DNA from: a bacterium
GTDB lineage: Bacteria > Patescibacteriota > Minisyncoccia > Moranbacterales > GWC2-37-73
Direction of reading: 5' to 3'
DNA: 48,174 nucleotides
NCBI GenBank assembly: GCA_003251635.1
Contig: QKEW01000014.1
Span: forward strand, 1-48,174
Shown piece after piece: positions 1-48,174 of this stretch; within the stretch, counting starts at the first letter, position 1, and each line of letters opens with the position of its first letter. A model generated the notes under the pieces. The model ran no database searches. It had not been told where the DNA came from and worked only from the letters and a program-made list of their open reading frames with translations. Both the position numbers and the translations under genes were made by a program.

Positions 1-1278
1 GCTTTTTTCAACATTGATGCGTCCATAACCGAAGTATTGATCAAAACCGACATCTCCCAAGTCATCTGAGTTTTCTTTAAGAATTTTTTCCATCTCTGCA
101 GCTGAAAGATTTGGATTGACTGAAGCCATCAAGGCGACGAGACCAGAAACTAACGGGGCTGAAAGACTTGTTCCACTAGCACTAGTGTAACCACCACCCC
201 TGCTAGTTGTGTAAATTCCAGATCCTGGAGCGGCTATATCTACCCAATCTCCATAATTAGAATAACTAGCTCTAGCGTCAGTAGAGGTTGTGGCTGAAAT
301 CGCAATAGCATTATCGCAGGCCGCTGGATAATACGGCACACTAGTATTGGAATTACCAGCTGAAACTAAAACCAAGGTCCCTTTTCCATAAGCATAATTA
401 ATAGCACTTTGGATAGTTGAGGAAGAACTGGTTCCTGCAAAACTAATATTAATAGCGCGAGAACCATGATCGGTACCATAAATTATACAGCTAGTCAAAG
501 CTGAATAAGTTGCACTCCCAGTGGTTGCAGTAACTCTAACTGGAATAATATTATTATTCCAAGCAACTCCCGCCACCCCTAATGCATTATTGGTTATGGC
601 AGCGGCAGCGCCAGTTGTCATTGTTCCATGTCCATACACATCTTCATAATCACTGTTGCCATCGTAAAAATTGTAACCATACACGAATTTACTGGCCAAG
701 TCTGGATGATCCGAATCAACTCCCGTATCGCAAACGGTTACCAAGCCGGATTCAACTCCTTTGGAGATATCCCAACCAGCTGGGGCTGAGATTTTTGGCA
801 AATGCCACTGAGAAGAATAACTTGGGTCATTAGGAATGTCAGTCGGTTCAGCAAGATAGTTTGGTTCAGCATATTCAACCTCGGAATTTTTGGAAAGTTT
901 TTCCAAAACTTTTTCTCTTTTTTCTTTTGAAACTGAAACGACTTTTACTTTTATCTTATCAATTTCTTTCTTTTCTTTAAGTTCATTGTCCTTTAAAATT
1001 TTGTCTTTTTTATCTTTAGAAACACCGTCTTTAAATTTCACCAAAAGCTCGTCTTCAACTAATTTTGGACTTTTCGAACCGGAATCAGCCCAAGAACTGT
1101 TTTGCAAATTCAAATTCACCATCCAAACAAAAGAGGTGATTATTCCAGCCACAAAAGCTACCATGACAAAGCCTTTTGAGGTGCTGATTTGCTTTTTCTG
1201 CATCAGGGCTGTTTTTTTCCAAATCCAACTTCGACTTTTTTTCACAGCCTTGTCGATCGGCCTTTTTGTTTTTTTCAT
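1..1278 (-). CDS. S8 (subtilisin/thermitase-like) serine peptidase, C-terminus truncated by the window edge
   Basis: Reverse-strand reading gives MKKTKRPIDKAVKK..., a TM segment, then DTGVDSDHPDLA (Asp motif), GHGT (His motif) and GTSLSAPLVSGL (Ser motif). Not in the ORF track because it is open at the window edge. Confidence 0.9.
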   Translation of the reverse strand, partial: MKKTKRPIDKAVKKSRSWIWKKTALMQKKQISTSKGFVMVAFVAGIITSFVWMVNLNLQNSSWADSGSKSPKLVEDELLVKFKDGVSKDKKDKILKDNELKEKKEIDKIKVKVVSVSKEKREKVLEKLSKNSEVEYAEPNYLAEPTDIPNDPSYSSQWHLPKISAPAGWDISKGVESGLVTVCDTGVDSDHPDLASKFVYGYNFYDGNSDYEDVYGHGTMTTGAAAAITNNALGVAGVAWNNNIIPVRVTATTGSATYSALTSCIIYGTDHGSRAINISFAGTSSSSTIQSAINYAYGKGTLVLVSAGNSNTSVPYYPAACDNAIAISATTSTDARASYSNYGDWVDIAAPGSGIYTTSRGGGYTSASGTSLSAPLVSGLVALMASVNPNLSAAEMEKILKENSDDLGDVGFDQYFGYGRINVEKS

Positions 1279-1394
1279 TTTTTTATTAAGTAATTAATAA
1301 ACCAAAAAATAAAACCCTATAGAGTTATTATAACCCAAAATTAAAATCAAGAAAAGAATATTAAAAGAATTATAAAAAATGGGTTAATATGCAA

Positions 1395-1424
1395 AAAAAA
1401 CAGAGACCAAAGCCTCTGTTTTTT
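1395..1424 (-). terminator. Intrinsic terminator downstream of rpoC
   Basis: Inverted repeat aaaacagag..cctctgttttt with a T-tract on the minus strand. Confidence 0.6.
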
Positions 1425-1444
1425 AAAGTATGTTCTCTCTTTTT

Positions 1445-4400
1445 TTATTGTCCGACTTGACGATAACCAGTTCCAGCTGGAATCAATCGACCAATAATCA
1501 CGTTTTCTTTCAAGCCCCTGAGTCTGTCATCGCGTCCGGTAACTGCCGCATTGATCAAGACTCTAGCGGTTTCCTGAAAGGAAGCTGAAGATAAGAATGA
1601 TTCGGTTGAAAGAGCTACCTTGGTAATTCCCATAATCATTTCTTCTCCGACTGCCGCTTCTCCACCTTCAGTTGCAGCTGATTCATTAGCGTCATTGAAT
1701 TGATCTTTTTCCACAATATCACCCGGGATCAAATCAGTGTCGCCAGCCTCTTCAATCTTAACTCGACTAAACATCTGGCGCACGATAACTTCAATATGCT
1801 TATCATTAATACCTTCACCCTGTGAAGCATAAATTTCTTGAATTTCTCGCACGATATAGCGCTGCACTTGCTCACGACCCATAGTTTCATAAAGTTTTTT
1901 CAAATCAATATGACCTTCATTTAGCTGGGTTCCTTTGGCAATTAACTGTCCCTTTTCCACTACTAAGGAAGACTCGGCTGGTACTTGGAATTCTTGAATC
2001 TCACCATTTTCAGAAACTTCCACTTTAATGGTAACGGTCTTCTTGTTCTCATTGAGAATTTCCAAAATCTTACCGTCCACATCCGCAATAATCGCTTCAC
2101 CTTTTGGTGGACGACATTCAAAAATTTCTTCCACACGCGGCAAACCTTGAGTAATATCCGATCCAGCCACACCTCCAATATGGAAGGTACGCATCGTCAG
2201 CTGAGTTCCAGGCTCACCGATAGCTTGAGCTGCCACAATTCCGACTGCCTGACCAATCTGAACAATTTCTGAACGACCCAAATCTTGACCATAACATTTT
2301 CGACAAATTCCTCGCTTGGTTTTGCAAGTAACCACACTGCGGATCTTGATTTTGTCGATCTTAGTTTCATCAATTTGTTTGGCTTCCTCCTTACCAATCA
2401 AATTGTTCTTTTTAACAATAACCTCGCCAGTTTTTGGATCAGCAATATTTTCGGCTGCATAACGTCCCTCGAGTCTTGGTGCAAAACTTAGTCCAATTCG
2501 ATCTGAATCTGCTCTGAATAAATAAGACCCTTCCTTATCCTTACAATCCTCTTCCCGAACAATGATGTCTTGAGAAACATCCACCAAACGTCTGGTCAAA
2601 TAACCAGCTGTCGCTGTTCGAAGAGCGGTGTCTGCCATACCTTTTCGAGCTCCATGAGTTGAAATGAAATATTCCAACACATTGAAACCTTCTTTAAAAG
2701 AGCTTTTGACTGGCAATTCGATAGTTTCTCCAGTCGGACCAGCCACTAAGCCTTTCATACCCATCATCTGAACTACTACTGAATCACTACCTCGAGCTTT
2801 AGAGTGAACCATAGTGTAAACCGTTCCCTCTTTATCCAAAGTGTTTTTAACTGCGTCAGCAATAGTATTTTTAGTGTTATTCCAAACTTCAATAACACGA
2901 TTCTTTCTTTCACCATCAGTCAAAAGACCCATTTCATATTGCTGATTGATAGTCTCCACTTCTTTTTCAGCTTTAGCCATAGCCTCTTCTTTTTCTTTCG
3001 GCATAGTCAGGTCATCCATTCCCCAGCTAATACCCGAACGAGTCGACATTTCAAAACCAAGCTTCTTAATTCTATCAATGAAAGCAGCTGTTTCTTCTTG
3101 GCCCTTCAATTCCAAAATTCTAGCAATCAAACCTTTAATCTCTTTTTTGGTAAACTCTTCATTAATGAAATGCAATTCTTCCGGAACAATATCGTTGAGC
3201 AAAACGCGTCCGATTGAAGTGTCGATTATTTGTTCTCTCCATTCCAATTTAATCTGAGCATTTATTCCAACATGACCTGATTGATAGGCCAAGATTGCTT
3301 CTTCCACTGAAGAAAAAATCTTACCCTCGCCTTTAGCGCCTTTCTTGATATGGGTCATGTAATAAACACCCAAAACAATATCCTGCGATGGCACCGTAAT
3401 CGGTTCTCCGGAAGCTGGCTTGAGGAGATTTTTAGCTGAAAGCATCAAGTTTCGACTTTCTTCACGAGCCCTATCGGTCAACGGCACATGCACAGCCATT
3501 TGGTCTCCATCAAAGTCAGCGTTGAAAGCCGCACAAACCATCGGATGAACCTGAATAGCTTTTCCTTCAATCAAGACTGGTTGGAAGGCTTGGATAGAAA
3601 GTCTGTGCAAGGTCGGTGCGCGATTCAAAAGCACGTAGTGATGTTCGATGATTTGATCCAAAATTTCATAAGCTTCTTCCGCTTCAGCATCCACCATACG
3701 ACCGGCAGTTCTAACATTGTGAGCGTGCTCTTTTTCAATAAGCTTATTGATGATAAATGGTTTGAAAAGTTCCAAAGCCATTTTTTTCGGCAAACCAGCC
3801 TGGTGCAATTTCAATTGCGGTCCAACCACGATTACGCTTCGTCCGGAATAATCAACTCGTTTACCTAAAAGATTCTGACGGAAACGTCCTTGTTTTCCCT
3901 TAAGGGCATCGGCCAAAGATCGCAAGGCTCGACGTTGTCCAGTTGAAGCTGCTACTGAAGCTTGTCCTTTTCGAGCACTGTTATCAAAAAGGGCATCAAC
4001 AGCTTCCTGCAACATTCTTTTTTCATTTCGGGTGATAACTTCAGGAGCTCCCAATTCAATCAATTTCTTTAAACGATTGTTACGATTGATAATACGACGA
4101 TAAAGATCATTTAAATCAGAAGTAGCAAAACGTCCTCCATCCAAAGCTACCATTGGTCGCAAATCCGGCGGAATTACTGGAATAACTGTTGGCAACATCC
4201 ATTCCAAATGAAGTCCTGATTTTCTGAAACCTTGGAACAATTTCATTCTCTTGAGAACCTTCTTTTTGTCTGTCACGCTCTCATCATCCAATTCTTTTTT
4301 CAATTGCTCTATGGTCTTATTAACATTAATTTTTTCCAAAATAGAACGGATGGCTTCAGCACCAATTCCAGCTGAAAAAACCTGACCAAAACGCATTGAT

Positions 4401-5029
4401 AGATTGAAATATTCCAATTCAGACAAAACTTGCATTGGCTTAAGACTCTTCAATTCATCTCTGATTTGACGGAATTGTTCTTTTAAGTCTGTCATTCCCT
4501 CTTCCAATTTCTTGTTATCACCCTCGGAATCCTTCAGGTCTTTCTGCTTATTCTTATATTCCTGTTCCAACTGACGAAGCACCGCTTCACGCTCCTTTTC
4601 ATCAACTTCTTTGACAATATAGGAAGAAAAGTAAACTACTCTTTCCAATTCCTGCAAAGAAATTCCCAAAGCTAAACCAATTCGAGATGGAACTCCGCGC
4701 AAAAACCAAATATGCGAAACTGGCACTGAAAGTTTGATATGACCCATTCTTTCGCGACGCACGATTGAGCGTGTTACCTCTACTCCACATTTGTCACAAA
4801 CAATTCCCTTGTAGCGAATTCTTTTGTATTTTCCACAATAACATTCCCAGTCTTTGGAAGGACCAAAGATTTTTTCACAAAAAAGTCCGTCTTTTTCGTA
4901 ACGCTGGGTTCGGTAATTAATTGTTTCCGGCTTTGTGACTTCGCCATGTGACCAATCCATGATTTCTTGAGGACTAGCCAATTTCAGTTTGACGCTATTA
5001 AAGTCACTGACCTTGGTGATGTTTTCCAT
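1445..5029 (-). CDS. rpoC: DNA-directed RNA polymerase subunit beta'
   Basis: 1194 aa; contains [15 protein letters not shown], zinc-binding [23 protein letters not shown], and CRKCYG. Confidence 0.98.
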
Positions 5030-5082
5030 AATATTATCTTTAAGATTTTTAGAAGATTAAGTTAGATATAATATTTAGATAA

Positions 5083-8000
5083 TTAAACTTGATCCAAATC
5101 AGTTTCTGTTCCACTCTTAGCATCAATTTCTGAACTTTCATTTTCATCTTCGTCTTCACTCACCAAGGAGCCAACCAATTCAACATCCAAACAAAGACCT
5201 TTTAATTCATTGACCAATACATGAAATGAGGCTGGAATGTTCGGACTTTTTATAGTTTCACCTTTAATAATCGATTCATAAGCTTTAGATCGTCCCAAAA
5301 CATCATCCGATTTGATAGTCAACATTTCTTGCAAGGTATAGGCAGCCCCATAACCTTCCAAGGCCCAAACTTCCATTTCTCCAAAACGCTGTCCTCCAAA
5401 TTGAGCTTTTCCTCCCAAAGGCTGTTGGGTTATCAAAGAGTATGGACCAATTGAACGCATGTGCAGTTTGTCTTCCACCAAGTGATTAAGCTTCATGATG
5501 TACATGACTCCAACCGTCACGTCATTGTCAAAGTATTCTCCAGTTCTTCCATCAATCAAACGTGATTTTCCAGTTTCAGAAAGTCCGGCTTTTTTCAATT
5601 CAGCCTTAATATCAGTCTCATCCACTCCATCTAAAGCAGGGGTAGCTGCCTTATAACCTAAGTGCAGTGCCGCCCAACCCAAATGAGTTTCCAAGATCTG
5701 TCCGATATTCATACGACTAGCCACACCCAAAGGATTTAGAACAACATCCACTGGTCTTCCGTCTGGCAGATAGGGCATGTCTTCCACTGGAGCAATTCGA
5801 GAAATAACACCTTTATTTCCATGACGTCCAGCCAACTTATCACCAACTGAAATTTTTCGAAGTTGCGCAATAGAAACCTGAATTTGCTTAATCACTCCAG
5901 TTGGCAGCTTATCACCTTGTTCTCGAGAAAGAATCTTGATATCAACAATCTTTCCTTTTTCACCGTGAGGCAAGTAAAGTGAAGAGTCTTTAACATCCTT
6001 GGATTTTTCACCAAAAATAGCTCGAAGCAATCTTTCTTCTGGGGTCAAATCGCCCTCACCTTTCGGTGTAATTTTTCCAACCAAGATATCACCGGAAGAA
6101 ACTTCAGCTCCGATTCGGATAATTCCGGTTTCATCCAAATTCTTCAATCTATCCTCGCCGATATTTGGAATGTCCCGCGTCACCACTTCCGGTCCAAGCT
6201 TGGTGTCACGCACATCGATTGAAAAATCTTCAATGTGGATTGAACTATATCGATCTTCTTGCAAAAGTCTTTCGGAAAGGATGATAGCATCTTCAAAGTT
6301 ATAACCACTCCAAGAAACAAAAGCCACTACGGCATTTTGACCCAAAGCCAATTCTCCATTATCAGTTGCAGCTCCGTCAGCCAAAAGTTGTCCCTTTTTA
6401 ACCATCTGTCCTTTGTCCACTCGAGGCAATTGACTCATGCTAGTGAAAGCATTGGATTTTTGGAAACTCAAAAGATTGTAGTTTCGTTTGTAGAATTCCT
6501 TCTTGGAACCAGCTGGGGCCTTTTCTTTTACCACGATATGGGCTCCATCCACTTCCACCACTTCTCCGTCATTAGCTGCCAAAACTACCTGACCGCTGTC
6601 AGCCGCCGCCTTGTCTTCAATTCCGGTTCCAACAATTGGAGATTGTGGCACTATGCAAGGTACCGCTTGACGTTGCATGTTTGATCCCATCAAAGCTCGG
6701 TTGGCATCATCATTTTCAATAAACGGAATCAAGGAAGTTGCCACTGAAATACATTGCTTAGCAGAAACATCCAAATAATCCAACTTGGTTGCCTCAATCA
6801 TGCCTGGATGACCTTTGATTCTAGCTTCCACCATTTCGTCTAAAATATTTCGATCGTCATCAAGATTAACTGTAGCGTGAGCAATTGCCATACGGTCTTC
6901 CACTGTCGCATTAACGTATTCGATTTCTCCGGCAATGCAAGGTTTGACTTTGACTTGTTGGTCCTTTTTCTCCTTGGCAATCTTTTTAGCCAATTCCTCG
7001 TCAATTTTGGTTCCGATTTTAGCTCCACCCAAATCCTCATTCAAAATCCGACCAACCAGCTTTTCCTCTTTAGCTTGAACTTCTTGAACAACTTTGATGT
7101 AGGGAGTTTCCAAAAATCCGAAATCATTAACCCTGGCATAAGTCGCCATATGTCCTACCAAACCGATGTTTGGACCTTCTGGGGTTTCAATTGGACAAAT
7201 TCTTCCATAGTGAGAATAGTGAACATCACGGACTTCAAAACCAGCTCTTTCTCGAGTCAAACCGCCCGGCCCCATCGCACTAAGACGTCTCTTGTGTTCC
7301 AATTCAGCCAATGGATTCACCTGATCCATGAACTGAGAAAGTTGCGAAGAAGAGAAAAATTCTTTAATTGAAGCTGCTACCGGTCGAGAGTTTACCAATT
7401 GTCCCGGCAAAACAGTGTCCACATCGCAAGTACTCATTCGATCTTTAATGTTGCGACTCATGCGAGCCATTCCAACGCGCAATTTGTTTTGAACCAATTC
7501 GCCCACTCCACGAACACGACGATTACCCAAGTGGTCAATATCGTCCGGCAATGCTCCCGGCGTATTGTTCAATTTGATAATTTCACGAATAACCAAAATC
7601 AAATCATCCAATCGTAAAATTCGATTCTCTTCATTATCTTCACGATTAACTTCCAAACGTTGATTCAAACGATAGCGACCCACGCTACCAAAATCATATT
7701 TCTCAAAATTGAAAAACATCGAATCAATCAATTGTTTGGCATTTTCTTCCGTAGCCAAATCACCCGGACGAATTCTTTTATAGATTTCTTTGTAACCCTC
7801 ACCTTGGGTCTTGGTAATGTCTTTGGAAATCGTAGTCTCGATATAATTAACATCCCCCTTATCAATATCAACAAATTTTTGAATAATTTCCTCATCAGAA
7901 GTCATTCCGAAAGCTCGCAACAATGCTGTTACCGGAATTTTACGTTTTCGATCAATTCTTACTGAGATCACTCCATCCAAACCAGTATCAATCTCCAGCC

Positions 8001-8592
8001 AAGCTCCTCGATTTGGAATCAGCTTTGATCCAAAAAGTTTCTTGCCTTTTTGATATTCCATAGTAAAGAACACTCCGGAGCTCCTGATCAACTGACTAAC
8101 AACCACTCTTTCCACTCCATTAATCACAAAAGTTCCTCGATCAGTCATAATCGGGAAATCTCCCAAATAAATTTCTTGTTCTTTTACTTCTCCGGTCTTC
8201 TTATTAACCAAACGCGCTTTGGTTCGAAGAGGAGCCTCGTAGGAAATGTTTTTGCTCTTAGCCGTCAATTCATCATATTTAGGCTCATCCAAATAATAAT
8301 CAACAAAAGACAATTCCAAATCTTTGCCCGTGAAATCACCAATCGGGTTAACCTCATCAAAAAGTTCCTTAAGACCCTTGTCCAATATCCATTGATATGA
8401 ATCGATTTGACTCTCAATCAGGTCCGGCAAGGAAACCATTAAATGTTTGCGGAAAAACTTTCTCTTAGAAAGAGACGAAGTTGAACTATAGGAATCCCTC
8501 ACTTTCAACACTTTTTTTTCTTTAAGCATAAAAACAACCCTCATTCGTTCTTCCCGCTTCTTGAAATTGCTTCTAAAAAGCCGAAAGCTCAA
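5083..8592 (-). CDS. rpoB: DNA-directed RNA polymerase subunit beta (start codon uncertain)
   Basis: 1169 aa; contains GRICPIETPEGPNIGLVGHMATYARVN, GDKLAGRHGNKGVIS and GGKAQFGGQRFGEMEVWALEGYGAAYTLQEMLTIKSDD. Confidence 0.98.
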   Translation of the reverse strand: MSFRLFRSNFKKREERMRVVFMLKEKKVLKVRDSYSSTSSLSKRKFFRKHLMVSLPDLIESQIDSYQWILDKGLKELFDEVNPIGDFTGKDLELSFVDYYLDEPKYDELTAKSKNISYEAPLRTKARLVNKKTGEVKEQEIYLGDFPIMTDRGTFVINGVERVVVSQLIRSSGVFFTMEYQKGKKLFGSKLIPNRGAWLEIDTGLDGVISVRIDRKRKIPVTALLRAFGMTSDEEIIQKFVDIDKGDVNYIETTISKDITKTQGEGYKEIYKRIRPGDLATEENAKQLIDSMFFNFEKYDFGSVGRYRLNQRLEVNREDNEENRILRLDDLILVIREIIKLNNTPGALPDDIDHLGNRRVRGVGELVQNKLRVGMARMSRNIKDRMSTCDVDTVLPGQLVNSRPVAASIKEFFSSSQLSQFMDQVNPLAELEHKRRLSAMGPGGLTRERAGFEVRDVHYSHYGRICPIETPEGPNIGLVGHMATYARVNDFGFLETPYIKVVQEVQAKEEKLVGRILNEDLGGAKIGTKIDEELAKKIAKEKKDQQVKVKPCIAGEIEYVNATVEDRMAIAHATVNLDDDRNILDEMVEARIKGHPGMIEATKLDYLDVSAKQCISVATSLIPFIENDDANRALMGSNMQRQAVPCIVPQSPIVGTGIEDKAAADSGQVVLAANDGEVVEVDGAHIVVKEKAPAGSKKEFYKRNYNLLSFQKSNAFTSMSQLPRVDKGQMVKKGQLLADGAATDNGELALGQNAVVAFVSWSGYNFEDAIILSERLLQEDRYSSIHIEDFSIDVRDTKLGPEVVTRDIPNIGEDRLKNLDETGIIRIGAEVSSGDILVGKITPKGEGDLTPEERLLRAIFGEKSKDVKDSSLYLPHGEKGKIVDIKILSREQGDKLPTGVIKQIQVSIAQLRKISVGDKLAGRHGNKGVISRIAPVEDMPYLPDGRPVDVVLNPLGVASRMNIGQILETHLGWAALHLGYKAATPALDGVDETDIKAELKKAGLSETGKSRLIDGRTGEYFDNDVTVGVMYIMKLNHLVEDKLHMRSIGPYSLITQQPLGGKAQFGGQRFGEMEVWALEGYGAAYTLQEMLTIKSDDVLGRSKAYESIIKGETIKSPNIPASFHVLVNELKGLCLDVELVGSLVSEDEDENESSEIDAKSGTETDLDQV

Positions 8593-8870
8593 AAATGAGT
8601 TTTAATTAAGACTATTAATTTATTCGGTGATTTTTTTTGTCATTCCCACTCGACGTGTTCCGTCCTTTTATTAAGGGAAAAAATGAATGTAAGAAGTGTC
8701 GTTGCTTTCCTAGTTCTTGAATATGTCCCAACCCTAGCACAAAATGAATTGACTGTCAAATCCACCAGCCATTGTCCTTGGATTTAAAACATGCTAGCAT
8801 GACACATCGTTATTTTCAAAGTAAATAATGTTCTGAAAATCAACTATTTCTCAAATAAAAAGGATAAGCT

Positions 8871-9674
8871 ATGTTTGAATTGCTGGCTTTAATGGCCGAC
8901 ACCTTCTTTAAAGAAATAAACATAAGGAGAAATCCAAAATTTCAAAAGAGGAATAAAAAAAATCCCCACGAAAGGATAATCACTGAGCTGGGATATCCGC
9001 CAGAATACCTTGGACCAAAAAGTCCAGAGGAGCAAGCTACTATCTTAAGGGAACAGTATCAATTCCCACTTCAACCCCTGGCAAAAGTGGCTCACAAAAA
9101 CATTCCCAAAGGAGCTGAGGGGCTTTGGGTCTTGCCCACATTTCAAAGCATCAGCCCTAATATCCAAGATCCTACCCTTTCTCATCATTTTGCCTTAAAG
9201 TTTGTTCTGGAAAGAATTCTTTCCAGTCGACCCCTTTGGGATTGGAGTGAAATAAAACTAGAAAGAGGTTTGGAATTTCTTAGGCCAACCAAGTTGATGA
9301 TGGAAAGATGGGAACAATTTTTAAAAATTGAAGACAAGACTCCTGTTGTGCCAGCTCAATTTGGTTTAGGACACCAAGGTGAAAGTCCAGACTACGCCAG
9401 ATATGAGATAGCTCGCAACCCACGAGAAATTCCTTTTAGCTCATTTCACGCTTTCACTATGCTCCTGACTCATCCCGAAAGATTGGTAGGACCAACCGAA
9501 TCAGAGATTGGGATTTGTTGCCCCGGTGAAGAATGCTGTGACCCTCTAGACGGAAAAAATTTCAACAAAAGTTCCGTCATTTGGTTTGATGCCGGCTATT
9601 TGCGAACCTGGTATCATTTTTCAAGCATTGCCGGCCGAACAGGTTCAGTTTCTGGATTTTTATTTCAAGAATAA
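8871..9674 (+). CDS. Hypothetical protein, diverged paralog of the DGR variable protein at 11590-12453
   Basis: Shares EEQATILREQYQFPLQPLA, EGLWVLP, TPVVPAQFGLGHQGES, MLLTHPER, CPGEECC and GSVSGFL with the 287-aa ORF. Confidence 0.8.
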   Translation: MFELLALMADTFFKEINIRRNPKFQKRNKKNPHERIITELGYPPEYLGPKSPEEQATILREQYQFPLQPLAKVAHKNIPKGAEGLWVLPTFQSISPNIQDPTLSHHFALKFVLERILSSRPLWDWSEIKLERGLEFLRPTKLMMERWEQFLKIEDKTPVVPAQFGLGHQGESPDYARYEIARNPREIPFSSFHAFTMLLTHPERLVGPTESEIGICCPGEECCDPLDGKNFNKSSVIWFDAGYLRTWYHFSSIAGRTGSVSGFLFQE

Positions 9675-9676
9675 AT

Positions 9677-9712
9677 GGAGCTTTGCGCTAAAAAACGCAA
9701 AGCTCCTTTTTT
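9677..9712 (+). terminator. Intrinsic terminator after the 8871-9674 ORF
   Basis: ggagctttgcg / cgcaaagctcc followed by T6. Confidence 0.8.
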
Positions 9713-10166
9713 ATTTTCCGTTTCTGCCAAAAGCATTCCAGGGCAGTTTCAATTTGATTTCAGGAAAATTGTTCAAAACCCATTGAACATAGGTATTGCT
9801 GTTTTTCTTGGTTAAAGAATAATTCTTGTGTGGATAGTTATCCCTACTCAATTTCACAAAATCAATCATCATCTTGGCCGCATCTCCTTCAACAACTTTC
9901 AATAATTTACTGCCCCACACCCAGCGCTCGAAAAAAGGCAGGATTTCAATTCCACTAAATGACGAAAAATGATTGAGATGCAAGTGCCCCCAGGTTTTAT
10001 CCTTGTTGGATCTGAATAAAACTTCCCATCGCGAAACGCAGCCCTTTTCATTGCAAACAATCCAAGGATGAACAGCGAAGACAAAAGGTAGATTAGCCGG
10101 GCAACACAAAACAAAAACCTGATAATCATCTTTTTTAATCAACTTTTCAAGATTATTATTTTTCAT
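9711..10166 (-). CDS. Hypothetical protein, DUF3750-like
   Basis: From MKNNNLEKLIKK: FAVHPWIVCN..., SNTYVQWVLNNFPEIKLKLPWNAFGRN resembles the DUF3750 pattern from memory. Upstream part of the listed ORF lies in repeat-rich DNA, so the internal Met is preferred. Confidence 0.5.
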   Translation of the reverse strand: MKNNNLEKLIKKDDYQVFVLCCPANLPFVFAVHPWIVCNEKGCVSRWEVLFRSNKDKTWGHLHLNHFSSFSGIEILPFFERWVWGSKLLKVVEGDAAKMMIDFVKLSRDNYPHKNYSLTKKNSNTYVQWVLNNFPEIKLKLPWNAFGRNGK

Positions 10167-10236
10167 AGCCAAAGTTTTTGCTTGATCAGTTTTAAACGAA
10201 GGCGGACGTGTCACGCCGAAGTTTCGGCGAGCGAAG

Positions 10237-10254
10237 GCGGAGAGGGAGGGATTC
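10237..10254 (+). repeat. Direct repeat of the tRNA-Ser(GCU) 3' end (att-like)
   Basis: gcggagagggagggattc, identical to 14272-14289. Confidence 0.7.
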
Positions 10255-10460
10255 TCCTTCGGACCTGGGCGCTGAAAAAGCAAAACCATTTGCTTTTTCC
10301 GGGCGCGCCCTTCGAATCCCTATCATTGAAAATTCCTAGCGGGCATCTCGAGTTAAGTACCCATGATATACAAGCATTGTAAGGGTTTCTGAGCGATCTG
10401 TAAATGGTTGGATTTGAAGTGCTTGGGTCGGGGTCTAAAACAAGGAAAACAAAGGATGAG

Positions 10461-10506
10461 ACAAATGAGACACTATAAGGGTGTCTCACGCCCCTGTCTC
10501 ATTTGT
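10461..10506. repeat. Two alternative inverted repeats sharing one arm
   Basis: acaaatgagaca/tgtctcatttgt (10461-10472, 10495-10506) and tgagacac/gtgtctca (10466-10473, 10481-10488). Confidence 0.7.
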
Positions 10507-11251
10507 TATACCAAGAAATTCGTGACGTAATATGAAATCTGCCCTGGTAAGGCCTGTAATAAGATATCTTGCCCGTTTCAGAGTCTTGAACAACGTTCTC
10601 AGCCCTGCGTTTATAGCCCAAAAAGACATCTTCATCCAAAGAATGAGCATAAAGCGGTCTCAACCCCTTTCCCCGATATTCGAGACTACTAAAAAGATAA
10701 GTCATAAATGAGCCGGTAAATCGATACCGACGAACACAATCTTCAAGTTGATCATCCAGTTCCGATTCATATCCTTTCCAAGAAAAAAGACATGGAAAAC
10801 TTTCGACCCAGTAACCGACGGTAAATTTAAGAAGTGAAATTATTTCTTTTTTAGCTGACAAATTTCCTTTTTGGGAAATCCTTACCAGAGCAATGCTAAT
10901 GTTATTTCGCAATTTTCTATCTTCATGATCTTGGGGAGATATGAAAACATATCTTTTGTCTTTGTATTTCTTGAGAACTAAATTTACTTCCTTTTTACTG
11001 CGATACCATTTCATAGCTTTCCATTGCTGTTTGGTTTTGCTTCGTCTTGAAATCCATTTTCTTTGAAACTCTCGATCTAATCTGTTAACTATCTTATCCC
11101 AATTGATATCGCCAACTTCATTTTTTACGTTCTTCCAAATAAATCGATAAATACGAGGAGTATTTTTATATATCCAAGAGCTATTTATTTTCTCCGGCTG
11201 TTTTTCCAAAAGTAATGCGTTGAGTTCTTTGATAGCTTGATTGAAATCCAT
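10499..11251 (-). CDS. Hypothetical protein, helical, weakly sigma-factor-region-2-like
   Basis: 250 aa intact ORF; SAKKEIISLLKFTVGYWVES...WKGYESELDDQLEDCVRRYRFTGSFMTYLFSSLEYRGKGLRPLYAHSLDE loosely recalls sigma/HTH regulators; no firm family. Confidence 0.6.
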   Translation of the reverse strand: MDFNQAIKELNALLLEKQPEKINSSWIYKNTPRIYRFIWKNVKNEVGDINWDKIVNRLDREFQRKWISRRSKTKQQWKAMKWYRSKKEVNLVLKKYKDKRYVFISPQDHEDRKLRNNISIALVRISQKGNLSAKKEIISLLKFTVGYWVESFPCLFSWKGYESELDDQLEDCVRRYRFTGSFMTYLFSSLEYRGKGLRPLYAHSLDEDVFLGYKRRAENVVQDSETGKISYYRPYQGRFHITSRISWYNK

Positions 11252-11427
11252 TCTTCATTTTTGTTTTTGTCTTTTTTATATTACAAGAATAGCAAAAGAA
11301 TTGGTTTTATACGATAAAAAAGCAAAAAACAGGTTTAAATATGGTCAAATGTTAATTAAGAGTTTATTATGTAGTAGCTAGTAATTTTTGGCTAAAATCA
11401 GTCATTTTAAGACCTGATCCGCTTGGA

Positions 11428-11456
11428 TTGACAAACGGCCTGAAATATGCTAACAT
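11428..11456 (+). promoter_or_regulatory. Putative sigma70-type promoter for the DGR variable protein
   Basis: TTGACA - 17 nt (ending TGC) - TAACAT. Confidence 0.55.
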
Positions 11457-11485
11457 TATACGTTGTTCTTTTAACTTTAATTATT

Positions 11486-11538
11486 AATGAGATGAGCATT
11501 TTGGACATCACATTAGTGCCTAAAATGCTCGTCTCATT
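11486..11538. repeat. Inverted repeat, 17-bp arms with one mismatch and a 19-nt loop
   Basis: aatgagatgagcatttt / aaaatgctcgtctcatt, between promoter and variable-protein start. Confidence 0.75.
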
Positions 11539-11589
11539 GGAGAGACAAGCCAAATCCCGAAGATCGGGAAAAACCATCAAGAAAGGAGA

Positions 11590-12453
11590 ATGACGATGAC
11601 AGAGATGATCACGTCAGGACAAGTCAAACAGTTCAGAAGGTTGGCCGAAGATGCATTGGGCGGTGAAGTTAACATCACCAAAAGAGAAGCTCAGAGGGCA
11701 CTCGGCCGTGGTAACGAAATCATGGAGGGATTTATTAATCTCATCCGCGAAAAGGCTGGAAACCCTCACAGCAGGACTTCTTCAAGCTACGATTGTCCGA
11801 AAGGATACAACGGAGCAAGGGATCTGGACGAACAGGCTACCATTTTGCGGGAGCAATATCAGTTTCCGCTCAAGCCGCTCGCCAGCGTGAAGAAACTTCC
11901 CGAAGGAGCCGAAGGATTGTGGGTTATTCCGCTCATCAAGGATATCGTGTCCTTGCAGTGTGAACATCCCTACAACTACGCCGTGGATTTTGTGCTGGAA
12001 AGGCTTGGCCGCAACCGCGAGTTCAAAAACTGGCGCCAGGGCAAGACAGGTTATGAATACCTGCGACAGAGCGAACGCACCCTCCGCCTCTGGAACCAGC
12101 TGACGTTGACACAGGGTAGCGGAGAGTTGACGCCTGTAGTTCCCGCGCAGTTCGGCAAAATGCACAGGGGTGAGAGCGTGAATTATGTGCGCGAGGACGT
12201 GCTGGATAACGAAATCCTTTTCGGCGCTTACCACGTCGGCGTAATGCTCCTGACTCATCCCGAAAGAGAACAGGAATGGGAGCAGTTACACATCGATTGT
12301 GCTGGTGACGAATGCGCTCCTGATGGCGATGGCAAGTTCGTGAACGCTCCGGTCTTCGACTGGGACGACGGTGAGCTTCACTTCGGCACCGTCTGGACGA
12401 GCGCTGTCGGCAAGCAATATGGTTCGGCGTCGGGTTTTCTTCCGCAGGATTGA
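11590..12453 (+). CDS. DGR variable (target) protein
   Basis: Shine-Dalgarno aaaggag upstream; the 3' end is the VR, which matches the TR at 12861-12990 with A-only mismatches. Confidence 0.9.
   Translation: MTMTEMITSGQVKQFRRLAEDALGGEVNITKREAQRALGRGNEIMEGFINLIREKAGNPHSRTSSSYDCPKGYNGARDLDEQATILREQYQFPLKPLASVKKLPEGAEGLWVIPLIKDIVSLQCEHPYNYAVDFVLERLGRNREFKNWRQGKTGYEYLRQSERTLRLWNQLTLTQGSGELTPVVPAQFGKMHRGESVNYVREDVLDNEILFGAYHVGVMLLTHPEREQEWEQLHIDCAGDECAPDGDGKFVNAPVFDWDDGELHFGTVWTSAVGKQYGSASGFLPQD
12318..12447 (+). repeat. DGR variable repeat (VR)
   Basis: 130 bp aligned without gaps to 12861-12990; 14 mismatches, all at adenines of the TR (A>G x11, A>C x2, A>T x1). May extend 4 nt further 5' (gcgc opposite aaaa). 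Confidence 0.93.
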
Positions 12454-12498
12454 AGCTTGAATGCTTGAAAGCTTGGCTCTCTTGTATCCTCGAAACTT

Positions 12499-12511
12499 CC
12501 GCCGAAGGCGG
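12499..12511. repeat. Short hairpin downstream of VR
   Basis: ccgcc-gaa-ggcgg about 50 bp after the VR 3' end. Confidence 0.5.
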
Positions 12512-12523
12512 TCGATTCATCCG

Positions 12524-12561
12524 GGAGCTATTTCACTTCTATAGTGAGTAGCTCCTTTTTT
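12524..12561 (+). terminator. Intrinsic terminator after the variable-protein gene
   Basis: ggagcta..cac..gtg..tagctcc followed by T6. Confidence 0.75.
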
Positions 12562-12860
12562 CATTTCCATTTACCCAAATAATATCTTTTGCTATACTTT
12601 TAATTGAGCAGGCTAATGAACAGTTGTTCACGGATAGCTGTCGCCTTCTCTTCCTTCAAGGAAAATAACCAGAGTTTTTTCGGCTACGGCTGAAAAAAGC
12701 GTGTTATCTTGATGAGAAACTGCTTGCTTTTGTCTGGCGGAGATGTTCCGATTTTATATATCGAACTGCTCCCAAATAAAATTCAGGAAAGAGAGAATAT
12801 AATCCGCTTTTGCGGAAGTAAATCTCAATTTCCGGTGATTACGGATGGACAGAAGCAAAA

Positions 12861-12990
12861 TCCTGATGGCGATGGCAAGTTCGTGAACGCTCCGATCTTC
12901 AACTGGAACGACGGTAAGCTTCACTTCAACACCAACTGGACGAACAATGTCAACAAGCAATATGGTTCGGCGTCGGGTTTTCTTCCGAAG
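12861..12990 (+). ncRNA. DGR template repeat (TR)
   Basis: Non-coding copy of the VR with adenine-rich codons (AAC/AAT/AAG) at every variable site; intact TR-encoded peptide ...FNWNDGKLHFNTNWTNNVNKQYGSASGFLPK. Confidence 0.93.
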
Positions 12991-13002
12991 TTTCTCCTCA
13001 TA

Positions 13003-13030
13003 AAAAGACATCCTTTTACGGATGTCTTTT
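13003..13030. terminator. Bidirectional-type intrinsic terminator between TR (+) and avd (-)
   Basis: AAAAGACATCC-ttttac-GGATGTCTTTT, perfect 11-bp arms. Confidence 0.7.
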
Positions 13031-13035
13031 GCGTC

Positions 13036-13386
13036 TTATTCGGATCGGGTGGACTTTATCCACCCTCCGAGCATTCGCCCAACCTCGTCAGTATTTTTCT
13101 GAAGCGAAACATATTTTTTGTTATCAAGTGCTTTTACTTCTTTGGCAAGTCGAGTAAAAATCCTAAATAGATTTAATTGTAAACTCGCTTTTTCCAGAAC
13201 AGGCAATTTTTCTTTCTTGGACATCTGACTAGCTAATAATATGTTTTCTAGTGAATCCAAAAGAATGTTTTCACATTTTTGCCAAAGAGTATAGCGATCT
13301 TGTTTAGGCACGGAATTCCTAAAGCTATAGAAATTTCGATATAATTCGTAAATTTTTTTAAAGATTGGTATATCAAATTGTTCCAT
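13036..13386 (-). CDS. avd: DGR accessory protein Avd-like (four-helix bundle)
   Basis: 116 aa; IPIFKKIYELYRNFYSFRNSVPKQDRYTLWQKCENILLDSLENILLA...YVSLQKNTDEVGRMLGGWIKST matches the Avd pattern from memory, adjacent to TR and RT. Confidence 0.8.
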   Translation of the reverse strand: MEQFDIPIFKKIYELYRNFYSFRNSVPKQDRYTLWQKCENILLDSLENILLASQMSKKEKLPVLEKASLQLNLFRIFTRLAKEVKALDNKKYVSLQKNTDEVGRMLGGWIKSTRSE

Positions 13387-13395
13387 AATAATAAA

Positions 13396-13698
13396 ATGAA
13401 TAATTACAATAACGTATTTGAAAAAATAATTTCGCTGGAAAATCTATTCTTAGCTTGGGACAGTTTCAAAAAAGGAAAACTCGGAAAGAAAGACGTCCAA
13501 AAATTCGAATGGAAATTGGAGCAAAATATTTTTCAACTGCATGAGGAATTAAGGAGGTGGACGTATAATCATGGCGCATATTCTTCTTTTTACATTCAAG
13601 ATCCCAAGCAACGCCATATCCACAAAGCCAAAGTCAGGGACAGAATATTGCATCATGCCATTTTCTCTATTCTTAATCCAATCTTTGAAAAGAGATAA
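13396..13698 (+). pseudogene. DGR reverse transcriptase, N-terminal fragment only
   Basis: MNNYNNVFEKIISLENLFLAWDSFKKGKLGKKDVQKFEWKLEQNIFQLHEELRRWTY..YSSFYIQDPKQRHIHKAKVRDRILHHAIFSILNPIFEK then stop; the catalytic YxDD region is absent. Confidence 0.85.
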
Positions 13699-14161
13699 GA
13701 TTGTCCGAGAGAATAAGGAGTTCGCCTTTACCAAACTGTTTACCTGCGGCTATTGCGGATCAGGAATATCCGCTGAAGAAAAATATAAACAACTGAAAGA
13801 CGGAACTCATGCCCGATATATCTACTATTCCTGCTCGAGAGCAAGAGATCGGCATTGTAAAAATAAATATATACGAGAAGAAGAATTAATTACTGAGCTC
13901 TTAAAGATAATCGACCAAATGAATATTAATGAACTGGGTATGAGGCAAAAACTGGAAGACGAAATCAATAGATTTAATATCTTCCAGAAATCAGTAGTGG
14001 GAGAAAAACATAAAATCCAAAACACCAAAGATACAGATATTCGAAATTATGCCAAATACCTGCTCAAAGAGGGGTCAGTGTCAGAGAAAAGAGAACTTCT
14101 CGGAAACTTAAGATCAAGAATAATCTACAAAGACAAAAAACTTGAATTGGTGAAAGAATAG
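13691..14161 (+). pseudogene. Large serine recombinase, C-terminal remnant (zinc-ribbon and coiled-coil region)
   Basis: Frame of ORF 13571-14161: FAFTKLFTCGYCGSGISAEEKYK...RYIYYSCSRARDRHCKNKYIREEELITELLKII; the N-terminal catalytic domain is absent. Confidence 0.8.
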
Positions 14162-14166
14162 AAAAA

Positions 14167-14199
14167 CAAAAAACAGCAGTGAAAAATTGCTGTTTTTTG
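14167..14199 (+). terminator. Intrinsic terminator after the recombinase remnant
   Basis: caaaaaacagca..tgctgttttttg. Confidence 0.65.
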
Positions 14200-14272
14200 T
14201 TCAATTTTTTAGGCTCTCGAGTCGCCATGTTATCTCGACTACATGGGTTCGCTCGATAAAAAATTGTCGATG

Positions 14273-14359
14273 CGGAGAGGGAGGGATTCGAACCCTCGAG
14301 GGGTTTTATCCCCTGGCACGTTAGCAGTGTGCTGGTTTTAGCCACTCACCCACCTCTCC
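14273..14359 (-). tRNA. tRNA-Ser(GCU)
   Basis: GGAGAGG/CCTCTCC acceptor, long variable arm, CTGCTAA anticodon loop, TTCGAAT T-loop, G discriminator. Confidence 0.9.
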
Positions 14360-14436
14360 AAATTAACTTGTAACTAACAACAACTAACTAAAAACTTTTT
14401 TCATCTTAACAAATATTTTCTTATCGGCAAATCAGG

Positions 14437-14492
14437 CGGAAGTGAGAGGATTCGAACCTCTGGTACCCTTTCGGGCACGACAGTTTTTCGCG
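14437..14492 (-). tRNA. 3' half of a disrupted tRNA-Ser
   Basis: ...GCGAAAAACTGTCGTGCCCGAAAGGGTACCAGAGGTTCGAATCCTCTCACTTCC(G); its acceptor strand pairs perfectly with the 5' half at 14746-14752. Confidence 0.7.
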
Positions 14493-14493
14493 A

Positions 14494-14507
14494 CCCCGTA
14501 AGAAAGC
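14494..14507 (+). repeat. Inverted-repeat arm adjoining the tRNA-Ser 3' half
   Basis: ccccgtaagaaagc; imperfect complement of gcttttctacgggg at 14704-14717. Confidence 0.7.
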
Positions 14508-14593
14508 GGAGGAGGTGAGATTCGAACTCACGGTACCCTTTCGGATACGACAGTTTTCAAGACTGTTTCCTTAAACCACTCGGACACTCCTCC
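14507..14593 (-). tRNA. tRNA-Ser(UGA)
   Basis: GGAGGAG/CTCCTCC acceptor, CTTGAAA anticodon loop, long variable arm, GTTCGAATC T-loop. Confidence 0.92.
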
Positions 14594-14626
14594 AAAAATT
14601 TTTTTCAAAAATTAAAAAAACTGAAA

Positions 14627-14695
14627 GTCCTCGGGTTCCCGGGTTTCTTTTGAAACCCGTCAAATGCTCCTATATCGCATTTGACCCGCTCGGAC
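14627..14695 (-). other. Predicted multibranched RNA/DNA structure inside the split-tRNA interval
   Basis: GTCC/GGAC and CGGGT/ACCCG closing helices enclosing a 9-bp hairpin (gtcaaatgc/gcatttgac) and a 7-bp hairpin (gggtttc/gaaaccc). Confidence 0.5.
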
Positions 14696-14703
14696 ACTCC
14701 TGG

Positions 14704-14717
14704 GCTTTTCTACGGGG
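14704..14717 (+). repeat. Inverted-repeat arm adjoining the tRNA-Ser 5' half
   Basis: gcttttctacgggg; partner of 14494-14507. Confidence 0.7.
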
Positions 14718-14752
14718 CAAGCTGTTGCCTTCAACCACTCGGCCACACTTCC
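14718..14752 (-). tRNA. 5' half of a disrupted tRNA-Ser
   Basis: GGAAGTGTGGCCGAGTGGTTGAAGGCAACAGCTTG: acceptor strand, D-arm and 5' side of anticodon stem, then departs from tRNA sequence. Confidence 0.7.
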
Positions 14753-14834
14753 AAAATTTTCTTTCCAACTTTTCCCATCCTATCATCAAAATTTCCCTTT
14801 GTAAATGCCGAAATTCACCAATTTCGCGAGCCCA

Positions 14835-14863
14835 TTGACAAACGATCTATTTTCTGCTATAGT
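14835..14863 (+). promoter_or_regulatory. Putative sigma70-type promoter
   Basis: TTGACA - 17 nt (ending TGC) - TATAGT. Confidence 0.65.
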
Positions 14864-15009
14864 AGAAGATAAGTTGTTATTTAACAACATTTATATATAA
14901 ATCCCGTCCACCCCGCCAACTTTTCATCCAAATCCAACACAAAGAAGGTGAAAAAGAAATATTACCTGGAAGAAGGTTGGTAACAACCACTGGAAAAAGG
15001 AGAGTGCAA

Positions 15010-15294
15010 ATGAACGCAAATAGGCAAAATTTTGACAATGACCGTGACTTTACCTTATTGCCTAAACCGATTTCAGCCAAGCTTTCACTAGCTGCGGCGA
15101 ACCATTTTGGACACCTAATAGGGAGGCCTTTGCAGATTGTCGGAATTCAAGATGAGCCCGTAATAACAGCTCAATCGCTTGTTATGTTCACATTAACTGA
15201 AGATGATAAACAGTTTCAGGAAAAATTCCCTCCGGTACGACTATCGTCTTTCACGGAACGCGACAAATTAATTCGGATATTTAACAGAAAGTAA
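15010..15294 (+). CDS. Hypothetical small protein (94 aa)
   Basis: ATG with upstream ggag; MNANRQNFDNDRDFTLLPKPISAKLSLAAANHFGHLIGRPLQIVGIQDE...; strong promoter upstream and hairpins downstream. Confidence 0.6.
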   Translation: MNANRQNFDNDRDFTLLPKPISAKLSLAAANHFGHLIGRPLQIVGIQDEPVITAQSLVMFTLTEDDKQFQEKFPPVRLSSFTERDKLIRIFNRK

Positions 15295-15380
15295 AAAGTT
15301 TTTTTTGGTGGAGGTGGAGTGGAGTTTCCCTCACCGGTGACCAGCTTCACCAAAAAAAGCAGTGGCATTGCCACAAGCTT

Positions 15381-15412
15381 CCCCCGATCATCTACGCGAG
15401 ATCGGGGGTTTG
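15381..15412 (+). terminator. Intrinsic terminator-like hairpin
   Basis: cccccgatc atctacgcga gatcggggg followed by a T-rich run. Confidence 0.7.
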
Positions 15413-15457
15413 TTTGTTTCCCTTCCTTTCCCCTCTCAAATTTCCTATAATAAAACC

Positions 15458-17551
15458 ATGCCAAATTTGCAAACACCCATTGAAAAAATTCCTCAAATTA
15501 CCGCCAGACAAAAAAACGCTTTGGCGAAATTGAAAATGGAAAAAATCCAAGACCTGATTTTTCATTTTCCCTTTCGCTACGACGATTTTTCCAATTTTCT
15601 CTCTATCGACCAACTGGAAAAAGATCAAACCGCCACTGTTGAAGGCGTGGTCCAACAAATCAAGCAAACCAAAACTTGGAAAAGAAAAATGTTTGTCAGT
15701 GAAGTTTTTCTGCAAGATCAAAGTGGCTTGATTCGTGCCGTTTGGTTCAATCAACCCTACCTGCTTTCGGCCATTTCCCAAGGCGACAAGTTGCGCCTGA
15801 GCGGCAAAGTTTCAGCTGATGCCAACGGATTTTTCTTTTCCTCTCCAGCTTGGGAAAAGGCTTCACGCGAGCCGACCAATACCGCTGGGCTGGTGCCGAT
15901 CTACAGCGAAAGCGAAGGTGTCACTTCCAAGTGGCTGCGCTGGAAAATTCAAACCTTTCTACCCTTGGTTCAAAAAGTTTCCGACCCAATTCCCGCTGAA
16001 ATTTTGGAAAAATTAAATCTGCCCAACCTTTCAATGGCTTTGCAATGGATTCACTTCCCACAAAACCGAAAAAAAGTTTTGATCGCCCAAAAAAGATTCG
16101 CCTTCCAGCAGATGTTTTTTTTGCAACTATCCTCTTTTCAAATTCGTCAGAGCCGGCAAAAAGAAAGAGCGGTTCCATTCAAATCTCAAAACGAAAAAAT
16201 TCAAAAATTTCTCCAGACTTTGCCATTTGAAATGACCGGCGCCCAAAAAAGGGCTTGGCAAGAAATTTCCCAAGATCTGCAAAAAAATCAACCCATGAAT
16301 CGTCTACTTAACGGCGACGTTGGGTCCGGCAAAACCTTGGTTGCTCTTTTGGCAGCCCTGCTAACCAAGGAAAATAAACTGCAAACAGCCCTTTTGGCTC
16401 CGACTGAAATTTTAGCCCGTCAACATTTTGAAAGCGCCGCTAAACTATTAAAAAAAACGGAGATTAAAATAGCTCTGCTAACGGGAGCCTATCAAAAAAG
16501 TTTTTCTTCCCAAGCCGATTTTCAACAAGAAAAACGCGCCGAGCTGTTGGAAAAAATTCGTCAAGGCGAAATCGATTTAGTTATTGGCACTCACGCCCTA
16601 ATTCAAAAAGATGTTTTTTTCAAAAATCTAGCTTTGATTATTGTTGATGAACAACACCGCTTTGGCGTCAACCAACGCGCCCATCTTCAAAAAGAAATTG
16701 AAAAAATCAACGACGGAATCAAAAATAAAATTCCCCATTTGCTTTCCATGACGGCCACTGCCATTCCTCGCACTCTGGCCATGGCTTTTTTTGGCAGCCT
16801 AGATGTTTCTCTTTTAAACGAAATGCCCAAAAACCGCTTACCAATCAAAACCCAAATATTCAACGAAAATCAACGCCCAAGAGCCTATGAATTTATTAAA
16901 GATCAAATCAGGCAAGGCCGCCAAGCTTTCATTATTTTTCCATTAGTAGAAGAATCCGAATCCTTAAGTGAATTGAAGGCAGCCGTCAGCGAACATCAAA
17001 AATTGGATCAGAAAATTTTCCCCAACCTTTCCCTGGGACTTTTGCATGGGCAAATGAAACCAATTGAAAAAGAGAAAACTATGCAGGAATTCAAGGACAG
17101 GAAATTTGATATTTTGGTCGCTACCTCAGTAGTAGAAGTCGGGATTGATATTCCCAATGCCAGCGTTATACTTATCGAAGATGCTGACCGTTTTGGCCTG
17201 GCTCAACTTCATCAATTTCGCGGTCGAGTCGGACGCGGAGAGCATCAATCTTTCTGTTTGCTTTTTTCCTCCAAAGGCACTGCCAATGCTCGATTAAAAG
17301 TTTTAGAAAAAACCAATGACGGATTTGAAATTGCTCAAAAGGATTTGAAATTGCGTGGAGCCGGACAATTTTTCGGTACCCAACAATCTGGCATTGGCGA
17401 TTTGGCTATGGAAAATATTTCCAATGTTCGCCTGATTGAAATTTGTCAAAAATATGCCCAGCAAATCATCTCAGCTGACCCACTTTTGAAAAAATACCCG
17501 GCCTTGCAAAAAGAAGTTGAGAAATTGCAAAAAAACACCCATCTGGAATAG
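15458..17551 (+). CDS. recG: ATP-dependent DNA helicase RecG
   Basis: LNGDVGSGKTLVALLAAL, LAPTEILARQHF, IIVDEQHRFGVNQR, SMTATAIPRTLA, DRFGLAQLHQFRGRVGRG. Start moved to MPNLQTPIEKI. Confidence 0.95.
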   Translation: MPNLQTPIEKIPQITARQKNALAKLKMEKIQDLIFHFPFRYDDFSNFLSIDQLEKDQTATVEGVVQQIKQTKTWKRKMFVSEVFLQDQSGLIRAVWFNQPYLLSAISQGDKLRLSGKVSADANGFFFSSPAWEKASREPTNTAGLVPIYSESEGVTSKWLRWKIQTFLPLVQKVSDPIPAEILEKLNLPNLSMALQWIHFPQNRKKVLIAQKRFAFQQMFFLQLSSFQIRQSRQKERAVPFKSQNEKIQKFLQTLPFEMTGAQKRAWQEISQDLQKNQPMNRLLNGDVGSGKTLVALLAALLTKENKLQTALLAPTEILARQHFESAAKLLKKTEIKIALLTGAYQKSFSSQADFQQEKRAELLEKIRQGEIDLVIGTHALIQKDVFFKNLALIIVDEQHRFGVNQRAHLQKEIEKINDGIKNKIPHLLSMTATAIPRTLAMAFFGSLDVSLLNEMPKNRLPIKTQIFNENQRPRAYEFIKDQIRQGRQAFIIFPLVEESESLSELKAAVSEHQKLDQKIFPNLSLGLLHGQMKPIEKEKTMQEFKDRKFDILVATSVVEVGIDIPNASVILIEDADRFGLAQLHQFRGRVGRGEHQSFCLLFSSKGTANARLKVLEKTNDGFEIAQKDLKLRGAGQFFGTQQSGIGDLAMENISNVRLIEICQKYAQQIISADPLLKKYPALQKEVEKLQKNTHLE

Positions 17552-17645
17552 GTGATAAAATTCCTTTAGGCATTGACTAGTTGAAAAAAATTTGCTAAAA
17601 AATAATATCAACAATTAAGTTGATAAAAACTAAAGGGGGTTTACC

Positions 17646-17909
17646 ATGGTACTTTTCATTGGTATTTTCTTATGTTCTTTAGGCTTCCTGCATCTACTTC
17701 TAAAAAAGTGGGTGTTGGCCGGTGTATTTCTTTGCTTGGGCACCCTAATTCTGTGCCTTAGCACTTTGAGTCCAGCAAGTGTAACCAAAAGGACTCAAAT
17801 GAAAGAAGAAAAAAATCTCAATATGCATAACCTGAGGCGAGCTTGGATCGCCTCTTTATTTTTTCCAAAATTTCATTTCTTTATTGATAACAAAGCAAAA
17901 ATAAGTTAA
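17646..17909 (+). CDS. Small hypothetical membrane protein (3' end uncertain)
   Basis: ATG after an aaaggggg Shine-Dalgarno; hydrophobic N-terminus VLFIGIFLCSLGFLHLLL; a terminator-like hairpin lies inside the ORF. Confidence 0.45.
   Translation: MVLFIGIFLCSLGFLHLLLKKWVLAGVFLCLGTLILCLSTLSPASVTKRTQMKEEKNLNMHNLRRAWIASLFFPKFHFFIDNKAKIS
17834..17864 (+). terminator. Intrinsic terminator-like hairpin inside ORF 17646-17909
   Basis: gaggcga-gcttgga-tcgcctc followed by tttatttttt. Confidence 0.6.
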
Positions 17910-17939
17910 AATTAGCCTATTAAAACTTAATTTAAAACT

Positions 17940-19328
17940 ATGAAAGCTGAAATTTTCAAAGCCTATGACATTCGCGGACTTTATCCCGAAGAAATTGATG
18001 AAAAAGGAATTTATCAGACCGCTAGCGCCCTATGTGATTTCCTAGAACCCAAAACCCTAGTAGTTGGCTGCGACGTGCGTCTCTCTTCCCCATCACTGAA
18101 AAAAGCGGCTATTGCTGCCATCACAGCCAAAGGCGTAAAAGTTGTTGACGTGGGTGAAATTTCAACCGACATGCTTTATTTCGCTGTAGCTAATTATGGT
18201 TACGACGGCGGACTGACCATTACCGCTTCTCACAATCCCAAAGAATACAACGGAGCCAAGATTGTTCGCGAAAATTCCAAACCTATTTCCGGCGACAGCG
18301 GATTGTTTGAAATTCGCGACCTAGCCCTTCAAACTGAGGTTAGCGACCAAGATCTAGAACGAGAAATAAATCCGGAACTAGTTGAAAAAAAAGATATCGC
18401 CAGCGATTACATTACCAAAGTCAAATCCTTTGCTGACTTTTCTCAAATCAAACCTTTGAAAATTTTGGCTAATCCAAATTTTGGAGTCGGTGGCCGCATG
18501 ATTGATCGACTTCTGTCAGAAACTGACATTGAAATTTCCAAACTCAACTGGGAAGCTGATGGTAATTTTCCCAAGGGTCGTCCTGACCCACTCATTCCGG
18601 AAAACCGTCAAGAAATTTCCGATTTGATTGCTCAAGGTGATTTCGATTTAGGGGTTGCTTGGGACGCCGACGCAGACCGTTGTTTTTTCTTCACAGAAAA
18701 AGGCCAATTCATTGAAGGCTATTTCATCACCGCTCTTTTAGCTAAAATATTTCTAGAAAAAAGTGAAAAGAAAAATGAAAAGATTTTGCGCGACACTCGC
18801 CTCAGCTGGGCTATCGATGAAATCACTGCTCAAAACGGCGGCCGGGCTGTTTCCAATAAAGCCGGTCATTCTTTCATCAAAGAAAGAATGCGCCAAGATG
18901 ACATTCTGTTTGGCGGTGAAATGAGTGCCCATTATTATTTCCGAGATTACTTCTATTGCGATTGTGGCCTGATTCCTTTTGTTATGATTTTGGAGTACCT
19001 TTCCAAACAAAATCAACCGTTTTCTGAAATTGCTCAAGAATTTTTTTGGAATAAATATTTTGTCAGCGGTGAAATCAATAATGAAGTGGCCGATCCCAAA
19101 GAAACCGTAAAAAAAATTCGAGAAATTTATGAATCCAAAGCTACTGCTGTTGATGAGCAAGATGGAATTTCTCTGGACTTTATTGATTCTCAAGACACCA
19201 AAAACAGTTGGCGCTTCAATGTTCGCCCTTCCAACACTGAACCGGTAATTCGTCTTAATGTCGAAGCTCACAATCAAAAATTAATGGAAGAAAAAAGAGA
19301 CGAACTTCTAAAACTCATTCAGGGTTAA
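17940..19328 (+). CDS. Phosphomannomutase/phosphoglucomutase
   Basis: FKAYDIRGLYPEEI, TASHNPKEYNGAKIV, DADADRCFF, GGEMSAHYYF, RPSNTEPVIRLNVEA. Confidence 0.95.
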   Translation: MKAEIFKAYDIRGLYPEEIDEKGIYQTASALCDFLEPKTLVVGCDVRLSSPSLKKAAIAAITAKGVKVVDVGEISTDMLYFAVANYGYDGGLTITASHNPKEYNGAKIVRENSKPISGDSGLFEIRDLALQTEVSDQDLEREINPELVEKKDIASDYITKVKSFADFSQIKPLKILANPNFGVGGRMIDRLLSETDIEISKLNWEADGNFPKGRPDPLIPENRQEISDLIAQGDFDLGVAWDADADRCFFFTEKGQFIEGYFITALLAKIFLEKSEKKNEKILRDTRLSWAIDEITAQNGGRAVSNKAGHSFIKERMRQDDILFGGEMSAHYYFRDYFYCDCGLIPFVMILEYLSKQNQPFSEIAQEFFWNKYFVSGEINNEVADPKETVKKIREIYESKATAVDEQDGISLDFIDSQDTKNSWRFNVRPSNTEPVIRLNVEAHNQKLMEEKRDELLKLIQG

Positions 19329-19348
19329 GGCCTAAAAAAAATCACGAA

Positions 19349-19384
19349 AAAATCGGACCCACTCCCATGGGTCCGATTTTATTT
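19349..19384 (+). terminator. Intrinsic terminator
   Basis: aaaatcggaccc actcccat gggtccgatttt. Confidence 0.8.
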
Positions 19385-19395
19385 TTGCAACTAAA

Positions 19396-19554
19396 TCAGC
19401 ATGGCTGCAAAAAAACATCTGCGCCAACACCAATTGAACAATTCAATCCTTTGTCGGAAGAATCACTCACTCGTAATAGACGATCAATACCTAAACTTAA
19501 TTGATCGTTTTGGGGCAGAAATATAACTTTAAAAAATTTTTTTAAAAATTTCAT
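19396..19554 (-). CDS. Putative small protein (52 aa)
   Basis: MKFLKKFFKVIFLPQNDQLSLGIDRLLRVSDSSDKGLNCSIGVGADVFLQPC*, preceded on the minus strand by aaggaaggtgagg (Shine-Dalgarno-like). Below the ORF-track cutoff. Confidence 0.35.
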   Translation of the reverse strand: MKFLKKFFKVIFLPQNDQLSLGIDRLLRVSDSSDKGLNCSIGVGADVFLQPC

Positions 19555-19596
19555 TTTTCCTCACCTTCCTTTCATTAAAAGATCTACTTAAAAAAA

Positions 19597-20580
19597 CTAC
19601 ATAACGAACCCGACCTTTTCTCTAACTTCTTTCATTTTTTCCTTGGCGATTTTTTCAACTTTCTCGGCGCCTGCTCGCAAAATTGCCAAAACTTGCTCAT
19701 CGGAATATGAGTTGAATTTCTCTTGAAAATCCGCCAAAAATCCATTAATAGTTTCAGCTAAATCTCTCTTAAAATCTCCATAGCCCTTGCCTTGATATTT
19801 TTTTACAATTTCCTCAGGGCTCTGATTGGAAAAACAAGCATAGATATTGATCAAATTTTTCAAAGCCGGTTTTTCGTCTGAATATTCCAACTCGCTGCCG
19901 CTGTCCGTCACCGCTTTTTTAATTTTCTTTTCCACCGTCTTGGCATCGTCAATCAGAGAGATGTAGTTGTATTCTGAAATAGCCGATTTGCTCATTTTCT
20001 TTGCAGGATTGTCCAATCCCATAATTCGCATGCCTTCTTGCTTGATGAAAACATCCGGCACCGTAAAGGTCTGCCCAAATCGCTGATTGAAACGCTGCGC
20101 CAAATTTCGGGCCAATTCAACATGCTGTTTTTGATCTTCGCCTACCGGCACCACCTCGGTATCATAAAGCAAAATGTCCGCCGCCATCAAAACCGGATAG
20201 TCATACAAACCAACTTGAGCACCTTCACGTCCATCCTTTTGAGATTTATCCTTAAATTGAGTCATCTTGTCCAACTCCGGCATCTTGGTGATCGTATTTA
20301 GAATCCAAGCCAACTCACTATGTTGTACCACGTGCGACTGGATAAAGATGGTTGATTTTTGCGGATCAATTCCGGCTGCCAAATAAATCTTGGCAATCTC
20401 CAAAGTTTTTTCCCGGAGCTTTTGAGGATCCTGCGGAACCGTGATGGCGTGCAAATCGACCACGCAAAAAATCGACTCGAATTGGTCTTGCATTTCCACC
20501 CAATTCTTGATTGCTCCTAAATAATTGCCGATGTGTAAATTACCGCTCGGCTGAACGCCGGAAAATATCCTCTTTTTCAT
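19597..20580 (-). CDS. trpS: Tryptophanyl-tRNA synthetase
   Basis: FSGVQPSGNLHIGNYLGAIKNW; KKMSKS signature. Confidence 0.97.
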   Translation of the reverse strand: MKKRIFSGVQPSGNLHIGNYLGAIKNWVEMQDQFESIFCVVDLHAITVPQDPQKLREKTLEIAKIYLAAGIDPQKSTIFIQSHVVQHSELAWILNTITKMPELDKMTQFKDKSQKDGREGAQVGLYDYPVLMAADILLYDTEVVPVGEDQKQHVELARNLAQRFNQRFGQTFTVPDVFIKQEGMRIMGLDNPAKKMSKSAISEYNYISLIDDAKTVEKKIKKAVTDSGSELEYSDEKPALKNLINIYACFSNQSPEEIVKKYQGKGYGDFKRDLAETINGFLADFQEKFNSYSDEQVLAILRAGAEKVEKIAKEKMKEVREKVGFVM

Positions 20581-20741
20581 TTCTTTGCGCTAAAATATTA
20601 TGTTTTTCTTCTTCCATAATAGGCCAAAACTGATTTTTAGACAACAAAACCGCCCGAGAGGACGGCTTTATTATACAAACTAAAAACCAAAAACTGATAA
20701 CCCAAACCTTCCCTAAAAACCTAAAAGCTCCAAGCTAAAAC

Positions 20742-22694
20742 CTAAACCTCTATCACCACCGGCAAAACCATCGGACGACGTTCGGTCTTAGTAAAAAGAA
20801 ACGAACCTACTGATTCACGAATATTATTTTTGACATAATCCCAATTAACTGGCAATTCCTCGGAAGTTTTTTCCTTAACCACTTTTTCCACCACTCGCTT
20901 GGTTGCATTTACCAAATCAAAATTTTCCTTCACGAAAATAAATCCGCGAGAAGTCACCTGAGGAGTTCCGATAATCTTTTTAGTCTTACTATCAATAATC
21001 ACCACAATAGTGAACATTCCATCTTTGGCTAAAAGCTGACGATCACGCAAAACCACTTCGCCAACATCTCCAACTCCCAAACCATCCACCATCACGTAGC
21101 TAGTATCGACTTTGTGAGGCAAAAGCTTAGCTTTCCCGCCAGAAATTTCCAATTGATTACCATTGTCCAACACGAAAATATTTTCCTTTTCAATTCCAAC
21201 TTTTTCTCCAAGCTTAGCGGCTTCTTTCAAAAAGTAATGATTAGCGTAAACCGGCAGAAAAATGTCCGGCTTGATTTGACGCAAAATATCTTGAATATCA
21301 AAAGCGTTGCTGTGTCCGCTGGTGTGAACGTCTAGGATGTCGCTGTGAATCACATTGTCACATTTGCGATACAAATCGTCTTTGAGACGCTGAATTGTTC
21401 GCTCATTACCTGGAATAATGGAAGATGAAAATATTATGGTATCCTTTTTTTGAATCCGCACGAAACGATGCTCATCATTAACAATTCTTGAAAGCACCGC
21501 ATTGCCTTCGCCCTGCGCCCCAGTACAAATCACCACTGATTTTTGACGCGGATATTTATGCAAATCCTGAATCGGAATCAAAGTGTTTTTATGAGCTTTG
21601 ATATAACCCAACTCTTTGGCAATCTCGATATTCATTTTCATGCTGTACCCATCCAATGCAACTTTTTTGCCAATTGATTCAGCATATTCAATGATCTTAC
21701 CGATTCGACGAATCTGCGAAGAAAAAGTTCCGATAATCACCAAGCCTTCAGCCTTGTTAACCAATTCATCCAAATTCTTATACATGTCACTTTCAGTTTT
21801 TTGACTCGGCCGCGTATCAACCGCACCCAAGCTTTCCAGCATCAAAATTCGGGGTGAGGGTAACTTGGACAAATGTTCATAGGTAACCAATTCATGATCG
21901 GTTGGATTTTTGTCCATAGTCCAATCGCCAGGGTGAATCACAGTTCCATCCGGAGTTTTGATAATCACGCCAACTGCATCCATCACTGAATGTTCGACAT
22001 CAAAAAATTCAATTTGAAATTTCCCCAATCTAATTTTGTCTGAAATTGCATTAATCCGAATGGTGCGCAAACTTTGAGCAGAGTTTTTCTCAGCATCTTC
22101 CATTTTTTTCTTAACCAAAGCCAAAGTGAAATCGCGACCAACCACTGGCGGATTTCCCAACTGTTTAAGTAAAATCGGCGCCGCTCCAATGTGATCCAAA
22201 TGGCCATGACTCAACACTACCCCCCGGATATTTTTTTCTTTACCTTTCAGACAACTGATATTTGGCACAATATAATCAATGCCCGGCATGTCTTCTTCCG
22301 GAAACTGAATTCCCATATCCAAAATGATCACATCGCCATCATATTCAAAAACAGTCATGTTGCGCCCAACTTCCTCATTGCCACCCAGGGGCGTGATGCG
22401 CAAATGAGAGCTGGCCGGATTTTTAGGTAAAGACTTTTTAGCTGTGGCAAAACCGCTTTTAGAGCCAGAAAGTTGATTACCCTTTTTTCCTCCTCGATTA
22501 TTTCTGGAAAAATTCCTCTTGCCCGTCTTTTTTTGGCCATCCTTCTTTGGTTTAGCGTGATGCAACTCAGAAGAGTTGTTTTGACTCTGACCAACTTTAT
22601 TTGCACCAACGGCGCCATTGGAATCAATTTTGTCCGTGTTTATTTTCATATCCCTATTATTATCTAACATATTTTTATTCATAAAATTTTTCAC
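20742..22694 (-). CDS. rnj: Ribonuclease J
   Basis: LSHGHLDHIGAAPILL metallo-beta-lactamase motif, ICTGAQGEGNAVLSRI, HTSGHSNAFDIQDIL, basic low-complexity N-terminus. Confidence 0.93.
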   Translation of the reverse strand: MKNFMNKNMLDNNRDMKINTDKIDSNGAVGANKVGQSQNNSSELHHAKPKKDGQKKTGKRNFSRNNRGGKKGNQLSGSKSGFATAKKSLPKNPASSHLRITPLGGNEEVGRNMTVFEYDGDVIILDMGIQFPEEDMPGIDYIVPNISCLKGKEKNIRGVVLSHGHLDHIGAAPILLKQLGNPPVVGRDFTLALVKKKMEDAEKNSAQSLRTIRINAISDKIRLGKFQIEFFDVEHSVMDAVGVIIKTPDGTVIHPGDWTMDKNPTDHELVTYEHLSKLPSPRILMLESLGAVDTRPSQKTESDMYKNLDELVNKAEGLVIIGTFSSQIRRIGKIIEYAESIGKKVALDGYSMKMNIEIAKELGYIKAHKNTLIPIQDLHKYPRQKSVVICTGAQGEGNAVLSRIVNDEHRFVRIQKKDTIIFSSSIIPGNERTIQRLKDDLYRKCDNVIHSDILDVHTSGHSNAFDIQDILRQIKPDIFLPVYANHYFLKEAAKLGEKVGIEKENIFVLDNGNQLEISGGKAKLLPHKVDTSYVMVDGLGVGDVGEVVLRDRQLLAKDGMFTIVVIIDSKTKKIIGTPQVTSRGFIFVKENFDLVNATKRVVEKVVKEKTSEELPVNWDYVKNNIRESVGSFLFTKTERRPMVLPVVIEV

Positions 22695-23174
22695 AAAGTA
22701 TATTGATTTAAAAATTATTTTTTCTAAATTGTGAAAATTATCTTAAACTTAATTATTTACTTAATTGTTACTGAAAATTCTTATTCTTCTCCTCGCCTAA
22801 AAATTAGCAATCAAAAATCCATTAAAAAAATTATTTAACTCGCAATTTCAAACCGCAATGAATTCTCAATTGACCAACCCCAAAACTCAAATCGCAACCA
22901 AAAAACAAGAATTGCGATTTTGAAACCCTATAGTTTATCTGGCAGATAGAATTTGTCAGCAAAAATCAAGATTCTCTTTTGAGCACTATTTAGTACGAAA
23001 AAGTCCCCAAAAATTTCCGCTAATTACTTAACGGGTCTCGAAAAACTTGTTTTTGCCGGCAAACTAACCAAGAAAATAGCCTAAATAAAGCAAAATTGAA
23101 GAAGTTTCATTTCTATATATCCATTATACACCCAAATTCAGATTTTGTCCAGTCCCGAGGCCAAAAACCGCCTT

Positions 23175-24557
23175 TTACTTTCCCCGACCATAAACATCAT
23201 CGTAGCGCACAATGTCGTCTTCTTCCAGATAATCCCCGGTTTGAACCTCAATAATTTCCAGCTCGCTTCTTCGACGATTAGAAAGTCGATGTTTGTGTTT
23301 AGCTGGAATATAGGTGCTTTCATTTTCACCCAAAGTTAATTCCTTATCTCCATTGATTACCACCGCCTCACCTTTGACCACAACCCAGTGTTCGCTGCGA
23401 TGCTCGTGCGATTGGAGGGACAGTGAAGCCCCTGGACGAACTATGATTTTTTTAACCTTGTGATTTTTATCATCAATCAAAACTTCATATCTGCCCCAAG
23501 GACGATATCCAATGACATTGTGTCCAATTTCCGGATATTCATTCTCTTTCAAATAATTAACCACTTTTTTTACACCCTCGCTTTTTCCCTTCTTTTGGAC
23601 CAAGATCGCATCATTATTTTCAACAATAATTAAATCTTCCACATCCACCGTCGCAATCAACTTTTCAGAAGAAGAGTAAGTAAAAATATTTTTACAATCA
23701 ATTTGAATACATTTTTTCTGATTTATATTTTTCTCCTCCATAATACTCGACAAAGCGTCGAAAGATCCGACGTCGTTCCAATCAAAATCACCTTCAAAAA
23801 TAACCACTCTGTCAGATTTCTCTGAAATTGCCACATCAATAGCTATATCGGGCATATTCTCAAAACTGGTCAAAAATTTTTCATGCGATTGATCATACAG
23901 TTTGAAAATCTCTGGTGCGTGCTTTTGAAGTTCTTGGGTAAAAGTCTTTTCGTTGAAAATATACATTCCACCATTCCAAACATATTCCCCGCTGGATAAA
24001 TATTTTTTGGCCGTTTCCAAGTCGGGTTTTTCCTTAAATTCTAAACCTTGAAAATATTCACCTTTTTTCTCGCCTTTGCGAATATAGCCAAAGCCGGTAT
24101 GAGGACTGGTGGGTTTTATCCCAATCGTACCAACATTATCGGCAACATTTTCCAAAGCTGTCTTTACAACTTTGGCATATTCTTCTGGCTTTCCAATGTA
24201 TTGGTCAGCAGCCAAAAAAATTATAGGTTCATCTTCCAAAACCCCTTCTTTGTCTTTTAAAAAATTAAAAGCTAAGGCAATGGCTGGGGCGGTATTAAGA
24301 GAGTTTGGCTCAATAATTATTTGTTGCTTTTTAAGCTTGGGGTAAATTTCTTCAATTTGATCAAAAACATTAAAATAACCTTCCTGATTAGTGACAAAAT
24401 AAATATTTTCCGGCCCAACCACATCCTGAGTTCGCAAAAATGTTTCTTGGAGGAGCGAATTGTCTGAATAAAGCTTCAAAAATTGTTTAGGAAAATTTTT
24501 CCGCGAAAGTGGCCAAAGTCGAGTTCCACTACCGCCACATAAAATTATTGCTTTCAT
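23175..24557 (-). CDS. manC: Mannose-1-phosphate guanylyltransferase / mannose-6-phosphate isomerase
   Basis: ILCGGSGTRLWPLSRKNFPKQF; C-terminal cupin GRYEVLIDDKNHKVKKIIVRPGASLSLQSHEHRSEHW. Confidence 0.95.
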   Translation of the reverse strand: MKAIILCGGSGTRLWPLSRKNFPKQFLKLYSDNSLLQETFLRTQDVVGPENIYFVTNQEGYFNVFDQIEEIYPKLKKQQIIIEPNSLNTAPAIALAFNFLKDKEGVLEDEPIIFLAADQYIGKPEEYAKVVKTALENVADNVGTIGIKPTSPHTGFGYIRKGEKKGEYFQGLEFKEKPDLETAKKYLSSGEYVWNGGMYIFNEKTFTQELQKHAPEIFKLYDQSHEKFLTSFENMPDIAIDVAISEKSDRVVIFEGDFDWNDVGSFDALSSIMEEKNINQKKCIQIDCKNIFTYSSSEKLIATVDVEDLIIVENNDAILVQKKGKSEGVKKVVNYLKENEYPEIGHNVIGYRPWGRYEVLIDDKNHKVKKIIVRPGASLSLQSHEHRSEHWVVVKGEAVVINGDKELTLGENESTYIPAKHKHRLSNRRRSELEIIEVQTGDYLEEDDIVRYDDVYGRGK

Positions 24558-24678
24558 GTTTTTTCTTTTTCAATAATTATTCTTTCGATTTCAAGTCTTC
24601 CTAAATTATAACCGAAAACCAGTTCCTGTCCAATCATTTTTGTGTTAAAATGAGGCAGTTAAACACTAATTCAACCCT

Positions 24679-25596
24679 ATGGAAAAAATCATCACACTCG
24701 ATGAAAATGTGCTGCAAGCTCTAGATTTTTTTGCCAAGAATCCCCCACCCAAGCTGGATTTGAGTCAATTTTCTTTGCCTTTTGTTATTGGCAGCGGCAA
24801 TGCATTTAATACTGGTAGAATTCTTTTTTCCGACAAGGCTGCCATTTTCGCCGATGAGAGCAATTTTAAACATCTCATCGAATCTTATCATCCAATCATC
24901 AAAAAAGGCTTAATCAAAGACGCTTTAGTGATTTCGGCTTCCGGCGAAAAAGACAGTGTCTGGGAAGTAGAGCTAGCCAAAAAACATGGGCTTAAAACTA
25001 CTTTGATGACCTGTAATGCTAACTCACCAGCTGCCCAAGTTGCCGATAAAGTTTTAGCTTATCGCAAAATCGCCGAACCTTACACCTACAATTTTTCCAC
25101 TTATCTTGGCATGATTCTTTCTACTACCGGCGAAAATGTTTTGGAGATAAAAAAATTCATTACTCAACTAGAATTTCCAAATGAGTTTGAATCCTATGAG
25201 GATTATTCTTTTATTTTTCCTGACCGATTTTCCGCTATTCGAGCAATGATTGATAAAAAAAGAAGTGAACTTTTTGGACCATTGGTTTCCGTCAGAGCCT
25301 ATCCGCAAGGACACGCCCGCCACGCTGAATTTGTTATTCCCCGCAAGGAAGAGTTAGTCATAACCATTAATGGTGAAAATAAATATTTCGGCCACCCGGA
25401 CTCACGCTGGAGCATTCAGATGCCGGAAAATCTCAGTTTTGGCGCTATGATGAGTTTGACTTATTATATTACTGGATTGATTCAAAAATCTAAACCTCCA
25501 TATTTTATGGAGAACATCGAAAATTATTGCAACGACTACGGCCCAAGAGCTTACGGCAAAGACACGCCATTTGATGTGATCGTGCCGGGAAATTAA
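24679..25596 (+). CDS. SIS-domain protein (sugar isomerase-like)
   Basis: VIGSGNAFNTGRILF, ALVISASGEKDSVWEVELAKKHGLKTTLMTCN. Confidence 0.6.
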   Translation: MEKIITLDENVLQALDFFAKNPPPKLDLSQFSLPFVIGSGNAFNTGRILFSDKAAIFADESNFKHLIESYHPIIKKGLIKDALVISASGEKDSVWEVELAKKHGLKTTLMTCNANSPAAQVADKVLAYRKIAEPYTYNFSTYLGMILSTTGENVLEIKKFITQLEFPNEFESYEDYSFIFPDRFSAIRAMIDKKRSELFGPLVSVRAYPQGHARHAEFVIPRKEELVITINGENKYFGHPDSRWSIQMPENLSFGAMMSLTYYITGLIQKSKPPYFMENIENYCNDYGPRAYGKDTPFDVIVPGN

Positions 25597-25622
25597 ATTT
25601 AATACGTATTATAATACTTACC

Positions 25623-25653
25623 AAAAATCCCACCGTTCAACTGGTGGGATTTT
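25623..25653. terminator. Intrinsic terminator between convergent genes
   Basis: aaaaatcccacc..ggtgggatttt. Confidence 0.75.
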
Positions 25654-25679
25654 AATATGTAACAAATTTTCCAAAAAGT

Positions 25680-27359
25680 TTAGAGTCCGATCATCTTGCC
25701 CCAACTAAAACCGGTCCAGATTCGTTTTGTCTTGATGTACCAATGATTGATGTCACAAAAGCGGTCAGCCGCTGAATTAATATTTTTTACCTCAATGCCT
25801 TTGACTGATCGACTGACTGGATAGAGATAATATTGACTGTAAAGAAAAATGGCTGGATTTTTCTCGCGCAAAATTTGAATAAATTCACGATACTTCTCTG
25901 CTCGCTTTTCATCATCAGTTTCTTGGCGAATTGCATCCAATAGCTCATCCGCTTTTTTGTTTTCAAAAAGAGCTAGGTTTAAGCCTGGATCGCGCTTATT
26001 GGAAGAGTGCCAAAAAGAATAAAGATCTGGAGCAAAATTCAAAGCTTGTCCAAAAAGCACACTTTGATATTCCCGGGTGCGAATATAATTTTGTTGGAAA
26101 TCAGAAATCGATAAAACTCGAAGATCGACTTTAGCGCCCAAAGCTTGCCATTGGCGTCGCAAAATTTCAGCATTTTCCATTAACTCCGCCCAATCAGTTG
26201 TCACAACTTCAAATTCCAATTTTTCATCGCCTTTTTTGCGAAATCCTTCTGCTTCATCATATTTCCAACCAGCATCTTCCAGAATCTGCTTGGCTTTCTC
26301 GACATCATAGGCATATTCTCCACTAACATCTTCATAGCCTTTCATTTGAGGAAAAAGCGGGGTGTAGAGCGGAAAGCCTTTGCCATTCAAAACTTGTTCA
26401 ATAATCTCGTTGCGATTCGTCCCGATTGACAAGGCCTTTCGAACTTCATCATAAGCCAAAGGCACGCTCTTGGTCTGATTTATAAAAAGAGCAAAATAGC
26501 GCGGAATAACCAATTCCTTGATTTCAACATTTTTAGTTGTGTTCAGTTGATCTATTTTCTCCGGCGAGATATTGTTCATCCCGTTTATCTCTTTGTTCTT
26601 GAAGGCCTCAATCAAATTTTCCTCGTCCGGATAAAAATTAAAGTTGATCTTGGAGATATATGGAACTTGATCAAAATAATCTTTAAAGGCCAAGAGTCTA
26701 TAGGTAATAATGTTACCGTTAGAGTCCTTTTGAAAATCATCAAACATGTAGGGACCGCTGCCAATTGGCTTAAGATTTTTTTCTGCCAAAGCGAAACGTT
26801 CAGCTGAAATGTCCTGCCAAATATGCTTAGGCAAGATTCCAACGGTCAAGTTCTCCAAAAAACCAAAGTAAGGATTTTTCAGTTCAAATTTAATCGCATC
26901 CTCATTAACCTTACTTACCTCAACTCCCTGCCAATTTTGTCTAAGCGGACTTTTGTAGGCCGGGTCCTTGAGAATACTAAAAGTGAAAAGCACATCTTCA
27001 ATTGTTAAAAGTTGTCCGTCATGCCATTTGATATTTTTTTTCAAATTAACCGTGTAGGTTTTTTTGTCTTCGGAAATTTCATAACTTTCAGCCAAACAAT
27101 TTCTAATTTGACCCTCCTGGTCATAGGTAAAAAGTCCACTGTAAATCAAGCTGGCCAGATCAGCGTCCGCGTCGCTAGTTTGAGAAAGAAGCGGATTGAT
27201 ATAAATCGGTTGGCCAACCAAGCCTTCCGTATATTCCCCGCCGATCTTCGCTATCGGAGCGGTAAAATTAAAATAAAGACTGACTGCCCAAAAAACAAAG
27301 GCAGCGGCAGCCAACAAAATCAAAAATGAAACCAGCAGTTTATCCCGAAAACTAAGCAT
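25680..27359 (-). CDS. ABC transporter substrate-binding protein, peptide family (SBP_bac_5)
   Basis: TM N-terminus; YTVNLKKNIKWHDGQLLTIEDVLFTFSILKDP; AKQILEDAGWKYDEAEGFRKKG. Confidence 0.88.
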   Translation of the reverse strand: MLSFRDKLLVSFLILLAAAAFVFWAVSLYFNFTAPIAKIGGEYTEGLVGQPIYINPLLSQTSDADADLASLIYSGLFTYDQEGQIRNCLAESYEISEDKKTYTVNLKKNIKWHDGQLLTIEDVLFTFSILKDPAYKSPLRQNWQGVEVSKVNEDAIKFELKNPYFGFLENLTVGILPKHIWQDISAERFALAEKNLKPIGSGPYMFDDFQKDSNGNIITYRLLAFKDYFDQVPYISKINFNFYPDEENLIEAFKNKEINGMNNISPEKIDQLNTTKNVEIKELVIPRYFALFINQTKSVPLAYDEVRKALSIGTNRNEIIEQVLNGKGFPLYTPLFPQMKGYEDVSGEYAYDVEKAKQILEDAGWKYDEAEGFRKKGDEKLEFEVVTTDWAELMENAEILRRQWQALGAKVDLRVLSISDFQQNYIRTREYQSVLFGQALNFAPDLYSFWHSSNKRDPGLNLALFENKKADELLDAIRQETDDEKRAEKYREFIQILREKNPAIFLYSQYYLYPVSRSVKGIEVKNINSAADRFCDINHWYIKTKRIWTGFSWGKMIGL

Positions 27360-27436
27360 GCGACTAACTACAAACCAGTTGGCTGGCAACAATAACTTGA
27401 ATTTTTCTTTGTTACTAATAGCTTTGGAATTAATTA

Positions 27437-27658
27437 TTAACTTCCAATAATCTTAACACTAATTACTGAAAGCAAAATAAAAACCACACTCAACACAATC
27501 GAACCGCTAAAAAGAAATTTTTCAATTCCTCTTTTGGTATAATAACCACCAAAATCGCCGCCAAAGGTCGCCCCCAAGCCACTCCCGCGATTTTGAAGCA
27601 AAATAGAAACGCTTAGCAAAACAGCAACTACCAATTGTGCAATAAGAATAAATTTCAT
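27437..27658 (-). CDS. secG: Preprotein translocase subunit SecG
   Basis: 73 aa, two TM; LLQNRGSGLGATFGGDFGGYYTKRGIEKFLF. Confidence 0.88.
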   Translation of the reverse strand: MKFILIAQLVVAVLLSVSILLQNRGSGLGATFGGDFGGYYTKRGIEKFLFSGSIVLSVVFILLSVISVKIIGS

Positions 27659-27814
27659 ATTTTTTGTTATTATCCCTGAACTGATAATTTAGCAAAAATC
27701 AGCTCAAAGTCAAGTAAATTCCTTTATTTGAAGCAAAAACCGCTTTAATAGGCGGCTTTGTCCTGATCCAATCCTACACCAAACCAACCATAAAATCAAC
27801 CTCTCTTTGAAAAA

Positions 27815-28753
27815 TCAAAGGAATTTATCCATTTTAGCCTTAAATTTCTGAAAAACTTCCGGGCCCTTAAGCGATGGCCAAAAAATTAAGCTTTCATCAT
27901 TAGCCTGAATGAAGGCTCCTTTCTGATGAGTTTTTGGATTTTTCATAATTTTCTTTTTTTCCAAACGACGCAGAACATTTTCAATTTTTTGACTTTGAAA
28001 AATTTTCTCTCCCCAGCTTCTAATTTTTTTGGAATAAAAAGAATCATCCAGAAAACCCAGTGGCTCAATTTCACTTGGACCATAGTGTGGTTTAATTTCA
28101 GCTATCCAACGATTTTTTAGTTGAAATTTTTGAAAAGTTTTCCAGCCAAAAAGTGGCCGTATGAAAAAATATTCATTGGCCGCATAAAGATCTTTCAGCG
28201 AAATCTCCAAACTTTCGTCAGTAATAAAGTGATTCAAGCAAATCCGATCCTGAATTTTTCGACCATGTCTTCTCTTGCCTAAAAACTGAACCAAACCAGT
28301 AACCAAAGTTCTTCCGGTCCAAATATGACCCGCACGCAAAACAACTAACAGATCCCAATCACTTTTCATTTGGGCATTCTTCATGGACAAGCGACCAGTT
28401 ACCGCCACCATCCGAACGAAAGGAACAAGCCGAAGCCAAAAAACCATTCGACGCAAACGCCGGTTTTTCTCAAAAGACAGCTTGGTTCTCTTGGTTCTGT
28501 TTGCAATCAATTCTCGTCGACCGCGCAAAAAATAAAAACCGCATTCCCCATCAACAAATCTCCACAAGCTTTGTCCACCCAATTCATGTAAAACTTCATG
28601 CAAGCTAACTTTTCTGACCGACTTTTTTTCGTAGTAATCCGAATTGATCAAATTTTTGTGAATTTCAAAAGCAGTCAAAGGAAAATCCAAGCAGTCATAA
28701 TAAACCAAAGTGGTTAAAATATTTTTAGCCAATGGATTGAGCTGATTTATCAT
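27815..28753 (-). CDS. Nucleotidyltransferase-like hypothetical protein
   Basis: VAVTGRLSMKNAQMKSDWDLLVVLRAGHIWTGR resembles MNT-type nucleotidyltransferase motifs. Confidence 0.55.
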   Translation of the reverse strand: MINQLNPLAKNILTTLVYYDCLDFPLTAFEIHKNLINSDYYEKKSVRKVSLHEVLHELGGQSLWRFVDGECGFYFLRGRRELIANRTKRTKLSFEKNRRLRRMVFWLRLVPFVRMVAVTGRLSMKNAQMKSDWDLLVVLRAGHIWTGRTLVTGLVQFLGKRRHGRKIQDRICLNHFITDESLEISLKDLYAANEYFFIRPLFGWKTFQKFQLKNRWIAEIKPHYGPSEIEPLGFLDDSFYSKKIRSWGEKIFQSQKIENVLRRLEKKKIMKNPKTHQKGAFIQANDESLIFWPSLKGPEVFQKFKAKMDKFL

Positions 28754-28765
28754 AGAACAAACGTT

Positions 28766-30037
28766 TTAAAATTTCAGAATTTTTTCCAAACCGGCCTTGT
28801 CTTTGTGCGGACCGATAATTGAAAGATTGAGTTTTGAATTTTGAAAGATATCCTTGGCTACTCGCAAAACATCATCCGCCGTTACTTCATCGAGCTTGGC
28901 AAAAATTTCCTTCTGGCTCATAATCTTTCCTTTTTCAATTTCTTGCTCAATAAAAAACATACAAACTTCATCAGAGGCTTCCATATTCATGATCATTTTA
29001 CCTTTCAAATAATCCTTGGCTTTTTGCAATTCTTTGTCGCTGACTTTTTCCTGACTGATTTTTCGATATTCATTCAGAATTGTTTCCAAGGCTAATTCCA
29101 AGTTCTTATGTTCAACTCCGGCTTGAGTTGCCAAATAACCGACATCTTGATAGGCATCCATATCTGTTCGCACCTGATAAGCTAAACCTCGCCTTTCTCG
29201 CACTTCAATAAAAATCCTACTGCTCATATTGCCACCCAAAATCGTAGCTAATACTGACAAAATAAATCGATCCGGATGATCCTGATGATAGGCTCGCGTA
29301 CCAACAATAAAGTGAGTTTGATCAGTTTTTTTATTTTTTATAGAAATTTGAGGAACCTTCTGAATTTCCTTAATTTTTTCAAAAAATGGCTTAGACCCAT
29401 TAATCATTTTTTCAAAATATTGTTGAACTTTTTCAATTGTTGCTTTTTCATCATCGATTTTTCCAGTCACACACACCACCGTATCATTGGCCACATAAAA
29501 CTTTTGCATAAAATCAACAAAATCTTTGCGAGTAAAAGAGGCTACGGTTTTTTTACTACCGACAATTTTCCTTCCCAGTGAACTGGATTTATAAAGTAAA
29601 ATTTCAAATTCATCCCCAACACTTCGAGCTGGCAAATCTTCATACATGCTAATTTCCTGAATGATAGTCCCACTTTCTCTTTTAATCTCCTCTTCCTCCA
29701 ATTTTGAATTTAGATACATATCCGCAATCACATCTAGAGATGTTTGCCAGTGCTGAGAGTCGGATTTAGCAAAAAAACAAGTTTTATTTTTGAAAGTATA
29801 AGCATTAAACTCACCACCAATAGCGTCCAGTTCTTCAGAAATCGTCAAAGTGTCCGGTCTTTTTTCTGTTCCCTTAAAAAGCATGTGCTCGATAAAATGA
29901 GAAAGTCCGGCCTGCTTTTCGCTTTCATAGCGCGAACCCACTCCAACCATCACCATAACCGTTACCGTTTGCGTACCCTTCATTGGCACTGTCAAAATTC
30001 TGAGTCCGTTTTCTAGAGTTGTTTTTTTATAGTTCAT
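28766..30037 (-). CDS. M16 family zinc peptidase
   Basis: GLSHFIEHMLFKGTEKR (HxxEH motif), RRGLAYQVRTDMDAYQDVG. Confidence 0.93.
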   Translation of the reverse strand: MNYKKTTLENGLRILTVPMKGTQTVTVMVMVGVGSRYESEKQAGLSHFIEHMLFKGTEKRPDTLTISEELDAIGGEFNAYTFKNKTCFFAKSDSQHWQTSLDVIADMYLNSKLEEEEIKRESGTIIQEISMYEDLPARSVGDEFEILLYKSSSLGRKIVGSKKTVASFTRKDFVDFMQKFYVANDTVVCVTGKIDDEKATIEKVQQYFEKMINGSKPFFEKIKEIQKVPQISIKNKKTDQTHFIVGTRAYHQDHPDRFILSVLATILGGNMSSRIFIEVRERRGLAYQVRTDMDAYQDVGYLATQAGVEHKNLELALETILNEYRKISQEKVSDKELQKAKDYLKGKMIMNMEASDEVCMFFIEQEIEKGKIMSQKEIFAKLDEVTADDVLRVAKDIFQNSKLNLSIIGPHKDKAGLEKILKF

Positions 30038-30049
30038 AGATTTTTTGAT

Positions 30050-31021
30050 TTATTTTTTAGTCCGACTAACCCTGATTAGTCCCGAACAAGGTACGATTTC
30101 AATTCCTTGTTTTTCCAATTCATCCAAAAAAAGATTCATGCCCAAAGAATCAGATGATATATGTCCGGCAATGATAACATTGATGTGATGTTTTTCAGCC
30201 TCCTTGCGATATTCTTCGCTTTGATGCATGGAAATTATAGTTCCCACTCCAGCCTGAGACATTTTTTCATAGATATCCTTGCTGCCGGAAGTTCCGCCAG
30301 TGATCTCGGTAAACACAACTTTACCCAAACGATTTTCCTCATGCCCAACAAAAATTTTTGGACCAGCTCCCAAAATTGATGCTTGTCTATATTCCTCAAT
30401 TTCCAAAAGAGCTTTGATGACATCACCCACATCTTCAGCTTGACTTTTTTCAATTTTATTTTGAATAAACTTGGCTACCAAATTATCAGCCGGGGTATGA
30501 ACATTCAAATAGCTCATTCCAACCAATTTGGCTGCATCAATTGTTTTGTAGTGATTATCCGGACTTAAGCCTCGATCAATTTCGCTAATTCTTTTTTTCA
30601 TCAAAGACTCAGCTACATTAACTGGGACTCCAGCCTGATGAAGAGTGTCTATTTGCAAATCCATAACCACTCCCAAATCAGCCAAAGCCCTTCCGTCTGG
30701 GTGATGTCCAATAACTGCATCGATTGGATTTTTTGGATTCTTGTCACAAAGATAACGCGCCAACATAATTTCCCCAGTATCAATATCAATCCCGGCCATT
30801 ATTTTTTTTATCGCCTGATTCCCATCTTTCACAAAGTGAACTCGGCTGTCTGCATAAGGATTTTGCAACCTTTCACTATCAAAAAGCTCCTTTTCTTTCT
30901 TGGAAAATTTTTCAAACTTACTTCTTATTTTTTTCAGTTTTTTTTCAATCTCCTCTTTGGAACGAAAATCATTTTCAATTCCCAATTCAACAGCTAAATC
31001 AAAAATTTCTTGAATATTCAT
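30050..31021 (-). CDS. NIF3-like (NGG1p-interacting factor 3) family protein
   Basis: IGHHPDGRALADLGVVMDLQ, NVHTPADNLVAKF, HINVIIAGHISSDSLGMNLFLDELEKQGIEIVPCSGLIRV. Confidence 0.7.
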   Translation of the reverse strand: MNIQEIFDLAVELGIENDFRSKEEIEKKLKKIRSKFEKFSKKEKELFDSERLQNPYADSRVHFVKDGNQAIKKIMAGIDIDTGEIMLARYLCDKNPKNPIDAVIGHHPDGRALADLGVVMDLQIDTLHQAGVPVNVAESLMKKRISEIDRGLSPDNHYKTIDAAKLVGMSYLNVHTPADNLVAKFIQNKIEKSQAEDVGDVIKALLEIEEYRQASILGAGPKIFVGHEENRLGKVVFTEITGGTSGSKDIYEKMSQAGVGTIISMHQSEEYRKEAEKHHINVIIAGHISSDSLGMNLFLDELEKQGIEIVPCSGLIRVSRTKK

Positions 31022-31043
31022 AGTTTTTGCATATTAAAAATAA

Positions 31044-32354
31044 CTATTCGATTTTATCAATCTTTTTACGTATTAAAGAAAATCTCTCAGGAGCTATTTC
31101 CCGATCTTTCAATTCCAAATAGAAAAGTTTGTCCTGGCCTCCGTGAGCTGATTCAATTTTCTGGCCATCTTCATCAAAAATTTCCACCACCTGCGATTCA
31201 ATCGTTTCTTTTCTTTGCATGATTTCCAATTGATCGCCCAAACGTATGACATTGTGAGCTTTTATTTTTATCTTTCCTTCTTCGAAATCCAAAACTTCTC
31301 CCACAAACTGCCGCGTACCAATTTCATGCGAACAAGAAAAATTATGCTCCGGCTCATTTTCAAATAGAAAACCTTCGGTGTAACCTCGATGAACCAATAA
31401 ATTCAACTCCTGGGCTTGTTTTTCAATTATCAATGAAACCTCTTTTCTTGGCAAATTTTCTTCCAGGGCATCCAGAACTGTCCGATAGGCTCGCACCACT
31501 GAAGCTACATAGAAAACGCTTTTGTTGCGACCCTCTATCTTAAAAGAAGTCACGCCTGCCTGGTGCAACTTATCCAAATGACAAAGTAAATTCAAATCCT
31601 TGCTGTTGAAAAAATAAGTTCCTTGATCATCTTGTTCCAATTGAATTTCATGCTCATTTTGAACATCAGTCAATTCGCCCAATAAAATTTTCTCTTGTTG
31701 CCTTTGCTCAAGATTTTTGTCAGACGCTTTTTGATAAGCCCAACGACAAGGCTGCGAACAATCGCCCAAGTTGGCGCTTTTACCACTCATCCATTTGGAA
31801 AGGATGCAGCGCCCCGAATAACTCATGCACATGGCGCCGTGCACAAAATATTCCAATTCCAAGTCTGGCAATTTCTGATGAATGATTTCAATATCTTTCA
31901 AGGTTGTTTCGCGAGCCAGAACAATTCTCTTAACTCCCAACTGCTGCCAGAACTTGGCCGCTTGCCAGTTGGTCGTGTTGGCTTGAGTGCTCAAATGCAC
32001 ATCAACTTCCGGCAAATATTTTTGAGCCAAAAGCAAAATTCCCGGATCACTGATAATCAAGGCGTCGATTTTTTTACCGCGCAAAAATTTCAAATGCTCC
32101 TCAATTTTAGACAGATGATAATTGTGAGCATAAATATTCAAAGTAATATAGATTTTTTTATTCTGAGCGTGAACCAATTCAATCGCCTCTTCCAAATCGG
32201 ATTGAGAAAAAGAATTGACTCTAGCTCGCATTGAAATATCCGGAAGTCCGCAATAAACCGCATCCGCTCCATAATAAAGCGCGTATTTCAATTTTTCCAA
32301 ACTGCCAGCCGGTGCTAAAAGCTCATTTTTAAAATTAGTTTTATTCTTAAACAT
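31044..32354 (-). CDS. Peptidase U32 family protein
   Basis: LLAPAGSLEKLKYALYYGADAVYCG, EYFVHGAMCMSYSGRCILSKWMSGKSANLGDCSQPCRW. Confidence 0.93.
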   Translation of the reverse strand: MFKNKTNFKNELLAPAGSLEKLKYALYYGADAVYCGLPDISMRARVNSFSQSDLEEAIELVHAQNKKIYITLNIYAHNYHLSKIEEHLKFLRGKKIDALIISDPGILLLAQKYLPEVDVHLSTQANTTNWQAAKFWQQLGVKRIVLARETTLKDIEIIHQKLPDLELEYFVHGAMCMSYSGRCILSKWMSGKSANLGDCSQPCRWAYQKASDKNLEQRQQEKILLGELTDVQNEHEIQLEQDDQGTYFFNSKDLNLLCHLDKLHQAGVTSFKIEGRNKSVFYVASVVRAYRTVLDALEENLPRKEVSLIIEKQAQELNLLVHRGYTEGFLFENEPEHNFSCSHEIGTRQFVGEVLDFEEGKIKIKAHNVIRLGDQLEIMQRKETIESQVVEIFDEDGQKIESAHGGQDKLFYLELKDREIAPERFSLIRKKIDKIE

Positions 32355-32544
32355 AATAGTGTCGCTAAAATTAGACTTATTTCCAAACTAAAGGCTTGCT
32401 GGGCTTAAGTCAACACCCGACAATTCAGATAAGCCTCTTTTTGGGAATTTCATTTTCATTTGCCCAAAAATCAATTTGATTGTATTATATTTTTTAAAAT
32501 CAATTTCCCTTATTTTTTCCCTTTTTATGTGTTAATATTCAAAT

Positions 32545-33000
32545 ATGAAGACTTTAGCCACCAACAAAAAAGCTAATTTTGATTATTCGATCTTAAAAAA
32601 GTTCGAGGCTGGCTTAGTATTGACCGGGGCCGAGGTTAAATCCGCCAAAAACGGACACATCAGCATCAAAGAAAGTTTTGTCACCATCAAGGAAAAAGAG
32701 CTTTTTTTAACCAATTCCCACATAAATCCCTATCCGTTCGCCAAATCAAATGAAAACTATGACCCAAGCCGATCACGCAAGCTTTTAGTCCATAAAAGTG
32801 AAATCAAGTCTTTGTTGGGAAAAATTCACGCTCAAGGCTTGACACTAATCCCTCTTCGTGTGTATACTAAAAAGCGACTTATTAAGTTGGAATTCGCCTT
32901 AGCCAAGGGAAAAAAGACTCTGGATAAACGAGCCAGCATTACCAAAAGAGAAACAGATCGAGCCATTCGTCGCAAAATCAAATCCAGTCGTTTCAATTAA
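32545..33000 (+). CDS. smpB: SsrA-binding protein
   Basis: FEAGLVLTGAEVKSAKNGHISIKESFV; KKTLDKRASITKRETDRAIRRKIK. Confidence 0.96.
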   Translation: MKTLATNKKANFDYSILKKFEAGLVLTGAEVKSAKNGHISIKESFVTIKEKELFLTNSHINPYPFAKSNENYDPSRSRKLLVHKSEIKSLLGKIHAQGLTLIPLRVYTKKRLIKLEFALAKGKKTLDKRASITKRETDRAIRRKIKSSRFN

Positions 33001-33057
33001 CCACAGATAACTGCAAAATCAATCCGAAAATTCAAAAAATATTTGTTTTTTTCAATT

Positions 33058-33491
33058 GGGGTTGTTCAGTTTCGACAGGTTGTTCGTTGAAAAATTAGCA
33101 AGCCGATCATTATGGTTGTATCGAAAAACCATCCATAAAGATACTAATTGCAAACATCGTATCAAGAGTAAAAGGGACCTTTGCGAAAGCATTCCAGTCT
33201 TCTTTTGCCACAGCTTTGGCCTAATTGCCAACAGCCATCGAATTGCTGATTTTCCATAGGCAAATCTCGGTGTCAAGAAGCTCATGATTTTTCATGGGTT
33301 ATGGAAATCGCCTGTTTTATTTCTTCGGTTAAAACTGGTTAAAATTGCACCGAAGACAAGTTTGTCAGGATTTTGCTTGTTAAGACCTGGCATCTTTGCG
33401 CTTTCGAGCGAAAAAAACAAATAAGCTAAGCTTGTAGAAGATTTTTTGACCACAATTTTGGACATGGGTGCAATTCCCATCAACTCCACCA
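33058..33491 (+). ncRNA. ssrA: Transfer-messenger RNA
   Basis: GGGGTTG/CAACTCC acceptor pairing, encoded ACCA end, T-arm gggtgcaattccc, tag ORF ANIVSRVKGTFAKAFQSSFATALA-stop, directly after smpB. Confidence 0.93.
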
Positions 33492-33562
33492 AAAATAAAT
33501 GTAAGTCATAATTAAACCGTGCTATATTTTTTCTGAAAATATATTCACAGTTTTTCAAAAAA

Positions 33563-34114
33563 ATTAGAAAACGATTCAGATTTAAGCCCAAAGCAGCTCC
33601 TGCTGCTCCACGCTTTAGAACCAATGAACAAATTCGCGCTCCATTCGTCATGCTGGTTGGAGAAGACGGGGCTCAATTAGGCGAGATGAGTTCATCCCAA
33701 GCCCTGGCTTTAGCTCGCGAAAAAGAATTGGATTTAGTGGAAGTTTCTCCCAAGGCCCAACCGCCAGTGTGTCGGATCATGGATTATGGCAAAGAGCAAT
33801 ACAAACAATCCAAGCAACAACGACTAGCTAAGGCCAAGCAAAAATCAACTGAAACCAAAGGTATACGCTTGGGACTGAGGACTGATAAGCATGATTTATC
33901 CAACAAGCAGAATCAGATTGAAAAATTTCTCAAAAAAGGCAATAAGGTTAAAATAGAAATAGTTTTAAAGGGACGCGAAAAAGCTCACCAAGATTTGGCC
34001 CGCGAAAATCTCAAGAATTTCCTAGGTCAGATTGAAACCCCCTATAAAATTGAAGAAGACATCAAAAGATTTCCTGCCGGTTTCAATGTCATCATTGCTC
34101 CGGTTTCAGAATAG
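33563..34114 (+). CDS. infC: Translation initiation factor IF-3
   Basis: NEQIRAPFVMLVGEDGAQLGEMSSSQAL...PPVCRIMDYGKEQYKQ. The conserved N-terminus lies upstream of the listed ATG; a likely ATT start at 33563. Confidence 0.92.
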   Translation: MRKRFRFKPKAAPAAPRFRTNEQIRAPFVMLVGEDGAQLGEMSSSQALALAREKELDLVEVSPKAQPPVCRIMDYGKEQYKQSKQQRLAKAKQKSTETKGIRLGLRTDKHDLSNKQNQIEKFLKKGNKVKIEIVLKGREKAHQDLARENLKNFLGQIETPYKIEEDIKRFPAGFNVIIAPVSE

Positions 34115-34152
34115 CCCACGCGGCCAAATAAATAATTAACGTTGAAAAAAAT

Positions 34153-34347
34153 ATGCCGAAGATGAAAACCAAAAAATCCGTGGCCAAAAAATTCAAGATA
34201 ACCAAAAATGGTAAGGTCTTGCGTCGCGCCACTGGTCAAAACCACTACAATTCCAAAGAAGACGGAAATGTCGGTCGTGCCAAGAAAAGAGATCAGCGAC
34301 TTTTTGCCTCTGATGAAAAGAATGTTCGCAAAGCTCTCAATGCCTAA
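34153..34347 (+). CDS. rpmI: 50S ribosomal protein L35
   Basis: MPKMKTKKSVAKKFKITKNGKVLRRATGQNH. Confidence 0.95.
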   Translation: MPKMKTKKSVAKKFKITKNGKVLRRATGQNHYNSKEDGNVGRAKKRDQRLFASDEKNVRKALNA

Positions 34348-34410
34348 GTTAATTTATAAGTTTTTGCAAAACCTCAAAACCACTTTGATTTTCAGGTTTA
34401 ATATACAATC

Positions 34411-34755
34411 ATGACAAGAGTAAAAAGAGGTATGATGGCCTCAAAAAGAAGAAAGAATGTGCTCCAAATGGCCAAAGGTTTCCGTTGGCGCCGCAAATCA
34501 ACTTTCCGAGCCGCTAAAGAAGCTTTACTTAAGGCTGGAAAATACGCTCACCGCGATCGTCGGGCTAAAAAAAGAACTAACCGCCGACTTTGGATTGTGC
34601 GCTTGGGTAATGCCAGCCGTCAATTCGGTCTTTCCTACAGCCGCCTAATCAATGCACTCAAAGTTAAAAATATCGATTTGGATCGCAAAGTGCTTTCCCA
34701 AATGGCAGCTGAAAATCCGCAAGTCTTCGAAAAATTCATCGAAAAGGTTAAATAA
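34411..34755 (+). CDS. rplT: 50S ribosomal protein L20
   Basis: MTRVKRGMMASKRRKNVLQMAKGFRWRRKSTFRAAKEALLKAGKYAHRDRRAKKRTNRRLWIVRL. Confidence 0.97.
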   Translation: MTRVKRGMMASKRRKNVLQMAKGFRWRRKSTFRAAKEALLKAGKYAHRDRRAKKRTNRRLWIVRLGNASRQFGLSYSRLINALKVKNIDLDRKVLSQMAAENPQVFEKFIEKVK

Positions 34756-34776
34756 ATTTTTCAAAAAACTTCACAA

Positions 34777-34806
34777 AAAAAACGCACCCCGAAGGGTGTG
34801 TTTTTT
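34777..34806 (+). terminator. Intrinsic terminator after rplT
   Basis: aaaaaacgcaccc cga agggtgtgtttttt. Confidence 0.75.
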
Positions 34807-34900
34807 GTTGGATTTTTTTCCAAGTAACGTGACCAATCACGTTAGCAAATGCATTTTGCTATCCTTAAATAATTTTAAAAACAAAGGTTTCAAGCAAGAC

Positions 34901-35296
34901 TTATTTTTTTATTCCAGCTCGCCATTTTTCCAGTTTTTGATAAAACCAAACTGCCAACAAGATGCCGAGCAAATCAATCAAAACATCAGTTATTTTGCCT
35001 TGGCGACCCGAAACAAAGAGTTGATGAATCTCATCGGAAACTGCCCAGACAAAGGCCAACAGTATCGGCCAACAATAAACAATTTTATTTTTGCCAAAAT
35101 AAGCTCCAAAAACTCTGATCCACAAAATTGTCAGAATCAAATATTCCAAAACGTGAGCCGTTTTCCTTTCCAAAAACGTCACGAAATCATAGTGAGCTTC
35201 CCCGCTGCCCGGCACAGCTGAGAGTAAAAAAATCAACAAACTCCAAAACAAAACCGGCGCCCAGTAAATAAAAATTTTCCGCCAAAAAGAATTCAT
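34901..35296 (-). CDS. VanZ-like family membrane protein
   Basis: WSLLIFLLSAVPGSG...KTAHVLEYLILTILW...SDEIHQLFVSGRQGKITDVLIDLLGILL. Confidence 0.88.
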   Translation of the reverse strand: MNSFWRKIFIYWAPVLFWSLLIFLLSAVPGSGEAHYDFVTFLERKTAHVLEYLILTILWIRVFGAYFGKNKIVYCWPILLAFVWAVSDEIHQLFVSGRQGKITDVLIDLLGILLAVWFYQKLEKWRAGIKK

Positions 35297-35303
35297 TGAG
35301 ATT

Positions 35304-35417
35304 TTATTTTAACTTAGCAATCAGTTCCTTGGTCAGTCGAAAAAAAGCCACGAAAGGCAACCAAAGCCACAAAATTTTCCTCAAAGAACTCTCAAGAAAA
35401 CTGTTTAAATTATTCAT
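35304..35417 (-). CDS. Putative small hydrophobic peptide (37 aa)
   Basis: MNNLNSFLESSLRKILWLWLPFVAFFRLTKELIAKLK*; fills the gap between two minus-strand genes. Confidence 0.3.
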   Translation of the reverse strand: MNNLNSFLESSLRKILWLWLPFVAFFRLTKELIAKLK

Positions 35418-35433
35418 AAAAAAATATTAATAT

Positions 35434-36150
35434 TTAGATTAGATGCATATTAACACATTGAGTCATTTCGTAAACCACATCTTTTTTCTCCACCACAATT
35501 CTCCAACCTTTTTCCTGGGCAATTTGCTTGAGGTTTTCATTAGGATTAAAAGCGATCGGATTGACCATTAACTCCAAAAAACTGGCGTCTGACTCAGTAT
35601 CTCCAATTCCATAAGAACCCTCCAAGGTTAAATCATTTTCCCTCACATATTTTTCCACAACCTGTCCCTTATTTTTGGTCGGTTCCGCCAAATAGCCTCC
35701 GGTGTAAATCCCGTCTTTTAACTCATAAACACTGCCATAAACTTGATCAAAATTCAAGTGCTTGTGATTGTACTCTCGCACAATCTCAATCGGCGAACCG
35801 GAAATCGCAATCAGATGATAGTTTTCTTTTTTAAGTTTTTTGATCAAGCCTTCAGCAAAAACATAGGTTCGATCCTTATGGAAATCCACCACCATCTTGC
35901 TGGCCCGGATAATATCCTCCTCTTTGCAACCTTTGATATATTCCTCAAACAAATTCACCAAAGCCGAACGATAAGATTCATATGTTCCCTTATGCTCCAA
36001 CCATTGAGTATAAGATTCCACAATCTCATCTCGAACCTTACGCGGAAAAACATTGATCCAGGATAATTCATTAATAAGTTCAAAATGTAAATTCTTACGA
36101 AAAATAGTACCATCAATATCAAAAACAGCTAATTTACTTTTCTCTGACAT
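35434..36150 (-). CDS. HAD family hydrolase (HAD-IB, phosphoserine phosphatase-like)
   Basis: LAVFDIDGTIFRKNL, LIAISGSPIEIVREY, GIGDTESDASFLELM. Confidence 0.9.
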   Translation of the reverse strand: MSEKSKLAVFDIDGTIFRKNLHFELINELSWINVFPRKVRDEIVESYTQWLEHKGTYESYRSALVNLFEEYIKGCKEEDIIRASKMVVDFHKDRTYVFAEGLIKKLKKENYHLIAISGSPIEIVREYNHKHLNFDQVYGSVYELKDGIYTGGYLAEPTKNKGQVVEKYVRENDLTLEGSYGIGDTESDASFLELMVNPIAFNPNENLKQIAQEKGWRIVVEKKDVVYEMTQCVNMHLI

Positions 36151-36161
36151 ATTTTTTTCTT

Positions 36162-36656
36162 TTAATTTCCACTCTTAATCTTACTACATATCTGATAAGC
36201 TGCAATTGCAAACGCCACTGAAACATTGAAGGATTTCTTAGCGCCACGCATTGGAATCTCCACGGCAAAATCGCAGCTTTGCAAAATTCTAGCGTCAATT
36301 CCCTTGGGTTCATTGCCAACAATCAAAGCTATTCTATCTTTGGGTTTAAAATTTTCCAAGGATATGCTTTTTTCAGATTGTTCCAGAGCCACGATTTCAA
36401 ACTCTTCTTTTTTTAATCTTTCCAACAATTTTCCAATCGAAGAAATTTTTTGCCAAGCCATACTTTTTTCCGCGCCCAAAGCAGTTTTAGTCAGCATTTT
36501 TTGAGCTGCCGTCATATAGGGCGCGTTTTCATCAGCTGGAGATGGACAATAACCTGTTAGGTAAATTTTTTCAACTCCCAAACCGTCAGCTGTTCGAAAA
36601 AGCGAACCGATGTTATAGGCACTGCGGACATTGTGAGCAATCAAAACCAGACCCAT
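36162..36656 (-). CDS. TrmH/SpoU family RNA methyltransferase
   Basis: LIAHNVRSAYNIGSLFRTADGLGVEKIYL, IALIVGNEPKGID, EIPMRGAKKSFNVSVAFAIAAY. Confidence 0.9.
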   Translation of the reverse strand: MGLVLIAHNVRSAYNIGSLFRTADGLGVEKIYLTGYCPSPADENAPYMTAAQKMLTKTALGAEKSMAWQKISSIGKLLERLKKEEFEIVALEQSEKSISLENFKPKDRIALIVGNEPKGIDARILQSCDFAVEIPMRGAKKSFNVSVAFAIAAYQICSKIKSGN

Positions 36657-36661
36657 AGCTG

Positions 36662-37819
36662 TTAACTGTGAATAATTACCGGAGTTCCGATTGGCGCCCA
36701 ATCATAGACTCGTTGGGCTGCGCCCACTCCCAATCGCACACAACCATGAGAAACTCGAGTTCCTAAATGATTAGCTCCTTCCTTGTAACCACTTGGCCAC
36801 TCGGGAAGTTCATGGATACCAACTTTACCAGAAGGTAAAATCGCCATCCAGTAAGGCATGAATAATTTATATTCACCCGACCAAGGCTTGGCGGCCTTAT
36901 TTTCAATTTGAAAAGATCCTTGAGGAGTTTCCATGCCAACTCGACCGGAAGAAATCAAATAGGCATCCAACAATCTTCCTTCTTCAAAAATAGTCATTAT
37001 TTGGCTTTTCAAATTAATGTCGATGTACTTTCCGCTCTGGATTTGAGCTGCGGTATAGTCTCGAGCCTGCATCAGTCTGGCATCTAAATTGTCATCCCAT
37101 TTTTCAATTTCAGCTGGCCTGGTTTCAAAAGATGAGCTAAAGATTTTTTGATAGTCACCCTCATCCGCTTTTTTTGATTTAACTGAGATCTGCAAAACAT
37201 AAACTTGGCCTTTTTTCAGTTCGCTTTTCGGTAAAATCTGAACGACACTACCTTCGTCATTGAGCTGGGAAACAAATTCCTCATTGGGATTGATTGAAAA
37301 TTTTACATTGAAATCCTCCAGGCTTCGATCAAAATTTACCACAATCGGATCTTCCATTGTCAGCAAAACATTTTTTTCACCCACAGCCGGAACCATGGAA
37401 ACAACTTGCGGCAAGGATTCGGTTTGAAATTCAAATTTAGTCTCAAATGAATTACCCCAAAAATTATAACCCTTATCAATTTGGATCTTATAGTTTGTTG
37501 CTGGCTGCCAAACTTTCAATGGCTTTAATTTTAAAACTTGATTATTCCCGGACCAAACTAATTCAAAATCACTTTCAGCTGGATTTAGCGACAAGGAATT
37601 TTTCACACTTTCCGGCAAAACTGGCTTGGAAAAATTAATTTCTATCTCCTGATCCAATTTAGCCGGAGAGTCAGCCGAAAAAGAAATTTGGGTCTGAAAA
37701 AAATCCAATTTGTTTTTGAAATAGGCAAAAGCGCCCACCGAAGCAATCGCCAAAAAAATAACAGTCAGAAATATTCTCAAACAAATTTGTGCCAAATGCT
37801 TAGCCATTTTTTCCTCCAT
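36662..37819 (-). CDS. L,D-transpeptidase (YkuD) with Ig-like N-terminal region
   Basis: C-terminal IHELPEWPSGYKEGANHLGTRVSHGCVRLGVGAAQRVYDWAPIGTPVIIH. Confidence 0.88.
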   Translation of the reverse strand: MEEKMAKHLAQICLRIFLTVIFLAIASVGAFAYFKNKLDFFQTQISFSADSPAKLDQEIEINFSKPVLPESVKNSLSLNPAESDFELVWSGNNQVLKLKPLKVWQPATNYKIQIDKGYNFWGNSFETKFEFQTESLPQVVSMVPAVGEKNVLLTMEDPIVVNFDRSLEDFNVKFSINPNEEFVSQLNDEGSVVQILPKSELKKGQVYVLQISVKSKKADEGDYQKIFSSSFETRPAEIEKWDDNLDARLMQARDYTAAQIQSGKYIDINLKSQIMTIFEEGRLLDAYLISSGRVGMETPQGSFQIENKAAKPWSGEYKLFMPYWMAILPSGKVGIHELPEWPSGYKEGANHLGTRVSHGCVRLGVGAAQRVYDWAPIGTPVIIHS

Positions 37820-37829
37820 AAAAATTATT

Positions 37830-38843
37830 TTACAATTGATAAAGTTTCTTGGCTTGCTCCCAAACCTCTGGGTAATTTTGATTTTCTTTCAACCAATACC
37901 ACCACTCTACACCCCACACATAAATCTCCGCCATTTTGGTTTTTTGAGCAAATTCAATATTTTCTTTCAATTTTTGAGCATTCATTGACTCCAGTTGTTC
38001 TTCTAGCGAAAAATTGGTAGTCCAACCCTTCAACCAGGGCTCCCCCTGCAATTCAATGACCACAAAATCATCCTGACCCACAATCATAGAAACTAGGGCT
38101 TTTTTAAATCTGAAAAAATTCGGCCCAATCGGATATTTCCAAAAACCAAATCGATTCGTGTAGACCTCTCGATACATGGTCGTTCCAAAATAATCTCCCC
38201 GCTTGGCAGCTCTAAGCCATATGCTCAATTCACCGCTGTCAGTTACCATGATTCCCTTTTGAGAATCATTTTTTTTAACGGTTTCAATTTCTTCGTCCAA
38301 AAGATCGCTGTCAAATTCAGGACAAATTCCAAAATCTAAAAATGGCTCATTTTCCACCTGCCAAATTGCCACCGCCGAATGATTCTTATAACGGTTCACA
38401 ATAACTTCCAATAGCTTCAATAAGCTTTCTTTTCTTTTAGCGTCATCATTACCAGCCCACTCCGGCACAAAACATTCCGGCCAACGCGGAACCTTTTGAC
38501 CGATTGCCAAAATAACTTCAACTCCGCGCTGTCGAGCCTGATCCAATTGCCAATCTAAATCAGCAAAATCATATTCCCCCTCCTTTTTTTCTATCCAATC
38601 CCAATAAACCGGAATTCGAATTTTTTTCACCTGTAAATCATCAATAGTAGCCAAATAGGCCTTTTGCCAATCCAAACCAATATCTTGAGCGTAGCGATAG
38701 GAAAAGGTCACTCCCAATGGGACTTTTTCACTAGGGAGCTTAACCGGCCAATTAAAATAAACCAAAAACAGCAAAGCCAAGGTACTAGCCACTGCCAGAA
38801 TTAAGGCTAAAATTTTAAGAAGTTTCAAAAAAAACTTTTTCAT
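37830..38843 (-). CDS. Glycoside hydrolase-like (cellulase/beta-galactosidase TIM-barrel) protein
   Basis: IRIPVYWDWIEKKEGEYDFADLDWQLDQARQRGVEVILAIGQKVPRWPE, IWQVENEPFLDFG, VVIELQGEPW. Confidence 0.75.
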   Translation of the reverse strand: MKKFFLKLLKILALILAVASTLALLFLVYFNWPVKLPSEKVPLGVTFSYRYAQDIGLDWQKAYLATIDDLQVKKIRIPVYWDWIEKKEGEYDFADLDWQLDQARQRGVEVILAIGQKVPRWPECFVPEWAGNDDAKRKESLLKLLEVIVNRYKNHSAVAIWQVENEPFLDFGICPEFDSDLLDEEIETVKKNDSQKGIMVTDSGELSIWLRAAKRGDYFGTTMYREVYTNRFGFWKYPIGPNFFRFKKALVSMIVGQDDFVVIELQGEPWLKGWTTNFSLEEQLESMNAQKLKENIEFAQKTKMAEIYVWGVEWWYWLKENQNYPEVWEQAKKLYQL

Positions 38844-38857
38844 AAAAAATTATTGAT

Positions 38858-39844
38858 TCAAGAAGTTAAAAGGAAAAAATCTTTACCATTTCCAGCCAAA
38901 ATCCAAATACCCACCCCGATCAAAGCTATCGCCAAAATTTTCTGTATCCAATCATTCAATTCCATTTTCTCCTTATAAATATCATGGAATCTGATTGACA
39001 AAACGGCCACCAAAGCAAGCACAAAAACAAATTGGATGCTGCCAACCGCATTGACCGCCGAAACTGAACCCCCGGAAATCGCCAAGACTATCAAAAAAGA
39101 ACCGATTCCTGCCAGCACTTTATTTAGCGTAAAAATCGAACCAGTAGAAACTGCTTTGGAAGAATTTTTTCGAGAATATTTGAAACTTCGAATTATTTGC
39201 AAACGAAATTGCGGCAAAAGCAATAAACTCAAGCCCGCCAAAAAAAATCCGATTCGATTCCATACAAAGCCGTTGATAAAATTTGTTTCATTAAAAACCA
39301 CTTTCAAAAGTCCCAGTGACATGGCTTGTAAAATTCCTGAAATCAAAGAGTATTTAAAACCGCGGAAAAATTTCAAGTTATGAATCGGCAAATCAAAAGA
39401 AATCAAAAAACAACCTAAAACTAAAATAAAAATAGCAATCACGCCAGCAGCCCCGAGTTTTTCCCCACTGAAAGCTGATGCATAAAAAATCGAGACCAAT
39501 GGAATAACTGTTCCAACCAAAGGCGCCACTCGCGATATTTCATTTTCCTGTGCGGCGCTATAAAAAGCCACCAGCCCATAAATAAAAAACAGACCCGAAA
39601 GAAAAGCAGCTAAAACCAAATAGATACCAGGATAATAAAAACCAAAAGGCGCAAAAAAGAGAGCAAAGAGACTAAACATGGCCACATAGAAAGCATAGAC
39701 CGCCGGCTTGGAAATTCTCGAATGCAAAAGATACTTATCCAAAACATTCACCAAAGCAATCAAAAAATAACCGGAGATAGCCAAAGTGAGCCAATTAAAA
39801 GAATGTAAAAAATTATTCAAATTTAAAGTTAAATTTTCCAACAT
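38858..39844 (-). CDS. EamA/DMT-type membrane transporter
   Basis: About ten hydrophobic segments in two repeats; APLVGTVIPLVSIFYASAFSGEKLGAAGVIAIFILVLG. Confidence 0.7.
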   Translation of the reverse strand: MLENLTLNLNNFLHSFNWLTLAISGYFLIALVNVLDKYLLHSRISKPAVYAFYVAMFSLFALFFAPFGFYYPGIYLVLAAFLSGLFFIYGLVAFYSAAQENEISRVAPLVGTVIPLVSIFYASAFSGEKLGAAGVIAIFILVLGCFLISFDLPIHNLKFFRGFKYSLISGILQAMSLGLLKVVFNETNFINGFVWNRIGFFLAGLSLLLLPQFRLQIIRSFKYSRKNSSKAVSTGSIFTLNKVLAGIGSFLIVLAISGGSVSAVNAVGSIQFVFVLALVAVLSIRFHDIYKEKMELNDWIQKILAIALIGVGIWILAGNGKDFFLLTS

Positions 39845-39957
39845 TTTTGTTTTTGTTTAACACTAGGGTAATTTTAGCGCATTTTTTCAATTTTCGAAAG
39901 AAAACAAAAAATCACTCTTTGGAAAAAGTGATTTTTTGAAAAAAATATTTCGTTTTT

Positions 39958-40659
39958 TTAACTCACAATCTGATTGAAATAAACACTGACATCGGAAATC
40001 CATTTGTTCACTCCCTCTGGATTGTGACCAGCGCAAGAAGAACCGCATTTCCAAACCACCATTTTTGAAGGCGTGGTCAAATCCTTTTCCACCAACTGAG
40101 ACAGACGTCCGCCAATGGCTGACACCGCCTCCTCAGGAGTGGCAAAGCACCCATAGCCCATAGCAGTACCTTTTTGACCAGCTCCTTTGTAACCCCAGTA
40201 ATTGTAGCAGTCTTGGCCATTTTGAGTCGGCACGTGCTTACCCCAATTACTTTCTTTTTTGGCGATTCCGACAATAAAGGCGGCTACCCGCTCATCTTCT
40301 TCGGCAATAAACGGCACCATCTCTTTGATTGGATAATCACCAACTATCCCATAAAGTTTCTTTTCAAACTCACTTGGCTCCAAGTTAGCTAAAAAAACAC
40401 TTTGATCTGAATTATTTTGATTAAAAATTTCTGGATTTTCTTTTTTGATTTGAGATTGTTCCAAATTTTTGGAGATAGATTGAAATTTTTCCGATCCAAC
40501 AGCTTTTTTGACAGCTACCGAGTCTTGGTAAAAATCAACCTTCAAAGATTTTAAGCAGCTGCCAGCCAGTAAAAACAAGCCTAGGGCCACCATCAAAACC
40601 AAAAATTTAGTTTTTAAAAAACCTCCCATTTTGGGCAGGGGAACATCAAAATCACCCAT
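39958..40659 (-). CDS. Lysozyme/glucosaminidase-like exported protein (copy 1)
   Basis: IAKKESNWGKHVPTQNGQDCYNYWGYKG...; N-terminal TM segment; homologous to 40848-41750. Confidence 0.6.
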   Translation of the reverse strand: MGDFDVPLPKMGGFLKTKFLVLMVALGLFLLAGSCLKSLKVDFYQDSVAVKKAVGSEKFQSISKNLEQSQIKKENPEIFNQNNSDQSVFLANLEPSEFEKKLYGIVGDYPIKEMVPFIAEEDERVAAFIVGIAKKESNWGKHVPTQNGQDCYNYWGYKGAGQKGTAMGYGCFATPEEAVSAIGGRLSQLVEKDLTTPSKMVVWKCGSSCAGHNPEGVNKWISDVSVYFNQIVS

Positions 40660-40847
40660 ATTTTATTACTAATGTTTAATTTTGTCCGATTGTTTACGGA
40701 CAAATTGTGCCTGTTGGAAACACAAAAGCAAGTCTAGCAAAAAACCGCCTCCTAGTCAATGAGTTATCCACAGCTTATTCACATTGATTTAATAAGAAAA
40801 ACGACCCTCGCGGATCGTCATATTTCACCTTCGATTTAAAATAAGAC

Positions 40848-41750
40848 TTAATTCAATTCCCGAAAATACATATTAACATCGGAAATCCATTTGCGAACAC
40901 TTTCACTGCTGTGACCAGCGCAAGAAGAACCGCATTTCCAAATGATCATTTTACTTGGAGTGTTTAGGCCATATTCATCAATCAAAGTTTCCAACCTATT
41001 GGCTACTGTGTCTACTGCGTCTTTGCGGCTATTGAAACATGTGTGCCCACCGGTTCCCATGAGTTTGCGAATTCCCCGATAGCCCCAATAATTGTAGCAA
41101 TCCTGACCGTCCAAAACTGGCACCCTTTGACCCCAGCTGCTTTCTTTGCGAGCAATTCCCACCAAAAAAGCGGCCACGATTCGATCTTTTTGGGCAATAT
41201 AGGGCACCATATCCTCGATCGGATAGCCTTTTACCATTTCGCGAATTTCCTCTTCCAATTCACTAGGTTCGCGATTTGCAAAATCTTGCATCAATTGGGT
41301 GTAAATTTCTTGCTGATCATCAATTGATCCGACAACTTCAACATCTTCACTGACCTGCAAATCATTACTATTTTCCCCGACATTTTCCGAAGGAGCAACG
41401 ACTAACTCATCCGCCCTAGCCTCTTGACCCAGATAGCGATAAATCATGGTCATCGAAAACATTCCAAATAAAATTGAAATTGCCATCGACAAATTCCAAA
41501 GTTTGAGCATTTTCCAATTCAAAGCTATCTTACCATTTTCCAAAGATTTATTTTCAAGCAAAACAATTTCCGGCTGGGTAATTTCCTGCGACTGTCTGTT
41601 TTTCTTTGGCATTTTCCTTACCACACTCTTATTGAAGCCTAATCCATCAATTTGCCTTGAATTTGTTTTTTGATAAAAACCAAAGCCATGACGAATTTCT
41701 TCGTTTGGGTTCTTTTTGATTCTAACAATATCCAGACTTCTATTTTTCAA
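40848..41750 (-). CDS. Lysozyme/glucosaminidase-like exported protein (copy 2)
   Basis: IARKESSWGQRVPVLDGQDCYNYWGYRG...CGSSCAGHSSESVRKWISDVNMYF. Confidence 0.6.
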   Translation of the reverse strand: MKNRSLDIVRIKKNPNEEIRHGFGFYQKTNSRQIDGLGFNKSVVRKMPKKNRQSQEITQPEIVLLENKSLENGKIALNWKMLKLWNLSMAISILFGMFSMTMIYRYLGQEARADELVVAPSENVGENSNDLQVSEDVEVVGSIDDQQEIYTQLMQDFANREPSELEEEIREMVKGYPIEDMVPYIAQKDRIVAAFLVGIARKESSWGQRVPVLDGQDCYNYWGYRGIRKLMGTGGHTCFNSRKDAVDTVANRLETLIDEYGLNTPSKMIIWKCGSSCAGHSSESVRKWISDVNMYFRELN

Positions 41751-41766
41751 TTTTTTTGTTTTATTT

Positions 41767-42174
41767 TTAGTTTTCCTGATTCAAACCGGCCTTTTCTTGA
41801 AAAAAACCAATAACCTGTGAATCGCCCAAGAAACATTTACCTTCAGAGTAAAGCATTGGAACTCCTCTTTGATTTTCTGCAATTGAGCATTCCTCAGCCT
41901 TCTCCCCAAATTCTGCAGCATTGGCACTGTTGGAAATTTCTTTTTTCACAAAAGAAACCGTTTGATCAATATTGTTTTCCTCCAAAAATGCTTGGACTTT
42001 GGCACAGTGCGAACAGCTCTGACTGTAAAAATAAACAATGCCTGATTCCGCTTGAATCTCTTCGGTTGCTTTTGAAGATTCAACTTCAGGCAGACTCCTG
42101 CTTCCCCAAAAAACCAATCCCACCAAAGCTATTAAAACTAATGAAACTCCGATATAAACATTTTGCTTTTTCAT
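41767..42174 (-). CDS. Membrane-anchored thioredoxin/glutaredoxin-like protein
   Basis: IVYFYSQSCSHCAKVQAFLEENN; RGVPMLYSEGKCFLGDSQVIGFF. Confidence 0.75.
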   Translation of the reverse strand: MKKQNVYIGVSLVLIALVGLVFWGSRSLPEVESSKATEEIQAESGIVYFYSQSCSHCAKVQAFLEENNIDQTVSFVKKEISNSANAAEFGEKAEECSIAENQRGVPMLYSEGKCFLGDSQVIGFFQEKAGLNQEN

Positions 42175-42195
42175 TTTGTTTAAATTATTTTTTTA

Positions 42196-43092
42196 TTATT
42201 TGCCTGATAATTCTAACATTTTTTTATTTTTTTGAAAATAAACGATGGCCGCAGTAAAAAATAAAATCAGGGCCAAGATTTGATTTAGGGTTAAATTTAA
42301 AAAAAACAAACCCAGTTGAAAATCAGGCAAGCGCCAAAATTCTAAAATAAACCTTATCAAACAATAGCCGCCGATATAAAGCAAAAAAATTTGGCCCTCG
42401 AATTTTGCCCTATTGCGGATAAGCCATAGAAATAAAAATAATAATATCCCCTCCCCCATGGCTTCATAAAGCGGTGAGGGATGGCGCAAAAAAGTTTCAC
42501 CGGCAAAATACATCCCCCAGAAATGTTCGGTCGGCCGACCCAGAAGCTCGCCGTTGAAAAAATTACCCAGCCGACCAAAAAAATAACCACCGGCCACTGC
42601 CGGCGCAAAAAAATCCGCCATTTTCCAAAAATTAATCTTTTTGATTTTTGAAAACCCAAAAGCCGCCAATGCTCCGCCAAGCAAGGCTCCGAAATAACTC
42701 ATTCCAAACAAGCCGACAAAAATTCCGTTTTGAAATGGCCAAAAAATGGCCAATGGGTTTTGCCAAAAATATTTAAAATTATAAAAAAGGACATAACCCA
42801 AGCGACCGCCAATTAGCAGACCCACTAAAATAAAAATAAAAATATCCAAAATAATTGAATAAATTTCTTTTTTTTCTAAATTTTTTTCAGATTTTTGCTG
42901 ACTGCAACCAATAAAAATGTCTGTCTTTTTTTGAAAAGACTCCCTTCGATTGATCCGCCAAGATAGAATGCAAAAGGCTGTAACAAAAGCCATTAGATAT
43001 CCCAAAGAATACCAGCGAATCGAAAATGATCCGATCAAAAAAGCGATCGGATCAATAAGTTGGGGTAAGTTTTGATAAAAATTCAACATCAA
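42196..43092 (-). CDS. lgt: Prolipoprotein diacylglyceryl transferase
   Basis: GGRLGYVLFYN, GGYFFGRLGNFFNGELLGRPTE, HPSPLYEAMGEG. Confidence 0.93.
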   Translation of the reverse strand: MMLNFYQNLPQLIDPIAFLIGSFSIRWYSLGYLMAFVTAFCILSWRINRRESFQKKTDIFIGCSQQKSEKNLEKKEIYSIILDIFIFILVGLLIGGRLGYVLFYNFKYFWQNPLAIFWPFQNGIFVGLFGMSYFGALLGGALAAFGFSKIKKINFWKMADFFAPAVAGGYFFGRLGNFFNGELLGRPTEHFWGMYFAGETFLRHPSPLYEAMGEGILLFLFLWLIRNRAKFEGQIFLLYIGGYCLIRFILEFWRLPDFQLGLFFLNLTLNQILALILFFTAAIVYFQKNKKMLELSGK

Positions 43093-43103
43093 ATCGAATT
43101 TTC

Positions 43104-44171
43104 CTAAATCTTTTCATTATTGAAACGGCTAAGCTGACGCTTAAACTCAACCGCATAGATATCCCAAAGAGACAAGAACAAGGCAACCACCACCGGTCCC
43201 AAAATAAACCCCAAAAATCCGAAAACTCCCACGCCGCCCAAAGTTGCAAAGAAAACCATCAAAGGATGCATCTGGGTATCCTTGCCAACCAACTCCGGAC
43301 GCAAAAAGTTATCAATCAATGAAATTATGAAAAGACCAACAATCAAGACAAAAAATCCTTCCCAGATACTGCCGGTCAAAAGCAAAATAATCGAAGCCGG
43401 GAACCAAATAATTGAGGCGCCGATAATCGGAACGACTGAGAAGATCATCATGATCACGCCCCATAAAATCGACGAAGGAATTCCGGCAATTGCAAAGGTC
43501 AGTCCACCAATAAAACCCTGCACAAAAGCCACTACCAGAGTTCCTTTGATTGTGGCACGCGAAATGGAAATAAATTTATCCACCAAAAGCTGTTCGTGTT
43601 CGTTCTTCAAAGGACTCAGCTTCATAATTTTCTCAGTCACCTTTTGACCATTGATCAAAAGATAATAGAGCGTAAAGAAAACCACAAAAGAAATCAAAAT
43701 AAAATTAACCACTCCCTGGTAAGCTCCCTGCAAAACTGAAATTGAAGATTGGCCGATGTTTTGCAAATAGGTCGTTAAGGATTCTTTAGTTATTAACTCC
43801 GTGATTCCCAACGATTGAGCCAAGCTGCTATCATTCACGTTGGATATAATATCATTGGTCAAAACAGAAATCTTTCCTGATTCAAAGTTGTTGTGATAGA
43901 TATTTAAAATTTCATTAGTGACTAGACCCAGCGCTAAAAAAATCGGAATTATAAAGACTAATACAGCTAAAATTGAAGTGAAAAGTGCACTCAATCCTAC
44001 CCTGTTTCGAAATCTGCGCAAGAAAAAATTGAACGGACCGCGAAAGATGATGGCTAAAACTGCCGCCAACATGATAGCCGTCAGAAATGGCTGAAAAATA
44101 AGGAAAGTTACCGCACTGATGACCACCAAAACCAAAAAGAAAAAATAAACATTGTAGTTTTTGAGCTGCAT
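43104..44171 (-). CDS. AI-2E family transporter
   Basis: Polytopic; VVPIIGASIIWFPASIILLLTG, DNFLRPELVGKDTQMHPLMVFFATLGGVGVFGFLGFILGPVV. Confidence 0.9.
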   Translation of the reverse strand: MQLKNYNVYFFFLVLVVISAVTFLIFQPFLTAIMLAAVLAIIFRGPFNFFLRRFRNRVGLSALFTSILAVLVFIIPIFLALGLVTNEILNIYHNNFESGKISVLTNDIISNVNDSSLAQSLGITELITKESLTTYLQNIGQSSISVLQGAYQGVVNFILISFVVFFTLYYLLINGQKVTEKIMKLSPLKNEHEQLLVDKFISISRATIKGTLVVAFVQGFIGGLTFAIAGIPSSILWGVIMMIFSVVPIIGASIIWFPASIILLLTGSIWEGFFVLIVGLFIISLIDNFLRPELVGKDTQMHPLMVFFATLGGVGVFGFLGFILGPVVVALFLSLWDIYAVEFKRQLSRFNNEKI

Positions 44172-44280
44172 TTTATTGAGAAATTAACAGATTACTAATA
44201 TAGCTCCATTATAGGGTCTTTTATTATTTTTTCCAAGTTTTGAAGATTGTCAAGAATTAGAGATAAAAAATATTAAAAAA

Positions 44281-44316
44281 CGTACGTACGTGCGTACGTA
44301 CGTCCGTCAGTACGTC
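44281..44316. repeat. CGTA-rich short tandem/palindromic repeat
   Basis: cgtacgtacgtgcgtacgtacgtccgtcagtacgtc. Confidence 0.8.
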
Positions 44317-44332
44317 AAAAAAATTTGCCAAC

Positions 44333-44364
44333 AAAAAAACAACTCGCTAAGCGAGTCGTTTTTT
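44333..44364 (-). terminator. Intrinsic terminator after typA
   Basis: aaaaaacaactcgct/agcgagtcgtttttt inverted repeat. Confidence 0.75.
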
Positions 44365-44387
44365 GACTTTCAAATTTGAATCAAAAA

Positions 44388-46178
44388 CTATTTTTTCTTT
44401 CTTTGAGCCTTGATTCGATCAGTTTCTTTGAGAAATTGCTTGCGAAGTCGTACACTTTCAGGCGTTACTTCCAGATATTCATCTTCGCTCATGATTTCCA
44501 AGCCTCTTTCAATTGAAAGTTCCATTGGCGGAGTCAATTGAATCGCGTCATCGCTACCACTGGCTCGCATGTTGGTCAATTGCTTGCCCTTAATCGGATT
44601 GACTGACATCTCTTCGCCCTTGGAGACATTACCAATCACCATACCTTCATAAACTTCAGTAGCCGGAGCAATATAGAGAGTTCCGCGGTCTTGCAAATTG
44701 GCTAAGGAAAATCCCAAGGCTTTACCGCTGGCCATCGAAATCATTGATCCAACTTCACGACGTTTAATTTCTCCGACGTGTGGCTTGAACCCGATTACCC
44801 GTGAAGAAAAAATTCCTTCACCCTTAGTCTCCACTACAAATTGACCTCGAAAGCCTAAAATTCCCCGAGTCGGAACTTCAAACAAAATTCGAGTTTGACT
44901 GCCATGAAGTTGCATATCCATCATAGTACCTTTTCTCTTGCCCATATTTTCAATCACCCCACCAGCCAATTCACTTGGAACATCGATGGTTGCTTCTTCG
45001 AAAGGTTCTGATTTGACTCCATCCACGTCCTTGATGATAACTTGCGGTTGAGAAACCTGGACTTCAAATCCTTCTCTGCGCATATTTTCCAAAAGGACGG
45101 CAATGTGGAGTTCTCCTCGCCCAAAAACGGTGTAATATTCTGCTGAGGAAAAATCAATTTTGAGTCCGACATTGATTTCCAATTCTTTTTCTAGACGCTC
45201 GCGAATTTGCTTGTTGGTCACAAACTTACCTTCGCGTCCGGCAAATGGTGAATCGTTAACCATAAATCGCAAAGAGATGGTTGGCTCATCAACCGTAATA
45301 GCTGGCAACGATTCTTGATTTTCATTTTCACAAATAGTTTCACCAATATCAATCTGTCCAAAACCAGCGACCATGGCAATGTCACCAGCCAAAGCCTCCT
45401 GGACTTCCTGGCGATCAGTTCCATGAAAAGTATAGAGCTTGGTTACTCGTCCCTTCTCAGAACTGCCATCCATTTTTTTTAAAACATAGGTCTGACCGGA
45501 TCTGATGGTTCCTTCATGAATGCGGCCGACTGCCAAACGACCCAAGAAATTGTCATAGCCCAAATTAAAAGGCTGCATTCGAAGCGGCGCACTTTGATCA
45601 GCTTTGGCTGGCTGAACTTTTTCTAAAATCAAGTCTAGAAGTGGCTTCAAGTCTTTTGAATCATCGTCTAGGTGTTTTTTGGCAATTCCTTGCTTGCCAA
45701 TAGCATAAATGGTGGCGAAATCTAATTGGTCATCGTCCGCGCCTAAATCCAAGAAGAGTTCATAGACCTGCTCTTGAACCATGTCTGGATTAGCGGCCGG
45801 CTTATCAATCTTGTTGATCACCACAATCGGTTTCAAACCCAATTCCAAAGATTTTTTCAAAACAAATCGAGTTTGGGGCATCGGACCTTCCTGAGCATCC
45901 ACCACCAGAAGAACGCTGTCAATTGAACGCAAAACCCGTTCAACTTCACTACCAAAATCAGCATGTCCAGGAGTGTCCACAATATTGATTTTAGTGTCGC
46001 GATAAAGAACTGCTGTGTTTTTAGCATAAATCGTGATGCCGCGCTCTTTTTCCAAAGCGTTATTATCCATTGAAACAGTTTCATCACTGACCGTTTCAGT
46101 TTGACGCATGATCGCATCTGTCAACGTTGTTTTGCCATGATCCACGTGAGCGATAATGGCAATGTTGCGAATTTCCAT
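44388..46178 (-). CDS. typA: GTP-binding protein TypA/BipA
   Basis: [67 protein letters not shown]. Confidence 0.97.
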
Positions 46179-46268
46179 AATTTTCTCTTAATCGATTAAC
46201 AAACTAAAAAACGACCGTTTCCGGCCAAAATTAAGCTCTATGAATAATAAAACAAACCGCTTAAAAAG

Positions 46269-47195
46269 TCAAAGATACTGGGCTTTTTCAGTGGCGCTCT
46301 CTTTTGTGTCTGAAAATAAATTCGCCACCAAATCAATCATTTCTTCAAATTCCCTGCCTTGAAAACAATCTTTCTTTTTTAAAAATTCTCGACATTTCTC
46401 GGGCGAAATCCTTTCTTTGCTGTATTCCCGGGCGCTATAAAGAGAATGAAAAATATCAATAATAGAGAAAAATTTTGTCAGTTTTTCCAATCGCAAATCT
46501 CCATTTCTTTTTTCCTCCAAAAAATCAGCATTTTCTGATTTAGTCCTGTTCGCATTGGGGCTACCAGTATAGTCATGATGTCCGCCAGTTATGGCTCGCA
46601 CCAAATTACCAAAACCATTTTGATTGGCATAATCACGGGAGTGTCCCGAATGCTCTTGTATGATGGCTTGCTCACTCAAATCAAATCCTTCTTCCTTTGC
46701 CAAAACAGCCAAGGGTGTTTTTATTTTTCCATGATCATGTAGCAGAGCGGCAATAAGAAAGTCCTCTTTTTCATTTTCGTCCAAATCTATTTTTTTCAAA
46801 ATAAAGAAAGCTAGTTGGGCAACCTCCAATTCATGCTTATAGCTTACGCGATGATGCTTGGCCAAATCTTCCAAGGATCGGGAAATGCTGGGATTTTTTT
46901 CAATCAAGTTGGTAATTTTCTCCAGGCCTAATTTTTCACAAACATCCAATGGAAGACTTTTTCTTTGTTCAGCTGTTAGTTTTAGATATTTTTCCAATAA
47001 AAATTCTTCGTTTGGATCTTCAGGGAACATTAAATCTTTTTCCGCTTGAGAAAAATCCCTGAAGCTCTCATAACCATCTTCGGACATTTCTTCCAACCTT
47101 TTTTCCAATTTCAAAAAAATTTCAAAGGATTCTTGATTCCCTTCCTTTTTTTCAAAAATTAAGCCAGGATCTGAAAATCCAAAAGGTTTGCCCAT
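46269..47195 (-). CDS. HD-domain protein
   Basis: HRVSYKHELEVAQLAFFIL...AALLHDHGKIKTPLAVL...HSGHSRDYA. Confidence 0.75.
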   Translation of the reverse strand: MGKPFGFSDPGLIFEKKEGNQESFEIFLKLEKRLEEMSEDGYESFRDFSQAEKDLMFPEDPNEEFLLEKYLKLTAEQRKSLPLDVCEKLGLEKITNLIEKNPSISRSLEDLAKHHRVSYKHELEVAQLAFFILKKIDLDENEKEDFLIAALLHDHGKIKTPLAVLAKEEGFDLSEQAIIQEHSGHSRDYANQNGFGNLVRAITGGHHDYTGSPNANRTKSENADFLEEKRNGDLRLEKLTKFFSIIDIFHSLYSAREYSKERISPEKCREFLKKKDCFQGREFEEMIDLVANLFSDTKESATEKAQYL

Positions 47196-47204
47196 AAAAA
47201 TAAA

Positions 47205-47771
47205 CTAGGTTAATTTTGACCATAATTCTTCCCTGCCTCGACCAGTCTTGGTGCTGCAAAAAACAATTTCACAGCCACCAAATTCTTGGAGTAAATCTCG
47301 TTGCAATTTGGCGATTTCTTTTTGATTCAACTTATCAATCTTATTGGCCACCACCACGTAGTCATGTCCGGCTTTTTCCAAAACTTCTTTCATTTCCAGA
47401 TCAAATTTCTTCGGGCCAACCTTGGCATCCACAATCAAGACCGCTTTTTTTATCGGCGCATCCGATTCGGTCAAAAACCACAGAATCATCTTGCGCATTT
47501 TTTCAGCTTGCGCCGCACTAATTTTCGCATAACCGTAGCCTGGCAAATCCACCAAATAAAATTCCTCATTTATCGAAAAGAAGTTAATTTCCCGAGTTCG
47601 CCCGGGCGTCGAACTGGATTTGACCAATTTTTTATGATTAGTCAGAGAATTTATCAAGGAAGATTTTCCCACGTTCGAACGACCAACAAAAACGATTTGC
47701 GGTTTTTCTTGGCTTAGGATTTCGTCGCTGCCGACGATACCTTTGATGAATTGGGCTGATTTGATTATCAT
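47205..47771 (-). CDS. engB: Ribosome biogenesis GTP-binding protein YihA/YsxC
   Basis: QIVFVGRSNVGKSSLINSLTNHKKLVKSSSTPGRTREINFF, VDLPGYGYAKIS, VANKIDKL. Confidence 0.95.
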   Translation of the reverse strand: MIIKSAQFIKGIVGSDEILSQEKPQIVFVGRSNVGKSSLINSLTNHKKLVKSSSTPGRTREINFFSINEEFYLVDLPGYGYAKISAAQAEKMRKMILWFLTESDAPIKKAVLIVDAKVGPKKFDLEMKEVLEKAGHDYVVVANKIDKLNQKEIAKLQRDLLQEFGGCEIVFCSTKTGRGREELWSKLT

Positions 47772-48101
47772 ATCCCTAATTTAAAGGAATTTTTGGAATT
47801 TGACAACCCAAGCTTCGACCCGTTCGGTTACCCGTGGCATGCCAAAAAACCGCCCAAGATATAATCTCGAGCGGCTATTAGATAAAATTCGCTAGTGTTT
47901 CTACTTTAGCAAAATTCATTTTTTACATTTCTTAGAAACTGCTTCACGAAAACCCAAAAAACTTTCAGAAGTATTAATGGAGTGACTGCCAAAATCATTC
48001 CTTCGACCTCTCAACGATTCCACATAAAGAATTGGCCCTCCCCCCAAATTTTGAACACTATACTTGTATAATTAATTAAGAAAAGTTAATGTACAAGCAT
48101 T

Positions 48102-48174
48102 ATGAAAAGACACAAAATCGCTCCTGAATTAAAGGAGCAAATCATCAATCGTATCAAAAATGACGGCGTCACTG
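48102..48174 (+). CDS. Transposase-like HTH protein, N-terminus only (runs off window)
   Basis: MKRHKIAPELKEQIINRIKNDGVT resembles IS3-type OrfA N-termini. Confidence 0.45.
   Translation, partial: MKRHKIAPELKEQIINRIKNDGVT

Follow-up and report, generated by a model that had tools for sequence, protein, structure and literature searches.

The window analyzed here, a stretch of 48,174 nucleotides, carries what is left of a diversity-generating retroelement (DGR) of the Patescibacteria type; its Avd gene is bona fide, and the element is not a working one. It retains a template repeat (TR) and variable repeat (VR) pair, Avd and a conserved, structured leader RNA; its reverse transcriptase (RT) is truncated, and no other RT is present in the genome. 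The locus as a whole is very probably a once-working DGR that lost its RT by deletion, leaving the target protein frozen in its last variant.

Table 1. Features of the DGR remnant and its surroundings in window coordinates, and (GA)n tracts in related loci (last two rows).
Feature	Coordinates	Strand	Evidence or remark
Target paralogue, 267 aa	8871-9674	+	45% identical to target; without TR-like VR
Exact copy of 18-bp tRNA-Ser 3' end, possible att repeat (left)	10237-10254	.	
Target open reading frame (ORF), 287 aa	11590-12453	+	VR is the final coding stretch; homologs in G068, G098, G149, G151, G185
VR	12318-12447	+	Differs from TR at 14 sites, each an adenine in TR
Conserved structured RNA (TR leader), ends against TR	12596-12860	+	Covariation, fold, covariance model
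Leader strand TGATGAGAAACT, proposed primer strand	12710-12721	+	Complementary to TR 3' junction
Closing helix, 5' strand	12724-12735	+	Pairs with 12847-12858; helix 5: 98.8% of cells paired, double changes in 7 of 12 pairs
Closing helix, 3' strand, directly before TR	12847-12858	+	Pairs with 12724-12735
TR	12861-12990	+	Alignment to VR
TR 3' junction AGTTTCTCCTCA	12989-13000	+	Partner of 12710-12721
Intrinsic terminator hairpin right after TR	13005-13028	+	Also seen in related loci (27 of 34, against 1-5 when shuffled)
Avd accessory protein, 116 aa	13036-13386	-	NF033474, 82.2 bits (cut-off 80); PF22296, 63.6 bits (cut-off 40); phrog_3206
DGR RT N-terminal fragment, homologous residues 1-99 of ~349	13396-13698	+	Homology to intact RTs
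Junction of RT and recombinase fragments	13685-13691	+	RT homology stops and recombinase homology starts at the same point
Serine recombinase, C-terminal 156 aa, zinc ribbon PF13408, without N-terminus	13691-14161	+	97% identical to G039
tRNA-Ser (GCT), likely integration site of recombinase element	14272-14359	-	
18-bp tRNA-Ser 3' end, possible att repeat (right)	14272-14289	.	
(GA)n in or at start of DGR RT genes, mostly out of frame	L061:5973-5988, L065:1798-1813, L071:7262-7277, L079:4290-4321, L083:2293-2312		
(GA)n in or at start of DGR RT genes, mostly out of frame	L089:6815-6840, L093:6387-6402, L102:5930-5979, L103:3893-3928, L072:7495-7516		

TR and VR differ at adenines alone

A sequence-only reading of this DNA had claimed a gap-free 130-bp match at an offset of 543. 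Base-by-base recomputation places the two copies exactly at the TR and VR positions in Table 1, with divergence setting in immediately on both sides. The recount reproduced the 14 mismatches of that reading, all at A of the TR copy (11 A>G, 2 A>C and 1 A>T). The TR consists of 34 A and 96 non-A positions, and pairwise re-alignment gave no non-A mismatch (0 of 96), as claimed. The hypergeometric probability that 14 randomly placed mismatches all fall on A is 6.4 × 10−10, making the earlier figure of about 10−8 conservative. Ten VR codons differ and seven of these are AAC or AAT, in agreement with the proposed ten or so altered residues, and the target ORF ends with the VR, as had been stated. 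The preponderance of G is typical, the ratio of A>G, A>C and A>T being 379:99:106 across 34 related TR/VR pairs. No second VR or further TR copy was found; the TR matches only the VR elsewhere in the whole genome.

Ordinary duplication with drift, and no DGR at all, would explain the repeat itself and nothing more. It is refuted by the A-only pattern (14 of 14 changes, P = 6 × 10−10), and with Avd and an RT fragment alongside, and the same architecture in dozens of loci, its probability is negligible. Attribution of the pattern to DGR mutagenic retrohoming, as first proposed, is supported by the A-only divergence, an Avd above cut-off, the RT N-terminus and intact homologous cassettes in relatives. 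The limit to this claim lies in two features that the sequence-only reading could not see, namely an RT truncated at residue ~99 and a genome without an RT. The locus thus combines A-confined TR/VR divergence, a VR that forms the 3' end of its target gene and Avd with an incomplete RT, and the A-only signature is therefore a record of past activity, not proof of a working element.

The target ORF had no match in Pfam, NCBIfam or PHROGs, and a PDB sequence search gave no usable match. A C-type lectin-like fold was sought in its AlphaFold model, which, at a mean pLDDT of 41, is too low in confidence to model the fold. The paralogue of the target adjoins rpoB, outside the cassette, and its 3' end is not TR-like. 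Upstream of the target ORF, a 22-bp inverted repeat and the sequence downstream of it (11486-11573) are 80% conserved upstream of the homologous target in relative G098.

Truncation of the reverse transcriptase

The RT fragment is 79% and 77% identical to the intact 349-aa RTs of relatives G028 and G045, respectively. Both relatives share the layout target-TR-Avd(-)-RT(+), and their TR/VR mismatches are at A in 17 of 17 and 15 of 17 cases, respectively. The Pfam catalytic region spans residues 71-280 of the G028 RT and is almost entirely absent from the window RT; a full-length relative RT aligns to the window genome at residues 1-99 alone. A search for an RT that could act in trans gave no RVT_1 match in the host's own genome (906,704 bases, 99.89% complete, an 18-contig draft), while the same model found matches in 86 of 190 relatives. 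Because a complete DGR-type RT is missing, we class the element as an inactivated DGR remnant, and not as a working DGR.

Mobilization of the cassette by the RT of another element or of a co-resident genome is very unlikely. Avd, TR and leader are intact, and several relatives encode more than one DGR RT; against this, the window's own genome is without an RT, and viral contigs scanned with the target protein, a scan that finds close relatives only, encoded no relative of it.

The recombinase fragment that follows the RT fragment is 81% identical to the intact 449-aa recombinase of G037. The RT loss is most simply explained by a deletion that ran from the RT gene into the recombinase gene beside tRNA-Ser(GCT); it would have fused the first 99 RT codons to the tail of the neighboring serine recombinase gene and taken out the catalytic region. 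What remains is the target ORF with the TR, the leader RNA and Avd, so that the protein would be frozen in its last variant. The same join might be read as a reversible on/off switch for the RT, given its precise breakpoint and the use of tRNA-Ser sites by this recombinase family. We judge this extremely unlikely: the genome contains neither the N-terminal part of the recombinase nor the C-terminal part of the RT, so that nothing is left for switching back.

We infer that the RT deletion is fixed in the population, although it could be a single-strain variant. A related alternative is that only a minority of cells have the deletion, or that it was created by assembly, and that most cells carry an intact RT and a live DGR. 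The genome is a draft, and the absence of TR/VR drift resembles that of intact DGRs. We nevertheless consider a live DGR unlikely, as the few bases shared at the junction would not suffice for a typical k-mer join, and no leftover RT or recombinase N-terminus occurs anywhere in this nearly complete genome. Furthermore, the same kind of RT truncation arose independently in G153.

Relatives that share the target family or the leader form a decay series. G028 and G045 are intact. In the window and in G153 the RT is truncated; that of G153 (L059:7028-7444) is cut at residue 139 and gives no RVT_1 match, and 18 of its 20 TR/VR differences are at A. G068 retains the target and an Avd fragment with no RT, and its drifted TR shows 22 differences, 12 at A and 10 elsewhere. 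In G098 the target remains with scraps only of leader and TR. Set against the drifted TR of G068, the 14 of 14 A-only changes in the window argue for recent RT loss. Non-A mismatch rates are alike, however, for intact (2.3%), broken-RT (2.0%) and repeat-switched (1.3%) loci, and TR/VR purity alone therefore gives no close date for the loss.

Possible integration at tRNA-Ser

Related recombinases in G037 and G039 likewise lie at a tRNA-Ser 3' end, with similar flanks. Together with the 18-bp repeat on the left (Table 1), this raises the possibility that the cassette was cargo of an integrative element of ~4 kb. The recombinase lacks its N-terminal part, and the att assignment is supported by a single 18-bp repeat pair. 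As no att repeats were found near the related recombinases in the sequence stretches examined of G037, G039 and G010, carriage of the cassette in a recombinase element at tRNA-Ser remains a suggestion. Two further pieces, 14436-14493 and 14722-14768, resemble the 3' and 5' parts of another tRNA-Ser and flank an intact tRNA-Ser(TGA); ARAGORN called neither of them.

A structured leader RNA upstream of TR

The ~260 nt upstream of the TR are conserved across families. Eight loci, the window included, were aligned (A1), and a covariance model of the patescibacterial TR-leader RNA was built from this alignment (R1). In the 57-pair A1 fold, 93.0% of cells are paired, compared to 75.9% in shuffles, and 33 pairs show changes on both sides, compared to 8-13 when the fold is slid. 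The covariation score is 0.542, against 0.243 for shuffled and at most 0.157 for slid versions. Since a single MAFFT alignment of all the other leaders was poor, these were aligned by subgroup; two such subgroups, of 9 and 10 loci and each folded independently of A1, gave a similar signal (0.430 and 0.738). G-U cells exceed A-C cells in all three sets (71:9, 94:6 and 52:5), which places the leader RNA on the TR strand. The folding z-score of the window leader is -4.5. The closing helix reaches the first base of the TR, or stops a few bases short of it, in all three sets. The window, itself among the eight model-building sequences, thus has a covarying fold on the TR strand that ends against the TR.

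Model R1 matched 23 further divergent-layout DGR loci at full length (E = 1 × 10−17 to 0.002), with most matches ending within ~10 bases of the TR. No convincing match was obtained in 11 co-oriented-type DGR loci or in four homologues of the target that have no DGR, and an Rfam search of the leader returned no family at a threshold as loose as E ≤ 1. Across 190 genomes the model gave 36 matches in 30 genomes, of which 33, by our count, lie beside Avd or RT genes or DGR remnants.

Immediately downstream, an intrinsic terminator begins 4-21 nt past the TR in most related loci (Table 1), and the TR RNA thus probably ends there, with its folded part upstream. The polarity of the pairing between the proposed primer strand of the leader and the TR 3' junction fits priming of synthesis into the TR. 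Among ten loci of the window's group, own pairs beat permuted pairs (10/20,000, or 72/20,000 without a close relative). Pooling all loci gave 8/5,000, with separate support from the window's group alone. We infer from these patterns that the leader may act as an RT-recruiting and priming scaffold, replacing a 3' spacer. In the working state, a standalone TR RNA would have consisted of the folded leader, the TR and the terminator; an RT-Avd complex would have copied it with errors at adenines, and the cDNA would have taken the place of the VR that ends the target gene.

A cis-regulatory RNA, such as an attenuator, would also fit an intergenic leader with terminators nearby. This reading is improbable, since the leader directly abuts the TR in loci of many families, what lies downstream of it is the TR and a terminator and not a gene, and nearly all genome-wide matches are at DGR genes or remnants.

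The proposed scaffold role invites comparison with Bordetella phage BPP-1. According to a published account (PMC12875486, introduction), a folded spacer 3' of the TR recruits bRT-Avd and primes cDNA in the BPP-1 DGR, in which avd and the TR share a strand. The window element resembles that DGR in its TR, VR, Avd and mutagenic retrohoming at A, and in having a folded RNA adjoining the TR for which recruitment and priming of the RT are expected. Unlike in the BPP-1 arrangement so described, the folded RNA of the window is 5' of the TR, a terminator follows the TR and Avd is on the other strand. The window shows no structured 3' spacer of the BPP-1 type; the ~45 nt from the TR to the Avd stop are filled by the terminator.

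(GA)n tracts in related RT genes

A number of related RTs are disrupted, and in three of these the break falls at a (GA)8 tract that shortly precedes the GLPxGNxTSQ motif. When 190 genomes were searched blindly for (GA)8GT, 27 sites were found, 14 of which are in DGR RT genes, which by our estimate make up ~0.1% of the sequence searched. G042 supplies one more RT tract, for a total of 15; carriers of RT tracts include G124, G053, G101, G021 and G155. The frame is kept in three of the 15, namely the two G155 loci and G108:C84, and lost in 12, where free length drift would place one third in frame; frame calls for tracts at the 5' end depend on our choice of start codon. Non-A sites were changed at 9 of 681 positions in out-of-frame loci and at 37 of 1,584 in intact loci, and this equal purity is as expected if the switch is reversible. 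The tracts thus suggest an apparent phase variation of the DGR mutator in these relatives. The window itself is free of these tracts. None of the papers searched links DGRs with slipped-strand events.

The same tracts occur at L115:1499-1516, within a type I restriction specificity gene (PF01420), and at L112:1489-1516, within a pilin-like gene; genes of both kinds are classical phase-variable genes. A recurring (GA)n follows the common sequence AAAAAATGTTCCTT...TTTTGGCTATTTAC in L123, L124, L132 and L134 (G089, G131, G128 and G106, respectively).

Relation to known DGRs and significance

The window element is similar to the Patescibacteria/CPR DGRs of clade 2, as described by Roux et al. (2021; PMC8144416), in its host group, its domainless target and its A-only TR/VR divergence. 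One homologous locus, L058, belongs to a Candidatus Moraniibacteriota genome in the order of the window host; G068 falls in that order too, and the host is thus very probably a patescibacterium. Unlike these clade 2 elements, whose activity is reported as below average, the window has a truncated RT. A search of the main text of PMC8144416 for selected terms brought up neither a leader RNA nor a secondary structure.

Inactivated DGRs with A-only VR/TR changes and an RT truncated by mutation are already known; Schillinger et al. (2012; PMC3521204, section 8 and Fig. 4) read such cases as very recent inactivation. The window, with a truncated RT and TR/VR changes at A alone, is a further example. 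It differs from those cases in that its RT was lost by deletion into a serine recombinase gene, within a graded decay series. The 5' covarying leader RNA and the RT (GA)n tracts, both findings of sequence analysis, look new.

Other DGR layouts were observed among the relatives. In a second type (L097, L100, L101, L108 and L096), Avd, TR and RT are co-oriented and follow in that order, with the TR 40-90 nt before the RT match in most and ~480 nt before it in L096. In L071, one TR (6192-6305) is accompanied by two VRs (5641-5754 and 10828-10941), one of them ~4.5 kb away and inverted.

Taken jointly, a 5' RT-recruiting scaffold, leader-strand priming at the TR 3' junction and phase-variable (GA)n RTs would make a mutator that is on in some cells, with the window, its target frozen, as an end state. 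We put this combined picture forward tentatively, at somewhat under an even chance. DGRs are mutators kept by organisms with very small genomes, and how they are restrained matters. A conserved 5' scaffold speaks to how DGR RNAs are organized beyond one well-studied phage system. It also defines what would have to be cloned to obtain a working patescibacterial DGR, and the RNA model helps to find such elements. Contingency repeats in RT genes, together with enzyme-less loci that keep an open, matured target, suggest bursts of mutator activity followed by silencing.
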